Below, piece by piece: positions 1-57,497 of a stretch of DNA of 57,497 nt. The stretch lies in the NCBI GenBank assembly GCA_030827515.1, contig JAUREI010000005.1, positions 1 through 57,497 on the forward strand. The letters are read 5' to 3'. Position 1 is the stretch's first letter; every line of letters begins with the position of its first letter. The notes below the pieces were generated by a model, which saw only the letters and a program-made list of their open reading frames with translations, did no database searches and was not told where the DNA came from. Source of the stretch: Prosthecobacter sp. Its GTDB lineage: Bacteria > Verrucomicrobiota > Verrucomicrobiia > Verrucomicrobiales > Verrucomicrobiaceae. The position numbers and the translations under genes are program-made.

Positions 1-1091
1 ACGGCCTGCGCCTTTTCTGTGGCCAGTGGAGCGAACGCGGCGACGCCCTGCGCCCCTCTCGACTGCTCTTTCTCTGCAAAGACGACGCGCTGCCGGCACG
101 GGTTGCACGACTCTTCCCCGAGGACGCGGAATCCGTCCGCACCCTGTCGGAACCTCCGCGCAGCCTGGCCTGGCAACTCCAGCCGCGCCTTTCCCGAGAG
201 GCGGTCGACAAGATTTCACCCTCGCGCCTGAACTCTTACCTCGAGTGCCCCTTCCGCGACTATCTGGCTCACGAACTGCGCCTCGACCGAGCGGTCGATC
301 CCGACTTGCGCGAAATGGGTCCGATGGAATTCGGCAACCTCGCGCACCACGCCCTGCATCAGCTCGCCCTGCAGGCGGATCTGCGGGATTGCACGTCGTC
401 CGAAACGCTGGCCGACTTCCTGGTGGAAGCCGCGCTGGCGCGTGCCACGCAAATCTACGGCCGCCGGCCCGCGCCCCTGGTGGCATTGCAGCTCGAGGGC
501 CTCAAGCAGCGTCTGCGCCACGCCGCGCAGGCCGAGGCCGATGAACGCGCGCAGGGATGGCGCATCCTGCACGCCGAATGGACACCGGCAGAGCCCCTGC
601 GCATCGAGGAGGCGGAAGTGGGACTGAAGATCGACCGCATTGACCGCCACGAGCCCTCAGGGCGCCTGCGGGTGCTGGACTACAAGACGTCGGACAAGGC
701 CCGATTGCCGCTCGACGTGCATGCCCCAAAAGCGCCGCGGGCTGTCATCGAAACGGATCTCTGGCGCGACTTTCTGGCGCCGGACGGCGTGCGCCGTCGC
801 TGGTGCAACCTGCAACTGCCCCTGTATGCCGCGGTGCTGCGGTTGAACGGTCTTGAACCTCAGGAGGCCGGCTACTTTGACCTGCCAAAAAGCGTGCAGG
901 AAACCCGCATTCTGATCTGGGAGGACTTCGGACCGGCCTGGATGGATCCAGCCGTGGCGTGTGCGGCTGAGGTGGTGCGGCGAATGCGCGACGGCGTGTT
1001 CTGGCCACCGGCCGCGAAGGGCCACGACCGGGGTTTTGACGAACTGTTCCTCGGCGACCCGGAAATCTCGGTCGCGTTCGCTCCGGAGTGA
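1..1091 (+). CDS. PD-(D/E)XK family nuclease, C-terminal part (5' end outside window)
   Basis: The frame is open from the left edge (first full codon at position 3) to TGA at 1089-1091, so only the last 362 residues are seen. They form a RecB/AddB-type nuclease domain. The entry motif SPSRLNSYLECPFRDYL lies around codons 71-87, followed by the helix GNLAHHALHQL and the catalytic strand with GLKIDRID and LRVLDYKTS (Asp, then Asp-x-Lys). Such domains sit at the end of AddB-like helicase-nucleases that process double-strand breaks. AddB proteins usually bind a 4Fe-4S cluster with one Cys in the CPF motif and three near the C-terminus. Here only the CPF cysteine is present and the last 40 residues have none. 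The family call is firm; the exact protein is open because the N-terminal part is missing. Confidence 0.85.
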   Translation, partial: GLRLFCGQWSERGDALRPSRLLFLCKDDALPARVARLFPEDAESVRTLSEPPRSLAWQLQPRLSREAVDKISPSRLNSYLECPFRDYLAHELRLDRAVDPDLREMGPMEFGNLAHHALHQLALQADLRDCTSSETLADFLVEAALARATQIYGRRPAPLVALQLEGLKQRLRHAAQAEADERAQGWRILHAEWTPAEPLRIEEAEVGLKIDRIDRHEPSGRLRVLDYKTSDKARLPLDVHAPKAPRAVIETDLWRDFLAPDGVRRRWCNLQLPLYAAVLRLNGLEPQEAGYFDLPKSVQETRILIWEDFGPAWMDPAVACAAEVVRRMRDGVFWPPAAKGHDRGFDELFLGDPEISVAFAPE

Positions 1092-1098
1092 CCCGGTT

Positions 1099-2241
1099 TC
1101 AGACGCCTCCACGCGCCTTCTTGAGCGTGTGGATCGACAGCAGGCCAACGCCGCTCATCGCGAGCACGCCGAGCAGGTGAACCACAACCATCAGGCTGTT
1201 CGTCTGCTGCAGGCCAGCGAAACCGCGACCCGCCCAGACGGCCAGCAGGCCGAGCATGGTGAGTCCACAGGCGGCGAGCACGCCGATCAGCATGAAAAAG
1301 AGCGTCCCCTCGTCGAGGTGAATCAACTTGCGCGTCAGGGGCAACGGATGATCCCCGGCACGCAGGTGCAGGCTGCAGCCGAAAATGTAGGTCTGTGCGC
1401 CGACGATGCCAGCGAGAAGCAGCAGGGCCTGGCTGTGGAGGTCAAAAATGTGGAAGGGCCCGATGGCGACCGGTCCGGTGAGCACAGCAAGGATCTGCAA
1501 GAGGGTGGCTGGCAGCAGGACCAGCAGGCCGAGCCATTCGAAGAGGGCCGGCTTTTCCGAAAGGATGAAAAGCAGGTGACGCATGCCGTCGCGCCAAGTC
1601 CGCAGGTGCGCCACGCGATCGGGCGGACCGCAACGCAGGCCGGAGGGAATCTCGACGGTGCGTGTGCCGGCCTTGAGCGCCTTGATGAGCAGTTCGGAGG
1701 CAAACTCCATGCCGTCGGAACGGATGCCCCACTTGAGGTACTCCTCCTTCTTCACACAGCGAAAACCCGAGTTGCAGTCGGTCAACCGGCCGTGGAAGAG
1801 CACATTGATGAGCCAGGTGAGCACCGGTGTGCCCAGATGACGGTGCAGCGACGGCATGGCGCCGGGTTCGATCTCACCAATCATGCGCGAGGCGATCGCC
1901 ATGCCGGCGTCGTGTTCGAGCGCCGCCGCATAGAGCGGTGCCGCGTGCTCATACATGTAGGTGCTGTCGGAGTCGGCGAACATGGCGTAGCGACCCTGCG
2001 CGCCCTCAATGCCGCCCTTGAGCGCCGCCCCATATCCCCGCGCCGCCACCGGCACGACCCTGCACCCGGCAGCCTCGGCGATTTCACGCGAGCGGTCTGT
2101 GCTGCCATTGTCGGCAACAACGATTTCGTAAGCGACGCCGGAAGGGTCGAGCGAGGCCTTCACCCGGTCAATGCAGAAGCCGAGGGTCTTTTCCTCGTTG
2201 AGGCACGGGAAAACGAAGGTCAATTCGGGAGCGGCGGACAT
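1099..2241 (-). CDS. Glycosyltransferase family 2 with C-terminal membrane segments
   Basis: 380 residues. The N-terminal GT-A fold opens with LTFVFPCLNEEKTL and carries the nucleotide-sugar motif VVADNGSTDRS and the metal-binding FADSDSTY (DxD type). This resembles dolichyl-phosphate mannose/glucose synthases, which move a sugar from a nucleotide donor to a lipid or glycan acceptor at the membrane. The last 150 residues contain about four hydrophobic helices, so the enzyme is membrane-bound. It is the last gene of a five-gene minus-strand operon, 18 bp after the methyltransferase gene. Start is the ATG at 2241. The sugar and acceptor cannot be read from the sequence. Confidence 0.88.
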   Translation of the reverse strand: MSAAPELTFVFPCLNEEKTLGFCIDRVKASLDPSGVAYEIVVADNGSTDRSREIAEAAGCRVVPVAARGYGAALKGGIEGAQGRYAMFADSDSTYMYEHAAPLYAAALEHDAGMAIASRMIGEIEPGAMPSLHRHLGTPVLTWLINVLFHGRLTDCNSGFRCVKKEEYLKWGIRSDGMEFASELLIKALKAGTRTVEIPSGLRCGPPDRVAHLRTWRDGMRHLLFILSEKPALFEWLGLLVLLPATLLQILAVLTGPVAIGPFHIFDLHSQALLLLAGIVGAQTYIFGCSLHLRAGDHPLPLTRKLIHLDEGTLFFMLIGVLAACGLTMLGLLAVWAGRGFAGLQQTNSLMVVVHLLGVLAMSGVGLLSIHTLKKARGGV

Positions 2242-2259
2242 GATCGGGAAAAAGACGGC

Positions 2260-2988
2260 CTAGCCGTTGGCGGGCTTTCTGGCAAGCACGAGGTATTGAC
2301 CGCCGAGCGGCAGGCCGCGCAACAAGGGCTCCAACGGCCGCAGAAAGGCGAGGACACCGGGAAAGACAAACAGCGAGTCGCCAAGCACGATTTCGAAACC
2401 TGCCGTTTTCAAAAGGGCACGCGCCTGAAAGGGAAACAGCATCTGCGCGTCACGATCGAAGGGCACGCGGCTCATCATGAAATGCACCCCGGGATGCCAG
2501 CGGTTGTTCTCGAAAAAAGCAAACCAGCCGCCGGGTCGAAGTGCCCGCCAAACCTGCGCGACCGCCGACTCGCGGTGGTCCGGGGGAATGTGATGGAAGA
2601 CACCGTTGGTGAAGGCGAGGTCGAAGGCCGCCTCGGGCACATCCCCGGCACGGGCGCTGAAGGCCGCGCCAGGATGGGCCTCAGCGGCCTCGCGCACGGA
2701 CTCGGCGGAGGGATCGAAGCCAAAGTAGCTTTCGATGCCCAACCCCTCGAACAGATAGGGGCAGGCGGTGCCGGTGCCACAGCCGAAGTCGAGCACCGAC
2801 TTCGCCTGATGACCGTGCACGGCCAGTCGTCGACGCAGCCAGCGCACCCGCCCCTCGGCGAAGAACTCCTTGGCCTCGCCGCTGAACTTCAAGCCGCGGT
2901 TGAGCGCCTCGTCGTAGGCGCCGGCAAAGGCATCGAACTCCGCGCGATCGGCAGGCGGTTCGGAGGATAACGGGGCGGCCATGGACAA
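2260..2988 (-). CDS. Class I SAM-dependent methyltransferase
   Basis: 242 residues with a Rossmann methyltransferase core: the SAM-binding motif VLDFGCGTGTACPYL near residue 65, the acidic ribose contact in FGFDPSAESV, and the post-I motif region LAFTNGVFHHIPPD followed by ALRPGGWFAFFE. The family methylates small molecules, lipids or sugars. Its position between GT4 and GT2 genes, with a 2-bp gap to the GT4 stop, suggests it modifies a glycan or lipid carrier made by this operon; that is inference. A second ATG two codons downstream (2982) is an alternative start. Confidence 0.87.
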   Translation of the reverse strand: MSMAAPLSSEPPADRAEFDAFAGAYDEALNRGLKFSGEAKEFFAEGRVRWLRRRLAVHGHQAKSVLDFGCGTGTACPYLFEGLGIESYFGFDPSAESVREAAEAHPGAAFSARAGDVPEAAFDLAFTNGVFHHIPPDHRESAVAQVWRALRPGGWFAFFENNRWHPGVHFMMSRVPFDRDAQMLFPFQARALLKTAGFEIVLGDSLFVFPGVLAFLRPLEPLLRGLPLGGQYLVLARKPANG

Positions 2989-2990
2989 AG

Positions 2991-4151
2991 TTAGTCCGCC
3001 GCGCGGGCGGCTTGTGCAAGTGCGGTGTTGAGGGCGTTTTCGTAGACTTCAGCCACCTCCGGCCAGGCGCGCGCCATGCCCAGGGCGGCAAGCCGGTCAC
3101 GCTCGGCCGGCCGAGCCAGGCGGGCCAGCACGGCATCGCTCCAGGCGGCAAGGTCGCCCGGCATCGTGAGGTCCCCCTTCCACGAGGCGTCGACCACCTC
3201 GTGAATGCCACCGACGCGCGTGGAGACCACCGGCAGGCCGCAGGCCTGGGCTTCGAGAATGACGTTGGGCAGGCCCTCGTTGCGACTGGTCATCACCAGC
3301 AGGTCGGCCGCCCGCATCCAGTCACCGATCATCGCCGCCTCGAGCGGACCCAGAAAGCGCACGCGCTCCGTCAAACCCAGGGCCGCCGCCTGGGCCTCCA
3401 GCACCGGGCGCAAGGGGCCGCGCCCCGCCAGGGCCAGACGGACCTCCGGCCTTGCCGAGGCAATGCGGGCAAAGGCACGCAGGAGAAATTCCGGATCCTT
3501 GACCGGCAGCAGATTGCCGACAGAGAGCAGCCAGGACCCGGTGGCCTCAAGCCCGAGCCGCCGACGCGCCTCAACCGCATCGCCGCCATGAAATACTGCC
3601 GTGTCGACGCCATTGTGGATGGGGCGCAAACGTCCGGCTTCAACCCCGGCACCGGCCAGCAGGTGAGCCAGGCTTTCACTGCGCGTGATCACGGCGCCCG
3701 CCCCGGAGCAGGCCTCCAGAATGGCCTCCCGACGCAGGCGGCTGTTCAGGTAGACGTGGACATCGCTGCCCTGGGCAATGAGGGCCAACGGCCCGGGGCC
3801 CGCCGCATGCGCCACGGCCCAGCCATCGGGAAACAGCCAGCTCGTCAGCACAAGGTCCCAGGGTTCCTCGCGGCGCAGACAGGAAAGCGCGGGGCGCAGG
3901 GCCGCCGCCATGAGGCGATGATTGAACAGCCCGCCCAGCTTGGGCACGTAGGGCACCGGCAGGAAAACCGGGCGGAGCACGTCATCCTTGTCGCGCGGTG
4001 TGAAGGCTCGGCGGCGCAGCACCGGGCGCGGAGCCAGCACACGGATCTCATGGCCTCGCTCCCGCAGATGATGCAGCACGGTGACGTTGTCGAGCCCGCG
4101 ATAGGGTTCGCCGGCATCGGGGAACAGGTTGGAGACGAACAGCAGCTTCAT
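2991..4151 (-). CDS. Glycosyltransferase family 4 (GT-B fold)
   Basis: 386 residues. The N-terminus MKLLFVSNLFPDAGEPYRG and the C-terminal donor-binding stretch SRNEGLPNVILEAQACGLP (from about residue 292) with the EX7E-type Glu are typical of GT4 retaining glycosyltransferases. These transfer sugars from nucleotide donors in capsule, LPS or glycolipid synthesis. The start codon overlaps the stop of the upstream GT39-like gene by 4 bp (ATGA), indicating translational coupling. No membrane segment is visible, so it is probably cytoplasmic or peripheral. The specific sugar is unknown. Confidence 0.9.
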   Translation of the reverse strand: MKLLFVSNLFPDAGEPYRGLDNVTVLHHLRERGHEIRVLAPRPVLRRRAFTPRDKDDVLRPVFLPVPYVPKLGGLFNHRLMAAALRPALSCLRREEPWDLVLTSWLFPDGWAVAHAAGPGPLALIAQGSDVHVYLNSRLRREAILEACSGAGAVITRSESLAHLLAGAGVEAGRLRPIHNGVDTAVFHGGDAVEARRRLGLEATGSWLLSVGNLLPVKDPEFLLRAFARIASARPEVRLALAGRGPLRPVLEAQAAALGLTERVRFLGPLEAAMIGDWMRAADLLVMTSRNEGLPNVILEAQACGLPVVSTRVGGIHEVVDASWKGDLTMPGDLAAWSDAVLARLARPAERDRLAALGMARAWPEVAEVYENALNTALAQAARAAD

Positions 4152-5725
4152 GGCTTGGGCTCCTCCCGGTGGAACAGACGCAGGCTTTTTCCCGCGGGAA
4201 CACCCGGTCGAACAACCGGCTCGCTGTGCACGAGTTGCCAGCCGGAGTCGGCGGCTGCGACCGCTTCGGCCAGCAGGGCCTGATGCGCCTGGCGGCGCTC
4301 CGGCGGCGGACCGTCATCAAGAAAGATCCAGGTCACGCCGCGCTGCTTCAGATGCGCGCGCAGGGCGGCGGCATCGGTGAACGCTGCGCGATAACCGCGG
4401 CCGAGCCAGTCACTCGACGCCAGTTCCTTGCTCGCGCGCAACACCTGCAGCCGACCGCCGACCCGGGCCGGACCGTCCATCGCAAACGCCGCCTCGGCAA
4501 CCACGGCGCCTTCGCCGCGGGCGTCGGAGGCGACCAGCCAGCGGGCTGACTTCTCACTGTCGGCCCCGGCCAGCGCGCGGGCGACGACGTCCTCATAGCC
4601 GGAAACCTGCTTTTTTGGCAACACCCCCGCGGTCGCGAGAGTGACGCCCAGCAGACCCCAGGGCAACGAGAGTCGAAGGCCGGCGGGGACGGGCAGGCGA
4701 CCGAGGGCCTGAACGGACAGCAGGACCAGCGGCACGAGCAAGGGTGCCAGGTAACGGCTGGAAACCCCGGCCGGGACCAGCAGCATCAAGGCCACGCCGC
4801 CGGCGAGCCAGGCCAGAAGGACGGCCTCCCCGTCGCCGAGTCGGCCACCGCGCAACCAGGGCACCGCAAGGTTCAGCACGGCCCAGCCGCCGAGGGCAAG
4901 CAGGGGCCAGCCAAGCGAGTGGGGCAGCAGGCGCGGGTATTCGGCGAGCGCATGCACAAAAAACTCCGGCACCGACTGCGCCGCCATGCCCTCGCCGGTG
5001 ATGCCGGCCGAATAGACCATCCAGGGAGCGGCCAGGACCGCCACCGGCAACGCAGCCAGCCACCAGGCCGGCTGCCGGAGCGAGATCCAGCGCCGGGTGA
5101 AGCACACTGTCAGGGGCGGCACCGCCGCCAGCATCAGGCCCGAGCCCTTGGTGAGTATGGCGGCGGCGGCGAGCAGACCGAAAGCGAGCGAGTCGCGCGC
5201 CGAGCCGGAGGCAAGAAAACGCGACCACGCCATCGCGGCCAGCAGGCAGAGCAGGGCGAGTTGCAGGTCGGCCATGACCAGAACCGAGAGCTTCATCAGA
5301 GGCGGCAGGGTCAGAACCATCAAGGCCGCAGCCCAGGCCGGTCCGGCGCCGAGATGGGGCGTTGCCTGGCGCACCGTCGCCACGGCGAGCAGCACGAGCA
5401 GCACAACCTGCAGAAACAGCAGGGCCTCCGGATGAGCCGCCGGCAGCAGGACGATCGCCGCGGTCAGGTAATAGCCCGGGGGATAATGGCCCAGCGCCAC
5501 CTTGGGAAAGTGATCGTAGTAAGCGCGGGCGAAGGCCAGCGGCGAGCCTCCCAGGCCCTCCATCAGGTAATCGCGCAGCATGAGGGCAGTGACCGCATGG
5601 GCCGGTTCATCCGGGTCGGCCCCGAGGTCGGACTGCAGAGCGCCGGACTGCCACAGCAACATCGCCAGCACCACGGTCAGCAGGAAGCTGGCGGTGAGGT
5701 TCGGTCGCAGGGCGGAGGCTTTCAT
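4148..5725 (-). CDS. GT39-like multi-spanning glycosyltransferase (PMT/ArnT type)
   Basis: 525 residues, with about ten hydrophobic helices in the first 380. The first periplasmic loop carries DPDEPAHAVTALMLRDYL, an acidic pair in the place where PMT/ArnT enzymes keep their catalytic Asp-Glu, followed by HYPPGYYLTAA. These enzymes transfer a sugar from a polyprenyl-phosphate carrier to a protein, lipid or glycan on the outer face of the membrane. The C-terminal 130 residues form a soluble domain. The gene lies 10 bp after the Tat propeller gene and overlaps the GT4 gene by 4 bp. GT39-like is a fold-level call; no substrate is implied. Confidence 0.78.
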   Translation of the reverse strand: MKASALRPNLTASFLLTVVLAMLLWQSGALQSDLGADPDEPAHAVTALMLRDYLMEGLGGSPLAFARAYYDHFPKVALGHYPPGYYLTAAIVLLPAAHPEALLFLQVVLLVLLAVATVRQATPHLGAGPAWAAALMVLTLPPLMKLSVLVMADLQLALLCLLAAMAWSRFLASGSARDSLAFGLLAAAAILTKGSGLMLAAVPPLTVCFTRRWISLRQPAWWLAALPVAVLAAPWMVYSAGITGEGMAAQSVPEFFVHALAEYPRLLPHSLGWPLLALGGWAVLNLAVPWLRGGRLGDGEAVLLAWLAGGVALMLLVPAGVSSRYLAPLLVPLVLLSVQALGRLPVPAGLRLSLPWGLLGVTLATAGVLPKKQVSGYEDVVARALAGADSEKSARWLVASDARGEGAVVAEAAFAMDGPARVGGRLQVLRASKELASSDWLGRGYRAAFTDAAALRAHLKQRGVTWIFLDDGPPPERRQAHQALLAEAVAAADSGWQLVHSEPVVRPGVPAGKSLRLFHREEPKP

Positions 5726-5735
5726 CTAGGAAGGC

Positions 5736-6965
5736 TCAGCCGACAATGCCGCGAACATCGATCAGATGCATCTGCCGCCCCCCCTGATGCGGGGAATCGA
5801 TGCAGACGAGGCGTCCGTCGCGACTGCTGCGCGGATGGGTGTCGCAGCGCCACTCTCCGGTGTAGAAGGCCGGACTGTAAAAGTGGCCGAGATCGGCGCG
5901 CCGGTCCGTCGGGATGTGATACAGATAGGGCGTCTGCATGCGCTGCTTGTCCGGGTAGGTGTCGTTGAGCACCCAGGCATTGTCCGTGCCCGGCAGGTAG
6001 GTGTTGTGGCCGTTGCGATCCATCTTTTCCCTGCCGATGACCACCACCTCACGGGTCTTGTCCCGGTACAGGTAAAAACGCTCCCCCGCACTCGGATGCC
6101 AGGCCCAGGCGAACACGTGCTGCGAGTCGCGCCACACGAAGTGCGAGGTGCGCCCGTGGGGATCGAGGACAAACAGGTCCCCGCCATCGCGATTGGCGGT
6201 GAACAGGCGGGTGTGGAAGGTCTTGTCGCCGTCGCCCTTCCAGCGGTGCAGGAAAATGAAGCGGGTGCCGTCCGGCGACACCAGGAGGTGATTGAACCAG
6301 TGCTTGGCGTTCGGGCTGAACCCACCCTCATGGGGAATGGCGGCCACCTGGGCGAGCGTGATCAGCAACTCCTGCCGGCCGGTCGCCAGATCCACCTTCC
6401 AGATGCCGGCATCGTCCGGCTGAGGCAACTCGCGGTTCGGATCGGGCAGGCCGGCGTAGCCATAACCGGGACGCGTGTCATTGAGCCGGCGGAAATCCGG
6501 CGACACACCCCAGGTGCCGTCCGGGCTCACCGCATAGACCGGATGCGGCAGCGTGCGCCGCCGTCCCGAGCCCACTTCCAGCAAATGGCAGACAAACTGA
6601 CCGTCCTCCCGGTCATTCCACAGCACCGTGTCCTCCGTGCCGGGCAACCACTGCAGCATGCAACCCTGCTGCCAGTTCCAGGCGCGCGAAGTTCCCAGTT
6701 CGGTCCAGCGATCGCCGTTCTCGAGATCGACCAGACCAACACGAATCAGGTCCTCCGGTTGCGGTGAGCGGTGCTCGAAATCGACCTGGTTGCCGAGGAC
6801 CAGACGGTTGCGCGGACAAAACTGCAGTTTGTCGTAGTAGGCGAACCAGTGGAACCGCGGTCCCCGCGTGATGGCGCGCACCGGCAGGGGTGCCGCCTGC
6901 GCACCAACCCTCGGGACGAGAGCGGCCGCAAGACCCGCACGGAGAAAGTGGCGACGGCTGGACAT
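5736..6965 (-). CDS. Tat-exported beta-propeller protein (unknown function)
   Basis: 409 residues from the chosen ATG at 6965, which places the twin-arginine signal SRRHFLRAGLAAALVP at residues 2-17. Two upstream in-frame ATGs (6974, 7007) would put extra residues before the Tat motif and are less likely. The mature part has repeated blades such as VYAVSPDGTWGVS and HLLVSPDGTRFIFLHRW, as in TolB or oligogalacturonate-lyase-like WD40 propellers. Several His residues in the late blades (GRTSHFVWRDSQHVFAW, ending in DTHPRSSRDGRLVCIDSPH) could bind metal, as in oligogalacturonate lyases. It is the first gene of the glycan operon, so an extracytoplasmic role with a glycan is plausible. Confidence 0.72.
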   Translation of the reverse strand: MSSRRHFLRAGLAAALVPRVGAQAAPLPVRAITRGPRFHWFAYYDKLQFCPRNRLVLGNQVDFEHRSPQPEDLIRVGLVDLENGDRWTELGTSRAWNWQQGCMLQWLPGTEDTVLWNDREDGQFVCHLLEVGSGRRRTLPHPVYAVSPDGTWGVSPDFRRLNDTRPGYGYAGLPDPNRELPQPDDAGIWKVDLATGRQELLITLAQVAAIPHEGGFSPNAKHWFNHLLVSPDGTRFIFLHRWKGDGDKTFHTRLFTANRDGGDLFVLDPHGRTSHFVWRDSQHVFAWAWHPSAGERFYLYRDKTREVVVIGREKMDRNGHNTYLPGTDNAWVLNDTYPDKQRMQTPYLYHIPTDRRADLGHFYSPAFYTGEWRCDTHPRSSRDGRLVCIDSPHQGGRQMHLIDVRGIVG

Positions 6966-7047
6966 GAAAGCCATCAAACACGAAATGACCCACGGGTCAA
7001 AAGCCAATGCACGCAGGGCGATTCCCGGCGTTTCAGGCTTTACTCAA

Positions 7048-7073
7048 TCGGCGAATCCAGATTAAATCGCCGA
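7048..7073. promoter_or_regulatory. 7-bp perfect inverted repeat in divergent intergenic region
   Basis: TCGGCGA (7048-7054) and its exact complement TCGCCGA (7067-7073) flank a 12-bp AT-rich centre. It lies 53 bp before the start of the gene at 7126 and 83 bp before the start of the divergent operon at 6965. The half-site centres are 19 bp apart, about two helical turns, as for a dimeric repressor. No regulator gene is adjacent. The assignment as an operator is inference. Confidence 0.35.
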
Positions 7074-7125
7074 ATAACCGGCGGACATCCGTCGGACCAT
7101 GCCTCATTCCACCCGATCCCATCCC

Positions 7126-8601
7126 ATGAAATCCAGCCGAATCCGCCTCGCGCTGCTCGCGCTCGCCTGCGGCACCTCCCTTGTTCACGCCGACTACCTC
7201 ATTCTGAAAAACGGCGACAAGATCGAGGGCAACATTCTCAACGAGTCCACGGACTCCGTCCGCATGAAGTATCGGCTGACGCCGAAAATCTGGGACGAAA
7301 AGGACTTTACCCGCACAGAAATCGACCAGGTTGTGCGCCAGCGCCCCGAAGAAGTCGAAATCATCGAACTGCGCAAACTTCTGCCGACCGAGGATTTGCT
7401 GACTCCGGACCGCTACGAGCAGATCATCCAGGATCGTCTGCGCCCCTTCGTCAACCAGTACAAGGACACCCCTGAGGCCAAGGAGGCCGAGAAAATCATC
7501 ACCACCTTCCAGGAGGAGAAAAAGAAGGTCTCCAACGGCGAGATCAAGCTGGAGGGCAAATGGCTCAACGCCGCCGAAGCCAAGGGTGCGGAATACGACA
7601 TCCAGGCTTATCGCATGCTCAGCGAAATGCGCGCCAACATGGCCAAGAACCAGTGGCTGGATGCCCTGCGAGTCTTTGAGAACTTCTCCAAGAAAAAGCC
7701 CGGCTACGTTGGCTCCATCTATTACCCGGCCGCCGTCGGTGAGGCGCTGGTCTGCATGGACAAGTGGGAGGCCATCCTCTCCAAGATGGCCCAGGAGCAG
7801 CCCGCGCTGTCCAAGGCCCGCGAGGAGGGCCTGAACAAGCTGGCCGACACGGAGAAGGCCCGCACCCAGGCTGCCATTGAAGAGGAAAAAGCCAAGTGGC
7901 AGGCCCAGTCCGAGGCCGACCGCCGCGCCCAGGTCCGCTGGGTTGCCCCCTACAAATACGACCTCTCCTCCATCCTCAACATGCAGAAGGCCATCGTGGG
8001 TGAGCGTGCCAAGCTGCAGGCCATCAACCTCGACGACCTGCGTCAGCGCAGTGAGGCGGTCAGCCTGGTCTATCGCAAGATTGGCGAGGAGGATTACACC
8101 GGCGGAGCTGCCGCCTTCGAACGCGTCTCGACCCTTTCCAACGCCGCTGACTATCGCGACGTCGTCGCCGACCTCAAAACCCGGCTGATGGCCCTCTACA
8201 ACACCCTGGTGCGCAAGCAGGCTGCCACCGCCCAGGCCTCCGCCGCCGGCTCCACCGCCATCGGTGGCACCGCCAGCACCGGCCAGGACGAACGCGTCGC
8301 TCAAATCCTCGCTCAGGCGAGTGGCCAGGCTCCTGCCGCCGGTCAACCGGCAGCCGCCGCGCCGATGCAGCAGCAGGCCCCGGCCGCTGCGGCTCCGGCC
8401 CAACAGCCTGCGCCCGCCCCGGCTCAGCCGGCTCCGGTCGCCCAGGCTCCGGCTCCCGCGCCCGCTCCGGCTCCCGCCCCCGCTCCGGTCTACACGCCGG
8501 CGCCGGTCGAGGAAGAATCCGGCTTCCAGACCTACCTGATCATCGGTCTCGGTGTCGTCGTCCTTCTCCTGCTGGTCATGCTCCTGCAGAAGAAAAAGTG
8601 A
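7126..8601 (+). CDS. Exported, C-terminally membrane-anchored protein with Ala/Pro-rich linker
   Basis: 491 residues from the ATG at 7126, which starts a clean signal peptide (MKSSRIRLALLALACGTSLVHA); an ATG nine codons upstream (7099) is less likely. The mature protein opens with a small beta-barrel-like segment (DYLILKNGDKIEGNIL) and a long charged helical region with TPR-like or coiled-coil character (to about residue 370). A linker of Ala, Pro and Gln (about 375-465, including a PAPAPAP run) follows. A single membrane helix (YLIIGLGVVVLLLLVMLL) and a KKK tail end the protein. The body is therefore periplasmic and tethered to the inner membrane. A strong terminator follows, so it is a single-gene unit. 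Function unknown. Confidence 0.8.
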   Translation: MKSSRIRLALLALACGTSLVHADYLILKNGDKIEGNILNESTDSVRMKYRLTPKIWDEKDFTRTEIDQVVRQRPEEVEIIELRKLLPTEDLLTPDRYEQIIQDRLRPFVNQYKDTPEAKEAEKIITTFQEEKKKVSNGEIKLEGKWLNAAEAKGAEYDIQAYRMLSEMRANMAKNQWLDALRVFENFSKKKPGYVGSIYYPAAVGEALVCMDKWEAILSKMAQEQPALSKAREEGLNKLADTEKARTQAAIEEEKAKWQAQSEADRRAQVRWVAPYKYDLSSILNMQKAIVGERAKLQAINLDDLRQRSEAVSLVYRKIGEEDYTGGAAAFERVSTLSNAADYRDVVADLKTRLMALYNTLVRKQAATAQASAAGSTAIGGTASTGQDERVAQILAQASGQAPAAGQPAAAAPMQQQAPAAAAPAQQPAPAPAQPAPVAQAPAPAPAPAPAPAPVYTPAPVEEESGFQTYLIIGLGVVVLLLLVMLLQKKK

Positions 8602-8616
8602 CCTTTCCCGTCTCGG

Positions 8617-8647
8617 GGCCGGGCACCGCAAGGTGCCCGGCCTTTTT
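8617..8647 (+). terminator. Intrinsic terminator with GCAA tetraloop
   Basis: An 11-bp perfect stem (8617-8627 with 8632-8642) closed by the GNRA loop GCAA is followed by five T residues (8643-8647). It begins 15 bp after the stop of the upstream plus-strand gene. No A-tract precedes the stem, so it works in one direction only. Confidence 0.93.
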
Positions 8648-8661
8648 CATGGCCTTAAAGG

Positions 8662-9144
8662 TCAGACAACCGCTTCACCGTCGAGTTCCTCCCACTCAGA
8701 AAACGTCGCCGCCTGCCCGACATAGGCGCCCTGGTCGTTGAGCAGGTTGAACACCGTGGCGCGCAGGATCCGAAAGCGCCGGCCACGCCGGCTGATGCGC
8801 ACCCCCGCGTAATCCTCGATGAACCCGCGCCGTCCCACCTCGTCGAGCAGCCGCCGTCGCTCCTCCCGGCAGACAGGCTCGGCACTCTGGCTGGAGGGCA
8901 GGCCGACGAGTTCATGCCACGCCGCTTCGAAACGTTCCAAGCCCAGCCGGTTGGCGTAGTTGAAGGCATGATCCGAACCATAGGCACCGAGGGCACTGAG
9001 AACCACACAGGGGGCCTCCCACAGGGCTTCGACTGCCTGCGCCGGGTCATCGACCGCGACCAGTTCGCGCCCGAACAGGCGGCGATGATTGTCGAGGATG
9101 AGGCGGGTGGGTTCCTGCAGAAGCTGGGGATCGACGGGCAGCAT
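8662..9144 (-). CDS. MEKHLA-domain protein
   Basis: 160 residues from the ATG at 9144 (MLPVDPQLLQEPTRLIL); an ATG at 9225 would add 27 residues and overlap the upstream gene. The whole protein matches the MEKHLA family (PAS-like fold): HRRLFGRELVAVDD, HAFNYANRLGLERFEAAWHE, LPSSQSAEPVCREER and the C-terminal NDQGAYVGQAATFSEWEEL. The family is found alone in bacteria and fused to regulators in plants; its ligand is not well established. It lies 64 bp after the PVC haem protein on the same strand and converges on the preceding plus-strand gene. It probably binds a small molecule in the cytoplasm. Confidence 0.83.
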   Translation of the reverse strand: MLPVDPQLLQEPTRLILDNHRRLFGRELVAVDDPAQAVEALWEAPCVVLSALGAYGSDHAFNYANRLGLERFEAAWHELVGLPSSQSAEPVCREERRRLLDEVGRRGFIEDYAGVRISRRGRRFRILRATVFNLLNDQGAYVGQAATFSEWEELDGEAVV

Positions 9145-9208
9145 GGCAGCCGACACCAACACGGCTGAACGCGGGACGCAAGCAGGATGCCGCAGTCGAC
9201 ACCCCCCA

Positions 9209-11938
9209 TCAGGGCGCGCCTGCACTCATCAGGTAGCGGAAGAGGTGCACGACCTGCTCTTCGCCAAGCGCCCCCAGCAGGCCCTCGGGCATGAGCGACA
9301 TGGGCAGCTGGTCCTGACCGGCAATCTGTGCCTTTTCCACCGTCAGTCGCTCGGTCGGCGTCTGAATCGTGACACTGCGTTCGGTCTGTTCAGGAATGAC
9401 TCCGGTCAGCGTGCGCCCGTCCTTCAGCTTGAACACGGTCATGCGGTAGTCGGCCGGCACCACCGCACTCGGGTCGAGAATGTTCTCCAGAAGATAGGAC
9501 AGCTTGCGGCGATCGCCCCCGGTGAGATCCGGCCCGATCTGGCCGCCCTCGCCATAGAGCTTGTGGCAGGCACCGCAGGCGGCGGCAAACAGGACCTTGC
9601 CCTGCTTCGCGTCACCCTGCGCCAGGCGATCGGGAGTGAGCTTGCGCGTCCACTCGGCCAACTCCGCCTGCTTGGCCGCCGGAGTGTCGCGGAGTTCACC
9701 CCAAACCGCGGTGAGCCTGGCGGTCAGGGCCTCGTCGTTGAGGCTGCGAATCGCCCGCGCCTGGTAGGGCGTGATCGCCGTCTTCGGCACCCGCCCGGCC
9801 TGCACGGCATCGAGCAGGGCCATGGCATAAGCCGGGCGTGACACCAGCGTCGCCACGGTCGCCGCCTGCTGCTCCTCGCTGCGCGCCGGCCACGGACTGA
9901 GCAGGGCCTGCGGAATGACCGGATGATCGTAGGCCGCCAAGGCACTGCGCGCGGCCGTGCCGAGCACCTTGTCGTTGATCAGGCCGCGCACGACCGGCAA
10001 CAGCTCCGGCTTGGCGCTGCGCGTGAGATTCTTGAAGGCGTTGTTGCGCGCGTTGGCATCGGCCTCGGCATCCTTGACGATGGCAATCAGTTCCTCGACC
10101 GCACGGCCGCTGCCGAACACGAGCGAGAGCTTCTGCAGCATTGCCGGGTCGGCGGCTTGGGCGACGGAGGCCAACGCGTCCCAGCCCTTCGGCTTCGGGG
10201 CGCTGCTGAACCCTTCGAGACCGGCGGCAAGGCCGGCCAGAACATCCCTGCGGACCTCAGGCTGCTTCGTCATCAAGGCCACCAGTGCATCCACCGCCGC
10301 CGGCTGCGCTTCGATCCTTTCGGCGATCCGTCGCGCCACCAACCGGCGCACGGTGGGGATCTTTGCACTGGCGATGAATTCCACCCCCTTGAGGGGATCG
10401 GCGGCCACCGCCGGCTCGATGCCATACCAGATCATCAGCGGTTGCTGGCGATCCTCGGCGTCTTCTTCGTGCTGCGCGAGCGCGGTGGCGATGGGCCAGC
10501 GATCCGCCAGCGGAAGGCGCTGCAGGTCCGAGGCCGTATGCAGGCGGGTCAGGCCGTCTTGGCTGTTCGCTTCCGCCAAGCCATACACGCCTCGCGGCTT
10601 CGGCCCCCTGCCCGCCTCATGCGCCTGGTGCAGCTCCAGCCGTGCCCACCAGTTGTTGGCCTCGCGGCGCACCGGCTGCGTCGCCTCATGGACGATCTTG
10701 TAAATCCGCCCGCTGGTCCGGTGCACGCCATCGTTGTCATGGCATTCACCGCTGTCGCTCCAGTCGGCGACGAACACATTCCCATCCGGGCCGGTGAGCA
10801 GGTCGATGCCGCGGAACCAGGTGTCTTTGGCCTGCATGAAATCGGGTGCGTGTTTGCCGACGTAGCCGCAGCCCTGGCGCTCGAGCCGGTCGACGTTGAT
10901 GCGGTTGCCGTGCAGGTTGCAGGTGAACATGCTGCCGTGATACTCCTTCGGCCAGAGACCCCCCTGGTAAATGAGCAGGCCGACATGCGCGTGGCCGCCG
11001 CCAAGCTCCTGGGTCTTGCTGCTGACGCCCTGGCGGATGTCGCTCCATTTCTCCGCGCCGGTGTCCCAGTGGAAGTGATCGGCGGTCTGCTCGATGATCT
11101 CGTAGACATACGGATTCAGGTGCGTGCCGAACATGCGCCGATAGTAGGCGCCGGGGATGACGTGCCAGAGGTGGCCAATGACCGTGTTGATCATGAACAG
11201 CTCGCCCTCGGCGTTCCAGTCGTGTCCCCACGAATTGGTACCTCCATGGGCCACCGCCTCGACCACGCCGCGCGTCGGATGGTAGCGCCAGATGGCGCAG
11301 TTCATCCGCACGCGCTCCTCGGCCGGCGTGCCGGGCGCGCCGACCGCCGAAGTGTCGGTGATGCCGTGGCGACCATACAGCCATCCGTCCGGGCCCCAGC
11401 GCAGGCCGTTGACGATGTTGTGGCCGATCGTCTTCGTGTTGAAACCGTCGAGCTTCACCTGCGGCGGGCCGTCGGGCACGTCATCGCCATTGGCGTCGGG
11501 GAGGAAGCTGAGCGTGCCGTCGTTGAGGATCCAGACGCCGCCGTGACCGACCTCGACGCTGGTCAGGTAGCGTCCCTCGTCCCAGAACACCTTGCGGCTG
11601 TCGTGCTTGCCGTCGCCGTCCTTGTCCTCGAGGACAATGAGGCGGTCGCGCAGCTTCAGGTCCCAGCGGTCCGGGTTCTCCGCGTAGGTGTAACATTCCG
11701 CCACCCAGAGCCGGCCCTTGCTGTCCCAGGCCATGCCGATAGGTTGCTGAACGTCCGGTTCGGCGGCAAAAACCACGCACTTGAAGCCCGGCGGCAGCTG
11801 CATCGTCCGCGCCGCCTCCTCGGCCGGCATGGGTTCTCCCTTCTCGGTGTTGTAGGGGGTCGGAAACGGCTCGGCGGCAAGCAGCGGCGCGCAGAGCGCC
11901 CAGAGCATGGGGCGAAAGGCGGAGAACAGTCGGGACAT
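9209..11938 (-). CDS. PVC-type haem-binding CxxCH protein with NHL/propeller dehydrogenase-like domain
   Basis: 909 residues from the ATG at 11938, which starts a signal peptide (MSRLFSAFRPMLWALCAPLL). After about residue 30 comes a sorbosone-dehydrogenase-like propeller (LPPGFKCVVFAAEPDVQQPI, MAWDSKGRLWVAE). A HEAT-like helical region spans about 430-760. The C-terminal cytochrome domain has CGACH near residue 789 with the distal Met in the later LPMSLMPEG. This is the architecture of the Planctomycetes/Verrucomicrobia putative membrane-bound dehydrogenase and haem-binding domains. It is probably periplasmic and oxidises a sugar or alcohol, passing electrons to the haem. Sulfatase and Gfo/Idh genes upstream on the same strand fit glycan degradation. 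Substrate unknown. Confidence 0.9.
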   Translation of the reverse strand: MSRLFSAFRPMLWALCAPLLAAEPFPTPYNTEKGEPMPAEEAARTMQLPPGFKCVVFAAEPDVQQPIGMAWDSKGRLWVAECYTYAENPDRWDLKLRDRLIVLEDKDGDGKHDSRKVFWDEGRYLTSVEVGHGGVWILNDGTLSFLPDANGDDVPDGPPQVKLDGFNTKTIGHNIVNGLRWGPDGWLYGRHGITDTSAVGAPGTPAEERVRMNCAIWRYHPTRGVVEAVAHGGTNSWGHDWNAEGELFMINTVIGHLWHVIPGAYYRRMFGTHLNPYVYEIIEQTADHFHWDTGAEKWSDIRQGVSSKTQELGGGHAHVGLLIYQGGLWPKEYHGSMFTCNLHGNRINVDRLERQGCGYVGKHAPDFMQAKDTWFRGIDLLTGPDGNVFVADWSDSGECHDNDGVHRTSGRIYKIVHEATQPVRREANNWWARLELHQAHEAGRGPKPRGVYGLAEANSQDGLTRLHTASDLQRLPLADRWPIATALAQHEEDAEDRQQPLMIWYGIEPAVAADPLKGVEFIASAKIPTVRRLVARRIAERIEAQPAAVDALVALMTKQPEVRRDVLAGLAAGLEGFSSAPKPKGWDALASVAQAADPAMLQKLSLVFGSGRAVEELIAIVKDAEADANARNNAFKNLTRSAKPELLPVVRGLINDKVLGTAARSALAAYDHPVIPQALLSPWPARSEEQQAATVATLVSRPAYAMALLDAVQAGRVPKTAITPYQARAIRSLNDEALTARLTAVWGELRDTPAAKQAELAEWTRKLTPDRLAQGDAKQGKVLFAAACGACHKLYGEGGQIGPDLTGGDRRKLSYLLENILDPSAVVPADYRMTVFKLKDGRTLTGVIPEQTERSVTIQTPTERLTVEKAQIAGQDQLPMSLMPEGLLGALGEEQVVHLFRYLMSAGAP

Positions 11939-12005
11939 GGCGAAAAGATCGAAACGAGTCCCAAAGGGCAAGTCTAGACCTTTCTTTGCGCCAGCCGCCA
12001 GCAGC

Positions 12006-13343
12006 TCACTTTTTCGCCTTCGCCTTGCTCTGGCGCTTCTGCACGAGTGGCCAGTCGGGATGATCGGTGCGGGAGGCCGCCATCAGGGACTCGGCGCGCG
12101 CCACCAAGTCTGGCTTGTCCGCGGCAAGATCCCGCGTTTCCGCGAGATCCGCCTCCAGGTCGTAGAGCTCGGTCTTTGCCTGCGGCCCGTTCTTCACCGC
12201 CTTCCAGCGTCCGTCGAAGCGAACGGCCTGCAGCGAGGTGCCCTCATGCAGTTCCCAGTAGAAGGCTTCGCGCTTCGGCGCCGCCCCGCCCTGCAGCAGG
12301 GATACGACCGACAGGCCGTCGGTCTCATAGCCGGCCGGCAACCTGGCTCCGGCGAGTTCAGCGGCGGTGGGCAAAAAGTCCCAGAAGGCCCAGGGCTGCT
12401 CGCTGACCTTGCCGGCGGGCACTTTGCCCGGCCAGCGGGCGATGCCGGCCTGGCGCAGTGCGCCTTCGTACAGGCCGCGCTTGTAGCCGCGCAGCTTGCC
12501 ATTCATGTCCTGGTTGAATAGCCGGCCGACCTCGGACTTGGGATCAAAGGAGGCGCCATTGTCGCCGGCAAAAACCACCAGCGTGTTGTCGTCGATCTTC
12601 AACTCCCTGAGCAGGTCGAGCAGTCGGCCCACATCGCGGTCCAGTCGACTGACCATGGCGGCATAGGTCTTCTGCAGGTCGGTCCAGGGCTTGTCGGCAT
12701 ATTGACCGAGATCATCGATCTCAAACTTCCCGTGCGGCAGGGTGATGGCATAGAAAAAGAAGAAGGGGCCGCCGGCATGGCCGCGGACCCACTTTTCCAC
12801 GTCCTGCTGGATGAGTTCCTGGGCATAGGTCTTGCCGTCGAGTTCGATGCGACGGTCGTCGTCCCACAGGTAATCCGGGAAGTAGCGATGGGCGTGCCGC
12901 TGGCAGTTGTATCCGTAGAAATGGTCGAAGCCGGTCTTCAACGGGCTGCCGGGGGTGTCAAACATGCCCATGCCCCACTTGCCGGCGCAAGCCGTGGCGT
13001 AACCGGCCAACTTCAGCACCTGGGCGACGGTGACCGTGCCCTCGGGCAGCGGCTTCTGGCCCTCCGGCTGAATCTCGCGGTTGGCGCGGATCGGGCAGTG
13101 CCCGGTGTGCAGGCCGGTCATTAGCGAGGAACGCGAGGGCGCGCAGACGCTGGTGCCCGAATAGAGTTGGGGAAACATCGTGCCCTCGGTTGCCATGCGG
13201 TCGAGGTGCGGCGTCTGGATCAGCTTCTGCCCATAGCAGCCAAGGTCGCCCTGGGCGAGATCGTCGCAGAGGATGAAAATGAGGTTCGGCTGATCGGCCG
13301 CCGGCAGGGTGACCGCGGCGAGGAGAGACAGAAGAAATCGCAT
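12006..13343 (-). CDS. Arylsulfatase-family sulfatase (S1 type)
   Basis: 445 residues from the ATG at 13343, which gives a signal peptide ([16 protein letters not shown]); the upstream open frame runs through a terminator and is not coding. The sulfatase signature [11 protein letters not shown] has its Cys at residue 67, the residue converted to formylglycine by a maturase not seen here. Metal ligands are visible in [11 protein letters not shown] and in FAGDNGASF. The enzyme hydrolyses sulfate esters, probably of a sulfated polysaccharide, outside the cytoplasm. The C-terminus is Lys-rich ([10 protein letters not shown]). It lies 67 bp upstream of the PVC haem protein on the same strand, so the two may be co-transcribed. 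Confidence 0.93.
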
Positions 13344-13440
13344 GGCAACCAGCGGAAACGCGCGCGGGACGCGAATCTCGCGGGGGAAGTCAGGATCCGA
13401 CGGAGGACTGCAGGGAACACCCGTGGTTCCGCGTGGGCAC

Positions 13441-13475
13441 AAAAAAGCCGCACCCTTGCGGGTGCGGCCCTTTTT
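13441..13475 (-). terminator. Intrinsic terminator after the Gfo/Idh gene
   Basis: A 9-bp perfect stem (13447-13455 with 13460-13468) has the loop GCAA on the minus strand, followed on that strand by six T residues (complement of 13441-13446). It starts directly after the stop of the oxidoreductase gene and ends transcription before the sulfatase. On the plus strand the stem is followed by CC and five T residues, so it could also work in reverse. Confidence 0.9.
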
Positions 13476-14818
13476 CAGACCACCCACTCGCCGCGGTAGT
13501 CGCGGGTGAGCCACTTCGGATCACCGCCCTTGGCGAAGGTGCGGGCTGCGGGATCCCACTGGAAGCTGGCGCCATGCCAGTAGGCCATGTTCATCAGGTG
13601 GCAGGAGATGACCGTGGTGGCGCCGACAGCGACGTCGCAGATCGGGCGCTCACGGGTCTTGATGCTGTTGAGCCAGTCGTCGTGATGGTTCTTGCTCTCG
13701 TAGAGCTTGACCTTGGCGTCCTTGAGGAACTCGCGCTCGCTGAGCACGACCTCGCGGTCGAGCGAGGTGCCCTTGTCGGCTTCACGATCGTAGAAGCCGT
13801 GCACCTTCTTGCCGCCGAGCCAGAGCTCGAACTTGCCGCGGTTGACGTGGATCTCACCCTCGGTGCCATAGAAGGAGACGCCCTTGCCCTCGCCATGGGT
13901 GAGCACGACGCCGTTCGCATAAACGAGCTGGGCGCCGCGCTTGGCGGTCGGGCCGTCCTTCGGCGCGCGCACTTCCACCGGGCCGCTGTCATCGACGCCG
14001 AGACCCCACTGGGCGATGTCGATGTGGTGGGCACCCCAGTCGGTGATCATGCCGCCGCCAAACTCGCGGGTCATGCGCCAGGCGGGGAAATGGTTGTGAA
14101 CACCACGCGGGCTGAGCACGCTGGTGTAGGGCTTGAGCGGGCCCGGACCGCACCAGCGATCCCAGTCGAGGCCGGGCTCCGACTCCTCGGCGGCAAGGTT
14201 GTAGGGACCGGCCGGATCGCCGAACGAGGTCGTGATCGTCTTGATCTCGCCGATGACACCGTTGCGGACGAGTTCGCAGGCAACGCGGAACTCCTTGCTG
14301 GAGCGCTGCTGGGAACCGGTCTGGAAGATGCGGCCGCTGTCGCGAACCGCCTGGGTCAGCTTGAGTGCCTCATGGACGTTGTGGGTGAGCGGCTTCTCGC
14401 CATAGACATCCTTGCCGGCCTGGACCGCGGCAATGCCGATGTAGGCATGCCAGTGGTCGGGCGTGGCAATGACGACGGCGTCAATGTCCTTGCGGGCAAG
14501 CAGCTCGCGGAAGTCATTGTAGGCGTCGCAACCCTTGTAGCTGCCGTCGCCCTTCTTGCCGTAGGCTTCGTTGACCCGGCCCTTGGCGTGCTCACGGCGG
14601 TTGGTGTCGACGTCGCAGACGGCTACGACCTGGACGTTGTCGCGGCCGAGGAAGTTGCCGAGGTGACCGCCGTTCATCTTGCCCATGCCGATGAAGCCGA
14701 GGTTGATGCGAGCGTTTGGCGAGGACTCCGCCGACCAGACACGGGACGGCAGGATGAAGGGGGCGGCAACGGCGCCGGCGGCGCTCTTGAGGAAGTTACG
14801 ACGATGGGTCTGGCTCAT
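13475..14818 (-). CDS. Tat-exported Gfo/Idh/MocA-family oxidoreductase
   Basis: 447 residues from the ATG at 14818, which sets the twin-arginine signal [17 protein letters not shown] near residue 5; an ATG at 14869 would bury it. The Rossmann motif [16 protein letters not shown] follows, with [20 protein letters not shown] and the catalytic Lys in GEKPLTHN. The C-terminal domain has the usual [20 protein letters not shown]. The family uses tightly bound NAD(P) to oxidise or epimerise sugars; exported members are common in Verrucomicrobiota and Planctomycetes and some act on glycosides through 3-keto intermediates. It is its own unit, closed by a strong terminator, and divergent from the sugar-nucleotide dehydrogenase gene. 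Confidence 0.92.
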
Positions 14819-14949
14819 GGATGGAAAAAGCTGGATGCTTACAACGTGGAAATGACACGTTTTGTGCACTTGGGGTCAGAAAAACACCAAAAAACCGCCG
14901 GTGCGGATTCCCGTTTTCCTGGGCCTGCCGTTGTGCCATGGTCGGCGCG

Positions 14950-16251
14950 ATGAACGTCAGCATTTTCGGTCTCGGTTATGTGGGTGCGGTCACCGCGGGG
15001 TGTCTCGCGGAGCTGGGGCATGCCGTCACGGGTGTGGATGTGCAGCCGTCCAAGGTGGATGCCTTCAACCGTGGCAAATCCCCCATCGTCGAACCGGCAC
15101 TGGATGACCTGCTGCAGACCGCCCGCAGGGAAGGCCGGCTGACCGCGACCACGGACGCCGCGACGGCTGTGACGGCGACCGACGCCAGCATCATTTGTGT
15201 CGGCACGCCGTCGCTCGAGTCCGGCCGCCTCAACCTCGACTACGTGCGCAAGGTCAGCGAACAGATCGCCGCCGCCCTGCGCGCCTCCGCCAAGCCGCAC
15301 GTGCTGATCTTTCGCAGCACCATGCTGCCCGGCAGCACCCGCCAACTCGTGCGCGATTTCTTTGCCGACCTGCAATCCGCCGGTCAGGTGCGGATTTATT
15401 ACTGCCCGGAATTCCTGCGCGAGGGCACGGCGGTGCACGACTTCCGCGAACCCTCGCTGGCGGTGGTCGGTACCCATGACGGCGCAGAACCGGAGAGTCC
15501 GGAAGCATTCCAGTTGCTCGGCGGTGCGCCGGCCGTGCTCGCCTGGGAGGGGGCCGAGGCGATCAAGTACAGCTGCAACTATTTCCACGCTCTCAAGGTC
15601 GGCTTCGCCAACGAGATCGGCCGACTGTGCAAATTTCTGGGTGTTGACGGCGGCCGTGTCATGGAGGTCGTCTGCTCCGATACCCGTCTGAACATCTCCC
15701 CCTACTACATGAAGCCGGGCAACCCCTTCGGCGGCTCCTGTCTGCCCAAGGACGTCAGTGCCCTGCTCTCCTTGGCCCGCCAGGAAGGCCTGAGCCTGCC
15801 CCTGCTCGACAGCACGCTCGACAGCAACCAGGCCCATCTCGACCTTCTGCTCAAGCGCATCACCGCCCGCGGCGTGCGCCGCATCGGCCTGCTCGGCCTG
15901 GCCTTCAAGGCCGACACCGACGACCTGCGCGGCAGCCCGATGGTCGCCGTCGCCGAAAACCTGCTCGGTCGCGGCTACGAGCTGCTCATCCACGATCCCA
16001 GCCTCCAGCTCGGCCGCTTGGTCGGCGCCAACGAGGCCGAGATCCAGCGCCGCATGCCCCACCTCGCCTCCCTGCTGCGCAACGACCCGCGCGAGGTCGT
16101 CGAGGCCAGCGAACTCGTCGTCGCCTCGCAGAAATGCGTCCCGGTTGCCGACCTCGCCCTCTGGGCACGCCCGGACCAGGCCGTGCTCGACGTCAATGGC
16201 TGGCGCGATCTCGCCAGCCTGCCCTGGCAATACGAGGGGCTTTGCTGGTAA
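14950..16251 (+). CDS. GDP-mannose/UDP-glucose 6-dehydrogenase
   Basis: 433 residues from the ATG at 14950; the frame is open further upstream but the N-terminal NAD motif MNVSIFGLGYVGAVTAGCLA sets this start. Family landmarks: PIVEPALDDLL, ICVGTPS, YYCPEFLREGTAVHDF, the central NYFHALKVGFANEIGRLC and the catalytic Cys (about residue 264) in FGGSCLPKD. The enzyme oxidises a nucleotide sugar twice to a uronic acid using NAD+. PEFLREG followed by the YFHALKV segment resembles GDP-mannose dehydrogenase (AlgD) more than Ugd, but I cannot prove substrate. It would feed uronic acids to an exopolysaccharide. It converges on the PBP gene with 3 bp between stops. Confidence 0.88.
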   Translation: MNVSIFGLGYVGAVTAGCLAELGHAVTGVDVQPSKVDAFNRGKSPIVEPALDDLLQTARREGRLTATTDAATAVTATDASIICVGTPSLESGRLNLDYVRKVSEQIAAALRASAKPHVLIFRSTMLPGSTRQLVRDFFADLQSAGQVRIYYCPEFLREGTAVHDFREPSLAVVGTHDGAEPESPEAFQLLGGAPAVLAWEGAEAIKYSCNYFHALKVGFANEIGRLCKFLGVDGGRVMEVVCSDTRLNISPYYMKPGNPFGGSCLPKDVSALLSLARQEGLSLPLLDSTLDSNQAHLDLLLKRITARGVRRIGLLGLAFKADTDDLRGSPMVAVAENLLGRGYELLIHDPSLQLGRLVGANEAEIQRRMPHLASLLRNDPREVVEASELVVASQKCVPVADLALWARPDQAVLDVNGWRDLASLPWQYEGLCW

Positions 16252-16254
16252 GCC

Positions 16255-18429
16255 TCACCGGAACCAGCCGCGCATCCGTTCAAAGATGCCCTGCACCGTC
16301 GGCGGGCGACGGCGGTCGCGCAGGGTCGGCTGAGCCCAGACACCCTGGTGGGCGGCACACCAGCCCTGAGGCAGCATGTCGGCCGGCAGCTGGTCCTGAT
16401 AGGCGGTGCCGGCGGACTGGCAGTCGCGGGCGGCGAGCAGACTGCTGAGCCGACAGACATGCACCGGCTGGAGCGGCGGTTCCCGGCGCGGTCCGGCGGG
16501 GATGTAGCCCAGGGAAGCGGCCTTCTTGACGGCATCGGCCCAGATCGGGATGGCGAGGCGGCTGCCGTAGCCGCGGTCGAGGATTGTCTGCGGCTGGTCG
16601 AGGCCAACCCAGACCGCGCAGGTCACACGGTCGGTGTAGCCGGCAAACCAGGCGTCCTTGTAGTCGTTGGTGGTGCCGGTTTTGCCGCCGGCCGGATCCT
16701 TGAAGCCGTGCTCGGAACGGATGCTGGCGCCGGTGCCGCGATCCACCACCTGGCCGAGCATGCGGCGCATCAGGTGGGCGGCGCCGGCCGGAATGATGTC
16801 GGACTCGAGCACGCCGTTGCTGAAGAGGACGTTGCCGGCCTTGTCGGTGACCTTGTCAATGAGGAAGGTGCGCCGGCGGATGCCGTCGTTGGGGAAGAGG
16901 CTGAAGGCGCTGGCGAGTTCACGCGGCGTGCCGCCGAGGTTGCCGATGAAGACCTGCGGCGTGCGCGTGAGATGGTTGCCGATGCCGGCATCGGCGATGA
17001 CCTCGATCACGCGGTCCAGACCGGTGAAGTTGCCAACTCGCACTGCCATCGTGTTGCGGCTTTCAACCAGGCCGCTGGTGAGCGTCTGCAGGCCGGTGAA
17101 CTTGCCGTCGTTGTTCTGGGGCGACCAGCCCGGGTCGGCACCCGCGATCTCGCCGGGCCGGATGGGCGCATCCTCGACATAGGTGCCGGGCAGGAAACCC
17201 GCGGCGAGGGCGGCGGCATAGACGAAGGGCTTCACGGTCGAGCCAATCTGCCGGTTGCCCTGGGTGGCGCGGTTGAACTTGCTCTGCCGGTAATCGCGAC
17301 CGCCGACCAGGGCGAGAATGCCGCCCGTCTCGTTGTCGAGCATGGCGAGGGCGCCCTGCAGGTAGGGGGTGGAAACCACCTCGCGCCGGCCATCCCAGGT
17401 GGCATCGAAGGCCGCCTTGGAGGGGTGGCGATAACCGGGCAGCTTCTCCGCGGCGGCGAGGCGTTTCTCCAGCGACTCCTCGGCGGCAAGTTGCAGGCCC
17501 TTGTGCAGGGTGGTGTAGACAATGAGGCCGCCATCCTCAATGGCCTGCTCCTCGAGAATGCGGTCGAGGTCGCGGCGGACGACGTCGAGGGCGTAGCCAC
17601 CCTGGCTCTGGAAGGCCGGCTGGGCGCGCAGGGCAATGTCGGCGCGGCGGGCCGCCAGTTCCTCCTCGGCGCTGATGACGCCGGTGGCCAGCAGGCGTGC
17701 CAGAACGTCGTCGCGCTCGCGCAGGGCGCCCTGGAAGTTGCGGAAGGGCGAGAACCGGGCCGGGCTGCGAATGATGCCGGCGATGAGGGCGCCCTCGCTG
17801 AGGCTGAGGTCGGCGGCGTTCTTGCCGAAGTAGCCCTGGCTGGCGCGCTGGATGCCATACAGATTGGCGCCGAAGAAGATGCGATTGACGTAGTGGCCGA
17901 GGATCTGGTCCTTGCTCCATTGCCGCTCAATGCGGCGGGCCAGCATCATTTCGAGCAGCTTGCGGTGAAAACTGCGCGCGTTGAGGTCCGGGTAGCTGTT
18001 GCGCGCCAGCTGCATGGTGATCGTGCTGGCTCCCTGGACGACGCGACCCTCGCGCAGGTTGCGCAGGGCGGCGCGCAGCACGCCGATGTAGTCGATGCCA
18101 CCATGGCTGTAAAAGCGGGCGTCCTCGCGCGCCAGCAGGGCCTTGAGGAAGTTCGGCGACACCTGGTCGATCGGCACCACCACGCGGTTTTCCCCGTGCA
18201 TGCGGCCGAGCAGCTCGCCGTCGGCATCCAGGACGACCGTGCGCTCGGGCATTTCGCCAAGGCGGTCGAGGTCGTACAGCAGGGCCATCTGCGAGTAGAC
18301 GCCGAGAGTGATCGCCGCCGCGGCGGTGGCAAGCAGGATGGCCAGCAGGCCGAGCAGGGCCAGCCGCCGCAACCAGCGGCGGCCCGGGGCGCGCCTGGGG
18401 GGCGGCCGGTGCGGGGCACGGAATTTCAT
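16255..18429 (-). CDS. Class A penicillin-binding protein (PBP1A type)
   Basis: 724 residues from the ATG at 18429. The open frame runs on upstream across rpsA, but that part is antisense. A basic N-terminus and one membrane helix (about 20-45) are followed by the GT51 transglycosylase domain with catalytic Glu102 in REDARFYSHGGID and the QGASTITMQLARN motif. The transpeptidase domain has SxxK in IGSTVKPF (Ser about 397), SxN in VESRNTMAV and KTG in GGKTGTTNDYKDAW (about 582). It polymerises and cross-links peptidoglycan at the outer face of the inner membrane. A C-terminal tail of about 80 residues has several Cys (CRLSSLLAARDC) and is of unknown role. Confidence 0.94.
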   Translation of the reverse strand: MKFRAPHRPPPRRAPGRRWLRRLALLGLLAILLATAAAAITLGVYSQMALLYDLDRLGEMPERTVVLDADGELLGRMHGENRVVVPIDQVSPNFLKALLAREDARFYSHGGIDYIGVLRAALRNLREGRVVQGASTITMQLARNSYPDLNARSFHRKLLEMMLARRIERQWSKDQILGHYVNRIFFGANLYGIQRASQGYFGKNAADLSLSEGALIAGIIRSPARFSPFRNFQGALRERDDVLARLLATGVISAEEELAARRADIALRAQPAFQSQGGYALDVVRRDLDRILEEQAIEDGGLIVYTTLHKGLQLAAEESLEKRLAAAEKLPGYRHPSKAAFDATWDGRREVVSTPYLQGALAMLDNETGGILALVGGRDYRQSKFNRATQGNRQIGSTVKPFVYAAALAAGFLPGTYVEDAPIRPGEIAGADPGWSPQNNDGKFTGLQTLTSGLVESRNTMAVRVGNFTGLDRVIEVIADAGIGNHLTRTPQVFIGNLGGTPRELASAFSLFPNDGIRRRTFLIDKVTDKAGNVLFSNGVLESDIIPAGAAHLMRRMLGQVVDRGTGASIRSEHGFKDPAGGKTGTTNDYKDAWFAGYTDRVTCAVWVGLDQPQTILDRGYGSRLAIPIWADAVKKAASLGYIPAGPRREPPLQPVHVCRLSSLLAARDCQSAGTAYQDQLPADMLPQGWCAAHQGVWAQPTLRDRRRPPTVQGIFERMRGWFR

Positions 18430-18530
18430 GAGGGGCTTGGACGCGGCGGGCGCGAAAAACTTCGGGTTTTTATCGCAGGGAAGCCGCGCATGCAACCGGT
18501 CCGGGCCACAGAGGGCCAACGACCCGCCGG

Positions 18531-18570
18531 GGTTTTGGCTGCAGCGTGGGGTAGCGACTCGCGGGAGCCA
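18531..18570 (+). repeat. 40-nt intergenic repeat, copy A
   Basis: This 40-nt stretch aligns without gaps to 24541-24580 with 31 of 40 identical positions. The shared core is TTTGGCTGCAG, then GGGG, GCGAC and CGCGG. Both copies are intergenic and in the same orientation relative to the window. It lies in the PBP-rpsA intergenic region. Confidence 0.55.
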
Positions 18571-18621
18571 AGCGGTCACCGCCCCGTCTCCAGCCAGCTC
18601 CAAGACCGCCCATCTTTCCCC

Positions 18622-18649
18622 TTGCCAACTTCCCGGGACAGCCGATGAT
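18622..18649 (+). promoter_or_regulatory. Possible sigma-70 promoter of rpsA
   Basis: TTGCCA (18622-18627; five of six match TTGACA) and GATGAT (18644-18649; four of six match TATAAT) are separated by 16 bp. They lie about 110 bp before the rpsA start. This is a motif match only; high GC makes chance matches possible. Confidence 0.3.
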
Positions 18650-18762
18650 GGCGGCCCTTTTGTCCGGCTGCCCCTGGCGGTGCAGGACATCAGCCCGCCC
18701 AGGCCCTCAGGAGTGGAAGGCTTGGTGCGGTTTCCCAACGGCACTCCCAACCCAACACACAC

Positions 18763-20436
18763 ATGAGCGCAGCTACTCTCGCGGAGATGATCGCAGGATC
18801 CTTCCGCGAACTCCACGAAGGATCCATCGTCAAAGGCCGGATCCTTGAAATCAAGCCGCAGGTCGTCCTCGTCGACATCGGCTATAAGTCCGAAGGGGCC
18901 ATCCCCTCGAACGAATTCGAGGAAGAAGACATCCAGGTCGGAGACGAGATCGAAGTTCTCCTCGAAAAGCTGGAAAATGACGAAGGCATGGTCGTCCTCT
19001 CGAAGGAAAAGGCCGCCTACAAGCAGAACTGGGAAAAGATCGCCTCGGTCTTCCGCGACGGCGGCCTGGTCAAGGGCAAGGTCAAGAGCGTCGTCAAGGG
19101 CGGCCTCATGGTCAACGTCGGCGTCGAAGCCTTCCTGCCCGGCAGCCAGATCGACATCATCCCGCCGAAGGACCTCAACGAATACGTCGGCAAGGTCTTC
19201 GAATTCAAGATCGTCAAGATCAACGACGACCGCAAGAACATCGTCCTGTCCCGCCGCGAGGTGATCGAGGCCGAGCGCGCCGAACAGCGCCAGAAGTTTC
19301 TCGAGTCCGTCAACCCCGGCGACAAGGTCGAGGGCGTGGTCAAGAACATCACCGACTTCGGTGTCTTCGTCGACCTCAACGGCATGGACGGCCTTCTTCA
19401 CATCACCGACATGTCCTGGGGACGCCTCAACCATCCGACCGAACTGGTCGGCATCGGCCAGCGCCTCGAACTCGTCATCCTCGAAGTCAACCGCGAGAAG
19501 GAGCGTGTCTCCCTCGGTCTCAAGCAGCTCCAGAACAACCCCTGGGAAAACATCGAGGGCCGCTACCCGGTCGGCCAGCGCGTCAAGGGCAAGGTCACCA
19601 AGCTCGTCGCCTACGGCGCCTTCGTCGAAGTCGAAGAGGGCGTGGAAGGCCTCGTCCACGTCTCCGAACTTTCCTGGGTCAAGCGCATCGCCCGCCCGTC
19701 GGACGTGCTCCAGGTCGGTCAGGAACTGGAAGCCGTGGTCCTTGGCATCAACAAGGAAGAACGCAAGATCAGCCTCGGCGTTCGCCAGCTGGATTCCAAC
19801 CCGTGGGACGACATCGACGTCCGCTACCCGGTCGGCACCCAGCTCACCCGCCCGATCCGCAACCTCACGGCCTACGGCGCCTTCGTCGAGCTTGAGGAAG
19901 GCATTGACGGCATGATCCACGTCTCCGACCTCAGCTGGACCCGCAAGGTCAACCATCCGTCCGAGATGCTCAAGAAGGGCCAGGAAGTCGAAGCCGTCGT
20001 GCTCGGCATCGACAAAGCCAACCAGCGCATCAGCCTGGGCATGAAGCAGCTCGAGACCGACCCCTGGTCGGAAATCGACGCCCGCTTCAAGGTCGGCGAT
20101 GTCGTCAAGGGCAAGGTCGCCAAGATCGCCAGCTTCGGCGCCTTCGTCGAACTCGAAGGCGACATCGACGGCCTGGTGCACATCTCCCAGCTCAGCGAGG
20201 ACCATGTGGCCAAGGTCAAGGACGTGCTCAACGTCGGCGACGAAGTCGAAGCCCGCGTCATCAAGGTGGACAAGGTGGAGCGCCGCGTTGGCCTCTCCGT
20301 CAAGGCCATGAACTACAGCGACGCCGAGATCCAGAAGGAAAGCCAGGCTTTCGAAGCCCTGCGCCCCAGCACGGACCTCGTCGGCCTCGAGCAGGCCTTC
20401 AAGTTCGCCACCGAAGAATGGCGCCCCGGCCAGTAA
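18763..20436 (+). CDS. rpsA: 30S ribosomal protein S1
   Basis: 557 residues with six S1 (OB-fold) RNA-binding repeats, each recognisable by a GxVxxIxxYGAFVEL-like strand, e.g. KNITDFGVFVDLNGMDGLLH, KLVAYGAFVEVEEGVEGLVH and KIASFGAFVELEGDIDGLVH. Repeats 3-6 are the most similar. Full length for the family. S1 binds the 5' leader of mRNAs and is needed for translation of messages with weak or absent Shine-Dalgarno sites, which fits this genome, where many starts lack one, including its own. The frame ends in EEWRPGQ, and an intrinsic terminator follows 28 bp later, so it is a single-gene unit. Confidence 0.97.
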   Translation: MSAATLAEMIAGSFRELHEGSIVKGRILEIKPQVVLVDIGYKSEGAIPSNEFEEEDIQVGDEIEVLLEKLENDEGMVVLSKEKAAYKQNWEKIASVFRDGGLVKGKVKSVVKGGLMVNVGVEAFLPGSQIDIIPPKDLNEYVGKVFEFKIVKINDDRKNIVLSRREVIEAERAEQRQKFLESVNPGDKVEGVVKNITDFGVFVDLNGMDGLLHITDMSWGRLNHPTELVGIGQRLELVILEVNREKERVSLGLKQLQNNPWENIEGRYPVGQRVKGKVTKLVAYGAFVEVEEGVEGLVHVSELSWVKRIARPSDVLQVGQELEAVVLGINKEERKISLGVRQLDSNPWDDIDVRYPVGTQLTRPIRNLTAYGAFVELEEGIDGMIHVSDLSWTRKVNHPSEMLKKGQEVEAVVLGIDKANQRISLGMKQLETDPWSEIDARFKVGDVVKGKVAKIASFGAFVELEGDIDGLVHISQLSEDHVAKVKDVLNVGDEVEARVIKVDKVERRVGLSVKAMNYSDAEIQKESQAFEALRPSTDLVGLEQAFKFATEEWRPGQ

Positions 20437-20463
20437 GACTGGCCCGCCAGCATTCATCCCACG

Positions 20464-20494
20464 GAGGGACGCCGCGAGGCGTCCCTCTTTTTTT
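20464..20494 (+). terminator. Intrinsic terminator of rpsA with GCGA tetraloop
   Basis: A 10-bp perfect stem (20464-20473 with 20478-20487) with GNRA loop GCGA is followed by seven T residues (20488-20494), 28 bp after the rpsA stop. Confidence 0.94.
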
Positions 20495-20578
20495 GCGCCG
20501 GGTGCCTTTTCCTGGCACGCCAAGGGCGGATTCCGGGAAAAGCCTCGGACTCCCCGCACGTTACCCCCTTCGCCCGCC

Positions 20579-22006
20579 ATGAACCCCGCCTACTTCCCCT
20601 GCGCCGGCAGCCACGCCCGGCACGCACCCACGCGACGCGAGTTTGTGTATGGCCTGGGCGCCTCGCTTGGCGGCGTTGCATTGACCGCCCAACTCGCCGC
20701 CGCGGAAGCGACCGGACCGCTGGCACCCAAGCCTCAGCAGCTGCCGGCGAAGGCGAAGAACTGCATCTTCCTGATGATGGAGGGCGGGCCCTCGCACATC
20801 GACTGCTTCGATCCCAAGCCCGAGCTGGAAAAGCTGCACCTCAAGGAGTTCGTCCGCGAGGGCCAGCAGAAGTCGGCCATGGAAAGCGGCAAGCGCTACT
20901 ACGTGCGCAGCCCCTTCAAGTTCCACCAGCACGGCCAGAGCGGGGCCTGGATGAGCGAACCCTGGCAGCACCTCGCCGGCGTCGCCGACGACCTCTGCTT
21001 CTACCGCGGTTGCCAGGTCGACAGCGTCAATCACCCGACCGCGATGTACCAGATGAACTGCGGCAACCGCTTTGGTGGCGACCCCGCGCTCGGTGCCTGG
21101 GTGACCTACGGCCTCGGCTCGATGAACCGCGACCTGCCGGGATTTGTCGTCCTCCCCGAGATCAGCTACCCGCAGGGCGGCAGCGCCAACTGGGGCAACG
21201 GCTACCTGCCCGCCCATTTCCAAGGCACCCCCCTGCGCGCCCAGGGCAGCCCCATCCTCGACCTGCAGCCGCCGCCCGGCGTCAGTCAGCAGCGCCAGCG
21301 CGCCAACCTCAACCTGCTCGCCCGCCTCAACGAGCGCCACGCCGAGGCCCGCCCCGATCAGGAGGAGCTGCGCGCGCGCATGACCAACTACGAACTCGCC
21401 TTCCGGATGCAGATGCAGGTGCCGGACGTGCTCGACCTCGCCGGTGAAAACGCCGCCACCCTCGAACAATACGGGGTCGGGCAGCCCGAGACCGACGCCT
21501 TCGGCCGCAAGTGCCTGCTGGCCCGCAAGCTGGTCGAGAAGGGGGTTCGCTTCGTCCAGCTCTATGCCGGCACCTGGGACAGCCACGACTACATCGAGCG
21601 TGCCCACGGCAACCTGATCCGCCAGGTCGACCGCCCCATCGCCGGGCTCATTGCCGACCTCAAGCAGCGCGGCCTGCTGGAGGAAACCTTGGTCGTCTGG
21701 TGCGGGGAATTCGGCCGCACCCCCGACAACGGCGTCCGCGGTGGCACCGCCTACGGGCGCGACCACAACCCGAAGGCCATGACGATCTGGTTCGCCGGCG
21801 GCGGCGTCAAGGCGGGCCACACGGTCGGCCTGACCGACGACACCGGGATGGAGGCGGTCGAATGCGTGCACCATGTCCGCGACCTCCATGTCACCCTCCT
21901 GCACCTGCTCGGCCTCGATGACAACCGCCTGACCTTCTACCACGCCGGACGCTTCAAGCAGCTCAGCCAGTTTGGCGGCCAGGTCATCCGCGAACTTGTT
22001 GCCTGA
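20579..22006 (+). CDS. DUF1501-domain protein (Tat-type leader)
   Basis: 475 residues. The N-terminus has a twin-arginine-like signal TRREFVYGLGASLGGVALTA at about 18-37. The body matches the DUF1501/alkaline-phosphatase-superfamily fold: FLMMEGGPSHIDCFDPKPEL, GQSGAWMSEPWQHLAG, FVQLYAGTWDSHDYIE and the late LVVWCGEFGRTPDN plus YGRDHNPKAM. These proteins are greatly expanded in Planctomycetes and Verrucomicrobiota and are usually encoded beside a DUF1549/DUF1553 cytochrome-like partner. No such partner is seen here. Role unproven; exported glycan or sulfate metabolism is often inferred. The two Cys-rich small genes follow on the same strand within 50 bp. Confidence 0.9.
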   Translation: MNPAYFPCAGSHARHAPTRREFVYGLGASLGGVALTAQLAAAEATGPLAPKPQQLPAKAKNCIFLMMEGGPSHIDCFDPKPELEKLHLKEFVREGQQKSAMESGKRYYVRSPFKFHQHGQSGAWMSEPWQHLAGVADDLCFYRGCQVDSVNHPTAMYQMNCGNRFGGDPALGAWVTYGLGSMNRDLPGFVVLPEISYPQGGSANWGNGYLPAHFQGTPLRAQGSPILDLQPPPGVSQQRQRANLNLLARLNERHAEARPDQEELRARMTNYELAFRMQMQVPDVLDLAGENAATLEQYGVGQPETDAFGRKCLLARKLVEKGVRFVQLYAGTWDSHDYIERAHGNLIRQVDRPIAGLIADLKQRGLLEETLVVWCGEFGRTPDNGVRGGTAYGRDHNPKAMTIWFAGGGVKAGHTVGLTDDTGMEAVECVHHVRDLHVTLLHLLGLDDNRLTFYHAGRFKQLSQFGGQVIRELVA

Positions 22007-22052
22007 AAAAAAGTTTGAACACCGGCACCCTGCCGCTTTTCCAACTCTTCCA

Positions 22053-22430
22053 ATGACTCGGCGCTTCATCAGCCTGCTCACGGCCTGCCTCATGGCGGCG
22101 CCGTTTTGCGGCTGTTGCTATGCCTCGGCCCTCCCGGCGGCGGAAACCGAAGCCTGTCCGGCATGCCACGCCGATGCCGAATCCTCCGCGCCCGCGCCCC
22201 GCTCGTCCGACTGCCCCTGCTGCACGGACACCCTTTCCCGCCAGCTTTCTCCGGAACCCGCTGCCGCACCCCGCCCGGTCCTGGTTGTTCTGCAGGCGTG
22301 GGTGCGGCCGCACTCCGAATTTTGGGCACCCCCGGCAGCCAGCACGCCGCCGCGGATCCATGCCCCTCTGGAGGCGCCCCGAAGTCGGGCAGCCCCCCTC
22401 TATCTGAGGCACTGCGCCCTGTTGCATTGA
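22053..22430 (+). CDS. Small Cys-rich exported protein
   Basis: 125 residues from the ATG at 22053, where the signal peptide MTRRFISLLTACLMAAPFCG begins. The Cys residues cluster after cleavage: CGCC, then CPACH and CPCC within the next 40 residues, and one in the terminal LYLRHCALLH. The CPACH and CPCC pairs suggest metal or haem contacts or disulfide chemistry; a single CxxCH is also the c-type haem motif, but no cytochrome fold is visible. The gene starts 46 bp after the DUF1501 stop and is followed, after a structured leader, by another Cys-rich gene. I do not recognise the family. The overlapping frames on both strands have no domain match. Confidence 0.6.
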   Translation: MTRRFISLLTACLMAAPFCGCCYASALPAAETEACPACHADAESSAPAPRSSDCPCCTDTLSRQLSPEPAAAPRPVLVVLQAWVRPHSEFWAPPAASTPPRIHAPLEAPRSRAAPLYLRHCALLH

Positions 22431-22468
22431 AGAGCCCGGCCCTTCCGGTAAGCCCGCCATCCGGCACC

Positions 22469-22506
22469 GGCGCGAAAGTGCGCCCTGCCGCCCTTCGCCG
22501 AAGGGC
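22469..22506 (+). promoter_or_regulatory. Two tandem hairpins upstream of the Cys-repeat gene
   Basis: GGCGC (22469-22473) pairs with GCGCC (22480-22484), and GCCCTTC (22490-22496) pairs exactly with GAAGGGC (22500-22506) around a 3-nt loop. No T-tract follows, so they are not simple terminators. They lie about 100-135 nt before the start at 22605 and could be an mRNA processing or regulatory element. Inference only. Confidence 0.35.
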
Positions 22507-22604
22507 AGGACTCGGGTCCCCACCGGAATCCCCAGCCCTTGCCGCACCCGCGGTTTCGTCAATGCAACGTCCTGAAAACCAACAAAATCTATCTGAAAAT
22601 CATC

Positions 22605-22769
22605 ATGAAAACGCTTCTCTCCCTCCTCGCCCTGACAGCCCTCACCACCGGTGCCTTCGCCGGCGAAGCCTGCAAAAAGTGCTGCGCTGACAAGGGCAAA
22701 TCCTGTGCCGAGTGCTGCAAGGACCAAGGCAAAACCTGCGGCAAGGACTGCTGCAAGGAGGCCAAGTAA
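22605..22769 (+). CDS. 54-residue secreted Cys-repeat mini-protein
   Basis: The ATG at 22605 starts a signal peptide (MKTLLSLLALTALTTGAFAG). The mature peptide of about 34 residues contains nine Cys and eleven Lys in three degenerate units of about 11 residues: CKKCCADKGKS, CAECCKDQGKT and CGKDCCKEAK. The paired Cys and absence of aromatic residues resemble metallothioneins and small metal chelators, but it is exported, unlike most metallothioneins. No Shine-Dalgarno site precedes the A-rich leader. A probable terminator follows at 22808. Metal binding is inferred from composition; no named family is assigned. Confidence 0.75.
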   Translation: MKTLLSLLALTALTTGAFAGEACKKCCADKGKSCAECCKDQGKTCGKDCCKEAK

Positions 22770-22807
22770 CCCCTCTCAGGCTCCGGCCTGAATCCCCCAA
22801 AACCCAC

Positions 22808-22843
22808 ACCGCCGTCATCCGCACCCCGGGTGGCGGCGGTTTT
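22808..22843 (+). terminator. Probable terminator after the Cys-repeat gene
   Basis: ACCGCCG (22808-22814) pairs with CGGCGGT (22834-22840), enclosing a small inner hairpin CACC/GGTG (22822-22832), and the stem ends in TTTT. It lies 39 bp after the stop and before the serine acetyltransferase gene. Confidence 0.55.
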
Positions 22844-22971
22844 GTGTCTGCGCGCTGCTCCCACGTGGCGACTCCGGATCTGAAAACTGCCATTTGAGTT
22901 TTGAGATCCATCAGGGCGCCGTCATCCCGCCATTTGCCAGCGCCGGCATCCTGCGTTACAGAATTCCCGAG

Positions 22972-23898
22972 ATGGATTGCCGCCAATCTGAGATCGTCCA
23001 GCGCCTCATGACCTCATACCACGAGGTCGGGGGCATCAATCACGTGGACTGCGGGGCCCTGCCGTCGAAGCATGCCATCGCGACGCTCTGCGAGGACCTG
23101 CTGCAGCTGCTCTTTCCCGGCTTTTTCTCCGAGGACGCCGTTTCCTCCCAGGATCTCGAGCTGATCACCCATGAACTGGTCGCCAGCATTCGTGAACGCC
23201 TCAAGACCGAGGTGCGGCGCAGCCTGCGCCTGCGCGACGGCAGCGGCAATCATCACGAGGAGGCCACCCGGCTTGTCTGCGACTTCATGGAACAGCTGCC
23301 GGGCGTGCGTGAACTTCTGCAAACGGATGTCCAGGCCGCCTTTGAAGGCGATCCCGCGGCGCGCAGCTACGAGGAAATCATCCTGGCCTACCCCGGCCTT
23401 GAGGCCATCGCCATCCAGCGTGCCGCCCACACGCTCTACCGCACCGGCGTGCCGCTCATCCCGCGCATGATGACCGAGTGGGCCCATGGTCGCACCGGCA
23501 TCGACATCCATCCGGGCGCGAAGATCGGCAGCCACTTCTTCATCGACCACGGTACCGGAGTCGTCATCGGCGAGACCTGCGAAATCGGTTCGCGGGTGAA
23601 ACTCTACCAGGGCGTCGGCCTCGTCGCTCGCTCGCTCGCCCAGGGCCAGGCCCTGGCCGGCACGAAACGCCACCCGACGATTGGCGACCAGGTCACCATT
23701 TACGCAGGGGCCACCATTGTCGGCGGCGACACCGTCGTCGGCGCGGGCAGCACGATCGGCGCCAATGTCTTCCTCATGGAAAGCGTGCCGCCGGACATGA
23801 TTTATGCCTTGGGCGACCAGGAACACCGCATCCGCGGCCGCAAAAAAGTCACGGCCGCCCGCACCGAACCGGGGACGTCCCCGGGCCTGCCATGCTGA
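22972..23898 (+). CDS. cysE: Serine O-acetyltransferase
   Basis: 308 residues from the ATG at 22972 (MDCRQSEIVQRLM); a TTG at 22894 would add 26 residues and cannot be excluded. The N-terminal helical domain is followed by left-handed beta-helix repeats with the catalytic His residues in GRTGIDIHPGAKIG and HFFIDHGTGVVIGE, then KRHPTIGDQVTIYAGATIVG. It acetylates L-serine with acetyl-CoA, the first step of cysteine synthesis. The long N-terminal domain resembles the EpsC type. A cysteine biosynthesis gene lies next to two Cys-rich small proteins; this could be chance. The stop overlaps the start of the SprT-like gene by 7 bp. Confidence 0.93.
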   Translation: MDCRQSEIVQRLMTSYHEVGGINHVDCGALPSKHAIATLCEDLLQLLFPGFFSEDAVSSQDLELITHELVASIRERLKTEVRRSLRLRDGSGNHHEEATRLVCDFMEQLPGVRELLQTDVQAAFEGDPAARSYEEIILAYPGLEAIAIQRAAHTLYRTGVPLIPRMMTEWAHGRTGIDIHPGAKIGSHFFIDHGTGVVIGETCEIGSRVKLYQGVGLVARSLAQGQALAGTKRHPTIGDQVTIYAGATIVGGDTVVGAGSTIGANVFLMESVPPDMIYALGDQEHRIRGRKKVTAARTEPGTSPGLPC

Positions 23899-24536
23899 AG
23901 CTGACCCAGCTCTTCTTCGACTTCCAAGCCGGCCTGCGCGGCAGCCTGGCCGAGCGGCGGCTTGTGCGGCCCCTTTTTGCCGAGCCGGAACCGCCCACCG
24001 AGCCCGCTCCCGCCAATGACGACGATGCGGATCTGACGCATCTCTGCCGTGAGCTGTTGCTTGGCCTCGACCTCGCCGGGGCCGCCGGCCTCGTCTCCGT
24101 TTGCTGGAACCCCCGCCTGAGCAGCACCGCCGGTTACGCCAGCTACCCGGCCTGGCGCATCGAGTTGAACCCGCGCCTGCGTGAGTTCGAAGGCCAGGTG
24201 GAACGCACGCTGCGCCACGAACTGGCCCATCTCGTCGCCTACCACCGCGCCGGCCGTCGCCGCATTGAGCCGCATGGACCGGAATGGCGTCGCGCCTGCG
24301 CGGACCTCGGCATCCCCGATGAAAGCGCCCGCCATCGCCTGCCGCTGCCCCGCCGCGAGGTGAAGCGCAAGTTCGCCTACACCTGCGCCCACTGCGGCCT
24401 GATCGTCCACCGGGTGCGCAAATTCCGTCGCCACAGCGCCTGCAGCGCCTGCTGCAGCAAGCACAACCGCGGTCAGTATGACGCCCGCTACCGCTTCATC
24501 CTGCTCGCCGAAGCCCGGCCGAACAAGCCAGGCTGA
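23892..24536 (+). CDS. SprT-like zinc metalloprotease-fold protein
   Basis: 214 residues from the ATG at 23892, overlapping the cysE stop. The SprT core has the zinc motif HELAH (His109, Glu110, His113) followed by HGPEWRRACADLG. The C-terminal zinc ribbon has two Cys pairs, CAHCG and CSACC. SprT-like proteins are related to the SPRTN/Wss1 peptidases that cleave DNA-protein crosslinks in eukaryotes; the bacterial members are poorly characterised. Overlap with cysE implies translational coupling without an obvious shared pathway. Confidence 0.87.
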   Translation: MLKLTQLFFDFQAGLRGSLAERRLVRPLFAEPEPPTEPAPANDDDADLTHLCRELLLGLDLAGAAGLVSVCWNPRLSSTAGYASYPAWRIELNPRLREFEGQVERTLRHELAHLVAYHRAGRRRIEPHGPEWRRACADLGIPDESARHRLPLPRREVKRKFAYTCAHCGLIVHRVRKFRRHSACSACCSKHNRGQYDARYRFILLAEARPNKPG

Positions 24537-24540
24537 TGGT

Positions 24541-24580
24541 CGGTTTGGCTGCAGGGCGGGGCTGCGACCCGCGGAATCCA
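24541..24580 (+). repeat. 40-nt intergenic repeat, copy B
   Basis: Starts 5 bp after the SprT-like gene stop and aligns to 18531-18570 with 31 of 40 identities and no gaps. This copy can form a short hairpin, GCGGG with CCCGC around GCTGCGA. It lies between convergent genes. Confidence 0.55.
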
Positions 24581-24617
24581 CGAGGTCCATGCGCGCGCCC
24601 ACAGAAAATCCCTCGCG

Positions 24618-25148
24618 CTACTCGCGCCAGATCCGGCCCTGGCCGGTGCGGAAGGAACGCTCCAGGCTGGCGTGCAGGGAGTTCAGCCGGTCCTCGCTGC
24701 CCAGCACGAACTCGACCGTGTGAGCGTGGGTCGACACCGGGTAGCTCTTCACCACCTTGGGTTCGGTGAGCGTGGGCGACACCCGGCCCGCGGCGTCCTG
24801 TACCAGCGCACGGGCGCGGTCGATCGCCTGCTGACCGGCGCCAATGACGCCACCGCCCTCAAGCCGCACCGGTTCGAGGAAGTAAAAGCGCACGGTGAGG
24901 TTGGAATTCAGCGTGAGGTTCACCTCGACGACGCGCGCCGTGCCGTCGGCCACATACTCGTGCTTCGACAGCGCCACAATCTGGTTGCTGCGCACCAGGT
25001 AGCTGCCACCCTTGAGCCGACCGTCCCAGAGGCCGTCTCGCGTCAGCTCATCCTCGGTGGTGGCGGCGGGTGCGGCCGGTGCACTGGTCTGGGCGTGGAC
25101 GGTTCCAACGAGACACGCGACGGTGGCGGCAAGGAGAAGCACTTTCAT
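24618..25148 (-). CDS. Exported protein of unknown function
   Basis: 176 residues from the ATG at 25148, which begins a signal peptide (MKVLLLAATVACLVGTVHAQ). The mature part has an Ala/Pro/Thr-rich stretch and then a mixed alpha/beta domain with LKGGSYLVRSNQIVALSKHE, VEVNLTLNSNLTVRFYFLEP and the end HASLERSFRTGQGRIWRE. I do not recognise a family. No membrane helix other than the signal. It lies 44 bp after the ceramidase-like gene on the same strand, so the two may form one transcript. Confidence 0.72.
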   Translation of the reverse strand: MKVLLLAATVACLVGTVHAQTSAPAAPAATTEDELTRDGLWDGRLKGGSYLVRSNQIVALSKHEYVADGTARVVEVNLTLNSNLTVRFYFLEPVRLEGGGVIGAGQQAIDRARALVQDAAGRVSPTLTEPKVVKSYPVSTHAHTVEFVLGSEDRLNSLHASLERSFRTGQGRIWRE

Positions 25149-25192
25149 GGCTGGCAAAGTCTCGCCGCTTTTCCCGCCAACGCAAACGACGG

Positions 25193-26551
25193 CTACTCCA
25201 GCCCGCGCCGGAGCTCATGGACGGTGTCGGCGATGTGCGTCTCAACCTCGCCACTCCACTTGGGCGTCGGATGATGGCCCCACTTCATGGCGTCGCCCCC
25301 CTCATAGCCGCCTTCCTCCCAGACACGCCGGCTGGGAATGTAGGTGGGCACGTCGTTCGTGTAGGCCGACACCCAGACGAGCGGGTCGCGGATCTCTCGC
25401 TTGAAGCGCAGGGCGTAATCGATCACCACTTCTCCGGCCAGCATCACCCAGGTCAACTCATTGCCCAGACGCACGACCTGCACCGGATAGGGATAGTGCT
25501 GGGGCAACTCTCCCTCCTCGTTGAGACGCGCCAGCACGCGGCCCGCGTGGGCGGCATCCAGCTTGTCGCTTCCCTTCTGCCGAACCTCCAGCTCCGCCCG
25601 CGTCGGCAGCTTGCCATAGGCGAGCGGGATTTCGCGGTAGGCGGCCTGCAAGCGCGCGCCCACCGGCTTCGGTGTCGTGCCAAGGGCCGATTCCACCGCC
25701 GTGGCCAGCGTCTGGCCATGGGTCGCCGCCAGCTCGGTCGTGCGTCGCGGGTAGGGATTCTGGTCGCCGCTGCAGCCGTTCATGAACATCGCCACCACTC
25801 CCGGGTGCGCCTTCTCGATCGCCGCCTGGGCATACCCGGCGTAATCACCGCTGAACTTTTGGTGCCCCAGCGTCGTGCAATGGCAGGCGTAGCCGAAGAC
25901 AAAGGCGATCTCGCGGTCCTCGGCCCCGGTCACCTTCAGCACCGGCACCTGGTGATCGACCGGGCCGGCCGGATTGGGAAAGTTGCGCCAGCCGCCCCTG
26001 CCGTCGGGCGTTCTGCGGTTCATGGCGAAGCCGCAGCGCGCCTCACAGAATTCGACCTTCGCCGGCGCCAGCGCCTTCAGGGCCGTGCCGACCAGCCCGA
26101 CCAGGGTCGTTTCCAATTCCTCCACATAGGCCTTCGCCTCGGCCTGGCGCCGTGGCGGGTCATCGACCCCTTCCAGACGCTTGAAGCGCAGCTCAGGGCC
26201 GCTGTGCGTGTGACTGGCGTTCAGGGCGAGTCGCTCCGGCGGGATGCCGTGCTCCTTTTCAACCCGCGCCGCCACTGCCAGGCGCATCTCGCGCGGCACG
26301 CCGATGAGATCAAGCGTGACCAGTGCAAACCGGCCGCCCGCCGCGTCCTCGAGCACCAGCGCCTTGGCGAACAGGTCCTGCTCGACCCCCTCGGCCGGTT
26401 TCGTGCGCGAGGCATAACCCGCCATCCAAAGCATCTGCTGCGGCGTGATTTTCACCCCGGCGGCACCGGCCTTCCATGCCATCGGTTCGGGCTTCTGGGC
26501 CGGGGCGGACACCGTCAGGGCCAACAGGCAGAGCAAGGAAAACCGTTTCAT
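25193..26551 (-). CDS. Neutral/alkaline ceramidase-like protein
   Basis: 452 residues from the ATG at 26551 with a signal peptide (MKRFSLLCLLALTVSAPAQ). The fold is that of the N-terminal domain of neutral/alkaline non-lysosomal ceramidases: AGAAGVKITPQQMLWMAGYA, LVTLDLIGVPREM, the metal-binding NASHTHSGPE, and FMNGCSGDQNPYPR. True ceramidases hydrolyse the amide bond of ceramide. PVC members of this fold are numerous and their substrate is usually unknown, so the name describes the fold. It lacks the C-terminal ceramidase domain. Divergent from recD2 with 83 bp between starts. Confidence 0.87.
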   Translation of the reverse strand: MKRFSLLCLLALTVSAPAQKPEPMAWKAGAAGVKITPQQMLWMAGYASRTKPAEGVEQDLFAKALVLEDAAGGRFALVTLDLIGVPREMRLAVAARVEKEHGIPPERLALNASHTHSGPELRFKRLEGVDDPPRRQAEAKAYVEELETTLVGLVGTALKALAPAKVEFCEARCGFAMNRRTPDGRGGWRNFPNPAGPVDHQVPVLKVTGAEDREIAFVFGYACHCTTLGHQKFSGDYAGYAQAAIEKAHPGVVAMFMNGCSGDQNPYPRRTTELAATHGQTLATAVESALGTTPKPVGARLQAAYREIPLAYGKLPTRAELEVRQKGSDKLDAAHAGRVLARLNEEGELPQHYPYPVQVVRLGNELTWVMLAGEVVIDYALRFKREIRDPLVWVSAYTNDVPTYIPSRRVWEEGGYEGGDAMKWGHHPTPKWSGEVETHIADTVHELRRGLE

Positions 26552-26634
26552 GCCGGAAGAATCGGCCGCATGACCGGTGTCCTTGCAGAAGCTCCCCACT
26601 GGCGCATCTCCGACCACTGCGTTAGCCTGAAGGC

Positions 26635-28812
26635 ATGTCCGACGCCGAACGCCGCCCGCCCGCCGAGGTTCTGCGCGGCCGGGTCGAGCGCGTGCTCTAT
26701 CACACCGAGGACACCGGCTACTGCATCCTGAAGGTCCTGCCCGAGGGTGCCCGCGAACCGGTCGGCCTGGTCGGACGCACACCGCGCGTGGTCGCCGGCG
26801 AGGCCTTTGAAGCCAGCGGCCACTGGCAGTCCACCCGCGACTACGGCCGCCAGTTCAAGGCCGACAGCCTTCAGCTGGAACGCCCGGATTCGCCCGAGGG
26901 CATCGAACGCTATCTCGGCAGCGGCCTCGTCGAGGGCATCGGTCCGGCCTACGCGAAACGCCTCGTCGCCCGCTTCGGCGCCGGCATCTTCGACATCATC
27001 GAGAACGAGTCGGCCAAACTCGAGGAGGTCGAGGGCATCGGCCGCAAGCGCCGCCAGGAAATCCGCGCCTCCTGGCTCAAGCAGCGCGCGGTGCACGCCA
27101 TCATGGTCTTCCTGCACGCCCACGGCGTCAGCTCGGCGCGCGCCCTGCGCATCTACAAGACCTACGGCGACGACGCTCTCAGTGTCCTGCAGGCCAACCC
27201 CTACCGGCTGGCCCAAGACATCCACGGGATCGGTTTCAAGACCGCCGACCAGATCGCCCGCCAGCTCGGCCTCGACGCCGACGCCCCGGAACGCGTGCGC
27301 GCCGCCCTGCTGCACAGCCTCGCCGCCGCGGCCGGCAACGGCCACACCTGCCTGCCGGAAAATGAGGCCCTCGACCAGGCCCGCGAACTCATCGGCGTCG
27401 AAGCCGCCGCCGTGCGCGAGGCCCTCGCCTTCCTCAGTGGCACTGGCGATCTCGTGCAGGCGGTGCAGGACGGGGTCGCCAAGCTCTGGCTGCCGGCCCT
27501 GCGCACCGCCGAGATCCACATCGCCCGCCGCCTGCGCGAGTTGGTCGCGCGGCCGCCCGACTGGCCGCAGATCGACCTCGAACCGGCCCTCGCAGCCATC
27601 GCCGAACGCACCGGCAAACCGCTCGCGCCGAGCCAGGTCGAGGCCGTGCGCGAGGTGCTGCGCCGGCGCGTGCTCATCCTCACGGGCGGTCCCGGGGTGG
27701 GCAAGACCACCCTGGTCAACACCCTGCTCGAACTGCTCGGCGACCGTGAGATCGTGCTCGCCGCCCCCACGGGTCGCGCCGCGCGCCGGCTGGCGGAAAG
27801 CACCGGGCGCGAGGCCAAGACCCTGCACCGCCTGCTCGAGGCGCAGGGCGGCGGCACCTGGGGACGGCACCGCGGCCGCCCGCTCGAGGGCCAGGTCTTC
27901 GTCTGCGATGAAGCCTCCATGATCGACACCCCGCTCATGGCCCACTTCCTCGCCGCCCTGCCCGCCGAGGCCCACCTGCTTCTCGTTGGCGACGCCGACC
28001 AGTTGCCGTCCGTCGGTCCCGGTCGCGTGCTTGGCGACCTGCTCGCCTGCGGCGCCGTGCCCGCCGTCCGCCTCACCGAGATCTTCCGCCAGGCCGCCGC
28101 CAGTCGGATCATCACCAGCGCGCACGCCATCAACGCCGGAAGCCTGCCCGACCTCAAGCCGGCACGCGACAGCGACTTCTTCTTCCTCGACGAACCCGAT
28201 CCCGAAACCCTGCGCACCACCTTGGTCGAACTGGCGCGCACGCGTCTGCCCGGCAAGTATGGCTTCGATCCGGTCGCCGATCTGCAGGTGCTGACGCCGA
28301 TGAACCGCGGTCCACTCGGCACCCGCGCCCTCAACGAGGCCCTGCAGGCCGCGCTCAATCCGCCCAACGAGACCAAATTCGAGATCGAACGCTTCGGCGT
28401 CACCTTCCGCGTCGGCGACAAGGTCATTCAGACGAACAACAACTACGACAAGGACGTCTTCAACGGCGACATCGGCCACATCGCCACCATCGACACCGAG
28501 CCCCTGCGGGTCAGCGTGCGCTTCGACGGCGGTCGCCGGGTCGAGTATGAACCCGGCGAGCTCGACGAACTGCAGCTCGCCTACGCCCTCAGCATCCACA
28601 AAAGCCAGGGCAGCGAGTTCCCCTGCGTCCTGCTGCCGGTCAGCAAGCAGCACTACGTCATGCTCGAGCGCAGCCTGATCTACACCGCGCTCACCCGTGC
28701 GAGAAAACTCGCCGTCCTCATTGGCGACCCCGCCGCCCTCGAAATGGCCGTCCGCCGCCAGTCCAGCCGCCGCCGCTGGACCGGTCTCACCGGCCTGCTG
28801 ACCGAAGGCTGA
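26635..28812 (+). CDS. recD2: ATP-dependent RecD-like DNA helicase
   Basis: 725 residues with the RecD2 architecture. An N-terminal OB-like domain is followed by helix-hairpin-helix modules (EGIGPAYAKRLVARFGAGIF and GIGFKTADQIARQLGL). Helicase motif I (Walker A) is GGPGVGKTT at about 350-358, and motif II is FVCDEASMID at about 420-430. The SH3-like segment and ALSIHKSQGSEFPCVLLPV (motifs V/VI, with the final TALTRAR) complete the core. RecD2 is a 5'-3' SF1B helicase not associated with RecBC, involved in repair. Start is the ATG at 26635. Confidence 0.95.
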   Translation: MSDAERRPPAEVLRGRVERVLYHTEDTGYCILKVLPEGAREPVGLVGRTPRVVAGEAFEASGHWQSTRDYGRQFKADSLQLERPDSPEGIERYLGSGLVEGIGPAYAKRLVARFGAGIFDIIENESAKLEEVEGIGRKRRQEIRASWLKQRAVHAIMVFLHAHGVSSARALRIYKTYGDDALSVLQANPYRLAQDIHGIGFKTADQIARQLGLDADAPERVRAALLHSLAAAAGNGHTCLPENEALDQARELIGVEAAAVREALAFLSGTGDLVQAVQDGVAKLWLPALRTAEIHIARRLRELVARPPDWPQIDLEPALAAIAERTGKPLAPSQVEAVREVLRRRVLILTGGPGVGKTTLVNTLLELLGDREIVLAAPTGRAARRLAESTGREAKTLHRLLEAQGGGTWGRHRGRPLEGQVFVCDEASMIDTPLMAHFLAALPAEAHLLLVGDADQLPSVGPGRVLGDLLACGAVPAVRLTEIFRQAAASRIITSAHAINAGSLPDLKPARDSDFFFLDEPDPETLRTTLVELARTRLPGKYGFDPVADLQVLTPMNRGPLGTRALNEALQAALNPPNETKFEIERFGVTFRVGDKVIQTNNNYDKDVFNGDIGHIATIDTEPLRVSVRFDGGRRVEYEPGELDELQLAYALSIHKSQGSEFPCVLLPVSKQHYVMLERSLIYTALTRARKLAVLIGDPAALEMAVRRQSSRRRWTGLTGLLTEG

Positions 28813-28951
28813 GCGAACCCGGGGGGGGAAATTCGGATCTCCAATCTCTGATCGACGGAAGCATGCCCCTGCGCGGCTCTGCGATGCAAAGGCGAACGCA
28901 GAGGTCTTCGGGGAGATTCGTGGAACACGGAACGATTCGATCGGATGGACA

Positions 28952-31900
28952 TCAACCTTTCACGCCTTGCGCCTCCAGCGCGGCGTCGACGCGGCGGGAG
29001 GTGTCGCCCGGGCTGCCGGTGCGGCGGGAGACGGCGCGGTAGGCGAGCGGCACAACGATCAGCGTGAAGACGGCGGAGAGGGCGACGCCGTAGAGGATGA
29101 CGACACCGACCACGAGGCGGGTTTCAGCGCCGGCGCCGGTGCCGAAGACGAGCGGCAGCGAGCCCATGACCGTGGTCAGGGTGGTCATCAGCACGGGGCG
29201 CAGTCGCAGCACCGAGGCCTCGATGATGGCTTCATCGTAATCCATGCCCTCGTCGCGAAGCTGGTTGATGAACTCGACGATCAGGATGCCGTTCTTGGCG
29301 GCGAGACCGACGAGCATGATGAGGCCGACCTGGCTGAACAGGCTCTGGTTCTGGCCGGTGAGCAGCAGGCCGAGCAGACCGCCACCGATGGCGACCGGCA
29401 CGGTGAGCATGATCGTGAAGGGATGCACGAAGCTCTCGAACTGGGCCGCCAGCACGAGGAAGACGACCAGGATGGCGAGGCCGAAGACAAAGAGCACGCT
29501 GCCGCTGCTCTCGCGCAGCTTGAGGGCGTCGCCCTTGTAACCGACGACCGCTTCCTGCGGCAGGTGTTCGCGGACAAGACCCTCCATGAAGGCGACCGCC
29601 TCGGAGAGGCTGTAGCCCGGGGCCAGGCCGGCGTCGAAGGTGATGGCGCGCAGGCGGTTGTGACGGTTGAGGGCGCCGGAATCGGCGAACTCGGAAAGGC
29701 TGACGAGATTGGCGAGCGGGATGAGCCGGCCGGTGGTCTCGGAGCGCACGTAAATGCCCTGCAGGTCGCCCGGCAGACGCTTGCCCTCGTAGTCGCCCTC
29801 AAGGATGACGTCATACTCCTCGCCGTTGTCGACGTAGGTCGTGACCCGGCGGAAGCCGAGCAGGCTTTCCAGCGTGCGGCCGATGTTGGCGACCGAGACG
29901 CCGAGGTCGGCGGCGCGCGCGCGGTCGATGGCGACCTCGAGCTGGGGCTTGGTCTCCTTGTAGTCGTAATCGATGCCGATGAGGTTGGGGTTGGCGGCGG
30001 CCTTTTCCAGGAGGATGTCGCGCCAGCGCGCCAGTTCCTCGTAGGTGGGGCCGCCGAGCACGAACTGGAGCGGCTTGGTGAGACCGCGGCTGAGACCCTG
30101 GCGCATGATGACAAAGTGCTGCACCCCGCGCATGTCGGCGACCTTGGCGCGGACCTCGTCCATGATCTCCCAGGCCGAGCGACGGCCGCCATGATCGTAG
30201 AGGTTGATGATGGTGATGACCTCGTTGAAGTCGGAGTTGTTGCCGAAGGAACGCGGCACGCGCAGGAGCAGGCGCTGGGCCTCGCCGCTTTCCACCAGGT
30301 ACATGAGGCGCTGCTCCAACTCGTCGAAGACCTGCATGCTGTAGCCGTAGGAGGCGCCTTGGGGGGCGGAGGAGACGACGAAGAAGGAGCCGCGGTCCTC
30401 GCGCGGGGTGAACTCGGAGGGCAGGGCGCGCAGCAGCCAGTAGCTGAGCGAGGCCGCGCCGGCAACGGCAAGGAAGGCCGGCAGCGGGTAGCTGAGGGTG
30501 GCGGTGAGCAGGCGGCGGTAGCCGTTCTGCAACAGGCGGAAGAGACCGTCGACGGCGCGCGTCAGCAGGTTGCCGCGTCCTGCGGGCCGCAGCAGCTTCG
30601 AGGCGATCATCGGGCACAGGGTCAGGGCGACGAAGCTGGAGAAGCTGACCGCCACGGCCAGGGTGACCGAGAATTCCGCAAAGAGCTTGCCGGCATCGCC
30701 CTCCAGAAAGCTGATCGGCACGAACACCGCGACCAGCACGAGGGTGGTGGCGACGACGGCGAAGCCGACCTGGCGTGACCCCAGGTAGGAGGCGGCCATG
30801 GGCGTCTCGCCGTCCTCGATCCGGCGGTGGATGTTCTCCAGCACGACGATGGCGTCGTCGACGACGAGGCCGATGGCGAGAACGACGGCGAGCAGGGTGA
30901 GGACATTGACCGAGAAGCCAAGGAAGTAGAGAACGATGCAGGTGGCGACGATGGAGACCGGCACGGCGACCGCCGGCACGAGGGTGGCGCGGGCGGTGCC
31001 GAGGAAGAGGTAGATGACCAGAACGACGAGCAGAACCGCGATTGCCAGGGTGCGGAACACCTCGGCGAGGGAGGCTTCGATGAACTGCGAGGTGTCGTAG
31101 CTCTCCTCCAGCTTCATGCCCTCGGGCAGCGTGGGCGCCAGCCGCTTCGCCTCCGCCTTGGCGGCGCGGGCGACGTCGAGCGTGTTGGCGCGCGACTGCT
31201 TGATGATGCCGAGCGCCACCATCGGCACGCCGTTGCCATGGAAGCGGCGGCGGGCATCCTCGGCCCCGAGTTCCACGCGCGCCACCTCGCCCAATCGCAC
31301 CTGGTAGCCGTCGTCGCCTCGCTTGAGGACGAGGCTGCGAAATTCCTCAACGGTGGTGAACTCCCTTCGCAGGCGCACGGTGATCGTGCGGTCGCGCGCC
31401 TGCACGGCGCCGGCCGGCAGCTCGACGTTCTGCCGGCGCAGGGCGTCCTCGACATCAATGACGGTGAGACCGCGCGCCACCAGCGCCTCGCGGTCGATCC
31501 AAAGGCGCATGGCGAAGCGGGTGGCCCCGCTCAGGCGCACGCGCGCCACGCCCGGCAGCTGCGAAAAACGGTCCACGAGATAACGCTCCGAGTAGTCGGC
31601 CAGCTCGACCGGCGACATGTCGGGACTGGTGAGGTTGAGCCACATGAGCACCTCCGTGACGGCGTCCTGCTTGGTGATTTCCGGCGGGCGCACCTCGTCG
31701 GGCAGCTCGTCGAGGATGCTCGACACCGCCTCGCGCACGTCGCTGGCAGCATTGTCGATGTCGCGGTCGAGCGAAAACTCGATGGTGATCTGCGACTGGC
31801 CATCGCTGCTGGTGGAATCGATGTTTTCGATGCCCTCGACGCCGCTGACGCGGTCCTCGATGAGCTGGGTGACGCGACGCTCGACGACGGCGGCGGCGGC

Positions 31901-32059
31901 GCCGGGATAAACCGTCTCAATCGAAATGATCGGCGGTTCGATGTCCGGATACTCGCGCACCTGCATGCGCGTGTAGGCGACGACGCCAAAGGCCATCAGC
32001 AGCAGGTTCGCCACCGTGGCGAGCACGGGCCGGCGGATCGAGACGTCGGACAGGAACAT
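28952..32059 (-). CDS. RND-family efflux transporter, inner-membrane permease
   Basis: 1035 residues, the normal length for AcrB/MexB-type proteins. N-terminus MFLSDVSIRRPVLATVANLL with TM1, porter domains, twelve membrane helices in two halves and the proton-relay Asp pair in IGLVVDDAIVVLENIHRR (about 405). Late helices contain LAAKNGILIVEFINQLRDEG. It exports hydrophobic compounds through a tripartite pump driven by proton influx. The adaptor gene lies 3 bp upstream on the same strand. No TolC-type outer-membrane gene is beside it, so the channel is supplied elsewhere. Substrate cannot be read from sequence. Confidence 0.96.
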   Translation of the reverse strand: MFLSDVSIRRPVLATVANLLLMAFGVVAYTRMQVREYPDIEPPIISIETVYPGAAAAVVERRVTQLIEDRVSGVEGIENIDSTSSDGQSQITIEFSLDRDIDNAASDVREAVSSILDELPDEVRPPEITKQDAVTEVLMWLNLTSPDMSPVELADYSERYLVDRFSQLPGVARVRLSGATRFAMRLWIDREALVARGLTVIDVEDALRRQNVELPAGAVQARDRTITVRLRREFTTVEEFRSLVLKRGDDGYQVRLGEVARVELGAEDARRRFHGNGVPMVALGIIKQSRANTLDVARAAKAEAKRLAPTLPEGMKLEESYDTSQFIEASLAEVFRTLAIAVLLVVLVIYLFLGTARATLVPAVAVPVSIVATCIVLYFLGFSVNVLTLLAVVLAIGLVVDDAIVVLENIHRRIEDGETPMAASYLGSRQVGFAVVATTLVLVAVFVPISFLEGDAGKLFAEFSVTLAVAVSFSSFVALTLCPMIASKLLRPAGRGNLLTRAVDGLFRLLQNGYRRLLTATLSYPLPAFLAVAGAASLSYWLLRALPSEFTPREDRGSFFVVSSAPQGASYGYSMQVFDELEQRLMYLVESGEAQRLLLRVPRSFGNNSDFNEVITIINLYDHGGRRSAWEIMDEVRAKVADMRGVQHFVIMRQGLSRGLTKPLQFVLGGPTYEELARWRDILLEKAAANPNLIGIDYDYKETKPQLEVAIDRARAADLGVSVANIGRTLESLLGFRRVTTYVDNGEEYDVILEGDYEGKRLPGDLQGIYVRSETTGRLIPLANLVSLSEFADSGALNRHNRLRAITFDAGLAPGYSLSEAVAFMEGLVREHLPQEAVVGYKGDALKLRESSGSVLFVFGLAILVVFLVLAAQFESFVHPFTIMLTVPVAIGGGLLGLLLTGQNQSLFSQVGLIMLVGLAAKNGILIVEFINQLRDEGMDYDEAIIEASVLRLRPVLMTTLTTVMGSLPLVFGTGAGAETRLVVGVVILYGVALSAVFTLIVVPLAYRAVSRRTGSPGDTSRRVDAALEAQGVKG

Positions 32060-32062
32060 CGC

Positions 32063-33175
32063 TCAGTTCGTCCTCGGATTGTAAGCCGGCGCCGCCTCGC
32101 TGAAGCGACCGACGATCTCGACCTTGCTGCCGTCGGACAGGCCCATGTAACCGTCGGTGACGAGGGTTTCACCCGCCTTGAGACCGGCGGTGACCTCGAC
32201 ATAGCCGGGTTTGCGCAAGCCGGTTTCGATGGCGCGGCGTTCGACGCGCAGGTCGCCCTCCTGGCCGGTGACGACGAAGACATACACCTGGCGGTAGACC
32301 GGCGCCAGGGCGCGCTCGGGCACGGCGGGCGCACGACGCGGCGCGCGGCTCAGCGTCGCCGTCAGCAGCATGCCGGGGTGCAGGGCGTGATCGGCGTTGT
32401 CGATGTCGGCCCGGACCACGACCGCACGCGTCGCGGGATCGACGCGTGAACTGACCTGGGCGACCCGCCCCTCGAAGACACGCCCCGGATAGGCGGCACT
32501 GCGCGCGCGCACGACGCGGCCGGTCTCGACCTCGGTCAGGAAGACTTCGGGCACCGAGAAATCCAGCCTCACCTGGTCGATCTGGTCGAGCGTGGCGATG
32601 ACCGTGCCCGGAGAAATGAGCGCCCCGGCACTGATGTTGCGCAGGCCGAGCACGCCGCCAAACGGCGCGGTGATCAGTCGGTCGGCCAGGCGCGCCTCGA
32701 CCTCCTGAATCTGCCGGCGGGCGAGTTCGGACAGGGTCTCGCGTTCCTCGACCAGCACCGACGAAACGGCGCCGTCGGCGACCAACTGGCGCAGGCGCGC
32801 CAGTTCGCGCTCGTGCTCGGCGAGCTGGGCGCGCGCGGCGGCCAGGCGGGCGGCGTCCTCGGCCGAGGACAGCTTGACCAGGGGCTGGCCCTTTTTGACG
32901 GTCTGGCCGTCGGTGAATTCCACCTCCTCGACCACCTCGGTGACGCGCGCGGAGACGTCGATGGATTCATAGGAACGGATGGTGCCGACCACCTCGACCT
33001 GTTCGATGAAATCGTCCTCCTTCACCTCGTGAATGATGACGCGACCGGCGGGCGGTGCGGCGCGCTTCTCGGCGCCCGCCTGACGGGCGGTGAGCGCCTG
33101 GCGCAGGTAGTGCGCCGCCGCCAGCAGCAGAACCGCCACCAGCGCCGCCGCCAAAAGTTGTTTCAAAACCTTCAT
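32063..33175 (-). CDS. RND efflux periplasmic adaptor (membrane fusion protein)
   Basis: 370 residues. An N-terminal membrane anchor (LLAAALVAVLLLAAAHYL) without a lipobox Cys is followed by the lipoyl/barrel-sandwich hybrid with SARVTEVVEEVEFTDGQTVK, a coiled-coil hairpin rich in Ala/Arg/Glu (about 105-165), and the beta-barrel with LDFSVPEVFLTEVETGRVV and GYMGLSDGSKVEIVGR. It links the permease to an outer-membrane channel. Only 3 bp separate its stop from the permease start. Divergent from the isomerase-like gene at 33329. Confidence 0.95.
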   Translation of the reverse strand: MKVLKQLLAAALVAVLLLAAAHYLRQALTARQAGAEKRAAPPAGRVIIHEVKEDDFIEQVEVVGTIRSYESIDVSARVTEVVEEVEFTDGQTVKKGQPLVKLSSAEDAARLAAARAQLAEHERELARLRQLVADGAVSSVLVEERETLSELARRQIQEVEARLADRLITAPFGGVLGLRNISAGALISPGTVIATLDQIDQVRLDFSVPEVFLTEVETGRVVRARSAAYPGRVFEGRVAQVSSRVDPATRAVVVRADIDNADHALHPGMLLTATLSRAPRRAPAVPERALAPVYRQVYVFVVTGQEGDLRVERRAIETGLRKPGYVEVTAGLKAGETLVTDGYMGLSDGSKVEIVGRFSEAAPAYNPRTN

Positions 33176-33328
33176 GCTTCCTCATTCCCCTTCCTCCATC
33201 AGCTGTCAAAGGCGGGCCGGAGAGAACGCTCCACAAGTCAAGAATCTTCATGACGGGTGCAAGACCCGGCATGCCGGTCGTCTTGCCAGGGCCGGCACCG
33301 GCCTGCACGATGCAGCTCACCCACTGCC

Positions 33329-34945
33329 ATGAGTTCCCCTGCCCGCCCCGCCAAGACCGTCCTTCTCATTGCCAGCGGCGACCTGCGCCCGGCTGCCAAC
33401 CAAACCTGCTGGCCCGCCCAGAAGGCCATGGAGGACGCGCTGGCGAAGGCGCTCAAGGCGGAGGGCTGGGAGGTGCGCCGCGCCCACCCCTACGACGCCA
33501 GAAAAAAACACGGCTTCATCGCCAGCCAGCGCGAGGGCATCGAGGTCTTCCGCGGCATCGATCCCGAAGCTCCACTCATCGTCGCCGAGGCGGTCTGGCA
33601 ATACTCCCACCACGTGCTCGCCGGCCTGACCACCCACCGCGGCCCCATCCTCACGGTCGCCAACTGGAGCGGCCAGTGGCCAGGCCTGGTCGGCCTGCTC
33701 AACCTCAACGCCTCGCTCACCAAGGCCGGCGTCGACTACTCCACGCTGTGGAGCGAGACCTTCACCGATGCCTTCTTCAAAAACGGCCTGCGCGAGTGGC
33801 TGAACACCGGCCGCGTGCGCCATGACCAGTCGCACGTGCGTGACCTCGGCCTCGTCCGCCTGCCCGCGGAGGACGAGCGCATCGGCCGCGACTTTGGCCG
33901 CCGCTTCCGGGTCGCCAAGGCCATCCTCGGCGTCTTCGACGAGGGCTGCATGGGCATGTTCAACGCGATCGTGCCCGACCACCTGCTGCACCCCACCGGC
34001 TGCTTCAAGGAGCGGCTCAGCCAGTCAACCCTCTACGCCGCCATGCGCGAGGTGAGCGATGCCGACGCGCAGGCGGCGCTGGCCTGGTATCGCAAAAAGG
34101 GCCTGCGCCTGCAGCTTGGCACCGACGAGTCCACCGAACTGACCGAGGCCCAGGTGCTGCTGCAGTGCAAAATGTACATCGCCGCCCTGCGCCTCGCCGA
34201 CGAGTTCGGCTGCGACGCCATCGGCATCCAGTACCAGCAGGGACTGAAGGATCTGACGCCGGCAAGCGACCTCGTCGAGGGCACGCTCAACAACGCCGAC
34301 CGTCCGCCCGTGCACAGTGCCGACGGCCGGCGCGTGCTGTTTGAGGGTGAGGCGCTGCCGCACTTCAACGAGGTTGACGAGTGCGCCGGTCTCGACGGCC
34401 TCGTGACCTACCGGCTCTGGCGCGAGCTCGGCTTCGCGCCGGAAAACACCCTGCACGACCTGCGCTGGGGGAAGAAATTTGGCGGCGAATACGTCTGGGT
34501 GCTGCTGATCAGCGGCGCGGCCCCGCCCGCGCACTTCATCGGCGGCTGGAAGGGCGCCAGCAGCGAGCGCCAGCCGGGCATGTATTTCCGCCTCGGCGGC
34601 GGCACCCTCAAGGGGATCAGCAAGCCCGGCCACATCGTCTGGAGCCGCGTCTTTGTCATGGAGGGCGCCCTCTGCTGCGACATCGGCGTCGCCGAGGTCG
34701 TGCGCCTGCCGGAGAGGGAGACCGAGGCGCGCTGGCGCGAAACCACGCCGCAGTGGCCGATCATGCACGCGGTGCTGAAGGGCGTCAGCCGCGACCAGAT
34801 GATGGCGCGCCACAAGTCGAACCACATCCAGGTCGTGTATTGCCCGAATGAGAAGCAGGCCCACCGCGCCGCGCGCATCAAGGCCGCGGCGATGGCGGAA
34901 CTCGGCCTGCGCGTCAGCCTGTGCGGCGAGGTCCGCCTGGACTGA
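33329..34945 (+). CDS. Sugar-isomerase-like protein (fucose/arabinose isomerase fold)
   Basis: 538 residues from the ATG at 33329. The N-terminal Rossmann-like half has [20 protein letters not shown] and [19 protein letters not shown], and the central part [20 protein letters not shown] followed by [20 protein letters not shown]. The arrangement resembles L-fucose/L-arabinose isomerase-fold proteins, which interconvert aldoses and ketoses with Mn2+. I recognise the fold pattern rather than a characterised subfamily, and the metal ligands cannot be fixed by eye. No signal peptide, so cytoplasmic. Upstream in-frame codons to 33257 look non-coding. Confidence 0.62.
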
Positions 34946-35004
34946 AGCTGGAATTTGGCCGGCCGCTGAAGGATTGTGCCGCCTGGGTGAGTTATGCCGC
35001 TGCC

Positions 35005-35874
35005 ATGAGCCGCTTCCTGATCGTCCTGCTCGCCTGTGCCCTCACCGCCCACGCGGCGGAGCCGGTCGCCGCCCCCAAGGCACCGGCCAAAGCCGCGCCC
35101 AAGTCCGTGGTGATCCCGCCGGATCTCAATGGCCACCGCACGATCATCGCGCCTCCGCCAAACGCGGCCCCGGTACGCATCGCCATCTTTGAGGGCACGG
35201 GGGCTCCGGAAGCCGGCATCGAGAATGTCTGCGCCCGTGTGGAGGGCCTGACCGGCGCCAGCATCACCCGCCTCAAACCGGAGCAAATCGCCGGCGGCGG
35301 CCTCGCTGGCTATGATGTGGTCGTCTTTTCCGGGGGCAGCGGCAGCTCGCAGTCGAAGAGCCTGGGCGACGCCGGTCGCGAACAGGTGCGCGAATTTGTC
35401 CGCAAGGGCGGCGGCTATGTCGGCATCTGCGCCGGAGCCTATCTGGCCTGCTCCAACTTCTCCTGGGGCCTCGGCATTCTCAACGCCTCGACCGTGTCCA
35501 ACAAATGGATGCGCGGCGGCGGCTTCGTCGAATCCGAAGTGACCGTCGACGGCGCACCCATCCTCGGCCCCGTCGAGGGTGTCTTTCTGGTCCGCTACCA
35601 CAACGGCCCCATCCTCAAGCCCGGCAACCGCGCCGACCTGCCCGCCTACCGGCCGCTGGCCCTGTTCCGCACCGAGGTCGCCGGGAATGGCACCCCGGTC
35701 GGCATCATGGTCGATTCGCCCGCCCAGGCGGTGTCGACCTTCGGACGCGGCCGCGTGTTCGTCTCCAGCCCGCACCCCGAAAACACGCCCGGTCTCGAGC
35801 ATCTCATTCCGCGCGCCATTCTCTGGTCGGCCGGCAAGCTCAGGGAGGAACCCCTGCCCCCGTCGCTGCCATGA
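35005..35874 (+). CDS. Exported BPL_N-domain protein (class I glutamine-amidotransferase fold)
   Basis: 289 residues from the ATG at 35005 with a signal peptide (MSRFLIVLLACALTAHAAEP) and then a short Pro/Ala/Lys-rich linker. The domain shows VRIAIFEGTGAP, YDVVVFSGGSGSSQS and the nucleophile elbow GGYVGICAGAYLACS, with Cys where glutamine amidotransferases have it, and a late SSPHPENTPGLEHL holding a possible catalytic His. This matches the N-terminal domain of some biotin-protein ligases. Exported versions are common in PVC bacteria; function unknown. The stop overlaps the next start by 4 bp. Confidence 0.8.
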   Translation: MSRFLIVLLACALTAHAAEPVAAPKAPAKAAPKSVVIPPDLNGHRTIIAPPPNAAPVRIAIFEGTGAPEAGIENVCARVEGLTGASITRLKPEQIAGGGLAGYDVVVFSGGSGSSQSKSLGDAGREQVREFVRKGGGYVGICAGAYLACSNFSWGLGILNASTVSNKWMRGGGFVESEVTVDGAPILGPVEGVFLVRYHNGPILKPGNRADLPAYRPLALFRTEVAGNGTPVGIMVDSPAQAVSTFGRGRVFVSSPHPENTPGLEHLIPRAILWSAGKLREEPLPPSLP

Positions 35875-36767
35875 AGGCCTGGATCGCCCTGCTTGTGCTC
35901 GGGGCACCGGCTTGTCGCGCCCTTGAACCCGTGCCGATCCGGTTCGGCACGCGACAGTTCATCGAATACCGGCCCGGTGACCTGCCGCTGGTGATCGCCG
36001 CCCCGCATGGCGGACGCGAAAAGCCGGCCGACCTGCCGGATCGGCGCGAGGGCGTGCTGAGCATGGATACCGCCACCGATGAACTGGCGCTGGCGGTCGC
36101 CGAGGCCATCGCCGCCCGCCGGGGCGCCCGCCCCCATGTCGTCGTCTGCCGCCTGCACCGCATCAAGTTCGACGCCAACCGCGACCTCCCCGAAGCCGCC
36201 CAGGGCCATCCCGCCGCCGAACAGGCCTGGCACGACCATCACGGGTTCATCGATCAGGCCTGTCGCGACGCCGTCGGCCGCCACGGCTGGGCCTTTCTGA
36301 TCGATCTCCACGGACACAGTCACCCCGTTGCCCAAGTCGAACTGGGCTGGCTGCACCCAGCGAGCGACCTGGCCCGGCCAACCGAGGCGATCAACCACCC
36401 GGACTTCGCCCGCCAGGGCAGCGCCGAATTGCTCACCCGCCTGCTCAACCGTCCCTACAGCGAGTTCCTCCATGGTCCGGCCAGTCTCGGCGCCCTGCTG
36501 GAGCAGCAGGGCTTTCCCGCCACCCCCAGTCCGCGTCTGCCGGTGCCAATCCCTCCCTACTTTCGCGGGGGTTACACGCTGGCCCGTCACTGCGACGCCG
36601 GGCGCGGCATCGCCGGCGTGCAGATTGAGGCCAACCGGCCGCGCCTGCGCGACACCGCCGCCAACCGCCGTCGCTTCGCTGAAGCCCTGGCCGCAGCGCT
36701 CACGACCTTCCTGCCCGGCGGCCTGCAGCTGGAAAGATCCGGCCCATCCGGCGCGATGAAAAAATAG
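35871..36767 (+). CDS. N-formylglutamate-amidohydrolase-like exported protein
   Basis: 298 residues from the ATG at 35871, which overlaps the preceding stop (ATGA). A short hydrophobic leader (MKAWIALLVLGAPACRAL) suggests export, and its Cys at residue 15 might be a lipobox, though the context is weak. The body has the family motifs LPLVIAAPHGGREKP, CRLHRIKFDANRD and FLIDLHGHSH, with His and Asp residues positioned as metal ligands. N-formylglutamate amidohydrolase releases formate from N-formylglutamate in histidine breakdown, but an exported copy without hut genes probably has another substrate. The chain ends in GAMKK. Confidence 0.75.
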   Translation: MKAWIALLVLGAPACRALEPVPIRFGTRQFIEYRPGDLPLVIAAPHGGREKPADLPDRREGVLSMDTATDELALAVAEAIAARRGARPHVVVCRLHRIKFDANRDLPEAAQGHPAAEQAWHDHHGFIDQACRDAVGRHGWAFLIDLHGHSHPVAQVELGWLHPASDLARPTEAINHPDFARQGSAELLTRLLNRPYSEFLHGPASLGALLEQQGFPATPSPRLPVPIPPYFRGGYTLARHCDAGRGIAGVQIEANRPRLRDTAANRRRFAEALAAALTTFLPGGLQLERSGPSGAMKK

Positions 36768-36808
36768 TGCTTTCGTTTTAGGTAAATTACTCTAAGGCTC
36801 CGCGTTAA

Positions 36809-38947
36809 ATGCTGAGTCTGCTGAATTCCTGTCGCTCTGCTCCCGTGGGTCCGTCGCCCGTTCCTGGCAGGTGGTTCGCCCTCGCCCTGGGACTCGCGGC
36901 CGGTCTGGCCCCGGCGGCAACCTCCGTCTGGGATGGTGGCGCAAGCGGCCTGGGCACGTCCTGGAACAGCGCGGCCAACTGGCAGAACGACCTCTTGCCT
37001 GTCCCGTCTGCCACAACCGACCTGCTCTTTCACAGCCGCAACGGCGGCAGTGTCCTGCTGGCCCAGATGAGCCTCGGCAGCAGCCAGGTGGCCGGCCGCA
37101 TCACCTTCGATGGCGCGCTGGGCGGTCTGCCGGACCTTCTGCAGGTCGACACCAACGGCACCGGCGGCACCACGGCCCGCACCCTGACGTTGCACGGTGG
37201 CCTCACCCTGGCCAACACCTCCAGCCAAATCGTGCTGCGCGGTGCCAACGGCGACCTGACCCTGGCACTGGCTGCGGACAACCGCTGGGAAACCTCGGCC
37301 GGGTCCACCCTGCTGGCGCGGGTGCCGGTCAGCGGCAATTTTGCCCTGACGCTGGAGGGCAGCGGCACGGTGCGACTGGATGCGGCCAGCACCCACAGCG
37401 GCGGCTCGCAGGTGCAGGGCGGCACCCTGCTCGTGGGCAACAGCAGCGGTTCGGCCACGGGTTCAGGCCCCTTTGCCCTGGCAGCCGGAGCGATCCTCGG
37501 CGGCAGCGGCCGGGTGGCTCCCACCGGGACCGCCGGCCTGACCCTGGCAGGCTTGATCGCCCCCGGACTTCCGGACGAAAACTCCGGTCTCGGCACCCTG
37601 ACCCTGGCCACGGATCTGGGGGATGTTCTGTTCACTGACGAAGCCAGTCTTGAACTGCAACTCACCTCGGAGGGCGGTTCGGACCGGCTGGTCTTCGCTT
37701 CGGCGGGGGACGGCGTGCTCGACTTCTCGGCGCTCGGACCGGGTCGCCTGCGGGTGCTGTGGGCAAGCGGGGGTCAACCGGCTCTGCATGACCGCTTTGA
37801 TCTGCTCGACTGGTCGGCCGTTTCCGGCCCGGGCATTCGCGGCCTCTCCCCGGGTCTGCTCAACCTGCCGACCGACGGGTTCCAGCCCGGCTGGCAGTGG
37901 GACACCTCGCAGTTCGCCGGCAGCGGGGTCCTCACCATTGTGCCGGAACCCTCCCGATTCGGAATGCTCGGCCTGGCCGCCCTGGCAGCCTGGCGCCGAC
38001 GCCGGTCACCAGCCCGGACTGGCGACCCAGCGCCGTCGCTCGACACCCTTGTCATCCGTCAGACGCACCTCGCCATCATGGCTGGCACTGATCAGCAACA
38101 CCCCCTTCGATTGCGGACGGAGCAGCAGGGCGGTGAGACAGTCCCCATGGGCGGTGAAACGCGTCCCGGGGGTGCGGGTCTTGAGGTCAAGGCCCAGCCA
38201 TCCACCGTCCGCGGCCCCCGCCACCAGGGTGGCGGGATCAAGATACCCCAGGACCCGCACCTCGTGTCGACCCAAGGGCCGGAGCGATCCCTCCTTTTTG
38301 GCGGTGCCCTGAAGATCCCAGAGCCGGACTTCACCATCGCTGCCCCCGGAGGCCAGGCCGCTGCCGTCGGGGGTGAAGGCAAGGCTCAACACCGGCACCG
38401 GATGACCGGTGAACGTGCCCTCGACGCTGCCGGTGGCGACGTCGAACACCTTGGCGGTTCGATCGCGGCTGGCCGAGGCGACATGCCGGCCATCGGGGCT
38501 GACCGCCAGGGCCAGCACCCAGTCGGCATGAGCCTCCATGTCCCAGAGCGGCCTCCCCTCCGGCAGGGCAAAACCGCGCACCCGGTTGTCGGCACCCCCG
38601 ACCACCAGATACCTGCCATCGGGGCTGGTCACCGCACAGAGGGCGCAGTCGCGCAAACTGGCCAGGCGGCGGCGCTCACCGGCCCGGGCGAGATCCACCA
38701 GCCAGACCTCGCCGGAGCGCCCGGGCGATCCGCCCGCGACCGCCAGCAGGGGACCCCCGGCGACGAAACTGAGTCCGAGAATGCGTTCGGGCAGGTCTGC
38801 GATGCGGGCCCGCACCTTGCCATCCTCGGGATTCCAGGCCAGCACCTCATGATAACCGCTGGTGGCCAACACCTTGCCGTCGCCGTTGAGCGCCAGGGCG
38901 GTGACCGGAATTGGCCTGGGGTAGCGATCCGGCACCGGTGCACGTAG
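36809..38947 (+). CDS. PEP-CTERM protein with autotransporter-type repeat; stop missing, frame runs antisense
   Basis: The recognisable protein covers about the first 399 residues. It has a signal peptide (about 20-37), the repeat-associated motifs SVWDGGASGLGTSWNSAANW and the SGTVRLDAASTHSGG patch, and then a PEP-CTERM sorting tail: VPEPSRFGMLGLAALAAWRR with two more Arg, ending at 38005. Such tails normally end after the Arg cluster. Here the next codon is TCA (38006-38008), which is also the stop of the opposite-strand gene, and the frame stays open 313 more codons to 38947, fully antisense to the cytochrome/WD40 gene. One C-to-G change would make it TGA. The PEP-CTERM part is surely coding; the antisense tail is doubtful. 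Confidence 0.68.
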   Translation: MLSLLNSCRSAPVGPSPVPGRWFALALGLAAGLAPAATSVWDGGASGLGTSWNSAANWQNDLLPVPSATTDLLFHSRNGGSVLLAQMSLGSSQVAGRITFDGALGGLPDLLQVDTNGTGGTTARTLTLHGGLTLANTSSQIVLRGANGDLTLALAADNRWETSAGSTLLARVPVSGNFALTLEGSGTVRLDAASTHSGGSQVQGGTLLVGNSSGSATGSGPFALAAGAILGGSGRVAPTGTAGLTLAGLIAPGLPDENSGLGTLTLATDLGDVLFTDEASLELQLTSEGGSDRLVFASAGDGVLDFSALGPGRLRVLWASGGQPALHDRFDLLDWSAVSGPGIRGLSPGLLNLPTDGFQPGWQWDTSQFAGSGVLTIVPEPSRFGMLGLAALAAWRRRRSPARTGDPAPSLDTLVIRQTHLAIMAGTDQQHPLRLRTEQQGGETVPMGGETRPGGAGLEVKAQPSTVRGPRHQGGGIKIPQDPHLVSTQGPERSLLFGGALKIPEPDFTIAAPGGQAAAVGGEGKAQHRHRMTGERALDAAGGDVEHLGGSIAAGRGDMPAIGADRQGQHPVGMSLHVPERPPLRQGKTAHPVVGTPDHQIPAIGAGHRTEGAVAQTGQAAALTGPGEIHQPDLAGAPGRSARDRQQGTPGDETESENAFGQVCDAGPHLAILGIPGQHLMITAGGQHLAVAVERQGGDRNWPGVAIRHRCT

Positions 38948-39340
38948 CGGCCGCTCGACCAGGCCGGCCAGGGGCGCCTGGCGATTCTGGACGTCAAAAG
39001 TCGCCCCCTCGGCGATCCAGGCACGCAGCAACCCCAATTGGGCTTCGGGGAGCGGATCCGCCTTCTTCGGCATGCGATCGTCCTCGTCATGGGTGAGGAG
39101 AAGGCGCATCCATTCGCCCTCCCCAGGCCTGCCGGCAACCAGGGGCGGTTCACCGCTGTCGCCTGGCCGCAGCAGCTCTTCCACCGTGTCGAGGCGATAC
39201 GATCCCTTGGCCTTCTCGGCGCGATGACACTCCAGGCATTGGTCGACGAGGATGGGCGCGATCTGGCGGGTGAAGGAAACCGGGGACGCGCCGGCGGAGG
39301 CAGCGATGGCAATGAGCAGGCAGGCGACGGCAGGTTTCAC
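38006..39340 (-). CDS. Planctomycete-type cytochrome plus WD40 protein
   Basis: 444 residues with a signal peptide (MKPAVACLLIAIAASAGASP). Next comes a c-type cytochrome domain with CLECH near residue 35 and the family pattern KGSYRLDTVEELLRPGDSGEP, followed by seven-bladed WD40 propeller repeats, e.g. VLALAVSPDGRHVASASRDR and LSLAFTPDGSGLASGGSDGE. This combination is typical of PVC genomes and lies in the periplasm. Redox partner unknown. Its C-terminus (RRWVASPGW) sits exactly on the missing stop of the PEP-CTERM gene, so the two overlap tail to tail. Confidence 0.9.
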   Translation of the reverse strand: MKPAVACLLIAIAASAGASPVSFTRQIAPILVDQCLECHRAEKAKGSYRLDTVEELLRPGDSGEPPLVAGRPGEGEWMRLLLTHDEDDRMPKKADPLPEAQLGLLRAWIAEGATFDVQNRQAPLAGLVERPLRAPVPDRYPRPIPVTALALNGDGKVLATSGYHEVLAWNPEDGKVRARIADLPERILGLSFVAGGPLLAVAGGSPGRSGEVWLVDLARAGERRRLASLRDCALCAVTSPDGRYLVVGGADNRVRGFALPEGRPLWDMEAHADWVLALAVSPDGRHVASASRDRTAKVFDVATGSVEGTFTGHPVPVLSLAFTPDGSGLASGGSDGEVRLWDLQGTAKKEGSLRPLGRHEVRVLGYLDPATLVAGAADGGWLGLDLKTRTPGTRFTAHGDCLTALLLRPQSKGVLLISASHDGEVRLTDDKGVERRRWVASPGW

Positions 39341-39388
39341 GGGGACCGGTATTTACGAATGTCACGCCCGGTTTTCCTTCGGCCCGGG

Positions 39389-39838
39389 TCAAAAGGCGCC
39401 GTCGAGGGCGTCACCCACAGCGGCTTCGAAGGGCCGCGAACCGTCGCCGCCGAGCCGTTCGTCGAGCGCTTCCAGGCGCTGGATGAGGTCGGCCACCTGC
39501 CGGCGCGGGATCATGCCGCCGGCCGCCGCGCAAAAGTGTGTGCGGCAGCCAAAGGGGCGGAAGTCGTAAATCGTGCAGCGGTTGTCGACGCCGAGCGCCG
39601 GGCAGGCGCCGTCCGGACGGGGCTTGAGCTGCTTGCGACCCGCGGCACGGACACCCTTGGCGGCCAGCAGGGCCTCGCCCCGGGTCAGCACCGGCGTGCG
39701 GCCGGTCTGGCGAAACTGGCAACAGCCGGCGAGGGACCGACAGTCGCGCTCGGCCGGTCGATCGGCCAAATCCCGGTAAATCGCCCGCACCTCGGCGAGG
39801 GCGTCAGCGAGACCGGGGGACGGCTGCCTGCGGGACAC
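39389..39838 (-). CDS. YkgJ-family cysteine-cluster protein
   Basis: 149 residues. The eight-Cys pattern of the CxxCxxCC/YkgJ family is partly visible: CRSLAGCCQF, CPAL, then CTIYDFRPFGCRTHFC. The family probably binds zinc or an iron-sulfur cluster, and its role is uncertain. It starts 13 bp after the tRNA-Gly gene on the same strand and probably shares its transcript. Start is the ATG at 39838. Confidence 0.85.
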   Translation of the reverse strand: MSRRQPSPGLADALAEVRAIYRDLADRPAERDCRSLAGCCQFRQTGRTPVLTRGEALLAAKGVRAAGRKQLKPRPDGACPALGVDNRCTIYDFRPFGCRTHFCAAAGGMIPRRQVADLIQRLEALDERLGGDGSRPFEAAVGDALDGAF

Positions 39839-39851
39839 GGGAAGAAGCGGC

Positions 39852-39925
39852 TGGAGCGGGTAGTGGGAATCGAACCCACATGGCCAGCGTGGAAGGCTGG
39901 AACTTTACCATTAAGCTATACCCGC
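39852..39925 (-). tRNA. tRNA-Gly (anticodon TCC)
   Basis: The minus strand folds into a standard cloverleaf of 74 nt including an encoded CCA. The acceptor stem is GCGGGTA with TACCCGC (39919-39925 and 39856-39862). The anticodon stem CCAGC/GCTGG encloses the loop CTTCCAC, giving anticodon TCC, and the T-loop is GTTCGATTC. It decodes GGA and GGG. Confidence 0.97.
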
Positions 39926-40279
39926 ATCTCCTGAGGAGTAGCCCTCACAGTAAGCCCTTCCGAGCCGCTGTGCAACGGCGGATTTTGCCCGGGTGCCGGG
40001 GCCGAGGCCGAATATTTTGGTCTCCAACTCCCGAAAAAACCCAGCCGGAATCTGCAAAATGGATTGACGGCGAAGGAGAAAATGCGTTGAACGGTATCAT
40101 AGCCAATCGAAGCGTTTTTCTGCCTGCCGAGCCGTTCTTGGTGAAGCGACCCTGAGTTTGGCCAAAAAGTTGCTTCAAAAACCGGAAGAAAAGTTTCAAA
40201 CCTGTGTCAGACTGTGGACCCCCCTTTTTCAGGGGTCGTCAGAAAAACCGCCCAACTGCATCGTATCACTCACCGCAAC
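39926..40279. other. 354-bp region between tRNA-Gly and the sigma-factor gene
   Basis: More AT-rich than its surroundings. It holds the probable tRNA promoter (minus strand, 39947-39975). A TTGACG box at 40064-40069 and a TATCAT at 40095-40100 are 25 bp apart, too far for one sigma-70 promoter. A short open frame at 39880-40155 overlaps the tRNA and has no recognisable domain. No gene is supported. Confidence 0.55.
39947..39975 (-). promoter_or_regulatory. Possible promoter of tRNA-Gly and the YkgJ gene
   Basis: On the minus strand TTGCAC (39970-39975) and TACTGT (39947-39952) are 17 bp apart, and the predicted start would be about 15 nt before the tRNA. Each box matches the consensus at only three positions; the spacing is the better support. 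Confidence 0.3.
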
Positions 40280-41173
40280 ATGTCAAACATGGAACTCGAC
40301 GGAGGCATCAAGATCTACCTGAGGGAGATCGGCAAGACCGACTTGCTGACTCCGGAACAGGAGGTCGATCTCGCCGAGCGCATCAAGCGCGGCGACCCCG
40401 AGGCGCGCTCCCACATGATCCGCGCGAACCTGCGCCTTGTCGTCAAGATCGCCCAGGATTACGCCAACTACGGACTGCCCCTTCTCGACCTCATTTCCGA
40501 GGGCAACATCGGCCTGATGAAGGCCGTCGAACGCTTCGACCCCAACAAGGGCGGCAAGCTGTCCACCTACGCCGCCTGGTGGATCAAGCAGTCGATCAAG
40601 CGCGCGCTCGCCAACCAGTCGAAAACGATCCGCCTGCCTGTCCACATGGTGGACAAGATCAGCAAGATGCGCCGCGTCGCCATGGCGATGTCCGAGGAAC
40701 TCGGCCGCGAGCCGACCGACGACGAACTGTCCGAGGAAATCGGCATCGACCGCGCCAAGCTGAGCCAGCTCAAGGTCGCCTCGATGCGTCCGGCCTCGCT
40801 CGACGCGCCGATCAGCGACGACGACAGCACCGAGTTCGGTGAAATCGTCGGCGACGAAAACGCGCAGACCCCCTTTGACCTGCTCAGCCACAAGAACATG
40901 CACAGCCAGCTCGACGGCTTGCTGACGGTTCTTGACGAACGCGAACGCAAGATCATCGACGCCCGTTTCGGCCTCGCCGGCCAGAAGCCGCGCACGCTCG
41001 AGGAGGTCGGCCAGGAATTCGGCGTCACCCGCGAGCGCATCCGCCAGCTGCAGAACATTGCCCTGCGCAAATTGCGCCGCGCCCTGCAGAAGAAAGAGGA
41101 CCCGATTCCGAAGGCCCTGCGCAACGCCGGCGCCAAAAAGAAAAAGAAGGCGGTCGCCGACGACAAAAAGTGA
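40280..41173 (+). CDS. rpoD: RNA polymerase sigma-70 factor, RpoD/SigA type
   Basis: 297 residues from the ATG at 40280. Region 1.2 is IKIYLREIGKTDLLTPEQE. Region 2 contains the core-binding LRLVVKIAQDYANYGLPLLD and the -10 recognition KLSTYAAWWIKQSIKRALAN. Region 3 is LGREPTDDELSEEIG, and region 4 has the -35 helix-turn-helix TLEEVGQEFGVTRERIRQL. It lacks region 1.1, so it is shorter than proteobacterial RpoD and resembles small primary or RpoS-like sigma factors. A Lys-rich tail ends the protein. Whether it is the housekeeping factor cannot be proved here. A terminator begins 6 bp after the stop. Confidence 0.93.
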   Translation: MSNMELDGGIKIYLREIGKTDLLTPEQEVDLAERIKRGDPEARSHMIRANLRLVVKIAQDYANYGLPLLDLISEGNIGLMKAVERFDPNKGGKLSTYAAWWIKQSIKRALANQSKTIRLPVHMVDKISKMRRVAMAMSEELGREPTDDELSEEIGIDRAKLSQLKVASMRPASLDAPISDDDSTEFGEIVGDENAQTPFDLLSHKNMHSQLDGLLTVLDERERKIIDARFGLAGQKPRTLEEVGQEFGVTRERIRQLQNIALRKLRRALQKKEDPIPKALRNAGAKKKKKAVADDKK

Positions 41174-41175
41174 CT

Positions 41176-41784
41176 TCAGGGCGGGCCTCCGGGTCCGCCC
41201 TTTTGCTGCCGCGCCCACTCCTCCGGGGTGTTGAGGTTGTCGAGCCCCGCCTCCGCGGGCGCTGGCCGGACCACCAGCAGGTCCGCCTCCGCGCACTCAC
41301 GGAGCACGCGTTGCAGGCCTAGCCGGCCCGCCGCCAGCGCGCTTTCCAGGAACGGGCGCATGGCGGGCGCATACACGGCCGCCAGCGGTTCCAGCCCCTG
41401 GGCCGACTGCCAGCACAGCCCGCGGGCCGGGTCGGCCTGTGCCCGCCACTCGGCCAGCAGCACCGCCGGCTCAAAGCGCGGCATGTCAACCGCCAGCACC
41501 AGCAGCGGCAGGTCCATCTGAGTGCGGGCAATCGCGCCGAGCGGGCCAGTGTCGCTGCCGGGCGGGTCAAAGACCCATTCGCAGGCGGCCGCGGGTGCCT
41601 CCTCATGCAGGCCCTGCTCCACTCGGCAGCCCACCCACAGCCGGGCCGGCCCAAGAACTTCCAGCCGGGCCAGTTGCCGGCGCCAGAGGGGCTGGCCCTC
41701 CCAAGGCAACCGCGCCTTGTCGACGCCCATGCGCTCGGAACGACCGCCGGCAAGCAGCAGAGCGGCAAAGGAAGAGGCTGTCAC
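41176..41784 (-). CDS. mobA: MobA-like molybdenum cofactor guanylyltransferase
   Basis: 202 residues from a GTG start at 41784 (read as Met), directly before ASSFAALLLAGGRSERMGVD, the nucleotide-binding motif. An ATG at 41883 would overlap the divergent gene. Later motifs are LPLLVLAVDMPRFEP (metal-binding Asp) and the C-terminal LDNLNTPEEWARQQ, which is characteristic of MobA. It attaches GMP to molybdopterin to make the cofactor of DMSO-reductase-type enzymes. No other molybdenum gene lies nearby. It converges on the sigma-factor gene with 2 bp between stops. Confidence 0.85.
   Translation of the reverse strand: MTASSFAALLLAGGRSERMGVDKARLPWEGQPLWRRQLARLEVLGPARLWVGCRVEQGLHEEAPAAACEWVFDPPGSDTGPLGAIARTQMDLPLLVLAVDMPRFEPAVLLAEWRAQADPARGLCWQSAQGLEPLAAVYAPAMRPFLESALAAGRLGLQRVLRECAEADLLVVRPAPAEAGLDNLNTPEEWARQQKGGPGGPP
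41179..41204 (+). terminator. Intrinsic terminator of the sigma-factor gene
   Basis: A 9-bp stem (41179-41187 with 41192-41200, one G-T pair) with the loop TCCG and a TTTT tail. It lies inside the last codons of the convergent mobA gene. Confidence 0.8.
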
Positions 41785-41875
41785 GCCTGAACGAAAGGCG
41801 GGTGCCGACGGCCGGCAAGTCCGGAATGACGGCGAGATGAAAGCCGGCTGGAATCCTCCGGAAACCGGGTTATGG

Positions 41876-42394
41876 ATGAGCATGGCCAGGTCTCCATTTC
41901 CCCCGCGCTGGTGGCTCGCGCCGTTGCTGTATGGCACGGTCGCCCTGGCGGCGCTTGGCCTGGTGCTCGGCTTCAGTGCCACCGCGCGCGAAGTCGTCGC
42001 CCGGGCCGTGTCGATGTTGGTCGGCGCGCTCGCCACGCCCTTCATCCTGGAAACAGTCACCGCCATCACAGGTCTCGTTCTGGTCATCACGATCAATCAG
42101 TGGCGACTCAACCGCGAGGGCGACGGTTGGGTGTATCTTGCCAAGACCGAGCCCGACGCCGACAGCGTGGCCGCCGGTGCCGACCCGGCCACCGCCCGCC
42201 TGGAAGCGGTCGTCCTGACGGAGGCACCGGATGCCGCTCTCGATTTGGACGGCCGTCTCGCCATGGCCGAAGGTTATCTGGAACTCGGCCTGGCGCGCGA
42301 GGCCCTGCATCATCTGGACCGGCTCAGTCCGGCCGAGCAGGCGCACGAACGGGCTCGAAAGGCGCGTGACCAGGCCCTGGCCATGCTCGGCTGA
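41876..42394 (+). CDS. Small membrane protein with helical C-terminal domain
   Basis: 172 residues from the ATG at 41876 (MSMARSPFPPRWW); in-frame ATGs at 41837 and 41882 are alternatives. Two hydrophobic helices (WLAPLLYGTVALAALGLVLG and ATPFILETVTAITGLVLVIT) are followed by a soluble domain with a TPR-like helix pair: RLAMAEGYLELGLAREALHH and AHERARKARDQALAML. I do not recognise a family. Divergent from mobA. TPR-like helices suggest a protein-contact role at the membrane. Confidence 0.68.
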   Translation: MSMARSPFPPRWWLAPLLYGTVALAALGLVLGFSATAREVVARAVSMLVGALATPFILETVTAITGLVLVITINQWRLNREGDGWVYLAKTEPDADSVAAGADPATARLEAVVLTEAPDAALDLDGRLAMAEGYLELGLAREALHHLDRLSPAEQAHERARKARDQALAMLG

Positions 42395-42488
42395 AGGCCG
42401 AGGCGGCAAGGCGGCGAAGAAAAATCGCAATTTTTCACGGTCTCCGTCGTCTCAGGCACAGAGAATGCGGCGCTGTGCCGCGTATGGG

Positions 42489-43454
42489 ATGATGATGAGA
42501 CGCCTGCTGCTCGCCGCCCTCGCCCTCCCGGTCCTGCAGGCCGCGGAGACAGCGCCCGTGGCGCACGACGACCTGCGCGAAGTGCAGCGTCAGGTTCAGG
42601 CGCGCCTGCCTGATGTGCGGCCTTCCGTCGTTGCCATCCTCACAGGCGACGGCACCGCCAGCGGCGTCATCATCGATGCCGGTGGCCTGGTGCTGACCGC
42701 CGCGCACGTCGCCGAGCAGCCCGGCCGCGAGCTGCGCATCGTCCTCGAGGACGGCCGGCGTGTCAGTGGCACCACCCTGGGCCTCGACAAGACGACCGAC
42801 GCCGCCCTGCTGCAGCTGCATGACAGCGGCCGCAAGTGGCCGCATGTACCGGTCAACCGCCGGGTCCTGCAGGCCCAACCGGGTACCTGGTGCTTTGCCC
42901 TCGGCCATCCTGGCGGCTTCGACAAGGCGCGCGGGGTCGTGCTGCGCGTCGGTCGCATCGTCAAGCAGACCGCCAACGCCCTGCAGACCGACTGCGTGCT
43001 CATGGGCGGCGACTCCGGCGGTCCGCTGTTCAACCTGCAGGGCGAGGTGATCGGTGTGCACAGCCAGATCTGGGAGGGACGCGACGAAAACATGCATGTG
43101 TCCATGGCGCCCTTCCTGCGCGCCTGGGACGACCTGAAAAGCAGCCTCGTCATCCAAACCTGGGGCACCGGCAGCGGCGGCTACCTCGGCCTTGCCGCCG
43201 ACCTCGACGAAACCAGCGGCAGGCTTGAGGTCCTCGAGGTCTTTCCCAACTCGCCCTCGGCTCAGGCCGGCCTGCGCGCGGGCGACCGCATCCTCGCCCT
43301 CGACGACGAACCGCTGCTCAGTCTTGCCCATTTCTCCAACGCGGTGAAAACGCGCGCCGCCGGCGAGCAGGTGCGCCTGCGCGTCGACGGAACGGGCGGC
43401 GAGCGCGAGGTCGAGATCACCCTGGCCCAGCGGCCGAGCGAACCCGAGGGCTGA
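42489..43454 (+). CDS. HtrA/DegP-like serine protease with PDZ domain
   Basis: 321 residues; the start lies among three consecutive ATGs (42489, 42492, 42495). A signal peptide is followed by a trypsin-fold domain with an intact triad: His73 in VLTAAHVAEQ, Asp104 in DKTTDAALLQL and Ser176 in GGDSGGPLFNL. A C-terminal PDZ domain (about 235-321) has VFPNSPSAQAGLRAGDRILA. This is the S1C protease architecture with a single PDZ. It acts on misfolded or specific proteins in the periplasm. A 2-bp gap separates it from a catalytically dead paralogue. Confidence 0.9.
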   Translation: MMMRRLLLAALALPVLQAAETAPVAHDDLREVQRQVQARLPDVRPSVVAILTGDGTASGVIIDAGGLVLTAAHVAEQPGRELRIVLEDGRRVSGTTLGLDKTTDAALLQLHDSGRKWPHVPVNRRVLQAQPGTWCFALGHPGGFDKARGVVLRVGRIVKQTANALQTDCVLMGGDSGGPLFNLQGEVIGVHSQIWEGRDENMHVSMAPFLRAWDDLKSSLVIQTWGTGSGGYLGLAADLDETSGRLEVLEVFPNSPSAQAGLRAGDRILALDDEPLLSLAHFSNAVKTRAAGEQVRLRVDGTGGEREVEITLAQRPSEPEG

Positions 43455-43456
43455 CC

Positions 43457-44530
43457 ATGCGACCGCTTCTCCTGCTGCTCCTTCTGGGGGTCCCGCTCAC
43501 GGCCGCCGAACTGCGCGCGCCGCTGTCGCCGGAGGAACGGCGTGACGGCGCGGAAACCCTGCGCGCCCTCGAAGACGTTCGCAGTCGCATCACCGCCAGT
43601 GCGGTCCGGCTCACCACGGCCGAAGGCAGGGAGCGCGGCCTCGCCACCTGGGTGCATGCCGACGGCTACCTGCTCGCCAAGGCCAGCGAGGTGCCCGATC
43701 CAGGGGAAGTGCGCGCGCGGCTTCCCGACGGCCGTCTGGTGGCGCTGCGCGAGGTGAAACGCGACGCGGCCAGCGACCTGCTGCTGGCGCGCGCCGAGGG
43801 GGCGGCCGACATGCCGGCGGCAGCCTTTGCCGACTCCAAGCATCTGACCTTCGGCCAGTGGATCACCGCCCCGGCCCGCGACGGCAGCCTGCGGCTCGGC
43901 GTCATCAGTGCCGAACGGCGCAAAATTCCCGGTCTGGGCGCCGCCATCGGCGTGCGCATGGAGGAGCAACCGCCGGCCGGTCGCCGCGGCGTGCGCATTC
44001 TCGGTGTCGCCGAGGACAGCCCCGCCCTGGCCGCCGGTCTCGCCCAGGGCGATGTCCTGCTGCGCCTCGGCGGCCGGGAGGTGAACGACTTCCGCCAGGT
44101 CCACGAACTCATTTCCAAGCGCCAGCCCGGCGAGATGCTGGAGGTCGATTATGAGCGGGCCGGGCGCGAACGGCACGCGCGCATCCGCCTCGCCAGCCGC
44201 ACCAAGGTGCTCAACAACTGGGAGGGTGAGGACTTCGCCAACGGCGGCATCTCCCTCCGCACCGACAACTTCGCCGAAGTCCTGCAGCACGACCTGGCCC
44301 TGGCGCCGGCCGACATGGGCGGCGCGCTCCATGACCTCGACGGCCGGGCGGTCGGCCTCAACATTGCGCGGGTCGACCGTGTCACCACCTTCGCCCTGCC
44401 GGCCGAACGCTTCTGGCCGATGGTCCGCGGCTGGATCGAGGCCGACCTCCATCCCGCGCCGCCCGTCCCGGGGACCTCCAAGCCGCCGGCCGCCAAACCC
44501 GCCACCCCCAAGGCGAAGGCCAAGCCCTGA
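43457..44530 (+). CDS. Inactive HtrA-like paralogue with PDZ inside the protease domain
   Basis: 357 residues with a signal peptide (MRPLLLLLLLGVPLTAAEL). The protease fold is recognisable but lacks two triad residues: the His position is Ser77 in LLAKASEVPD, Asp107 is kept in RDAASDLLLA, and the GDSGG Ser motif is replaced by ADMGGAL (about 286-290). A PDZ domain (about 176-245; GVAEDSPALAAGLAQGDVLL) lies before the segment NFAEVLQHDLALAPADMGGA, which in active HtrA proteins precedes the PDZ. The C-terminus is Pro/Lys-rich. It probably acts as a binding or regulatory partner of the active protease next to it. The pairing is inference. Confidence 0.82.
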   Translation: MRPLLLLLLLGVPLTAAELRAPLSPEERRDGAETLRALEDVRSRITASAVRLTTAEGRERGLATWVHADGYLLAKASEVPDPGEVRARLPDGRLVALREVKRDAASDLLLARAEGAADMPAAAFADSKHLTFGQWITAPARDGSLRLGVISAERRKIPGLGAAIGVRMEEQPPAGRRGVRILGVAEDSPALAAGLAQGDVLLRLGGREVNDFRQVHELISKRQPGEMLEVDYERAGRERHARIRLASRTKVLNNWEGEDFANGGISLRTDNFAEVLQHDLALAPADMGGALHDLDGRAVGLNIARVDRVTTFALPAERFWPMVRGWIEADLHPAPPVPGTSKPPAAKPATPKAKAKP

Positions 44531-44571
44531 GGCGAGCCGCAAAAAGGCTCGCCAGCGCGCCGGCGATTTTT
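44531..44571 (+). terminator. Stem-loop after the inactive protease gene, possible terminator
   Basis: GGCGAGCC (44531-44538) pairs perfectly with GGCTCGCC (44546-44553) around the loop GCAAAAA, immediately after the stop codon. The T-run (44567-44571) is separated from the stem by 13 nt, so this is a weak terminator or an mRNA-stabilising hairpin. Confidence 0.4.
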
Positions 44572-44584
44572 CAAACTCGCGGCG

Positions 44585-46066
44585 ATGAAAAAATACCTTC
44601 TCGCCCTCGACCAGGGCACGACCAGCAGCCGCGCCATCGTCTTTGACCGCCGCGGCCGCGTGGTGGCGGTGGCCCAGCGCGAGTTCACCCAGCACTACCC
44701 GCAACCGGGCTGGGTCGAACACGACGCCGAAGAAATCTGGAGCACCCAGCTGCGCACGGCGAAGGAGGCCCTGCGCCGGGCCGGCGCCACGGCGGCCGAT
44801 GTCGTCGCCATTGGCATCACCAACCAACGCGAAACGACCGTCGTCTGGGACCGGCGAACCGGCAAACCGGTCGGCCGCGCCATCGTTTGGCAGGACCGCC
44901 GCACCGCCGGCTTTTGCGATCAACTCAAGGCGCGCGGCGCCGAATCGATGATCCGCCACAAGACCGGGCTCGTCGTCGATGCCTACTTCTCCGCCACCAA
45001 GCTGCGCTGGATCCTCCAGCACACCCCGGGCGCGAAGGCGCTCGCCAAGGCCGGCCACCTCGCCTTTGGCACGATTGATTCCTGGCTGCTCTGGAAGCTG
45101 ACCGAGGGCCGGGTGCACGCCACCGACGTCAGCAACGCCTCGCGCACGATGCTTTATGACATCACCCGCGGCACCTGGGACGACGAGCTGCTCAAGCTCT
45201 TCGGCGTTCCGGCCTCCGTCCTGCCGGAGGTGCGACCCTCGAGCGGTCTGTTTGGCGAAACCCGCCTGCTCGGCGGCAGCCTGCCCATCAGCGGCATCGC
45301 CGGCGACCAGCAGGCCGCGCTGTTTGGCCAGGTCTGCACGAAGCCTGGCATGGTCAAGAACACCTACGGCACCGGCTGCTTCATGCTCATGCACACCGGA
45401 ACGAAACGCATCGCCTCCGGCAACAACCTGCTCACCACGGTCGCCTGGCAACTCGGCGACGCCGCGCCCGAGTTCGCCGTCGAGGGCAGCGTCTTCATTG
45501 CCGGCGCAGTCGTCCAGTGGCTGCGCGACGGCCTCGGCATCATCCGCAAGTCCTCCGAGATCGAGGCGCTGGCGGCCCAGGTGCCGGACACCGGCGGGGT
45601 CCACCTCGTGCCCGCCTTCGCCGGCCTCGGCGCCCCGCACTGGGACCCGCACGCGCGCGGCCTGATCAGCGGCCTGACCCGCGGCACGACGCGCGCCCAC
45701 ATCGCCCGCGCCGCGCTGGAGGGCATCGCCTTTCAGGTGGCCGACATCCTGCAGGCCATGCAGTCCGATGCCGGTGTGCGCCTCCGCGAGCTGCGCGTGG
45801 ATGGCGGCGCCAGCACGAACAACCTGCTGATGCAGTTCCAGGCCGACCTGCTCGGCGTGCCGGTCGTGCGACCCCGGGTCACCGAAACGACGGCCCTCGG
45901 CGCCGCCTACCTCGCCGGCCTCGGTGCCGGCCTGTGGGGAGCGCCTTCCGAAATCGCCAGCCAATGGCGCGCCGAACGCCGCTTCGAGAGCACCCTCAAG
46001 CCCGCGCGGCGCCGTGAACTCATGGCCGGCTGGACCCGCGCACTGGCACGCTGCCGCGGCGATTGA
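44585..46066 (+). CDS. glpK: Glycerol kinase
   Basis: 493 residues, the standard length. The FGGY kinase fold shows [19 protein letters not shown] at the N-terminus, [31 protein letters not shown] and the C-terminal ATP motif region [19 protein letters not shown]. It phosphorylates glycerol to glycerol-3-phosphate with ATP. No glpF or glpD gene is nearby. It converges on the OppC-type permease with 3 bp between stops. Confidence 0.97.
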
Positions 46067-46069
46067 CCC

Positions 46070-47056
46070 TCAATCGCCGGAACGCGGATCAAAGGCATCG
46101 CGCAGGCCGTCGCCCAGAAAATTGAGGGCGAGCAGGGTGAGCGACATCAGTGCGGCCGGAAAGGCGAGCAGCCACCACTTGCTCTCGAACGGGTTGATGA
46201 CCTGGGCACCGTCCTTGAGCAGCGAGCCCCAGCTCGCGGCCGGATCCTCAATGCCGAGCCCGAGGAAGCTGAGGAAGGATTCATCGAGGATGACCGCCGG
46301 CAGGGTCAGGGTCAGACAGGTGAGCAGGACCGTGCTGAGATTCGGCAGCAGGTGCCGGCGCAGCAGGCCGGCACGGGTCTGGCCAAGCGCGCGCGAGGCG
46401 GCGACAAAGGTCGTCTCGCGCAACACCAGCACCTGCCCGCGGATGATGCGCGCCATGGTCAGCCACTCGACCAGACCGAGTGCGAGAATCATGACAAGGA
46501 TTTTCGAGTATGGAATGAGCTGGCGCGCACCGGCTTCCATCGACACCCAGCCGGTTGCCTGGGCGCGCAGTCGCAGGCCGTCGAGGCCGTCCTTGAGCAC
46601 GGTGTCAAAGGCGGCGATGAAGATCATGATGAAGAGGATGCGCGGCACGGCGTAGAGCAGGTCGACCACGCGCATCATGAGGGCGTCGATCCGGCCGCCG
46701 CAGAGGCCGCTGATCATGCCCCAGAGACTGCCGATGACGAGCGAGAGCAGGGCGCCCACTAGGCCGACGCCGAGGGAGACACGGGCTCCGCTCAGCAACC
46801 GGTAAAACAGGTCCTGGCCGTTGTTGTCCGTCCCGCAGAGGTGCCAGCCGCCGCCGGCCGCCGGACTGAGCGGTGGCAGGAACAGGCCCTCACCGGTGCC
46901 CTTGAGGTGGCCGGGCAGCAGTGGCGGCCCCACGAGCGCGAAAGCCACCACGACCGCGAGAAACACCAGCGCCACCATCGCCGGTCGATTGCGGCGCACG
47001 CGCGACCAGCCGTCGGGACGGCGGGCGACGGCACGGCTGGCGGCGGCGTCAGGCAT
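46070..47056 (-). CDS. OppC-type ABC transporter permease
   Basis: 328 residues with about six membrane helices and the EAA loop for ATPase contact: RETTFVAASRALGQTRAGLL, then LLRRHLLPNLSTVL. The N-terminal extension and loop GTDNNGQDLFYRLLSGAR are typical of OppC/DppC. It forms the channel of a peptide or related importer with the OppB-type partner, whose gene overlaps its start by 8 bp. No ATPase or binding-protein gene is adjacent in the window. Substrate unknown. Confidence 0.9.
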   Translation of the reverse strand: MPDAAASRAVARRPDGWSRVRRNRPAMVALVFLAVVVAFALVGPPLLPGHLKGTGEGLFLPPLSPAAGGGWHLCGTDNNGQDLFYRLLSGARVSLGVGLVGALLSLVIGSLWGMISGLCGGRIDALMMRVVDLLYAVPRILFIMIFIAAFDTVLKDGLDGLRLRAQATGWVSMEAGARQLIPYSKILVMILALGLVEWLTMARIIRGQVLVLRETTFVAASRALGQTRAGLLRRHLLPNLSTVLLTCLTLTLPAVILDESFLSFLGLGIEDPAASWGSLLKDGAQVINPFESKWWLLAFPAALMSLTLLALNFLGDGLRDAFDPRSGD

Positions 47057-47969
47057 GGAGTTGGATGCGCTTGTCGAGCACGCGGTATATCAGGTCGACG
47101 ACGAGGTTGAAGAAGACCAGCAGGGTGCAGTAGACGACGACCGCGCCGCAGAGCAGGAAGGCGTCGCGATTCTGAATGGCGTTGACGAACAGGCCGCCGG
47201 CCCCGGAGATGTTGAAGACACTTTCGACGACCATCGATCCGGTCAGCAGGTGTGCCGCCAGCGGCCCGAGGAAGGTGACCACCGGCAGCAGGGCCGGCTT
47301 CATCGCGTGACGCACCAGCGCCCGGGCATCGGAAAGGCCCTTGGCGCGCGCGGTGCGCAGAAAATCGCTGCGCAGGACATCCAGCAGGCTGTTGCGCATG
47401 AGGCGCGCAACGTAGGCGGTGTAGGGCGCGGCAAGGCAAATCGCGGGCAGGATGACCTGCACCGGGTCGCCCCAGCCGCCCACCGGCAGCCAGCCCAGCC
47501 AGAGGGCAAAGACGGCGATCAGCGCCGGACCGGTGATGAAGGAGGGCAGCGACACGGCAAACAGGGCGCCGGCCATGGCCAGCCAGTCGACCGGCGTGTC
47601 ACGGCGCAGGGCCGCCAGGGCACCGATGAAGACGCCGAGCCCGCTGGCGATCAGAAAGGCGACCCCGCCCAGCTGCAGGGACACCGGCAGTTTCTGCGCG
47701 AGGATTTCAGCGACCGTCCAGTCGCGATACTTGAAGGACACGCGCAGGTCACCGCGCGCCAGGTCGCCGAGATAGGCGGTGTACTGCTGCCAGAGACTGC
47801 CGTTGAGCTTGTATTTGGCAAGCAGCGCCTCCTGGACCTGGGCCGAGGCCAGCTTTTCCCGATCGAACGGACCGCCCGGCAGCGAGCGGGTGAGCAGGAA
47901 GGTGAGCGACACCGCACAGAACAGCACCAGCAGGCTGCTCAGGACGCGGCGGAGGAGGAAGGCGGCCAT
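47049..47969 (-). CDS. OppB-type ABC transporter permease
   Basis: 306 residues from the ATG at 47969 (MAAFLLRRVLSSLLVLF); ATGs at 47978 and 47981 are alternatives. It has TM1, a long periplasmic loop (FDREKLASAQVQEALLAKYK) and the EAA motif FLRTARAKGLSDARALVRHA, as in OppB/DppB. It pairs with the OppC-type permease downstream and lies 63 bp after the DUF1501 gene on the same strand. Confidence 0.9.
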   Translation of the reverse strand: MAAFLLRRVLSSLLVLFCAVSLTFLLTRSLPGGPFDREKLASAQVQEALLAKYKLNGSLWQQYTAYLGDLARGDLRVSFKYRDWTVAEILAQKLPVSLQLGGVAFLIASGLGVFIGALAALRRDTPVDWLAMAGALFAVSLPSFITGPALIAVFALWLGWLPVGGWGDPVQVILPAICLAAPYTAYVARLMRNSLLDVLRSDFLRTARAKGLSDARALVRHAMKPALLPVVTFLGPLAAHLLTGSMVVESVFNISGAGGLFVNAIQNRDAFLLCGAVVVYCTLLVFFNLVVDLIYRVLDKRIQLHA

Positions 47970-48032
47970 CTCCGGCATCATGGAGGCGACCGGTGCGGCG
48001 GGCAAGCGCGGCAAAAGCGCTTGCCGGTGGCC

Positions 48033-49499
48033 TCAGGCCAGCACCGCCTTCACCGGGTGATGCGGCTCGACCCCGGTCAGGCGCTGGTCGAGCCCCTGGA
48101 ACTTGAAGCTGAAACGCTCGTGATCGATGCCCATCAGGTGGAGGATGGTGGCGTTGAGGTCGTTGATGTGGACGGGATCCTTGACGATGTTGTAGCTGAA
48201 GTCGTCGGTCTCGCCGTGCACGACGCCGCCCTGGACGCCGCCGCCGGCCATCCACATGCAGAAATTGCGCGGATGATGGTCGCGGCCGTAGTTGTCCTTG
48301 GTCAGCGTGCCCTGGGAATAGACCGTGCGACCAAACTCGCCGCCCCAGACGACGAGGGTGTCCTGCAGCAGGCCGCGCTGCTTCAGGTCCATGACGAGCG
48401 CCGCGGTGGCCTGGTCGGTGTCCTTGATCTGGCCGCGCAGCAGGCGCGGCAGGTTGTTGTGCTGGTCCCAGCCGCGGTGCAGGATTTGCACGACGCGGGT
48501 GCCGCGCTCAATGAGCCGGCGCGCCAGGATGGCGCTGTGGGCGTAGCTGCCCGGACGGTGCACGTCCTCGCCATACATCTCCAGCGTCGCCTTGCTCTCG
48601 CCCTGAAGGTCGGTGAGTTCCGGCACGCTGCTCTGCATGCGGAAGGCCATTTCGTAATTGGCGATGCGCGTGCGGATGTCGGGATCGCCGATCCGCGCGT
48701 GGTTGATGTCGTTGAGCCGGTTGAGGGCGTCGAGCATGGCCCGGCGGTCGCCGGGGGCGACGCCCGGCGGGTTCTTGACATACAGCACCGGATCGCCCTG
48801 CCCGCGCAGCGCCACGCCGGTGTACTGGGTGGGCAGGAACCCGCTGCTCCACATGCGCGTGAACAGCGCCTGGGCCTGGCTCTCCTTGGGGAAGCTCGGG
48901 GTGAAGACGACAAAGGCCGGCAGGTCGTTGCTCTCACTGCCAAGGCCGTAGGCCAGCCAGGAACCGAGGCTCGCCTTGCCGGGCACTTCGCTGCCGGTCA
49001 TGACGAAGGTGCAGGCCGGGTCATGATTGATGGCGCTGGTGTGGACGGATTTGATCAGGGCAATCTCGTCGACGATTTTCGCGGTGTGCGGCATCAGCTC
49101 GCTCACCCACATGCCGCTCTGGCCGTGCGGCTTGAACTCAAACATCGACGGCGCCACCGGCAGGCGCGCCTGGCCGCTGGTCATGGTCGTGATGCGCTGT
49201 CCCTGGCGAACGCTGTCGGGCAGGTCCTTGTCGAAGTGCGCCCGCAGTTGCGGCTTGTGGTCCCACAGGTCGAGCTGCGAGGGCGCGCCATTCATGTGCA
49301 GGTAGATCAGCCGCTTCGCCTTCGGGGCAAAATGCGGCAGGCCCGGCAGCGGCGCGTGCACCGCGCCCTCAGCGGGCGCGCCGGCGGCGAAATCCCGGCC
49401 CATCATCGAGGCCAGGGCGATGCTGCCCGCGCGCAGGCCCATCTGGCCAAAGAAACGGCGGCGCGTCTGCAGGAGGTGATGTTCGAACAAGGGGTCCAT
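48033..49499 (-). CDS. Second DUF1501-domain protein
   Basis: 488 residues. A twin-arginine-like N-terminus ([20 protein letters not shown]) is followed by [54 protein letters not shown] and [15 protein letters not shown] with [10 protein letters not shown]. It has the same domain as the protein at 20579-22006 but is clearly diverged. No DUF1549/DUF1553 partner gene is seen. It is followed on the same strand by the OppB/OppC permease pair and is divergent from the DUF1080 lipoprotein. Confidence 0.9.
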
Positions 49500-49642
49500 T
49501 CCCCCTCCAATACGCCGCGGCAGACCCGCGACTATCCTTTGAGGGCTCCGAAACCCCGCGCCAACCCCGCAAAAAAGCCCCGGCGCCCTGCTTGTCAGGC
49601 CCGGCGAAGGATGGCAGGGAGTGCAACCGTAAACCTACGCCC

Positions 49643-50830
49643 ATGAGAATCGCCCTCGCCGCCGCCTGCCTTGCCCTGCTCGCCGCCTGCAAGCCGGACC
49701 CCAACGCCGGCTTCAAGCCGCTGTTCAACGACAACGACCTCGAAGGCTGGGTCAACATCAACTGCGCGCCCGAAACCTGGAGCATCAAGGACGGCGTCGT
49801 GTCCTGCACCGGCAAGCCGATCGGCGCCCTGCGCACCGAGCGCCAGTATGAAAACTTCATTCTCGAGATCGAATGGCGCCACCTCAGCGAAGCCGGCAAC
49901 TCCGGGGTCTTCGTCTGGGGCACCCCGATCAACAGCCCCGGCGTGCCCTTCCTGCGCGGCATCGAGGTCCAGGTCCTCGACAACGGCTACCAGAAGAAGG
50001 CCGACCCGAAGAAGCCCAAATGGTTCACCACCCATGGCGACGTCTTCCCGATCCACGGCGCCACCATGGAGCCGCATGGCGAGCACAGCGGCATGCGCAG
50101 CTTCCCCTCCGAGGAGCGCAGCCGGCCCAGCCCCGACTGGAACCACTACCGCATCGAGGCCAACAACGGCCGCATCACGCTCGCCGTGAACGGCAAGGTC
50201 GTCAGTGGCGGCGACCAGTGCAACTACCGCAAGGGTTACCTCGCCCTGGAGTCCGAGGGCGCGCCCGTCGAGTTCCGCAACGGCCGCATCAAGGAACTGC
50301 CCTCCACGAATGCCCCCGCCGACCAGACCGCCCCGCTCGACGAGGGCTGGAAAAGCCTCTACACCGGCACCGATTTCCGCGGCTGGAAGGTGCCCGCCGC
50401 GGGGGGCGACAAATGGCAGAGCGCCGACTGGCAGATCCAGCTCAAGGAGGGCCAGACCGGCCCGGCTCTCTGGTCCGAGGCCGAATACGGCGACTGCGAG
50501 GTCGTCTGCGACGTCCTCCTGCCCAAGGGCACCGACCTCGCCAAGCCGGCCGCCGGGCTCTGCCTGCGCGGTCACAGCCATCCCGTCGTCATGTTCGGTC
50601 AGGGCGAAGCCCCCGTCGTGCTGGGCACCGACCAGCTCACCGTCGGCAAATGGTATCGCATCAAGGCCCGCCTGCAGGGCGACCAGTTGAGCGTCCGCAT
50701 CAGCGAAGCCGCCGACGCCAACCCGCGAACCTTTGAGGCGAAGGTGGACCGCAACCCGCGTGGCTCGGTCGGCCTGGCCGACCTCGCCCAGCCGGTCCAT
50801 TACGGTAACATCCTCGTTCGCGAGCTCTGA
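49643..50830 (+). CDS. Lipoprotein with two DUF1080 (3-keto-disaccharide hydrolase) domains
   Basis: 395 residues from the ATG at 49643. The N-terminus MRIALAAACLALLAACKPDP has a lipobox ending at Cys17. Domain 1 (about 22-215) begins FKPLFNDNDLEGWVNINCAP and includes FILEIEWRHLSEAGNSGVFV. Domain 2 (about 228-395) begins GWKSLYTGTDFRGWKVPAAG, is more diverged, and ends VHYGNILVREL. DUF1080 members of the PVC group are concanavalin-like folds, and some act on 3-keto-glycosides made by exported Gfo/Idh enzymes. The lipid anchor places it at a membrane surface. It is divergent from the second DUF1501 gene. Confidence 0.9.
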   Translation: MRIALAAACLALLAACKPDPNAGFKPLFNDNDLEGWVNINCAPETWSIKDGVVSCTGKPIGALRTERQYENFILEIEWRHLSEAGNSGVFVWGTPINSPGVPFLRGIEVQVLDNGYQKKADPKKPKWFTTHGDVFPIHGATMEPHGEHSGMRSFPSEERSRPSPDWNHYRIEANNGRITLAVNGKVVSGGDQCNYRKGYLALESEGAPVEFRNGRIKELPSTNAPADQTAPLDEGWKSLYTGTDFRGWKVPAAGGDKWQSADWQIQLKEGQTGPALWSEAEYGDCEVVCDVLLPKGTDLAKPAAGLCLRGHSHPVVMFGQGEAPVVLGTDQLTVGKWYRIKARLQGDQLSVRISEAADANPRTFEAKVDRNPRGSVGLADLAQPVHYGNILVREL

Positions 50831-50905
50831 CGGTCATCCGGCCGTGTCACGGCGACGGCGCATTCTTCCGGTTGATTGCGCGCCGGGCGAATCGTATGGC
50901 GTGGC

Positions 50906-52501
50906 ATGCTTCGCGCCGCGACCTCCCCCGCCCTGACGCTCCTTTGCAGCCTGCTGACTCTCCTGGTGCTGTCCGCCAGCCCCCTCGCCGCCTCACCCGC
51001 CGGCGGCCAGAAACCGGCCTTCGAGGGCCACGACCAGCTCGCCCATTTTCCCCGGCCGCTGGCCACCTACAACGATCAGGCCGAGGCGAGCACGCGGGTG
51101 AAGATCATGTCACGCGCGGCGAAGGAGCCCTTCAACGTCGCCGCCACCGTCATCTTCGGCCTGGCCATCCTGCACACCTTCGCCTCCGGCTTCTTCCGCA
51201 AGTGGGCGCACACGGTGGAGCACCATCATCAGGAGAAGATCGAGCGCGAACGCCGCACCGCCCGCCACAAGCCGCAGGACGATGCCGAGGACGATGTCTC
51301 CTTCGGCGCCACCATGCTGCACTTCCTGGGTGAGGTCGAGGTGGTCTTCGGAATCTGGGTGATCGCCCTGATGGGCGCCGGCGTGTATTTCCACTCCTGG
51401 CATGACGTCCAAAACTACCTCGGCCACGACGTCATCTTCACCGAACCGCTGTTCGTCGTCGTCATCATGGCCATCGCCGCCTCACGGCCGGTCATCCAGT
51501 TCGCGGAAAAGTGCGTGGCCGCGATCGCCTCGCTCGGCGGCGGCACGGTTGCCAGCTGGTGGCTCGCCGTCCTCACCCTCGGCCCGCTGCTCGGTTCCTT
51601 CATCACCGAACCGGCCGCCATGACCATCTCGGCCATGATCCTGGCGCGCAAAATCTATCCGCTGCGCCCCAGCAACAAGCTCGCCTACGGCACCCTCGGC
51701 CTGCTCTTTGTGCATGTCTCCATCGGCGGCACCATGACCCACTTCGCCGCACCTCCCATCCTCATGGTGGCCACCATCTGGCAGTGGACCACGCCCTTTG
51801 TCTTCCTCTCCATCGGCTGGAAGTGCGTGATCGCCATCGTCGTCAGCAACCTTCTGTATTTCCTCGCCTTCCGCAGGGAACTCGCCGAACTCGACCACCG
51901 CGCCCATCCGCAGGAGGGCGAGAGCCGCCTGCTGCGCTGGGCCGACCGCGAGGATCCGGTGCCGGCCTCCATCACTCTCGTGCACCTCGGTTTCCTCGCC
52001 TGGACCGTCCTGAGCAGCCACTATCCGGCGATGTTCCTCGGCGGGTTCCTGTTCTTCATCGCCTTCGTCGAGGCCACACGCCATCACCAGAACTTCATCG
52101 GCCTGCGCTCGCCCATCCTCGTCGGCTTCTTCCTCGGTGCCCTCGTCATTCACGGCCGCTGCCAGTCCTGGTGGATCGAACCCCTGCTCACCAGCGGCAT
52201 GCCGGAATGGATCCTTCTGCTCGGCTCCGCCTTCCTCACCGCCTTCAACGACAACGCCGCCATCACCTTCCTCGCCTCGCAGGCCCCCGGCCTGACCGAC
52301 CTCGCCAAATATGCGGTCGTGGCCGGAGCGGTCGCCGGTGGCGGTCTGACCGTCATCGCCAACGCGCCCAACCCCGCCGGCCAGGCCATCCTCGGCCGCT
52401 TCTTCAAGGGCGGTGTCTCCGCCGCCAAGCTCGCCCTCGGTGCCGCCATTCCCACCGCGGTTGTCCTCACCATCCTGCTGATTCTCCGGGCGGGCGCCTG
52501 A
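50906..52501 (+). CDS. Putative Na+/H+ antiporter
   Basis: 531 residues from the ATG at 50906; an upstream TTG at 50876 is less likely. A leader (LTLLCSLLTLLVLSASPLAAS) and about a dozen membrane helices are visible. Conserved-looking stretches are FNVAATVIFGLAILHTFASG, GPLLGSFITEPAAMTISAMI, MTHFAAPPILMVA and the late FLTAFNDNAAITFLASQAPG. This matches the putative Na+/H+ antiporter family (PF07399). It would exchange sodium for protons at the inner membrane; transport has been inferred for the family. It lies upstream of the M28 peptidase gene on the same strand. Confidence 0.87.
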   Translation: MLRAATSPALTLLCSLLTLLVLSASPLAASPAGGQKPAFEGHDQLAHFPRPLATYNDQAEASTRVKIMSRAAKEPFNVAATVIFGLAILHTFASGFFRKWAHTVEHHHQEKIERERRTARHKPQDDAEDDVSFGATMLHFLGEVEVVFGIWVIALMGAGVYFHSWHDVQNYLGHDVIFTEPLFVVVIMAIAASRPVIQFAEKCVAAIASLGGGTVASWWLAVLTLGPLLGSFITEPAAMTISAMILARKIYPLRPSNKLAYGTLGLLFVHVSIGGTMTHFAAPPILMVATIWQWTTPFVFLSIGWKCVIAIVVSNLLYFLAFRRELAELDHRAHPQEGESRLLRWADREDPVPASITLVHLGFLAWTVLSSHYPAMFLGGFLFFIAFVEATRHHQNFIGLRSPILVGFFLGALVIHGRCQSWWIEPLLTSGMPEWILLLGSAFLTAFNDNAAITFLASQAPGLTDLAKYAVVAGAVAGGGLTVIANAPNPAGQAILGRFFKGGVSAAKLALGAAIPTAVVLTILLILRAGA

Positions 52502-52557
52502 TCCGCGCTGTTGCCTGCGTGCAGAAGCCGCCGTGCGGCGTATATAGGGGGTCCGCC

Positions 52558-55488
52558 ATGACCCGCGCCCTCGCTTTTCTCGCCATTGCCGCCGCCCCCC
52601 TGCACGCGCAGTCGGAGGCCGATTTCCTCGCCAACGTCCGCCAGCTCACCTTCGAGGGCCGGCGCGCGGGCGAAGGCTACTTCAGTGCCGACGGCAGCAG
52701 GATGGTCTTCCAGTCCGAGCGCGAACCCGGCAACCCCTTCTACCAGATCTACCTCGTGGATCTGGAAACCGGCGACCAGCAGCGGCTGTCGCCCGGCCTC
52801 GGCAAGACGACCTGCGCCTGGATCCACCCCGACGGCCGGCGCGTGCTCTTCGCCAGCACCCATGCCGACCCGCAGTCCAAGGCGCTGCAGGACGCGGAAT
52901 ACAAGGACCGAGAGTCAAGCCGCGTGCGCAAGTACTCCTGGGACTACGACGAACATTACGACATCTGGGAATACCACCTCGGCGACCAATCCCTGAAGAA
53001 GCTCACCGACGTGCGCGGCTACGACGCCGAGGGCGCCTGGTCGCCCGACGGCAAATCGATGGTCTTCGCCAGCAACCGCGCCGCCTACACGGAAAAACCC
53101 TCCAGCGAGGACCAGGAGCGGCTGAAGACCGACAAGCAGTATTTCATGGACCTCTACCTGGCCGACGCCGACGGCTCCAACGTGCGCCGCCTCACCGACG
53201 TGCCCGGCTACGACGGCGGCCCCTTCTTCAGCGCTGACGGCCAACGCATCTGCTGGCGTCGCTTCACGCCCAAGGGCGATGTCGCCGAGGTCTGGAGCAT
53301 GAAGACCGACGGGTCCGACGCCCGCCAGCTCACCCGCCTCGGCGCCATGAGCTGGGCGCCCTACTTCCACCCCAGCGGCGAGTATCTGATCTTCACCACC
53401 AATCTCAACGGCTTCGCCAACTTCGAACTCTACCTCGTCGATGCCGCCGGCAAGCATGACCCCGTGCGTGTCACCCACACCGACGGCTTCGATGGCCTGC
53501 CCGTGTTTTCGCCCGACGGCAGGAAGCTGTCCTGGACCAGCGGCCGCACGGCCAACGGCCAGAGCCAGATCTTCCTGGCCGACTGGGATCACGACCACGC
53601 CCGGGCCGCCCTCGGCCTCGACCGCCCGGCTGCAGCCGCCACCGCCGGCCCTGCCCCCGACCTCGCGCAGACGGCCGGTGAAATCCGCGCCGAGGACCTG
53701 CGCCGGCATGTGGAAATCCTCGCCAGCCCCGAGTTCGACGGCCGCCTCACCGGCACGGAGGGCGAACGCCTGGCCACCCAATACCTTGCCGACGTCTTCC
53801 AGGGCCTCGGCCTAATGCCCTACGGTGATGACGACTGGTTCGAACCCTTTGATTTCACCGCCGGCGTCGCCCTCGGCGACAACAACACCCTCACCCTGCA
53901 GGGCAGCGGCGACAGTGCCCCGCTCGTCGCCGACAAGGACTGGCGGCCGCTGTCCTTCTCGCAGACCGGCGAGGTGCCGGCCAGCGCCATCGTCTTCGCC
54001 GGCTACGGTGTCGAGACGCCCGACGAAGCCACCGGCGCCGACGGCAAGCCACTGGAAGCCTACAGCAGCTACGCGCACCTCGACGTGAAGGACAAGTGGG
54101 TGCTCGTCCTGCGCTACCTGCCCGAGGGCCTGAGCAAGGAGCGCCGCGGCGATCTCACCCGCTACGCCAGCCTGCGCCACAAGGCCATGGTCGCCCGCCA
54201 GAAGGGCGCGCGCGGGCTGCTCATCGCCAGCGGCCCGAACAGCAAGGTCGTGCAGCAGCTCGTGCCCATGGCCTTCGACGCCTCGCTCGCCTCCTCCGGC
54301 ATCGCCGCGATCAGTGTCACCGACGCCTTCGCCGACCGCCTGCTGCAACCCGCCGGCAAGACCCTCAAGGCCCTGCAGGATGAACTCGACACCGGCGCGC
54401 TCATGGGCGGCATCGAGTGCGGCAAGCTGACCCTCGCGGCGACCCTCGACATCCGCCAGGAGAAGAAGCGCGGCCGCAACGTGCTCGGCGTCCTGCCCGC
54501 ACGCGACAAACCCGACCCGCATGTCGCGCCCCTGATCATCGGCGCCCACATCGACCACCTCGGCAGCAAGGGCGGCTCGAATTCGCGCGCCCGCGGCGAC
54601 GAGGCGAACCGCATCCACCACGGCGCCGACGACAACGCCAGCGGCGTCGCCGGCATGATCGAGATCGCCCAGTGGCTGGCCGACCAAAAAAAGCAGGGCA
54701 GGCTGAAGCTGACCCGCGACGTGATCTTCGCCGGCTGGTCGGGCGAGGAACTCGGCCTGCTCGGCAGCAACCACTTCGCCGAGGGCCTGGCAAAGATGTT
54801 CACCGGCGACCCGAACGGCAAGCTGACCGGCATGTTCGCCGCCTGCCTCAACCTCGACATGATTGGCCGCTTCCAGAAAACCCTCGTCCTTCAGGGCGTC
54901 GGCTCCAGTTCCTGGTGGCCAAAGGAGATCGAACGGCGCAACGCCGTCATCGGCCTGCCCGTCACGCCGCAAACCGACGCCCATCTGCCGACCGACAGCA
55001 CCACCTTCTACCTGCGCGGCATCCCGACGCTGAACGCCTTCACCGGCAGCCACGAGGATTACCACCTGCCGAGCGACACCGCCGACAAGCTCGATTACGA
55101 CCGCGCCGCCCAGGTCAGCCGCCTGATGGGCCTCATCGCCCGCGCGGTCGCCACCTCGGACAGCGCCCCGGACTTCGTCGCCATGGAGGCCCCGAAAAAC
55201 CAGGGCAGCCGCGGCGGCCTGCGCGCCTACCTCGGCACCATCCCCGACTACGCCCAGGGCGACGTCAAGGGCGTCAAGCTCAGCGGCGTCTCGCCGATCG
55301 GCCCCGCCGCCAAGGCCGGCGTCAAGGGCGGCGACATCATCATCAAGCTCGCCGGCAAGGAGGTGCTCAACATCTATGACTACACCTCCCTCATGGGCGA
55401 ACTGAAGATCGGCAGCGAGACCGCCATCACCGTCCTGCGCGACGGCAAGGAGGTCGAGTTGAAGATCACGCCGGGCTCGCGCGACTGA
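52558..55488 (+). CDS. Secreted propeller-PA-M28-PDZ peptidase
   Basis: 976 residues from the ATG at 52558 with a signal peptide (MTRALAFLAIAAAPLHAQ). Four modules follow: a TolB-like propeller (about 20-355; AWSPDGKSMVFASNR), a PA-type insert (about 480-590; VARQKGARGLLIASGPNS), and an M28 zinc aminopeptidase core. The core's ligands are in GAHIDHLG (about 661-668), GADDNASG, WSGEELGLLG and NLDMIGR, with HEDYHLPSDT later. A PDZ domain closes the chain (about 880-976; GVSPIGPAAKAGVKGGDIII). It would release N-terminal residues from peptides outside the cytoplasm, with propeller and PDZ acting in substrate docking. The frame is open well upstream, but the signal peptide fixes the start. Confidence 0.9.
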   Translation: MTRALAFLAIAAAPLHAQSEADFLANVRQLTFEGRRAGEGYFSADGSRMVFQSEREPGNPFYQIYLVDLETGDQQRLSPGLGKTTCAWIHPDGRRVLFASTHADPQSKALQDAEYKDRESSRVRKYSWDYDEHYDIWEYHLGDQSLKKLTDVRGYDAEGAWSPDGKSMVFASNRAAYTEKPSSEDQERLKTDKQYFMDLYLADADGSNVRRLTDVPGYDGGPFFSADGQRICWRRFTPKGDVAEVWSMKTDGSDARQLTRLGAMSWAPYFHPSGEYLIFTTNLNGFANFELYLVDAAGKHDPVRVTHTDGFDGLPVFSPDGRKLSWTSGRTANGQSQIFLADWDHDHARAALGLDRPAAAATAGPAPDLAQTAGEIRAEDLRRHVEILASPEFDGRLTGTEGERLATQYLADVFQGLGLMPYGDDDWFEPFDFTAGVALGDNNTLTLQGSGDSAPLVADKDWRPLSFSQTGEVPASAIVFAGYGVETPDEATGADGKPLEAYSSYAHLDVKDKWVLVLRYLPEGLSKERRGDLTRYASLRHKAMVARQKGARGLLIASGPNSKVVQQLVPMAFDASLASSGIAAISVTDAFADRLLQPAGKTLKALQDELDTGALMGGIECGKLTLAATLDIRQEKKRGRNVLGVLPARDKPDPHVAPLIIGAHIDHLGSKGGSNSRARGDEANRIHHGADDNASGVAGMIEIAQWLADQKKQGRLKLTRDVIFAGWSGEELGLLGSNHFAEGLAKMFTGDPNGKLTGMFAACLNLDMIGRFQKTLVLQGVGSSSWWPKEIERRNAVIGLPVTPQTDAHLPTDSTTFYLRGIPTLNAFTGSHEDYHLPSDTADKLDYDRAAQVSRLMGLIARAVATSDSAPDFVAMEAPKNQGSRGGLRAYLGTIPDYAQGDVKGVKLSGVSPIGPAAKAGVKGGDIIIKLAGKEVLNIYDYTSLMGELKIGSETAITVLRDGKEVELKITPGSRD

Positions 55489-55556
55489 GTTGTGGACTTC
55501 AGGCAGCCCGTGGTGTTCGTGAAAGACCGGGACCGCGGCTTAAATACGACCCTGCC

Positions 55557-56336
55557 TCAGGAAGCTTCACCCCGCGAAGATGGTGGCGTGGCATTGACCC
55601 GCCGCAGGATCTCCAATTCCTTCTTGAGGGGTTCCCAATAGGCCCGGTCAGCCAAACGTTCTCGCCGCTCCTCCAACGCCAAGGCCTCTTCGATGTCAGT
55701 CTGGCCGCTCTTGAGGACGGCATCCAACACTTCCCTTCGCTCTGGCAAAAGCGCGCGTGCCAGTTCGGGATGCCGTGTGGCGAGTTCCTTCAGCAGGGAA
55801 GGCGTGCGCGCCTCTTTGAACCAGAAGCACAGTTGTGCATCCGTGGGATGCAGACCACAAGCGACGTGGTCGGCCTCAATCAGACGGCGAATCATCGGCC
55901 AATCCTTGTCCCGCTGGGTTTTTTTGGCCTTCACCAAGTCCGGCAGAGCGAGCAATTCATACTTCGTTCCGTCCTCCGCCTCAAGGGTGGTGCGCCGCTG
56001 CCAGAGTTGCTCAAAGGAATCCACACCCCGCATCTTCGCCATGACATCCACCCGCATGCCAACGGCTTCCGGATGCCTGCAGCGAAAATGCACGGCATGC
56101 CCGCGCTCCAGATGTTCCAGCGACAGGGGCGGGACGGCAATCACCTCCGCCTCAAGTTCCGCCAGCGCCCGTCGCAGACGCTGCAGGTTTTCTGCGGCCG
56201 CCAGGATGGCAAAATCCGTGTCGCGACTAAATTCCGCCCCGCCGTAAAACACGCAGGCCTGCCCGCCCATCAACAGCGCGCGCACCTCGCAACTCCGGAA
56301 AATCGAAAGGACTCTGTGAATCGGGTTCGGGATCAA
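55557..56336 (-). CDS. Nucleotidyltransferase-fold protein (accessory cassette)
   Basis: 259 residues from a TTG start at 56336 (MIPNPIHRVLSIFRSCEVRA), chosen because AAGGAGG lies 5 nt upstream and because the region before the first ATG (56270) looks conserved. The nucleotidyltransferase fold shows LLMGGQACVFYGGAEFSRDT, the DxD metal pair in RDTDFAIL and a third Asp in MRVDVMAKM. The C-terminus is helical and charged. Such proteins include toxin- or antitoxin-like nucleotidyltransferases, but no function can be stated. The start lies within the end of a small upstream gene. The region is visibly lower in GC than its neighbours, a hint of transfer. Confidence 0.76.
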   Translation of the reverse strand: MIPNPIHRVLSIFRSCEVRALLMGGQACVFYGGAEFSRDTDFAILAAAENLQRLRRALAELEAEVIAVPPLSLEHLERGHAVHFRCRHPEAVGMRVDVMAKMRGVDSFEQLWQRRTTLEAEDGTKYELLALPDLVKAKKTQRDKDWPMIRRLIEADHVACGLHPTDAQLCFWFKEARTPSLLKELATRHPELARALLPERREVLDAVLKSGQTDIEEALALEERRERLADRAYWEPLKKELEILRRVNATPPSSRGEAS

Positions 56337-56448
56337 GGCTGCCTCCTTGGGCCAGGAACTGTGCCCAGAGTTGATGGGTTGCCCGCCAGCGCTCCAGGGG
56401 AGTAAGTCGATACCACTCCTGCCATTCGTCTGACGTGTCTTCCTGCAC
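56227..56448 (-). CDS. Small protein preceding the nucleotidyltransferase
   Basis: 73 residues from a GTG start at 56448 (read as Met). The core WQEWYRLTPLERWRATHQLW and LDPEPDSQSPFDFPE is a pattern I recognise from short proteins encoded before nucleotidyltransferase-fold genes in several phyla; the recall is not from a search. Its last 36 codons overlap the nucleotidyltransferase gene by 110 bp in another frame. The overlap and the strong internal ribosome site suggest coupled expression. Antitoxin-like or chaperone-like roles would be speculation. Confidence 0.55.
   Translation of the reverse strand: MQEDTSDEWQEWYRLTPLERWRATHQLWAQFLAQGGSLDPEPDSQSPFDFPELRGARAVDGRAGLRVLRRGGI
56342..56348 (-). 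promoter_or_regulatory. Strong Shine-Dalgarno site deciding a TTG start
   Basis: On the minus strand AAGGAGG lies 5 nt before TTG (56336-56334). It is the clearest ribosome site in this window, where many genes lack one, and it sits inside the coding sequence of the small upstream gene. Confidence 0.7.
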
Positions 56449-56582
56449 GGCAACACCGTGCCCGGTGGTTCGACGGATTCAAGCCCGACTTTGCCACCCC
56501 TGAGGCAACGCATGCCGGGATCGCGCGACTGAACCGCAAAATGCCTCTCGCGCGGGACGGTGCGATCGTTCATGATCCGCCC

Positions 56583-57497
56583 ATGCGCCATCGTCTTGTC
56601 CTTGCTTTCACTCTGGTCGCGCCCCTCCTGCTGGCCGCCGACCCCTACTTCCCGCCGCCCGACCGCGACGGTGGCTGGCGCGAGGCGAAAGACCTCGCCG
56701 CCTGCCGGGAGAAGGGCGGGCTCGACCTGGCGAAGCTGGAAACCGCCTACACCCTCACCGAGCGCAGCACAGCCCACGGTGGCCTGCTCGTCCTGCGCCG
56801 CGGCTGGCTCTGCTACGAACGCTACTTCGGTCGCGCCAGCCGCAACGCCAACCCGGACATGGCCTCGACCGGCAAGGCCTTCTGCAGCATCGCCTGCGGC
56901 ATCCTGCTCGAGGAATTCAAGGACCGCCTGCCCGCCGGTCTCGACACGAAGGTCTTCACCCCGGAACTGCTGCCCGAGGCCTTCCCGCTCGACGACCCGC
57001 GCAAGGCCGACATCACCCTCGGCCAGCTGCTCTGCATGACCGCCGGCTACTGGGGCGAGGGCCAGTCGCCCACCGGCTACGTCCGCGGGGATCCCAAACC
57101 GAAGCCGCTCAAACCCGTGCCCGGCCAGAACCTGCGCGACCTCGACACCTCCTCGCTCAGGGTGCCGCTCTGGTGCGATCCCGGGGCCGGTTACTCCTAC
57201 TCCTCGCCCTCGCCGCACATCGCCAGCATCGTCCTGCGCCGGGTCAGCGGCATGGAGCTCAAGGACTTCATCGACCAGCGCCTCGCCCAACCCCAGGGCT
57301 GGGGCGCCTGGAACTACTGCCTCTATCGCGGCGACATCGTCCTGCCCCATGCCAACGGCGCCGGCAGCACGGCCCTGCACGCCACCGATGTCCTGCGTTT
57401 CGGCTACTGCCTCGCCCGCAACGGCGTCTGGGGCGACCGCCAGCTCGTGCCCGCCGACTACATCGAGAAGTGCCGGACCTGGTCGCCCTACAACCCG
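56583..57497 (+). CDS. Beta-lactamase-fold serine hydrolase, N-terminal part (3' end outside window)
   Basis: 305 residues are visible from the ATG at 56583; the frame is still open at the right edge. A signal peptide (MRHRLVLAFTLVAPLLLAAD) is followed by the serine hydrolase core. The SxxK motif is STGK in DMASTGKAFCSIACG, with Ser and Lys as nucleophile and base, the second motif is YSYSSPSPH, and LRFGYCLARNGVWGDR lies near the edge. Class C beta-lactamases and related esterases and DD-peptidases share this fold; PVC genomes have many. It is exported. No beta-lactam resistance is implied. Confidence 0.88.
   Translation, partial: MRHRLVLAFTLVAPLLLAADPYFPPPDRDGGWREAKDLAACREKGGLDLAKLETAYTLTERSTAHGGLLVLRRGWLCYERYFGRASRNANPDMASTGKAFCSIACGILLEEFKDRLPAGLDTKVFTPELLPEAFPLDDPRKADITLGQLLCMTAGYWGEGQSPTGYVRGDPKPKPLKPVPGQNLRDLDTSSLRVPLWCDPGAGYSYSSPSPHIASIVLRRVSGMELKDFIDQRLAQPQGWGAWNYCLYRGDIVLPHANGAGSTALHATDVLRFGYCLARNGVWGDRQLVPADYIEKCRTWSPYNP

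Follow-up and report, generated by a model that had tools for sequence, protein, structure and literature searches.

The HtrA/Deg proteases (MEROPS S1C: DegP, DegS, DegQ and HTRA1-3) are the described proteins with which the product of the present gene is best compared. The gene is located in a stretch of 57,497 nucleotides from Prosthecobacter sp. that was analysed at its full length (the window), and its product is referred to here as the pseudo-HtrA. The fold and sequence of the protease domain are common to both, as are a PDZ domain of the HtrA type, the L3 motif G-x-x-S-A-x-x-R and a Gln residue before the Ser loop. However, the pseudo-HtrA is devoid of the catalytic His and Ser, and its PDZ domain lies within loop L3 and not after the protease domain, where HtrA proteins have one or two. 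No PDZ domain is found at the C-terminus; the single one (residues 162-249) stands ahead of the segment with the Ser strand (residues 271-331).

According to the available part of the source, MamO, itself a dead HtrA, activates MamE without catalysis; this activation requires the C-terminal TauE domain of MamO, MamO binds metal, and a physical interaction of the two proteins was not detected (PMC4794232). The term PDZ is absent from the main text of that article. The combination of a dead HtrA-like protein with an active HtrA partner is repeated in the pair described below, but the PDZ domain of the pseudo-HtrA is in L3. A TauE domain was not among the six Pfam families listed for the pseudo-HtrA to E 10, and its C-terminus is a short Pro/Ala-rich tail.

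The CTPs (Prc/CtpA/CtpB, S41) are catalytically active, and their protease fold and clan are different from those of HtrA. They carry a PDZ domain inserted in this unrelated protease domain (PMC6686036, available part), so that an internal PDZ domain is a feature which the pseudo-HtrA has likewise. However, among the Pfam families listed to E 10 there is no Peptidase_S41, and CTP models of NCBIfam match only the PDZ part of the pseudo-HtrA. In plants, Deg5 and Deg8 form a joint complex. Deg5 has no PDZ domain and its paralogue Deg8 has one; both contain the triad residues, and activity of Deg5 was not detected (PMC3640471, available part). This combination of PDZ-less and PDZ-bearing HtrA subunits resembles those of our pairs in which the partner is PDZ-less, but no PDZ domain is present inside L3 in Deg5 or Deg8. 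No report of a PDZ domain inside a trypsin-like or HtrA barrel, or of such a gene pair, was found in open-licence PMC, although reports may exist elsewhere. The arrangement is also not described in the available part of a survey of microbial PDZ proteins (PMC6411480).

Position of the PDZ domain in the protein chain

The gene of the pseudo-HtrA with its PDZ domain in loop L3 occupies positions 43457-44530 of the forward strand, on which all features given below are located, and is open from ATG to stop over 357 amino acid residues. Residues 1-18 (43457-43510), MRPLLLLLLLGVPLTAAE, were read by eye as a putative signal peptide, and the protein is probably exported or secreted. Residues 36-161 (43562-43939) correspond to the first barrel and the first two strands of the second barrel, and the PDZ domain inserted in L3 follows at residues 162-249 (43940-44203), with limits drawn from Pfam and pLDDT. 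A return linker (residues 250-270, 44204-44266) belongs to a stretch predicted with low confidence (pLDDT below 50 for 251-282). The Ser-strand segment, residues 271-331 (44267-44449), is the rest of the second barrel and comprises Gln277, the Ser-site residue Met287 and the motif Arg305-x-x-Arg308; its first 12 residues lie within the same low-confidence stretch. The chain ends in a Pro/Ala/Lys-rich tail (44450-44527), which varies among orthologues and contains no second PDZ domain.

Pfam Trypsin_2 matches residues 69-155 with 38.1 bits (cut-off 27.6), covering profile positions 9-108 of 144 and ending short of the Ser region, and PDZ_2 matches residues 163-244 with 52.4 bits (cut-off 27). 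The embedded PDZ domain is of the HtrA type by NCBIfam. No NCBIfam model reached its cut-off; of those for named HtrA proteins, the best is TIGR02037 with 83.7 bits against 416.2. The presence of a chymotrypsin-like HtrA protease domain is indicated both by the Trypsin_2 match above cut-off and by a Z-score of 21.0 to the HtrA of Helicobacter pylori.

The earlier note placed a PDZ domain at about residues 176-245, ahead of the Ser segment. The domain is present, but its true limits of about 162-249 begin slightly earlier and make it longer. In PDB searches, residues 60-161 alone find the protease domains of DegP-like proteins and MucD (best E 1.7e-6). Residues 262-333, used as a separate query, match the Ser strand of HTRA2 (best E 2.1e-4), and their MGG is placed over SGG of the target. 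A profile of residues 251-335 matches the neighbouring HtrA in its Ser region with P 3.6e-11; in this single comparison LQHDLALAPADMGGALHDLDGRAVGLNIA of the pseudo-HtrA is aligned with LQTDCVLMGGDSGGPLFNLQGEVIGVHSQ of the neighbour. The missing Ser region is therefore found C-terminal to the PDZ domain, and the PDZ-first order is confirmed: each half of the protease domain matches HtrA on its own, with the PDZ domain between. When whole profiles are compared locally with hhalign, the first match consists of the N-terminal part and the PDZ domain, and the second is the Ser segment, out of order, which is the pattern expected for an insertion. An alignment artefact was considered as a source of the arrangement and rejected, since the halves match HtrA separately and the hhalign order fits an insertion. 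The finding is not confined to this protein: all 23 scanned members of the family match both Trypsin_2 and PDZ_2.

Two AlphaFold models were compared with known structures. Model 1 was calculated from 8 orthologues (mean pLDDT 62, pTM 0.50) and model 2 from 32 rows (pLDDT 77, pTM 0.63); the latter is biased towards the HtrA fold because partner HtrA fragments make up 24 of the 32 rows. Residues 35-330 of model 1 align to the protease domain of H. pylori HtrA with Z 18.0 and rmsd 2.4 over 158 residues, and model 2 aligns to another chain of the same entry with Z 21.0 and rmsd 2.2 over 170 residues (VIA-align). With a DegS-deltaPDZ chain of 195 residues, 183 residues of model 2 are aligned (Z 20.5, rmsd 2.8). 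At most 132 of these positions can be given by residues 30-161, so that about 50 come from later residues; these would belong to the C-terminal segment if none is contributed by the PDZ domain itself. In both models, a single HtrA protease domain is thus matched over residues of about 30-330. The pLDDT of model 2 falls below 50 at both PDZ junctions, 153-159 and 251-282, and its block means are 77-97 over residues 161-250. Whole-chain Foldseek TM-scores of model 1 are low (0.25-0.29), as is expected when the order of domains differs.

The last 110 residues could instead form an independent domain, leaving the protein without a second barrel. Such a separate domain was sought in both models and was not found, although residues 251-282 are of low confidence, which leaves some room for it. 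However, residues 262-333 by themselves match the HTRA2 Ser strand, and the models align over about residues 23-334 or less to DegS chains that consist of the protease only, which makes this alternative hardly credible. The insertion of the PDZ domain in the second barrel, as proposed in the earlier note, is supported by the sequence and by the two models, and the PDZ-in-barrel architecture can be considered well supported.

A conserved inactive family and its active partner

The catalytic positions were compared in 109 distinct pseudo-HtrA domains, which were taken from 121 open reading frames after removal of those scoring 120 bits or less and of identical domains. Not included are eight full-length places, among which seven are second copies from genus g2, as well as two weaker ones. 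The changes at the His and Ser positions noticed earlier were borne out: Ser77 in the motif KASE replaces His, Met287 replaces Ser, and Asp107 (43775-43777) is kept as the triad Asp, as it is in 107 of the 109 sequences. At the His position (Lys75-Ala76-Ser77, 43679-43687) the family has K-x-S, with Lys75 in 107, Ser77 in 106 and His in none of the 109; after thinning to below 62% identity, to allow for the relatedness of the sequences, Lys75 is found in 61 and Ser77 in 60 of 63. The Ser site is occupied by Met in 59 sequences, Cys in 20, Val in 13, Ala in 10, Ile in 4, and Ser, Thr and Leu in one each. A His-Asp-Ser triad is consequently not present in the family. Arg305 (103 of 109) and Arg308 (108 of 109) make up a motif of the family close to the L2 region.

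The near-invariance of Lys75, Ser77 and Asp107 could mean that these residues constitute a new hydrolytic site and that the protein is not dead. However, the usual nucleophile has been lost, and a buried salt bridge between Lys75 and Asp107 would be a simpler explanation, so that a new active site appears very unlikely.

The active HtrA is encoded at 42489-43454 and ends 2 bp upstream of the pseudo-HtrA gene. It has a signal-like N-terminus, from whose hydrophobic character the start codon was tentatively chosen, followed by a trypsin-like domain (Trypsin_2, 6.4e-25, residues 57-190) and a C-terminal PDZ domain (PDZ_6 at 248-299, PDZ_2 at 239-312). Its triad of His73, Asp104 and Ser176 is complete. 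A small membrane-plus-repeat-like protein lies just 5' of this gene (41867-42394) and has no Pfam match to E 0.01.

Pairing or fusion of the pseudo-HtrA with an intact HtrA is well supported. An active HtrA is found upstream on the same strand for 96 of the 109 pseudo-HtrA domains, and 12 of the 109 are fused to an active HtrA, nine by the automatic count and three (loci L050, L103 and L122) on reading. The active HtrA comes first in the nine and in L050 and L122; the order is reversed in L103, which belongs to a genome from another family of the phylum. At one locus (L075) no partner is nearby, and a partner-type HtrA is present elsewhere in the genome (52% identity, E 6.3e-89). The one genome in which the two genes lie apart is G282. 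In the aligned partners His, Asp and Ser are intact without exception (105 of 105). Sixteen of the 105 are too short for a PDZ domain, in agreement with Pfam for the two examined (L036 and L104), and the embedded PDZ domain is thus the only one of those pairs; the other 89 are long enough for a PDZ domain of their own. Two fusions, L104 (848 aa) and L107, have long linkers between a PDZ-less active HtrA and the pseudo-HtrA; the fusion L047 is of 743 aa. At least two genomes of the genus (G015 with L050, G011 with L122) possess a second, more divergent fusion of HtrA and pseudo-HtrA besides the tandem pair.

None of the 16 genomes without a full-length pseudo-HtrA contains a partner-type HtrA, the best match of 157 bits being at the level of ordinary HtrAs. 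Three control genomes gave 305-423 bits in the partner profile search, but this gap arises partly by construction because the controls are rows of the query profile. When the partner from the window was used as the sole query, three genomes that had not contributed to the profile gave 299-343 bits for their partner and 79 bits or less for the next HtrA. The absence of the pseudo-HtrA was judged by the profile for ten of the 16 and by the single protein for six (G022, G036, G038, G040, G043 and G045); G022, G038 and G045 are less than 85% complete.

In a tree of the barrels only (73 thinned rows including five other HtrAs, calculated by a quick method), one branch sets off the 35 rows of pseudo-HtrAs and one the 33 rows of partners, with SH-aLRT of 99 for both. 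This is consistent with a single origin of each. A tree of the PDZ domains only (88 columns), in which descent of the embedded PDZ from that of the partner was examined, gave no resolved grouping.

Distribution and gene neighbourhood

A near-full-length pseudo-HtrA is present in 34 of the 35 genomes of the genus, that of the window included. A decayed or frameshifted gene was rejected on these grounds, the exception (G022) being 52% complete. The protein occurs in many other genomes of the same order and in a family elsewhere in the phylum (f44); at E 1e-15, matches were obtained in 156 of 387 genomes. Outside the order, f44 apart, the matches listed cover the PDZ domain only, or part of the trypsin domain with the PDZ. 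Beyond the phylum, the comparison covered plasmids, viral structures, the PDB and one scan of genome contigs. The contig scan returned seven loci, all verrucomicrobial by title, with metagenome-assembled genomes of Verrucomicrobiaceae and Prosthecobacter among them; plasmids gave matches to the PDZ part only, in seven Leisingera records; and in the viral library trypsin-like proteins and polyproteins were matched at low query TM-scores (0.23-0.39 among the 50 matches listed).

In genus g2, the pair is not present in genomes of 2.2-2.7 Mb (G035, G100, G118, G154, G186, G241, G334 and G349), and several congeners of about 2.7-3.3 Mb have two copies of the pseudo-HtrA. A joint loss of the pair with genome reduction is possible. 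The wider neighbourhood is seldom shared, within flanks that often extend only 1.5 kb: glpK is downstream in 3 of 123 loci, two of which represent the window; the membrane ORF on the upstream side is found in 3 of 123, the same two and L051. A large ORF at 51511-55488 of the window has, by eye, WD40-like repeats and an M28-type peptidase, with a PDZ match at its C-terminus (55219-55497). A DegP-like gene of proteobacterial appearance in this assembly (L132, G000:C96:3382-4200) could belong to a contaminating contig (listed contamination 3.7).

Loop L3 and the possible role of the inactive subunit

In DegS, L3 (residues 176-189) relays the PDZ signal to loop LD of the next subunit, Arg178 being central, and in DegP an activation cluster is composed of Thr176, Ser183, Arg187 and Gln200, of which the replacement of any one reduces substrate degradation (PMC11642142, available part). 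In simulations of HtrA1, L3 is coupled to LD of the next monomer (PMC5666011, available part). L3 of DegP-like proteins is entered from the strand GIVSAxGR and is followed by a strand that carries (F/L)QTD and precedes the Ser loop. The order in the pseudo-HtrA is GVISAERR, PDZ domain, VLQHD, and the sequence thus places the insertion in L3, the sensor loop of HtrA. The start of the loop, Ser151-Arg155 (43907-43921), was equated with Ser183-Arg187 of DegP by alignment with DegP-like sequences alone, because the pLDDT of residues 153-159 is below 50.

Three of the four DegP cluster residues are kept in the pseudo-HtrA: Ser151 (Ser183), Arg155 (Arg187) and Gln277 (Gln200); the fourth position (Thr176) is not. 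In the family Ser151 is conserved in 98, Arg155 in 107 and Gln277 in 104 of 109 sequences, Arg155 and Gln277 occurring together in 104, and the thinned set (below 62% identity) has Arg155 in 61 and Gln277 in 58 of 63. The partners have no Ser at the Ser183 position (0 of 105), Arg in 78 and Lys in 26 of 105 at Arg187, and Gln at Gln200 in 47; the pair of Arg and Gln is present in 41 of 105, or 22 of 59 after thinning. Five other HtrAs from these genomes all have both Ser and Gln. The LD loop motif of the partners is almost invariant, with Gly139, Gly143 and Arg148 in 105 of 105 and His140 in 104; residues 139-143 of the partner read GHPGG. Since the dead subunit has no active site of its own to be activated, the simplest explanation for the retained cluster would be that it acts in trans.

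The near-constant adjacency or fusion to an intact protease suggests that the pseudo-HtrA is probably the regulatory partner of that enzyme. We consider it just about probable that it is a secreted, dead HtrA subunit dedicated to the upstream active HtrA and activating it in trans; the physical complex of the two proteins and the direction of the effect are presumed here. The two would form a mixed oligomer. A peptide or misfolded client bound by the embedded PDZ domain would reposition L3 and Arg155, and Arg155 would then dock on the LD loop of the active subunit and set its active site. Every subunit of an ordinary HtrA trimer is both a sender (PDZ-L3) and a receiver (LD-active site), while in this pair sending would be done mainly by the dead subunit and cutting by the live one. 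The coupling of ligand binding to barrel shape that the earlier note ascribed to the PDZ domain would accordingly have the adjacent active partner as its likely target. More tentatively, it is possible that the pair is a heteromeric, natural two-component HtrA in which allosteric control has been split between a dead L3-PDZ sender and a live receiver with an eroded cluster that responds via LD, and that it arose from gene duplication and was repeatedly joined into a single chain.

Activation in trans is supported by the pairing, fusion and co-occurrence of the genes by cluster residues that are kept in the dead subunit and eroded in the partner, and by the 16 pairs whose only PDZ domain is the embedded one. 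Precedents are the PDZ-L3-LD' signalling between subunits (PMC11642142) and MamO/MamE (PMC4794232), each from the available part of the source. It is weakened by the 89 of 105 partners that are long enough for their own PDZ domain and could regulate themselves, and by the Arg or Lys found at the L3 Arg position in 104 of 105 partners. Arg155 and Gln277, both in low-confidence stretches of the model, could be structural. In addition, the subunit that supplies Gln200 is not stated in the available part of the source (PMC11642142), and Thr176 is not kept. The undetected interaction of MamO with MamE, the separated genes of G282 and the use of profile rows as controls also count against it.

The same pairing, fusion and co-occurrence would be seen if the pseudo-HtrA accompanied the HtrA as an inhibitor, a client-holding chaperone or a scaffold and not as an activator driven through L3, and a dead barrel with a PDZ domain could hold clients. 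This is unlikely, although it deserves consideration; by itself it does not explain why the activation-cluster residues of the dead subunit are nearly invariant. The pseudo-HtrA might also act alone, for example by binding a ligand or metal as MamO does, the operon reflecting a shared regulon only. A site for such binding could be provided by the conserved Arg305-x-x-Arg308 together with Lys75/Ser77/Asp107, and MamO is a precedent. However, such independence is improbable in view of the 12 of 109 domains fused to an active HtrA, in both orders, and of the partner type missing from all 16 genomes without a pseudo-HtrA.

The allostery of HtrA proteases, from PDZ through L3 to the next LD, is hard to dissect because each subunit of the homotrimer sends and receives. 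If the pair works as proposed, with the pseudo-HtrA activating its partner, these roles are separated in nature and each could be mutated independently. It would represent a tightly linked pair of pseudoprotease and protease in a large part of one bacterial order, and its naturally fused forms would lend themselves to structural studies. It would also exemplify a sensor domain placed straight into the allosteric loop.
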